Source: Bacteroidales bacterium
GTDB lineage: Bacteria > Bacteroidota > Bacteroidia > Bacteroidales > GCA-2748055
Direction of reading: 5' to 3'
Assembly: GCA_023135025.1 (NCBI GenBank)
Contig: JAGLTY010000040.1
Span: forward strand, 1-10,726
Length of the DNA: 10,726 nt
Under the pieces are notes generated by a model. That model ran no database searches and was not told the DNA's origin. It worked only from the letters and a program-made list of their open reading frames with translations. Position numbers and translations under genes: made by a program. Of this stretch, positions 1 through 10,726 are shown in pieces. The stretch's first letter is position 1. The number at the start of each line of letters is the position of its first letter.

Positions 1-139
1 TGGCTGTGGCCGTATATGAATAGGGCGAATCCTCCGTTGCCGTGGTGACCGGAGTGGATGTGATCGTAGGGGCGGTTTGGGCATAGGTCGCCAAAGAAAG
101 AAACAACAGGGTCAGTATGGATAATATGAACTTTTTCAT
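1..139 (-). CDS. Exported Ig/cadherin-like repeat protein, N-terminal fragment (runs off left edge)
   Basis: Reading leftwards from an ATG at 139-137, the frame stays open for 46 codons to the window edge. The N-terminus is MKKFILSILTLLFLSLATYAQ, which is a typical signal peptide: two lysines, a hydrophobic core, and a probable cut before Gln near residue 21. It is followed by APTITSTPVTTATEDSPYSY. The pattern 'I-T-S-x-P-x-T-x-A-x-E-x-x-x-Y-x-Y' matches the start of putative Ig/dystroglycan-type cadherin repeats (He_PIG-like), which usually occur in tandem in large secreted or surface proteins of Bacteroidota. Such proteins often end in a type IX sorting domain, but the C-terminus is outside the window, so that is inference. 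No Shine-Dalgarno site is visible. The start is secure because the signal peptide begins there. Ligand and function are unknown. Confidence 0.8.
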   Translation of the reverse strand, partial: MKKFILSILTLLFLSLATYAQTAPTITSTPVTTATEDSPYSYTATA

Positions 140-249
140 TTTGTACCTGGTATGTGAGTTACTCCATCCAAATGAATCTGAGAAACCAATTCCTTTGATG
201 GTTCAAAGTCAGGATGATGATCATTCCAATAAACGCTCTGATTTCTTAA

Positions 250-288
250 TGCAATTTGCAATAAAAAACGTCTTTTTTATAATATAAA
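250..288. repeat. Three adjacent AT-rich palindromes
   Basis: Three perfect inverted repeats follow one another. TGCAA-T-TTGCA lies at 250-260. ATAAAAAA-CGTC-TTTTTTAT lies at 261-280, with 8-bp arms and a 4-nt loop. TTTATA-A-TATAAA lies at 276-288 and overlaps the second. The middle one, an A-run stem followed by a T-run on either strand, resembles a weak bidirectional intrinsic terminator and could end the leftward TVP38-family transcript. The pure A/T stem makes this uncertain. The region also contains the string TATAAT at 278-283, so a promoter role is an alternative. Confidence 0.4.
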
Positions 289-316
289 TTGACCAAATAG
301 CGTCTAATTGAGAATC

Positions 317-341
317 TCCTTTTGTGTCAGTGACGAAAGGA
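317..341 (+). repeat. Stem-loop, 9-bp stem with one G-U pair
   Basis: TCCTTTTGT at 317-325 pairs with ACGAAAGGA at 333-341 around a 7-nt loop GTCAGTG. On the plus-strand RNA the only irregular pair is a G-U. On the minus strand that position becomes an A-C mismatch, so the structure is better as a plus-strand RNA. No T-run follows on either side, so it is not a standard intrinsic terminator. Its role is unknown. Confidence 0.35.
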
Positions 342-490
342 ATAGGGATTGATAATATTAATCATTTGAAATAGAGGTGAATAAAATTTGAAAATAGGAT
401 GCCTAAACTGGAGATGTCAAGGTTCTGGACCGGAAAGAAGAGGTTTCAATTTTGACGAATTTATCTCATGTTTTTTTGAACCTGTTTTGA

Positions 491-1201
491 CTAGCTTTTG
501 AATGGTATCCCCTTCAGGGTTGTGAATTTCTTCCTGCGGTTCTGCCGTATTCTGAGCAGAATGAAAACCAGCAGTAGGAGCAGGATAAATGCGCCGATAA
601 TGGCTGCCTGCCAGGTGCGGGTTTCGGGCGTGGAGAGGAGGATTACTTCGTGTTTGATCAGGTAGCCGGTAAGAACATTAATAAGACACTCCGGTATTAA
701 TCCGATCATGGTTCCCAGTAGGTAGGAGCGGGTGGTGATGTTGCTGAGGGGAAAGCTGAAATTGATCAGGTTGGTGGGGATGATATAGACGCCCCGGCTA
801 ACAACTACGCTCCAGAGCCCATGTTTTCCGATCCTTTTGTTGATTCGTTTGATCAGTTTTTTCTCTCCGTATTTCTCTCTGAAATAGCCGGTAAAGGCTG
901 AGCGGACCATAAAAAAAGAGGCCATTACCGCAAGTACATTCACCCCCCAGCAGATCAGCAGGGCGGGGGTAAAGTTAAGCAGGAAACCAATGGCCATGGA
1001 GAGGTAAAGGATGGGAAGCCCGGAGAGCGTGCTGAGCAGTGTAAGGACACTGATCAGAAGTACCAGGAACACAATCCGCTGATCGGTAACCACGATCCGT
1101 TCAAAAAGCAGGGATTGTGCATCGGTTCCGGCGGTAAGCCAGATAAAGATCCCCACCGTAACCAGGATAAATGTGATAATAACAATCCGCAACTGTTTCA
1201 C
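491..1201 (-). CDS. TVP38/TMEM64 family (VTT domain) inner-membrane protein
   Basis: This 236-residue membrane protein has hydrophobic segments near residues 5-23, 41-60, 63-97, 132-150, 160-182 and 198-217. The block SRGVYIIPTNLINFSFPL (about 135-152), followed by 'TRSYLLGTMIGLIPECLINVL' character to about 177, is the conserved VTT/SNARE-associated core of the TVP38/TMEM64 group. The wider DedA/VTT superfamily includes lipid scramblases and carrier-lipid flippases. Transport of undecaprenyl phosphate or phospholipid is established for some relatives, but the substrate here is not inferable. A basic tail (RIRQNRRKK, about 217-225) should be cytoplasmic. The start is GTG at 1201; an in-frame stop lies three codons upstream, so no longer N-terminus is possible. 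The gene follows the T9SS cargo gene in the same direction, separated by 49 bases that hold the heptad repeat array, and the two may be co-transcribed. Confidence 0.85.
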   Translation of the reverse strand: MKQLRIVIITFILVTVGIFIWLTAGTDAQSLLFERIVVTDQRIVFLVLLISVLTLLSTLSGLPILYLSMAIGFLLNFTPALLICWGVNVLAVMASFFMVRSAFTGYFREKYGEKKLIKRINKRIGKHGLWSVVVSRGVYIIPTNLINFSFPLSNITTRSYLLGTMIGLIPECLINVLTGYLIKHEVILLSTPETRTWQAAIIGAFILLLLLVFILLRIRQNRRKKFTTLKGIPFKS

Positions 1202-1213
1202 TACAAGCTATTT

Positions 1214-1255
1214 AACTGGGCGCTAGGCACTAAACACAAGGCATTAGGCACTAAA
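1214..1255. repeat. Six-unit heptanucleotide tandem repeat
   Basis: Read in 7-base units on the plus strand, 1214-1255 is AACTGGG, CGCTAGG, CACTAAA, CACAAGG, CATTAGG, CACTAAA. These are six degenerate copies of a CACTARR consensus (YYTAGTG on the coding minus strand). The array begins within the stop codon of the upstream T9SS cargo gene (CTA at 1251-1253) and ends 12 bases before the GTG of the TVP38-family gene. It therefore occupies most of the spacer between the two genes. The period of seven without spacers distinguishes it from a CRISPR array. Confidence 0.65.
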
Positions 1256-2744
1256 AACCACCTTTGTGCCGGTAGAGGTATAACCAACCTGTGTAAAGTG
1301 TATTGGACTCCCCTTCGGGGGGCTCGTCCGGACTGGTGCCTCCCGTGGATCCACCCGTCCCACTGTTTCCACGGTTCAGCTTCCACTGTTCGATGATGCT
1401 GGGGTCGCTGTATTCTACGCCATCATACCCCATGGCTTCCACCACAAAATAGTACTGTCCCTCGGGGGCCCTGCGGTTGCTGTTGTGCATATTACCATCC
1501 CAACCGTCCCAGGAATAGATATCATCAATCTTCCTTTTATAGACCACCTTCCCGGTACGGTCCACAATGGTGACCCTGCACGATTCCAGCGACTGGTGCT
1601 TGAATATAAAATAGTCATTGGTACCATCCCCGTTGGGGGAGAATACATTGGGAATGGCCAGCTGGGAAGGCACAACATGAATGGCCTCCACAAGACTGAA
1701 GGTGTCGGAACAGCTCTCCTCACTGATAGAGACCATATAGGGATAGTAATACTTATTAGCTGCTTCGTATGTATACTCCGTGAGTGTCTCCAGGTCGTAG
1801 GTGGTTTCACTCTCCAGGATCCCTCCCACAGTATCCAGGTATACCCAGTTGAAAGTGGCACCATTCAGCGACTCATTAATGAACCTGACAGTGAGCATGG
1901 CATCCAGACTTCCCTTCTCCGCGCTCCAGTCCCCGGTCAGATCTGCACTGTATTCTCCGGTAATCTTATCGAGGTACTCCACACTGAATTGGGCCTTGGT
2001 CTGAATGCTTTCATAAAAGAGTGTATCCACGTCTGTCATCCCGAAATCGTCGGTGGCCGACAGGTAGTACTCTGTATCCCTGTAGGGTGGGTTATAGGAT
2101 ATATTGGGCCGCAGCACAACGGTATCATTGGGAATATCCAGATCAGCGTTGTCCGAGGTCCATTTGAAACTGAAACCGAGCGGCCTGGTGATCATTTCAT
2201 GCGACAGGGGATCGTAATAGACCAGGGTGTCGGAGAAGACATATCCGGCCAGGGCAATATAGTCGCAGGTATATAGATATTCCGGCAGTGTTCCTTCATT
2301 GGTTTGCGCCACACTGTCACGAAAATGATCCAGCATGACCCACGACATCATTGTGGTATCTGTGTCTGTGCCGTTCCAGATCCTGACCCTGTAGCCCCCT
2401 TCATCAAGATTGGATACCGATGAGGAAGTGGTTCCTGTTTCACTGCTGAATGCGGGGTCAAAGCCGCTGATGGCGGGATTGTACCTGCTCCATTCAAAAT
2501 TGAAGATGCCGGCACCAGGATAGTTGGCGGTTAATGATCCGGGTTTGCTCCCTTTGTTCAACTGGTAGAAGACAAAGAGGGGATCCTCTGCAGGGTTCCC
2601 TGTAGGATAGGTAAGTAATTCCAAATGATCGGCGGAGGTTGAGGTAATCTGTGCCACAGTTTCCTGCATTGAAAACAGGGCCACGATCAATCCCGCCGCC
2701 AACCACAAAAGATACTTTTTATTAACCGCTCCGGGTAATGTCAT
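1251..2744 (-). CDS. Secreted protein with type IX secretion (gliding-type, CHU_C) C-terminal domain
   Basis: This 497-residue exported protein starts with a signal peptide (KKYLLWLAAGLIVALFS core at residues 9-25, probable cleavage at AQ near 31/32). The middle, about 35-355, is beta-rich with Ig/PKD-like character: regular 'W/F-x-W/Y', 'G-x-Y-x-V' and 'D-T' patterns, and few cysteines (160, 345, 389). The C-terminal domain begins with IPNVFSPNGDGTND at 364-377 and continues with VTIVDRTGKVVYKRK, WDGWDG (412-417) and GQYYFVVEAMGYDGVEYSD. This is the hallmark of the gliding-motility-associated C-terminal domain that targets proteins to the type IX system (type B, PorP/SprF-dependent in studied cases). 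The final strand, YTGWLYLYR (484-492), is separated from the rest by an unusual Gly/Ser/Thr-rich insert. The binding partner is unknown. The ATG at 2744 is chosen because it precedes the signal peptide. Confidence 0.85.
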   Translation of the reverse strand: MTLPGAVNKKYLLWLAAGLIVALFSMQETVAQITSTSADHLELLTYPTGNPAEDPLFVFYQLNKGSKPGSLTANYPGAGIFNFEWSRYNPAISGFDPAFSSETGTTSSSVSNLDEGGYRVRIWNGTDTDTTMMSWVMLDHFRDSVAQTNEGTLPEYLYTCDYIALAGYVFSDTLVYYDPLSHEMITRPLGFSFKWTSDNADLDIPNDTVVLRPNISYNPPYRDTEYYLSATDDFGMTDVDTLFYESIQTKAQFSVEYLDKITGEYSADLTGDWSAEKGSLDAMLTVRFINESLNGATFNWVYLDTVGGILESETTYDLETLTEYTYEAANKYYYPYMVSISEESCSDTFSLVEAIHVVPSQLAIPNVFSPNGDGTNDYFIFKHQSLESCRVTIVDRTGKVVYKRKIDDIYSWDGWDGNMHNSNRRAPEGQYYFVVEAMGYDGVEYSDPSIIEQWKLNRGNSGTGGSTGGTSPDEPPEGESNTLYTGWLYLYRHKGGF

Positions 2745-2920
2745 TATGAATGTTTATTCTATAAACGAATTATTGCCAAATTATTATACAAACAGCGGGG
2801 CCGTAAAAATGCAACTTTTAGATAGACTGTGCAATAATTTATGCTTTCCTGTGCGATTACAGGTGATTATTATTCATCAACATATACTAACTTAGTCGGC
2901 CCATTAAAACAGAGGAGCAG
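2745..2920. promoter_or_regulatory. Divergent intergenic region between the T9SS cargo gene and uvrD
   Basis: These 176 bases lie between two divergently transcribed genes and must hold both promoters. No exact TAnnTTTG element is visible. On the minus strand near 2783-2795 the string TATAATAATTTGG has a one-base-short version of the Bacteroidota -7 box as well as TATAAT. A perfect 6-bp palindrome, GTTTAT-TCT-ATAAAC (2752-2766), sits 7 bases upstream of the leftward start codon. A smaller inverted repeat, CCTGT-GCGATT-ACAGG, is at 2848-2863. Assignment of either promoter is tentative. Confidence 0.4.
2911..2917 (+). promoter_or_regulatory. Shine-Dalgarno-like site before the GTG start of uvrD
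   Basis: AGAGGAG ends three bases before the GTG at 2921. Other genes in the window have no comparable purine-rich site, as expected for Bacteroidota. This one therefore helps to fix the start, although its spacing is shorter than usual. In-frame TAA at 2888-2890 and the absence of an upstream ATG or TTG in frame leave GTG as the best choice. Confidence 0.45.
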
Positions 2921-5230
2921 GTGGAAGCTATCAGGAAGGATTTGAACGAGGCACAGCAGGAAGCAGTATTGAACCATAAAGGTCCTGCACTGGTCATTGC
3001 CGGGGCGGGATCGGGTAAGACACGGGTATTGACCTACCGGATTGCCTACCTGCTCTCCATGGGGATCCCCCCTGCGAGAATTCTTGCCCTCACTTTCACC
3101 AATAAGGCGGCCAACGAGATGAAGGAGCGGATTGCCGCCATGGTTTCGCCCGATCTGGCCCGTAACCTCTGGATGGGAACTTTTCACTCCCTTTTTGCAA
3201 GGATGCTTCGCCGGGAGGCTGAAGTGCTCGGATTTCCCTCCAATTTTACCATCTACGATACCATCGATTCACGCAGTCTGGTGAAGACCATTGTCAGGGA
3301 ACTCAATCTCGATGAAAAAATTTACAAACCGGCCGAGGTGTTTGGACGCATCTCTGCCGCTAAGAATAACCTGGTTACCCCCGATGTATACCTGGGCAGT
3401 GGCGAGTTCCAGGTACGTGATCAGATATCGCGTCGTCCGCGACTGGGCGAGGTGTATGACCGTTATGTGAAGCGCTGCAAACATTTTGGAGCCATGGACT
3501 TCGACGACCTGTTGTTACAGACCAACCTGCTGTTCAGGGACCATCCGGCGGTGCTAGACAGGTACAGGGAGTCGTTCGATTACGTGCTTGTGGATGAGTA
3601 CCAGGACACCAACTACTCCCAGTACCTGATTGTGAAAAAACTTTCCGAGGTTCATCGCAACCTCTGTGTTGTGGGGGATGACGCCCAGAGCATCTATTCG
3701 TTCAGGGGAGCACGTATCGAGAATATGCTGAACTTTAAAAATGACTACCCCGACTACCGTATCTTTAAACTGGAACAGAACTACCGTTCCACCCAAACCA
3801 TTGTCAATGCGGCCAACAGTGTGATCAAAAAGAACAGGGGACAGATATCCAAGGAGGTCTTCTCGAAGAATGAAAATGGCGAACGCATACGCGTGGTGAA
3901 GGCCTCGGACGACCGGGAGGAGGGATTCCTGGTGGCCGGACACATCTCGGATCTGCGTTTCAGAGAGCAGCTGGAACATAAAGATTTTGCCATACTCTAC
4001 CGGACCAATGCACAGAGCCGGATCTTTGAGGAGAGTCTTCGCCGAATGAACATTCCGTACAAGGTATTTGGATCGCTCTCATTTTATCAGCGCAAAGAGA
4101 TTAAGGACCTGCTGGCCTATTTCCGAATTACGGTCAACCCCAGGGACGATGAGTCCATGAAACGGATCATCAACTACCCCATGCGCGGGATAGGGAAGAC
4201 TACCCTTGAGAAGCTGAATGGCTATGCGGAAAAGCTCGATTCCCATATCTGGGATGTATTGACGCACCTCGACCAGGTCAATCTGGGATTCAATAAGGGA
4301 ACCCTGACCAAGTTGCAGGGATTCACCCGGATGATCAAAGGTTTCCGGCAGCACCTGCAGGAGATGGAGGCCTTCGATCTGGCCTACACCATTGCCAACG
4401 AAACGGGAATCATCAGGGACCTTCAATCGGACAGGACCCCTGAGAATGTGAGCAGGTATGAGAACATTGAGGAGCTGCTCAACGGGATCAAGGTTTTTAC
4501 GGATGATCCGGAGAGGGAGGGAGAGATGAACCTCGGTAATTACCTGCAGGAGGTGACGCTGATGACCGATGCTGACCAGGAGAAGGAGGAGGAGCGGAAC
4601 AGGGTGTCCATAATGACCATCCATTCGGCCAAAGGGCTCGAATTCAAACACCTGGTGATTGCAGGAGTGGAGGAGGAGCTCTTCCCCTCGCAGATGAGCA
4701 CCGACAATCCCAAGGAGCTGGAAGAGGAGCGCAGGCTCTTTTACGTGGCCCTGACCAGGGCCGAGAAGAGCGCCATCATCACTTATGCGGCGCAGCGATA
4801 TAAATGGGGCATTCAGAATGCCTGTTCCCCCAGCCGCTTTATCAAGGAGATCGATACCAAATACCTGGAGCTTCCACCCGATTTCTACCCGGTGGTTCCT
4901 GGCAACGGAACCGGAGGGGGCGAAAAAGAGAAATTTGTTCCTGAAGCCTACCGCAAAGCGATGGAGAAGAGAAGAGAACCCGCTCAGATCCAGTCGGGCG
5001 GTCGCAGGCTGGTCAATACGAACCAGGCAGTATCACAGCCTCCCAAAAATTTCATCCCTTCCGATTCCGGGATGATCAAAGTGGGCACAAAGGTGGAGCA
5101 TCCCCGTTTTGGAATTGGTGAGGTACATCAATTGGAGGGCACAGGCTCCAATATCAAGGCCACAGTGCTTTTCCCCATCGGAACCAAGCAGCTCCTGCTC
5201 AAGTTTGCCAAGCTCAGGGTGGTTGAGTAG
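2921..5230 (+). CDS. uvrD: UvrD/PcrA-type superfamily 1A 3'-5' DNA helicase
   Basis: This 769-residue ATP-dependent helicase has all SF1A signatures in order: Q-motif LNEAQQEAV (8-16), Walker A AGAGSGKT (27-34), motif Ia TFTNKAA, Walker B DEYQD (225-229), motif III GDDAQSIYSFRG (252-263), motif IV QNYRST, motif V TIHSAKGLEF (566-575) and motif VI VALTRAE with Arg613. A linker (about 672-713) leads to the C-terminal KVGTKVEHPRFGIGEV module, the Tudor-like domain by which PcrA/UvrD contacts RNA polymerase. In known relatives the enzyme unwinds DNA in nucleotide excision and mismatch repair, strips RecA, and backtracks polymerase. Length and domain order are normal and nothing is missing. Whether it is orthologous to E. 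coli UvrD or to Gram-positive PcrA cannot be settled by eye. The start is GTG with a purine-rich site before it. The downstream toxin-antitoxin module begins 48 bases after its TAG. Confidence 0.95.
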   Translation: MEAIRKDLNEAQQEAVLNHKGPALVIAGAGSGKTRVLTYRIAYLLSMGIPPARILALTFTNKAANEMKERIAAMVSPDLARNLWMGTFHSLFARMLRREAEVLGFPSNFTIYDTIDSRSLVKTIVRELNLDEKIYKPAEVFGRISAAKNNLVTPDVYLGSGEFQVRDQISRRPRLGEVYDRYVKRCKHFGAMDFDDLLLQTNLLFRDHPAVLDRYRESFDYVLVDEYQDTNYSQYLIVKKLSEVHRNLCVVGDDAQSIYSFRGARIENMLNFKNDYPDYRIFKLEQNYRSTQTIVNAANSVIKKNRGQISKEVFSKNENGERIRVVKASDDREEGFLVAGHISDLRFREQLEHKDFAILYRTNAQSRIFEESLRRMNIPYKVFGSLSFYQRKEIKDLLAYFRITVNPRDDESMKRIINYPMRGIGKTTLEKLNGYAEKLDSHIWDVLTHLDQVNLGFNKGTLTKLQGFTRMIKGFRQHLQEMEAFDLAYTIANETGIIRDLQSDRTPENVSRYENIEELLNGIKVFTDDPEREGEMNLGNYLQEVTLMTDADQEKEEERNRVSIMTIHSAKGLEFKHLVIAGVEEELFPSQMSTDNPKELEEERRLFYVALTRAEKSAIITYAAQRYKWGIQNACSPSRFIKEIDTKYLELPPDFYPVVPGNGTGGGEKEKFVPEAYRKAMEKRREPAQIQSGGRRLVNTNQAVSQPPKNFIPSDSGMIKVGTKVEHPRFGIGEVHQLEGTGSNIKATVLFPIGTKQLLLKFAKLRVVE

Positions 5231-5241
5231 AAAATTGTTTG

Positions 5242-5249
5242 TATATTTG
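5242..5249 (+). promoter_or_regulatory. Bacteroidota -7 promoter element for the HTH-MNT/HEPN operon
   Basis: TATATTTG matches the Bacteroidota sigma-factor -7 consensus TAnnTTTG exactly and lies 29 bases before the ATG at 5279. A TTG at 5223-5225 is the nearest candidate for the -33 element, but its spacing (16 bases) is shorter than the usual 19-21. The element overlaps the first base of the operator-like palindromes that follow, so a bound repressor would block the promoter. Confidence 0.55.
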
Positions 5250-5279
5250 ACATAAATTGTCAAGACAGAAAATGTCAAA
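5246..5279 (+). promoter_or_regulatory. Putative tandem operator for antitoxin autoregulation
   Basis: The half-sites GACA (5249-5252), TGTC (5258-5261), GACA (5264-5267) and TGTC (5273-5276) form two GACA-N5-TGTC palindromes repeated every 15 bp. The first extends to TTGACA-TAAAT-TGTCAA, and the outermost pair is TTTGACA/TGTCAAA. The block fills the space between the -7 element and the start codon at 5279. Both palindromes share the spacer length and the A-rich spacer. It is the natural target for the XRE-type helix-turn-helix at the N-terminus of the first gene, and its position predicts repression. Binding itself is inferred. Confidence 0.6.
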
Positions 5280-5872
5280 TGTTTTCCCTGGGAGATACCA
5301 TAAGAGAGGCCAGGCTGGAGAAGGAGCTTCCGCTCAGGGTTGTGGCGGCGTACCTGGAAATTGACCAGTCCATCCTCAGTAAAATTGAGTGCGGAAAACG
5401 TAATGCCAGGCGGGACCTGGTCCTCAAACTGGCACACTATTACGAACTGGATCCTGAATATCTAATAAAACTATGGCTAAGTGACCGGATTCTGGATGAA
5501 CTTGTCGGGGAGTCTCATCCCGAGGCCGTGTTACGAGTAGCTGAAGAGGCCCTGGCATACAAAAAATCTGTTCCTGTTAGCAGAGCTTCCCTGCTGAAAC
5601 AGTTCAGGCGGGTCATGGAGGATTTTCCTGCCATTCAGAAAGCCTGGATATTTGGATCTTTTGCAAGGAATGAGGAGGGTCCTTTCAGTGATATTGATAT
5701 TTTGATTGAGGTTCCGGAATCCCTTACATTTAGTTTATTCGATATAGCTGAAGTCAGGAAAAAACTGCAAAATCATACTCCTAAAGAGATCGATCTGGTA
5801 ATGTCCAGAGCACTTAAGCCTGAGGTCCTTGAGCGCGTTATGAAGGAAAGGAGGCTGTTTTATGAAGTCTGA
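5279..5872 (+). CDS. Antitoxin: XRE-type HTH fused to MNT-family nucleotidyltransferase (MntA-like)
   Basis: The protein has 197 residues and two domains. Residues about 5-62 are an XRE/Cro-type helix-turn-helix (TIREARLEKELPLRVVAAYL, then DQSILSKIECGKR, then LVLKLAHYYELDPEYLI). Residues about 105-197 are a minimal nucleotidyltransferase: GSFARNEEGPFSDIDI gives the GSX10DXD motif with G126, S127, D138 and D140, and a third acidic candidate is D172 in KEIDLV. In characterised MNT/HEPN pairs the MNT protein transfers AMP from ATP to a tyrosine of the HEPN toxin and so inactivates it. All residues needed for that are present. The N-terminal HTH is not part of the classical stand-alone MntA and suggests the antitoxin also represses its own operon, consistent with the tandem palindromes just upstream. 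The gene overlaps the toxin gene by 11 bases. The ATG at 5279 gives an intact HTH; an ATG at 5272 is out of frame. Confidence 0.85.
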   Translation: MFSLGDTIREARLEKELPLRVVAAYLEIDQSILSKIECGKRNARRDLVLKLAHYYELDPEYLIKLWLSDRILDELVGESHPEAVLRVAEEALAYKKSVPVSRASLLKQFRRVMEDFPAIQKAWIFGSFARNEEGPFSDIDILIEVPESLTFSLFDIAEVRKKLQNHTPKEIDLVMSRALKPEVLERVMKERRLFYEV

Positions 5873-6206
5873 TAAACAAAGCGGCCAGTTGAGAATCCAT
5901 CATATTCTGAAAGCTATTCAGGATATTCAATCATTTACCTCTGGTATTACTTATGAAGATTTCACAAAGGATGCAAAGATTTATTACGCCTGCCTGTATC
6001 TGTTTGCCATTATCGGGGAGGCTATTGTGCGTATCGATTCAAGTCTTTTGGATAGCTATAATTATCCCTGGTACAAGGTGCGGTCATTTCGAAATTTCAT
6101 CATGCATGAATATCATGCCATAGATGAAAAGGTGGTTTGGGATACCATTGAACAGGAGTTGCCTGAGTTTAGAAAACTTATGGAGCATATTCTGGAAGTC
6201 GGGTAA
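5862..6206 (+). CDS. HEPN-domain RNase toxin (HepT-like, DUF86)
   Basis: This 114-residue, all-helical small protein contains RNFIMHEY (77-84), a perfect RX4HXY signature of HEPN ribonucleases with R77, H82 and Y84. R and H form the RNA-cleaving site, and the tyrosine is the AMP acceptor in characterised HEPN/MNT pairs. The remainder (IHHILKAIQDIQSFTSGITY, YACLYLFAIIGEAIVRI, and DTIEQELPEFRKLMEHIL) matches the DUF86/HepT layout, and the length is normal. Its ATG lies within the last codons of the antitoxin gene (11-base overlap), indicating translational coupling with antitoxin first. The predicted role is a translation- or tRNA-targeting RNase held inactive by its partner and released under stress or phage infection. 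The target RNA cannot be predicted. The DNA is visibly more AT-rich than uvrD or murA, consistent with horizontal acquisition. Confidence 0.85.
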   Translation: MKSDKQSGQLRIHHILKAIQDIQSFTSGITYEDFTKDAKIYYACLYLFAIIGEAIVRIDSSLLDSYNYPWYKVRSFRNFIMHEYHAIDEKVVWDTIEQELPEFRKLMEHILEVG

Positions 6207-6213
6207 AAAAACG

Positions 6214-6221
6214 TACTTTTG
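6214..6221 (+). promoter_or_regulatory. Bacteroidota -7 promoter element for DUF4290-murA
   Basis: TACTTTTG matches TAnnTTTG exactly. It begins 7 bases after the HEPN stop codon and ends 15 bases before the ATG at 6237. A weak -33 candidate, TCTG, lies 19 bases upstream at 6191-6194, inside the HEPN gene. The element would give the core genes a promoter independent of the toxin-antitoxin operon. Confidence 0.5.
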
Positions 6222-6236
6222 TAAAAATTTCAATCA

Positions 6237-6884
6237 ATGACATACGATTATAATTCCAGCCGAAAGAAGTTGATCCTGCCCGAATATGGAAGAAATATCC
6301 AGAAGATGGTGAACCATATCAAAACCATCGAAGATCGCGATGAACGAAACAAGGCTGCCCGAACAGTTATTGGAGTGATGGGAAACCTCAATCCTCACCT
6401 GAGGGATGTGAGTGATTTCAAGCATAAACTCTGGGATCACCTGGCCATCATTGCCGATTTTGACCTCGACATTGATTCGCCTTATCCATGGCCGGAGCCG
6501 GAGTCGTTTCAAAACAAGCCCAACAACGTTCCTTATCACCAGCACAGGATTGCCAAGAAGCACTATGGCCGATCCATCGTCCTGATGATCGAAAAAGCGG
6601 TTGCCCTGGAGCCGGGCGAAGAGAAAGAGGACCTGGTGAAAATGATTGCTTACCATATGAAAAAGTCATACCTCACCTGGAACAGGGAGGCGGTAAGTGA
6701 TGAAGAGATTTTTGCCGATATGAAGACGCTCTCTGGTGGCGTACTGGTGGTGAATCCCGATCTGAAACTGCCAGAAACAAGAGAAATACTTGCCAAGAAC
6801 CGTCCCGTTAACCCCAAACAAAAGGGGGGTGGTAAAAAGGGCAAGCACAAGCAGCAATACCAGCAGCACCAACACAAACAATAG
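6237..6884 (+). CDS. DUF4290 domain-containing protein
   Basis: This 215-residue soluble protein has no signal peptide or membrane segment. The opening MTYDYNSSRKKLILPEYGRNIQKMVNHI region, the ERNKAARTVIGVMGNLNPHLRDV block (36-58) and FKHKLWDHLAIIADFDLDIDSPYP (61-84) are the conserved core I associate with the DUF4290 family, which is confined to Bacteroidota and commonly placed beside murA. The molecular function is not established. The C-terminal tail from about 193 is basic and low-complexity (KQKGGGKKGKHKQQYQQHQH), rich in Lys, Gln and His, and probably disordered and nucleic-acid- or membrane-contacting; that role is speculation. It is separated from murA by 18 bases and is almost certainly in one operon with it. 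Confidence 0.85.
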   Translation: MTYDYNSSRKKLILPEYGRNIQKMVNHIKTIEDRDERNKAARTVIGVMGNLNPHLRDVSDFKHKLWDHLAIIADFDLDIDSPYPWPEPESFQNKPNNVPYHQHRIAKKHYGRSIVLMIEKAVALEPGEEKEDLVKMIAYHMKKSYLTWNREAVSDEEIFADMKTLSGGVLVVNPDLKLPETREILAKNRPVNPKQKGGGKKGKHKQQYQQHQHKQ

Positions 6885-6902
6885 TCAGCATATTACTGTT
6901 CC

Positions 6903-8210
6903 ATGGGGAAGTTCATCATTGAGGGGGGACAGCGCCTGAAAGGGGAGATCACCCCCCAGGGTGCTAAAAATGAAGCACTCCAGATTCTGTGTGCCACCCT
7001 GCTGACTTCCGAGCCTGTTACCATACATAATCTTCCACGCATTAATGATGTGCTGCTTCTTATTCAGTTGCTGCGTGATCTGGGTGTTGATATTGAGCAA
7101 CTTACCGATACCAGTTACCGTTTCCGCGCAGCCGATGTGGACCTTGACTATTTCCGGACCGATCTATATATACAACAATCAGCATCCCTGAGGGGATCTG
7201 TGATGATCCTTGGGCCTCTGCTGGCGCGTTATGGAAAAGCGGTGCTTCCCAAACCAGGAGGGGATAAGATTGGACGGAGAAGGCTCGATACCCATTTCCT
7301 GGGGTTCCAGGCACTGGGAGCCACATTTGATTTTGATCATGCAGAGAACTTTTATGAGGTCATCGCTTCCAACCTGAAGGGTACCTATATGCACCTCGAC
7401 GAAGCATCGGTAACCGGTACGGCCAATATTATTATGGCCAGTGTGATGGCAGAGGGGACAACGACCATTTACAATGCAGCCTGTGAACCCTATATCCAGC
7501 AGCTCTGCAAGATGCTGGTCCGAATGGGAGCCACTATTGAAGGGATTGGCTCGAACCTTCTCACTATCCGGGGGGTGGATTTCCTGGGAGGGACGGAACA
7601 CACCATATTGCCCGATATGATCGAGGTGGGTAGCTTTATCGGAATGGCTGCTATGACAAAGTCTGAGCTCACCATAAAAGATGTGGCCTTTGAACAGCTG
7701 GGCATTATTCCAACCTCATTTCAACGGTTGGGAATTGAATTTGAGAGGAGGGGGGATGACATTTATGTTCCAGCACAGGATCACTATACCATCGAGACCT
7801 TTATCGACGGTGCTATTATGACCATTGCCGATGCTCCGTGGCCCGGGCTCACCCCCGATCTTTTAAGTGTCATCCTGGTCACCGCCACCCAGGCAAAGGG
7901 CAGCGTGCTGATCCATCAGAAGATGTTTGAAAGCCGGCTCTTTTTCGTGGATAAGCTGATCGATATGGGAGCACAGATTATCCTGTGTGACCCGCATCGG
8001 GCCACTGTGATCGGACTGGATCACGCCATCCGGCTCCGATCGACCATCATGTCATCGCCCGATATTCGTGCAGGAGTGGCCCTGCTGATTGCAGCCATGT
8101 CGGCCGAAGGAACCAGCACCATATATAATATAGAGCAGATCGACCGGGGCTATGAGAACATCGATACCAGGCTCAATCAGCTTGGGGCCTCCATCCGCCG
8201 CGAGGTCTAA
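6903..8210 (+). CDS. murA: UDP-N-acetylglucosamine 1-carboxyvinyltransferase (MurA), Asp-type
   Basis: MurA transfers enolpyruvate from PEP to UDP-GlcNAc, the first committed step of peptidoglycan synthesis, in the cytoplasm. The protein has 435 residues. Seen in the sequence are the substrate-binding pair K22-N23 in GAKNEAL, the RGSVMILGPLLARYG region (97-111), the active-site loop PKPGGDKIGRRRLDTH (116-131), PWPGLTPDL with D319 (equivalent to E. coli Asp305) and DIRAGVALL with R389 (equivalent to Arg397). The loop position that is Cys115 in E. coli is D121 here. Asp at this site keeps activity but abolishes covalent attack by fosfomycin in other MurA enzymes, so intrinsic resistance of the target is expected. 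A second gene for a Cys-type enzyme cannot be excluded from one window. The start ATG lies 18 bases after DUF4290. No shift or truncation is seen. Confidence 0.95.
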   Translation: MGKFIIEGGQRLKGEITPQGAKNEALQILCATLLTSEPVTIHNLPRINDVLLLIQLLRDLGVDIEQLTDTSYRFRAADVDLDYFRTDLYIQQSASLRGSVMILGPLLARYGKAVLPKPGGDKIGRRRLDTHFLGFQALGATFDFDHAENFYEVIASNLKGTYMHLDEASVTGTANIIMASVMAEGTTTIYNAACEPYIQQLCKMLVRMGATIEGIGSNLLTIRGVDFLGGTEHTILPDMIEVGSFIGMAAMTKSELTIKDVAFEQLGIIPTSFQRLGIEFERRGDDIYVPAQDHYTIETFIDGAIMTIADAPWPGLTPDLLSVILVTATQAKGSVLIHQKMFESRLFFVDKLIDMGAQIILCDPHRATVIGLDHAIRLRSTIMSSPDIRAGVALLIAAMSAEGTSTIYNIEQIDRGYENIDTRLNQLGASIRREV

Positions 8211-8225
8211 TCAACAGGATTATTC

Positions 8226-8233
8226 TACCTTTA
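8226..8233 (+). promoter_or_regulatory. Degenerate -7 promoter element before the redoxin gene
   Basis: TACCTTTA matches TAnnTTTG at seven of eight positions, with A in place of the final G. It lies 22 bases before the ATG at 8256, the position seen for such elements elsewhere in Bacteroidota. Either the promoter is weakened, or the genes are mainly read through from murA (stop at 8208-8210). Confidence 0.35.
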
Positions 8234-8255
8234 CACCCAACCCTAAACCAGAAAT

Positions 8256-8297
8256 ATGAAAACTGTATTGTAACTCCTCTTTGCATCCCTGTTCCTG
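8256..8297 (+). pseudogene. Interrupted lipoprotein signal peptide of the redoxin gene (in-frame TAA at 8271)
   Basis: From the ATG at 8256 the frame reads MKTVL, stop (TAA, 8271-8273), LLFASLFL, and continues without a break into LSCSSRDG and the redoxin domain. Ignoring the stop, this is a textbook lipoprotein signal peptide: Lys near the start, a hydrophobic core, and the lipobox LLSC with the acceptor Cys encoded at 8304-8306. The stop is one base from TTA (Leu), which would give an uninterrupted leucine core. TAA is a normal terminator in this genome (for example murA ends with it), so this is a nonsense mutation or an assembly/sequencing error, not recoding. Confidence 0.7.
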
Positions 8298-8816
8298 TTG
8301 TCGTGCAGTTCCAGGGACGGAAATAGTTCCTTTACAAAGGCTTCGGCAGAGGAGCGAAAGGGAGTTAAGACCGGGATCAATATCGGCGAACGGGCACCTG
8401 AACTGGTTTTTAAATCGCCCGCAGGTGAAAAGATCTCCCTCTCATCACTCAGGGGCCAGATGGTTCTGATCGATTTCTGGGCCGCCTGGTGTTCACCCTG
8501 TCGGTATGAAAACCCAAACCTGGTCCGTACCTACCATCATTTCAAGGATAAAGCATTTCAGAATGGGAATGGCTTTACCGTCTACGGGGTCTCCCTCGAC
8601 AGGCGTAAGGAGGATTGGACTGCAGCCATAGAAAAAGACGGACTGGTATGGGAATCCCATGTAAGCGATCTGAAGCACTGGCAGTCCGTCCCCGCTGCCC
8701 AGTACGGCGTGATGGAGATCCCCTCAAACTTTCTGATCGATGGCAATGGTATTATTGTTGCCAAAAATCTGAGTGGACAGTACCTGGATAGTAAGTTGAA
8801 AGAGTTGCTAAAATAG
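8298..8816 (+). CDS. TlpA/ResA-like thioredoxin-fold protein (probable lipoprotein with damaged start)
   Basis: The open part is 172 codons from a TTG. It contains a complete AhpC/TSA-TlpA type domain: GERAPELVFKSPAGEKISLSSL (about 30-51), then LIDFWAAWCSPCRYENP with the redox pair C65/C68, then VYGVSLDRRKEDW, and the cis-Pro loop EIPSNFLID with P142. Members are membrane-anchored periplasmic disulfide reductases or oxidoreductases used in cytochrome c maturation, protein repair or polysaccharide-utilisation contexts. The specific partner is unknown. Cys3 of this frame is the lipobox Cys of the true signal peptide that starts at 8256 but is cut by TAA at 8271. If translation really began at the TTG, the product would be cytosolic, which is unlikely to be its evolved site. 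The next gene follows after 17 bases in the same direction, so an operon is likely. Confidence 0.8.
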   Translation: MSCSSRDGNSSFTKASAEERKGVKTGINIGERAPELVFKSPAGEKISLSSLRGQMVLIDFWAAWCSPCRYENPNLVRTYHHFKDKAFQNGNGFTVYGVSLDRRKEDWTAAIEKDGLVWESHVSDLKHWQSVPAAQYGVMEIPSNFLIDGNGIIVAKNLSGQYLDSKLKELLK

Positions 8817-8833
8817 GGTTACTGCCTGTGCTG

Positions 8834-10726
8834 ATGAAAAAATCAGGAACTCTCCTGCTCCTGCTCCTGTTCCTTCAGATACTTATCGTAACAGAGCTGC
8901 CTGCACAGTCCGCATTACGGCTGATCGATCACTTCCCCGAAATTGACACTGCTGGTCAGGAAGCCCCAATTCCTCTCTTTTCGGTAGTTGTCAATGGCTC
9001 AACGGTCAGTTCATCTGAATTTTTAAGAGATCCGGCCGGAACCTTTTTCCACCCGCAACTGCAGATCCGGGCCGATGTTCTGGAAATGTCAAAGGAGCTG
9101 GAGTTTCAATGCAGGATCATTCGAATCAGGAACAAATCCGGGGATACCCTTGAAATTGAGAACCTGCTACCCCTGGGAGCATCCCCAGATCGACCCTACA
9201 TTACTGGTTACGGACCACCGGGTCTGACCCGGGCCACTCTGTTCAGGCCGGACAAAGGTCCGGTGGGACTGATCGTACCGGATAATGCCTGGGAACTGGG
9301 TCTTACTGCACTGGATATCTCCCCCGACAGCGGGATCACCCTGCTTGCACGGCGGGATGCCTGGGATCATGCAAAGCGAAGGAGATATTCGACCATTCTT
9401 TACCCGGGTGGGGAGGTCAGTTATAAGGTCTATACCGAAGCATACCGGGGTGACTGGAAATCGGGATTGATGCATCTGTTCAGGGACCGCTGGTTGTATG
9501 ACCTGCAGGAATTTGACAATCATCTTTATGAACGAACCGATCTTCAATGGATACGGGAAGATTACCTGGCGGTACTGCAATTTGCCTGGGACCGGGATTT
9601 CTATTCCATGGATAGAGGCTCCTATGATCCTTTCCGGGAGTTCTTTCACCGCTTTGACCATTACCACGGGGGGTACGATATCTATGCCATCTGGCAAGGC
9701 TGGCCGCGTCTTGGGCTTGATCAACGCAACCAGTGGGATCTTTTCCGTGACCTTCCGGGAGGTACCGATTCGCTCAGGAGTATCTCCCGCTATTGCAGAG
9801 ATCACCAATCCGCATTCTTTATCTCCTACAATCCCTGGGATGAAGCTACCCGTCAGCTCGATCACCTGGAGGCCATAACGGGGCTCATCGGGGAAACCGG
9901 GGCCGACGGGGTGGTCCTCGATACCCGGGGAAGCTCAAGTGCAGCACTTCAAAAGGCTGCTGATAAGGCTAAAAGGGGTGTGGTCATGTATTCTGAAGGG
10001 ATGGCTGTCCCCGGGGATATGCCCGGGATCATATCCGGCAGGGTACATAATGCCATCCGGATGTCGCCTCCATTGAACCTGAACCGGCTTATCAAGCCCG
10101 AATTCCAGGTGTTCAGGGTGCTTGATCTGAGAGACGGGAGAACCCACCGTGAAATGGCCATCTCCCTTTTCAACGGGTACGGGGTGGAGGTGAATCTGTT
10201 CTCCCCCGCCCATCCCTGGTGGATAGAAGAGGAATACCGGTTTATGGGCAGGTGCCTGATGATCCTGAGGCAGAACCAGGAAGCATTCCATGACCTGAAC
10301 TGGATTCCCCTGGTGGAATCACCCGACAGTATCTGGGTGAATAAGTGGCACGACGGGGATAAAATCCTTTACACCCTTCTTTCTATGAAGCCTGAAGGCC
10401 ATTCAGGACTCCTTCTCCCGGCTGAAAACAGGGATCTGCACTGGGTCTCCCTCTGGGATCATAAAGAGATTCTGCCCCAGGAGACTTCGGAAGGTCCCTT
10501 GCTGGAGTGCAGGATCGATCCCTTTAGCCCGGCATACTCCGGGACACGGAGCGAGGGAAGTGTCCAGTGTATGGCAGGGTTCCCCGAATTGCTCAGGTGG
10601 GAAATGGATGCGGATTCCCTGATCCTGGGTGCCTTATCGGGCGACCGGATCCTGGTCTGGAAGGGCGATCCCTCCTATTCCAACAAGCACAAATCGGAAT
10701 ACTTGCTGGACAAGGAGGTAGAGATA
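8834..10726 (+). CDS. Large exported protein, possible glycoside-hydrolase-like TIM barrel (partial, runs off right edge)
   Basis: The frame is open from ATG 8834 to the window end (631 codons, no stop). Residues 1-26 are a signal peptide with a poly-Leu core and probable AQ cleavage near 25 (ELPAQS). About 30-205 is beta-rich, as in the N-terminal domains of many glycosidases (GDTLEIENLLPLG, KGPVGLIVPDNAW, STILYPGGEVSYKVYTEAY). About 240-480 has barrel-like strand-loop pieces: YDIYAIWQGW (281-290), SAFFISYNPWDE (326-337), GADGVVLDTRG (356-366, D363) and GVVMYSEGM (382-390, E388). Acidic residues at strand ends make D363 and E388 candidate catalytic groups, but this is inference from pattern only. 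From about 490 a beta domain begins (KWHDGDKILYTLLSMKPEGH). I do not recognise the family with certainty. Large multi-domain Bacteroidota proteins of this type sometimes carry a further C-terminal domain, which would lie outside the window. Confidence 0.7.
   Translation, partial: MKKSGTLLLLLLFLQILIVTELPAQSALRLIDHFPEIDTAGQEAPIPLFSVVVNGSTVSSSEFLRDPAGTFFHPQLQIRADVLEMSKELEFQCRIIRIRNKSGDTLEIENLLPLGASPDRPYITGYGPPGLTRATLFRPDKGPVGLIVPDNAWELGLTALDISPDSGITLLARRDAWDHAKRRRYSTILYPGGEVSYKVYTEAYRGDWKSGLMHLFRDRWLYDLQEFDNHLYERTDLQWIREDYLAVLQFAWDRDFYSMDRGSYDPFREFFHRFDHYHGGYDIYAIWQGWPRLGLDQRNQWDLFRDLPGGTDSLRSISRYCRDHQSAFFISYNPWDEATRQLDHLEAITGLIGETGADGVVLDTRGSSSAALQKAADKAKRGVVMYSEGMAVPGDMPGIISGRVHNAIRMSPPLNLNRLIKPEFQVFRVLDLRDGRTHREMAISLFNGYGVEVNLFSPAHPWWIEEEYRFMGRCLMILRQNQEAFHDLNWIPLVESPDSIWVNKWHDGDKILYTLLSMKPEGHSGLLLPAENRDLHWVSLWDHKEILPQETSEGPLLECRIDPFSPAYSGTRSEGSVQCMAGFPELLRWEMDADSLILGALSGDRILVWKGDPSYSNKHKSEYLLDKEVEI

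Follow-up and report, generated by a model that had tools for sequence, protein, structure and literature searches.

The window analysed here, a MAG contig of 10,726 bases, belongs to a 2.5-Mb assembly that is about 81% complete. From its open reading frames (ORFs) and Pfam matches, it encodes uvrD, an HTH-MNT/HepT pair, a DUF4290 gene, an EPSP-synthase-family gene that we take to be murA-like, a thioredoxin-like gene and others. A 633-aa open frame at 8828-10726 matches no Pfam family, and no NCBIfam model at E 0.01 or better. The first gene of the pair (5279-5872, plus strand) is predicted to encode a 197-aa fusion antitoxin/repressor made up of an HTH (residues 8-62), a helical linker (about 63-105) and an MNT nucleotidyltransferase (about 107-193), the last of these matching NTP_transf_2 at residues 107-193 with 56.7 bits against a cut-off of 21. 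The second gene (5862-6206, plus strand) is predicted to encode a short HepT-like HEPN toxin of 114 aa with the motif R77-X4-H82-X-Y84, and it matches PF01934 with 83.2 bits against a cut-off of 23.5. The two ORFs lie on one strand with the antitoxin gene first, share 11 nt (5862-5872) and place PF01909 and PF01934 genes directly next to each other; GGAGG lies 5' of the ATG of the HEPN gene. This layout and these domains bear out an earlier note on this DNA, which read it as two overlapping genes for an XRE-HTH/MNT fusion and a HEPN protein. A degenerate HTH would have spoken against the DNA-binding role proposed there, and the HTH_3 of the window's protein is intact (34.3 bits against a cut-off of 23). 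In the predicted model of the fusion (pTM 0.54), the arrangement of the domains is uncertain.

The pair resembles the type VII MntA/HepT system of Shewanella oneidensis (SO_3165/SO_3166) in its PF01909/PF01934 families, its antitoxin-first order, both motifs and its matching folds. Class I pairs are described as combining PF01909/PF01934 with GSX10DXD and RX4HXY, and as placing three AMPs on Y104 of the toxin (PMC7641770). The window pair differs from the type VII system in an extra N-terminal HTH and linker of ~100 aa and in a TTGACA-N5-TGTCAA operator. It also falls below the NCBIfam equivalog cut-offs, with 47.3 of 60 bits for MntA (NF047752) and 40.5 of 60 bits for HepT (NF047751), and we therefore claim it as a divergent MntA/HepT-like pair, not as an equivalog. 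A sequence search for solved structures found none for the window HepT at E up to 1. HEPN toxins rank first in its fold search, weakly by E-value (best 0.019; none at 0.001 or better), and the toxin chains heading that list are 128-152 residues long, against 114 aa here.

Motif residues and toxin partner among relatives

Across 42 aligned sequences, the GSX10DXD residues G126, S127, D138 and D140 do not vary, and neither does a third acidic residue, D172. An alignment of 48 HepT proteins shows no variation at R77 or Y84 and keeps H82 in at least 90%, so the residues that the earlier note had called intact are both present at those positions and conserved. Strict GSX10DXD occurs in 71 of 72 distinct fusions, the exception being L034, which also has no HepT match. 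Four of the 72 (L055, L058, L064, L106) lie too near a contig or locus end for a partner to be scored. Among the remaining 68, 60 are followed by a HepT frame counted as intact because it spans at least 90 model positions, and RX4HXY is present in every one of these. The downstream frame is split in L043 and L068 and the match truncated in L070, while L034, L046, L069, L075 and L107 have no HMM match; in L069 and L075 the downstream sequence nonetheless starts HepT-like by eye. Whether the fusion always precedes HepT, as the earlier note asked, can thus be answered in two parts: the partner is usual, with its motif intact, but it is not universal. The eight loci without an intact HepT indicate that the fusion can persist alone, and loss of the toxin while the antitoxin stays is the pattern that a toxin-antitoxin pair predicts. 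Elsewhere in the window's own genome (L002; G000:C146, 204-533, minus strand), a second, stand-alone MNT gene overlaps a HepT-like match with two stops.

How widespread the HTH-MNT architecture is was a point on which the earlier note had called for a database search. A protein search returned 167 fusion relatives, and HTH and nucleotidyltransferase models were both found in 117 of the best 120, a share biased towards fusions because the search admits only proteins of similar length. In a set of the 100 most closely related genomes, the window's own among them, nine have a match that spans most of the query (at least residues 18-196). Across the phylum the figure is two of 296 genomes, again counting the window's own, in a scan that used E up to 1e-15 and scored at most 10 candidates per genome and so may undercount. 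On these figures the fusion is infrequent across the phylum sample and more concentrated in the window's order. From at least 577 confirmed stretches we kept 80 loci, 65 with fusions and 15 with the HTH only. Among these, the sources titled outside Bacteroidota were a Chlorobiota MAG (L065) and an Ignavibacteria MAG (L075), with one fusion each. By tblastn, none of the 12 plasmid records with a match, nor the single phage record with one, contained a relative spanning 80% of the query, and IMG/VR gave nine loci with partial matches only; the idea that the fusion is a plasmid or phage gene found no example in these collections.

At its present site the pair appears to be an insertion. The module extends approximately from 5231 to 6213, from the uvrD stop to TACTTTTG (TAnnTTTG) before the DUF4290 gene, with borders set by eye. 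We searched 18 genomes of the genus; 13 other loci retain both neighbors, and neither module gene is found at the site in any of the 13 (tblastn), while four more genomes had no DUF4290 match. The uvrD-DUF4290 gap, uvrD stop included, is 37-92 nt in 12 of the 13 sites versus 1009 nt in the window. The remaining site, in G015 (L132), has a gap of 454 nt with a different XRE-type gene behind an apparent toxin remnant, translated by eye, and this intergenic site is possibly an insertion hotspot. G010 and G015 each have a fusion at another genomic location. Inspection by eye revealed no target-site repeat. From these comparisons, the module seems to have arrived recently, at a position that tolerates insertions.

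The operator at the fusion promoter

Upstream of the fusion gene, the sequence TATATTTG at 5242-5249 (plus strand) matches TAnnTTTG, which we take to be the Bacteroidota -7 promoter box; we saw no good candidate for a -33 box by eye. The TTG of this match forms the first half of the left arm of the main candidate operator, TTGACA-N5-TGTCAA (5247-5263), which has perfect 6-bp arms and is conserved in relatives. A third half-site, TGTCAA (5273-5278), touches the start codon and is a possible second, weaker dimer site. The window thus holds an intact HTH together with a palindromic site at what the TAnnTTTG box suggests is its own promoter.

This site recurs among relatives. Of 70 distinct fusion upstreams, 62 match TTGACA-N5-TGTCAA at 10 or more of 12 positions, and so do 31 of 34 upstreams of stand-alone relatives, compared with 11 of 2100 shuffled upstreams and 26 of 2919 other 130-base stretches from the same loci, operator regions excluded. 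These counts omit L006 (start off contig), the duplicate L007, L004 (same contig as L033) and L083, and they place L112, an HTH-only match, with the stand-alones. The earlier note's dedicated operator is therefore supported by comparison of the fusion upstreams. Eight fusion upstreams fall below 10/12; L022 has no convincing site, and neither does L013. Where the site is present (62 fusions, 31 stand-alones), its distance upstream of the start codon is 14-17 nt for 46 fusions and 23 stand-alones, and an operator arm overlaps TAnnTTTG in 28 fusions and 27 stand-alones. TCAA follows within 22 nt 3' of the palindrome in 49 of 62 fusions and 26 of 31 stand-alones, versus 670 of 4650 shuffles. Of the 75 loci with such a TCAA (93 examined), 68 place it at an offset of 10-11 nt. 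Within the window's own assembly, TTTGACA-N5-TGTCAA (5246-5263) occurs at one place only with up to 1 mismatch. The same pattern read backwards gave 3 and 4 matches, so the single copy is no rarer than chance and means only that no second copy was found. The beyond-chance signal of the operator rests on its conservation across relatives.

We also looked for co-variation of operator and HTH. Of 104 upstreams, 66 (49 from fusions, 17 from stand-alones) have both 5-bp arms, TTGAC/GTCAA, without a mismatch; 23 deviate in one arm and 15 in both. Joint shifts of both arms and the putative recognition helix appear to be confined to three lineages. In L084, L091 and L094, TGGAC/GTCCA arms accompany the helix DLSLVSKWERG or DFSLVSKWERG. 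Arms of TTGGAAA/TTTCTAA (matching at 6/7) go with DQSTLSK[IV]ERN in L089, L090, L097 and L109, and L106 has a similar site by eye that was not picked by our script. The third case is L082, with TAGACA/TGTCTA and DQGLLSK. The commonest helix, DQAILSK, is present in only 57 of 103 HTH rows, though the site stays much alike. L087 carries an STLSK helix like that of the TTGGAAA lineage, yet by eye its site is of the TTGACA/TGTCAA type with a 4-base spacer, a mismatch that weakens the link between helix and operator. Since departures of one arm are commoner than joint ones, and given L087 and the siteless L022 and L013, conservation and not co-variation is the main evidence that the HTH reads the site.

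Stand-alone controllers and other fusions

The N-terminal part of the fusion also exists on its own. At 34 loci, a separate protein of ~100 aa consists of this HTH with its linker, corresponding to query residues 1 to about 97, and it is the first part of the linker, after the HTH, that fusions and stand-alone controllers have in common. Taking the largest frame that starts within 400 nt as the next gene, Pfam matches at E up to 1e-5 comprise N6_N4_Mtase (5), C5 DNA_methylase (4), N6_Mtase (3) and AAA_15 (3), with one each of D12 methylase, GmrSD, ResIII, Fic and Bro-N; several families may overlap one protein in this tally. Seven of 20 next genes scanned singly had no family at E 0.001. In PADLOC, the best 25 of 255 matched families for the stand-alone neighbors were all DNA-methyltransferase models. 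The HTH and its operator, as judged from these comparisons, belong to a Bacteroidota family also found before other defense genes.

What follows the controller can differ between otherwise similar loci. A leader query of 64 nt matched nine loci, eight of them over 49 nt or more. In pairwise comparison, L104 resembles L095, L102, L103 and L105 in its leader and HTH and in DNA beyond the next gene, and L098 and L103 are alike along the whole stretch. The intervening gene differs among L104, L095, L102, L105 and L103/L098. By likeness to the Mod of L040, the common downstream part of L095 and L104 reads as a type III mod. Similar leaders and HTHs followed by a different gene and then by shared DNA suggest an exchange of cargo inside restriction-modification (R-M) operons. 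In these six loci the leader and HTH lie at about 3850-4300, and their sources are titled as different Bacteroidota families.

MNT is not the only enzyme to which this HTH is joined. Among six long frames picked out of the phylum-sample search, the HTH is fused to Fic domains in L140, L142 and L144, to a divergent Fic in L143 (25.7 bits against a cut-off of 24) and to a C5 methylase in L145. The leaders of these fusions contain the operator at 10-11 of 12 positions, in the inverted form TTGTCA/TGACAA in L145; the site of L142, read by eye, is ATGACTAAATTTGTCAA. In L140, L142 and L144 the operator falls inside what looks like N-terminal coding sequence, and translation may in fact begin at codons further 3'. 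The predicted AMP transferases fused to the HTH are of two unrelated kinds, MNT and Fic.

In a tree of the HTH (97 columns; the identical L049 and L083 left out), fusion and stand-alone proteins are intermingled, with 17 changes between the two states (bootstrap range 15-18, at least 6 forced) compared with a shuffled mean of 28.7. A single origin of the fusion was recovered in 0% of 200 bootstrap trees. With only 97 columns, repeated fusion looks the same as recombination or transfer, and the intermingling suggests a change of regulatory wiring.

Regulation of the pair and its alternatives

The architecture, motifs, partner, operator conservation, stand-alone relatives and insertion are established at the level of sequence. 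We consider it probable that the window encodes a type VII-like MntA/HepT pair whose antitoxin has been joined to the HTH of a Bacteroidota defense-operon controller and placed under that controller's operator. In this model, the HEPN protein would act as a ribonuclease toxin, as its family implies, and the MNT half, with its motifs intact, would silence it by moving AMP from ATP onto Tyr84. The N-terminal HTH would bind as a dimer to the palindrome over the promoter and repress the two-gene operon, with a second dimer possibly bound at the half-site that precedes the start codon. Loss of the fusion protein, or its titration by unmodified toxin, would derepress the operon, and the antitoxin, encoded first, would be remade first. 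The fusion may also sense toxin state and promoter state together, as the earlier note suggested. The HTH and operator were presumably exchanged between stand-alone controllers and the fusion, probably in the direction from the former to the latter.

The earlier note had seen the union of toxin silencing and operon repression as special to the fusion. This view lacks support in that form: the stand-alone SO_3165, with no predicted DNA-binding domain, is reported to bind its own promoter, and promoter activity was 1.6-fold higher in a Shewanella strain without both genes (PMC4621449), so that the dual function as such is not new. The same observations favor a plain MntA/HepT pair in which repression is ordinary for MNT antitoxins and the HTH adds affinity only. 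We find this account somewhat unlikely, as the operator also precedes non-MNT controllers (31 of 34), which points to the HTH as the part that reads it, and the mixing of fusions with stand-alone controllers in the tree suggests altered regulatory wiring.

R-M controller (C) proteins are also small HTH proteins that precede defense genes and have their own operator, although operator and neighbors differ from those seen here. By analogy, the fusion could work as an activator-repressor switch, one dimer on the palindrome and a second on the half-site, with expression delayed and then limited after entry into a new cell. The full site with its half-site at a preferred offset of 10-11 nt (68 of 75 loci with TCAA), the stand-alone relatives preceding R-M genes and HTH fold matches that include C.AhdI and C.Esp1396I are all in line with such a switch. 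We nevertheless think it unlikely, because the main site sits on the promoter box and not upstream of it, which favors repression, and because the fold likeness is common to many Cro-like repressors. By sequence, the window HTH matches C.AhdI at E 0.015. A controller fused to an operon enzyme can keep both activities, as described for CR.NsoJS138I, a C-REase fusion from Niabella soli (PMC3850674); the fused enzyme here is instead an antitoxin. M.SsoII-type methyltransferases, which have an N-terminal regulatory region (PMC3978073), likewise join a regulator to an operon enzyme, comparable to the HTH and C5 methylase of L145, and differ in having no toxin-antitoxin.

Neutralization may also proceed by sequestration, with the antitoxin binding its toxin in a type II-like manner and the MNT active site secondary. 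HTH antitoxins such as HigA usually neutralize by binding without catalysis, which lends this idea some weight, but unlike in the HigA kind the neutralizing half here is a nucleotidyltransferase. In Legionella, adenylylation is described as incomplete, and a distinct binding mode has also been proposed for toxin control (PMC11586414). With GSX10DXD intact in nearly all fusions and the acceptor tyrosine in every one of the intact toxins (60 of 60), we judge a secondary active site decidedly improbable. A decayed or domesticated remnant without toxin activity would fit a sequence known from a MAG only and the eight of 68 relatives without an intact HepT, but it is very improbable given that motifs, overlap and operator are all intact and that the insertion is not shared by the 13 other same-genus sites.

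As far as our searches go, what is new under the type VII-like reading is the dedicated HTH in the antitoxin, its operator and the link to a family of defense controllers. Makarova et al. (2009) considered a DNA-binding component in trans possible for MNT/HEPN pairs and described a HEPN-RHH fusion (PMC2701414). The HTH-MNT fusion is not mentioned in the accessible parts of that paper or of PMC3710099, and a literature search covering titles and abstract starts of CC-licensed PMC papers returned no description of such a fusion or of the shared operator. The regulation of MNT/HEPN operons has lacked a clear account, and here the predicted DNA-binding part lies within the antitoxin itself, with a site that is directly testable.

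The broader pattern leads us to a tentative proposal. A controller cassette, consisting of the ~100-aa HTH and TTTGACA-N5-TGTCAAA, may head many unrelated defense operons, may have been repeatedly fused to their first enzyme (MNT, Fic, C5 methylase) and may cross-read promoters in one network. With an operator that varies so little, the controller of one operon may recognize the promoter of another within the same cell. An operator common to both kinds of locus predicts cross-regulation between toxin-antitoxin and restriction systems, testable by single-base operator changes. If true, such systems would be wired together, and the loss of one would derepress another.

One locus offers a plausible route to the fusion. 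In L040, HTH-MNT and HepT are followed 4 nt later by Mod, then by a small gene and Res, the order of a type III R-M operon. Controllers head R-M operons in a number of stand-alone relatives and in L040, and the ORFs, Pfam matches and tblastn hits of the window include no R-M operon headed by a controller gene around its own pair. Among 66 loci (65 fusions and the window) compared by tblastn with 13 query proteins, most with flanks of 4 kb or less, L040 is the one with the pair inside an R-M operon. A pair could have been placed behind an R-M controller in this way and then fused to it. We propose that L040 resembles the E. coli defense island repressed by RptR, in which DarTG2 lies inside a type I R-M system (PMC12255303), as in both a single small repressor would govern an R-M operon that has a toxin-antitoxin inserted in it. 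RptR differs in being a separate protein and in its TAGCTA site, present in three direct repeats (PMC12255303). The small gene between mod and res in L040 (6616-6996) encodes 126 aa.
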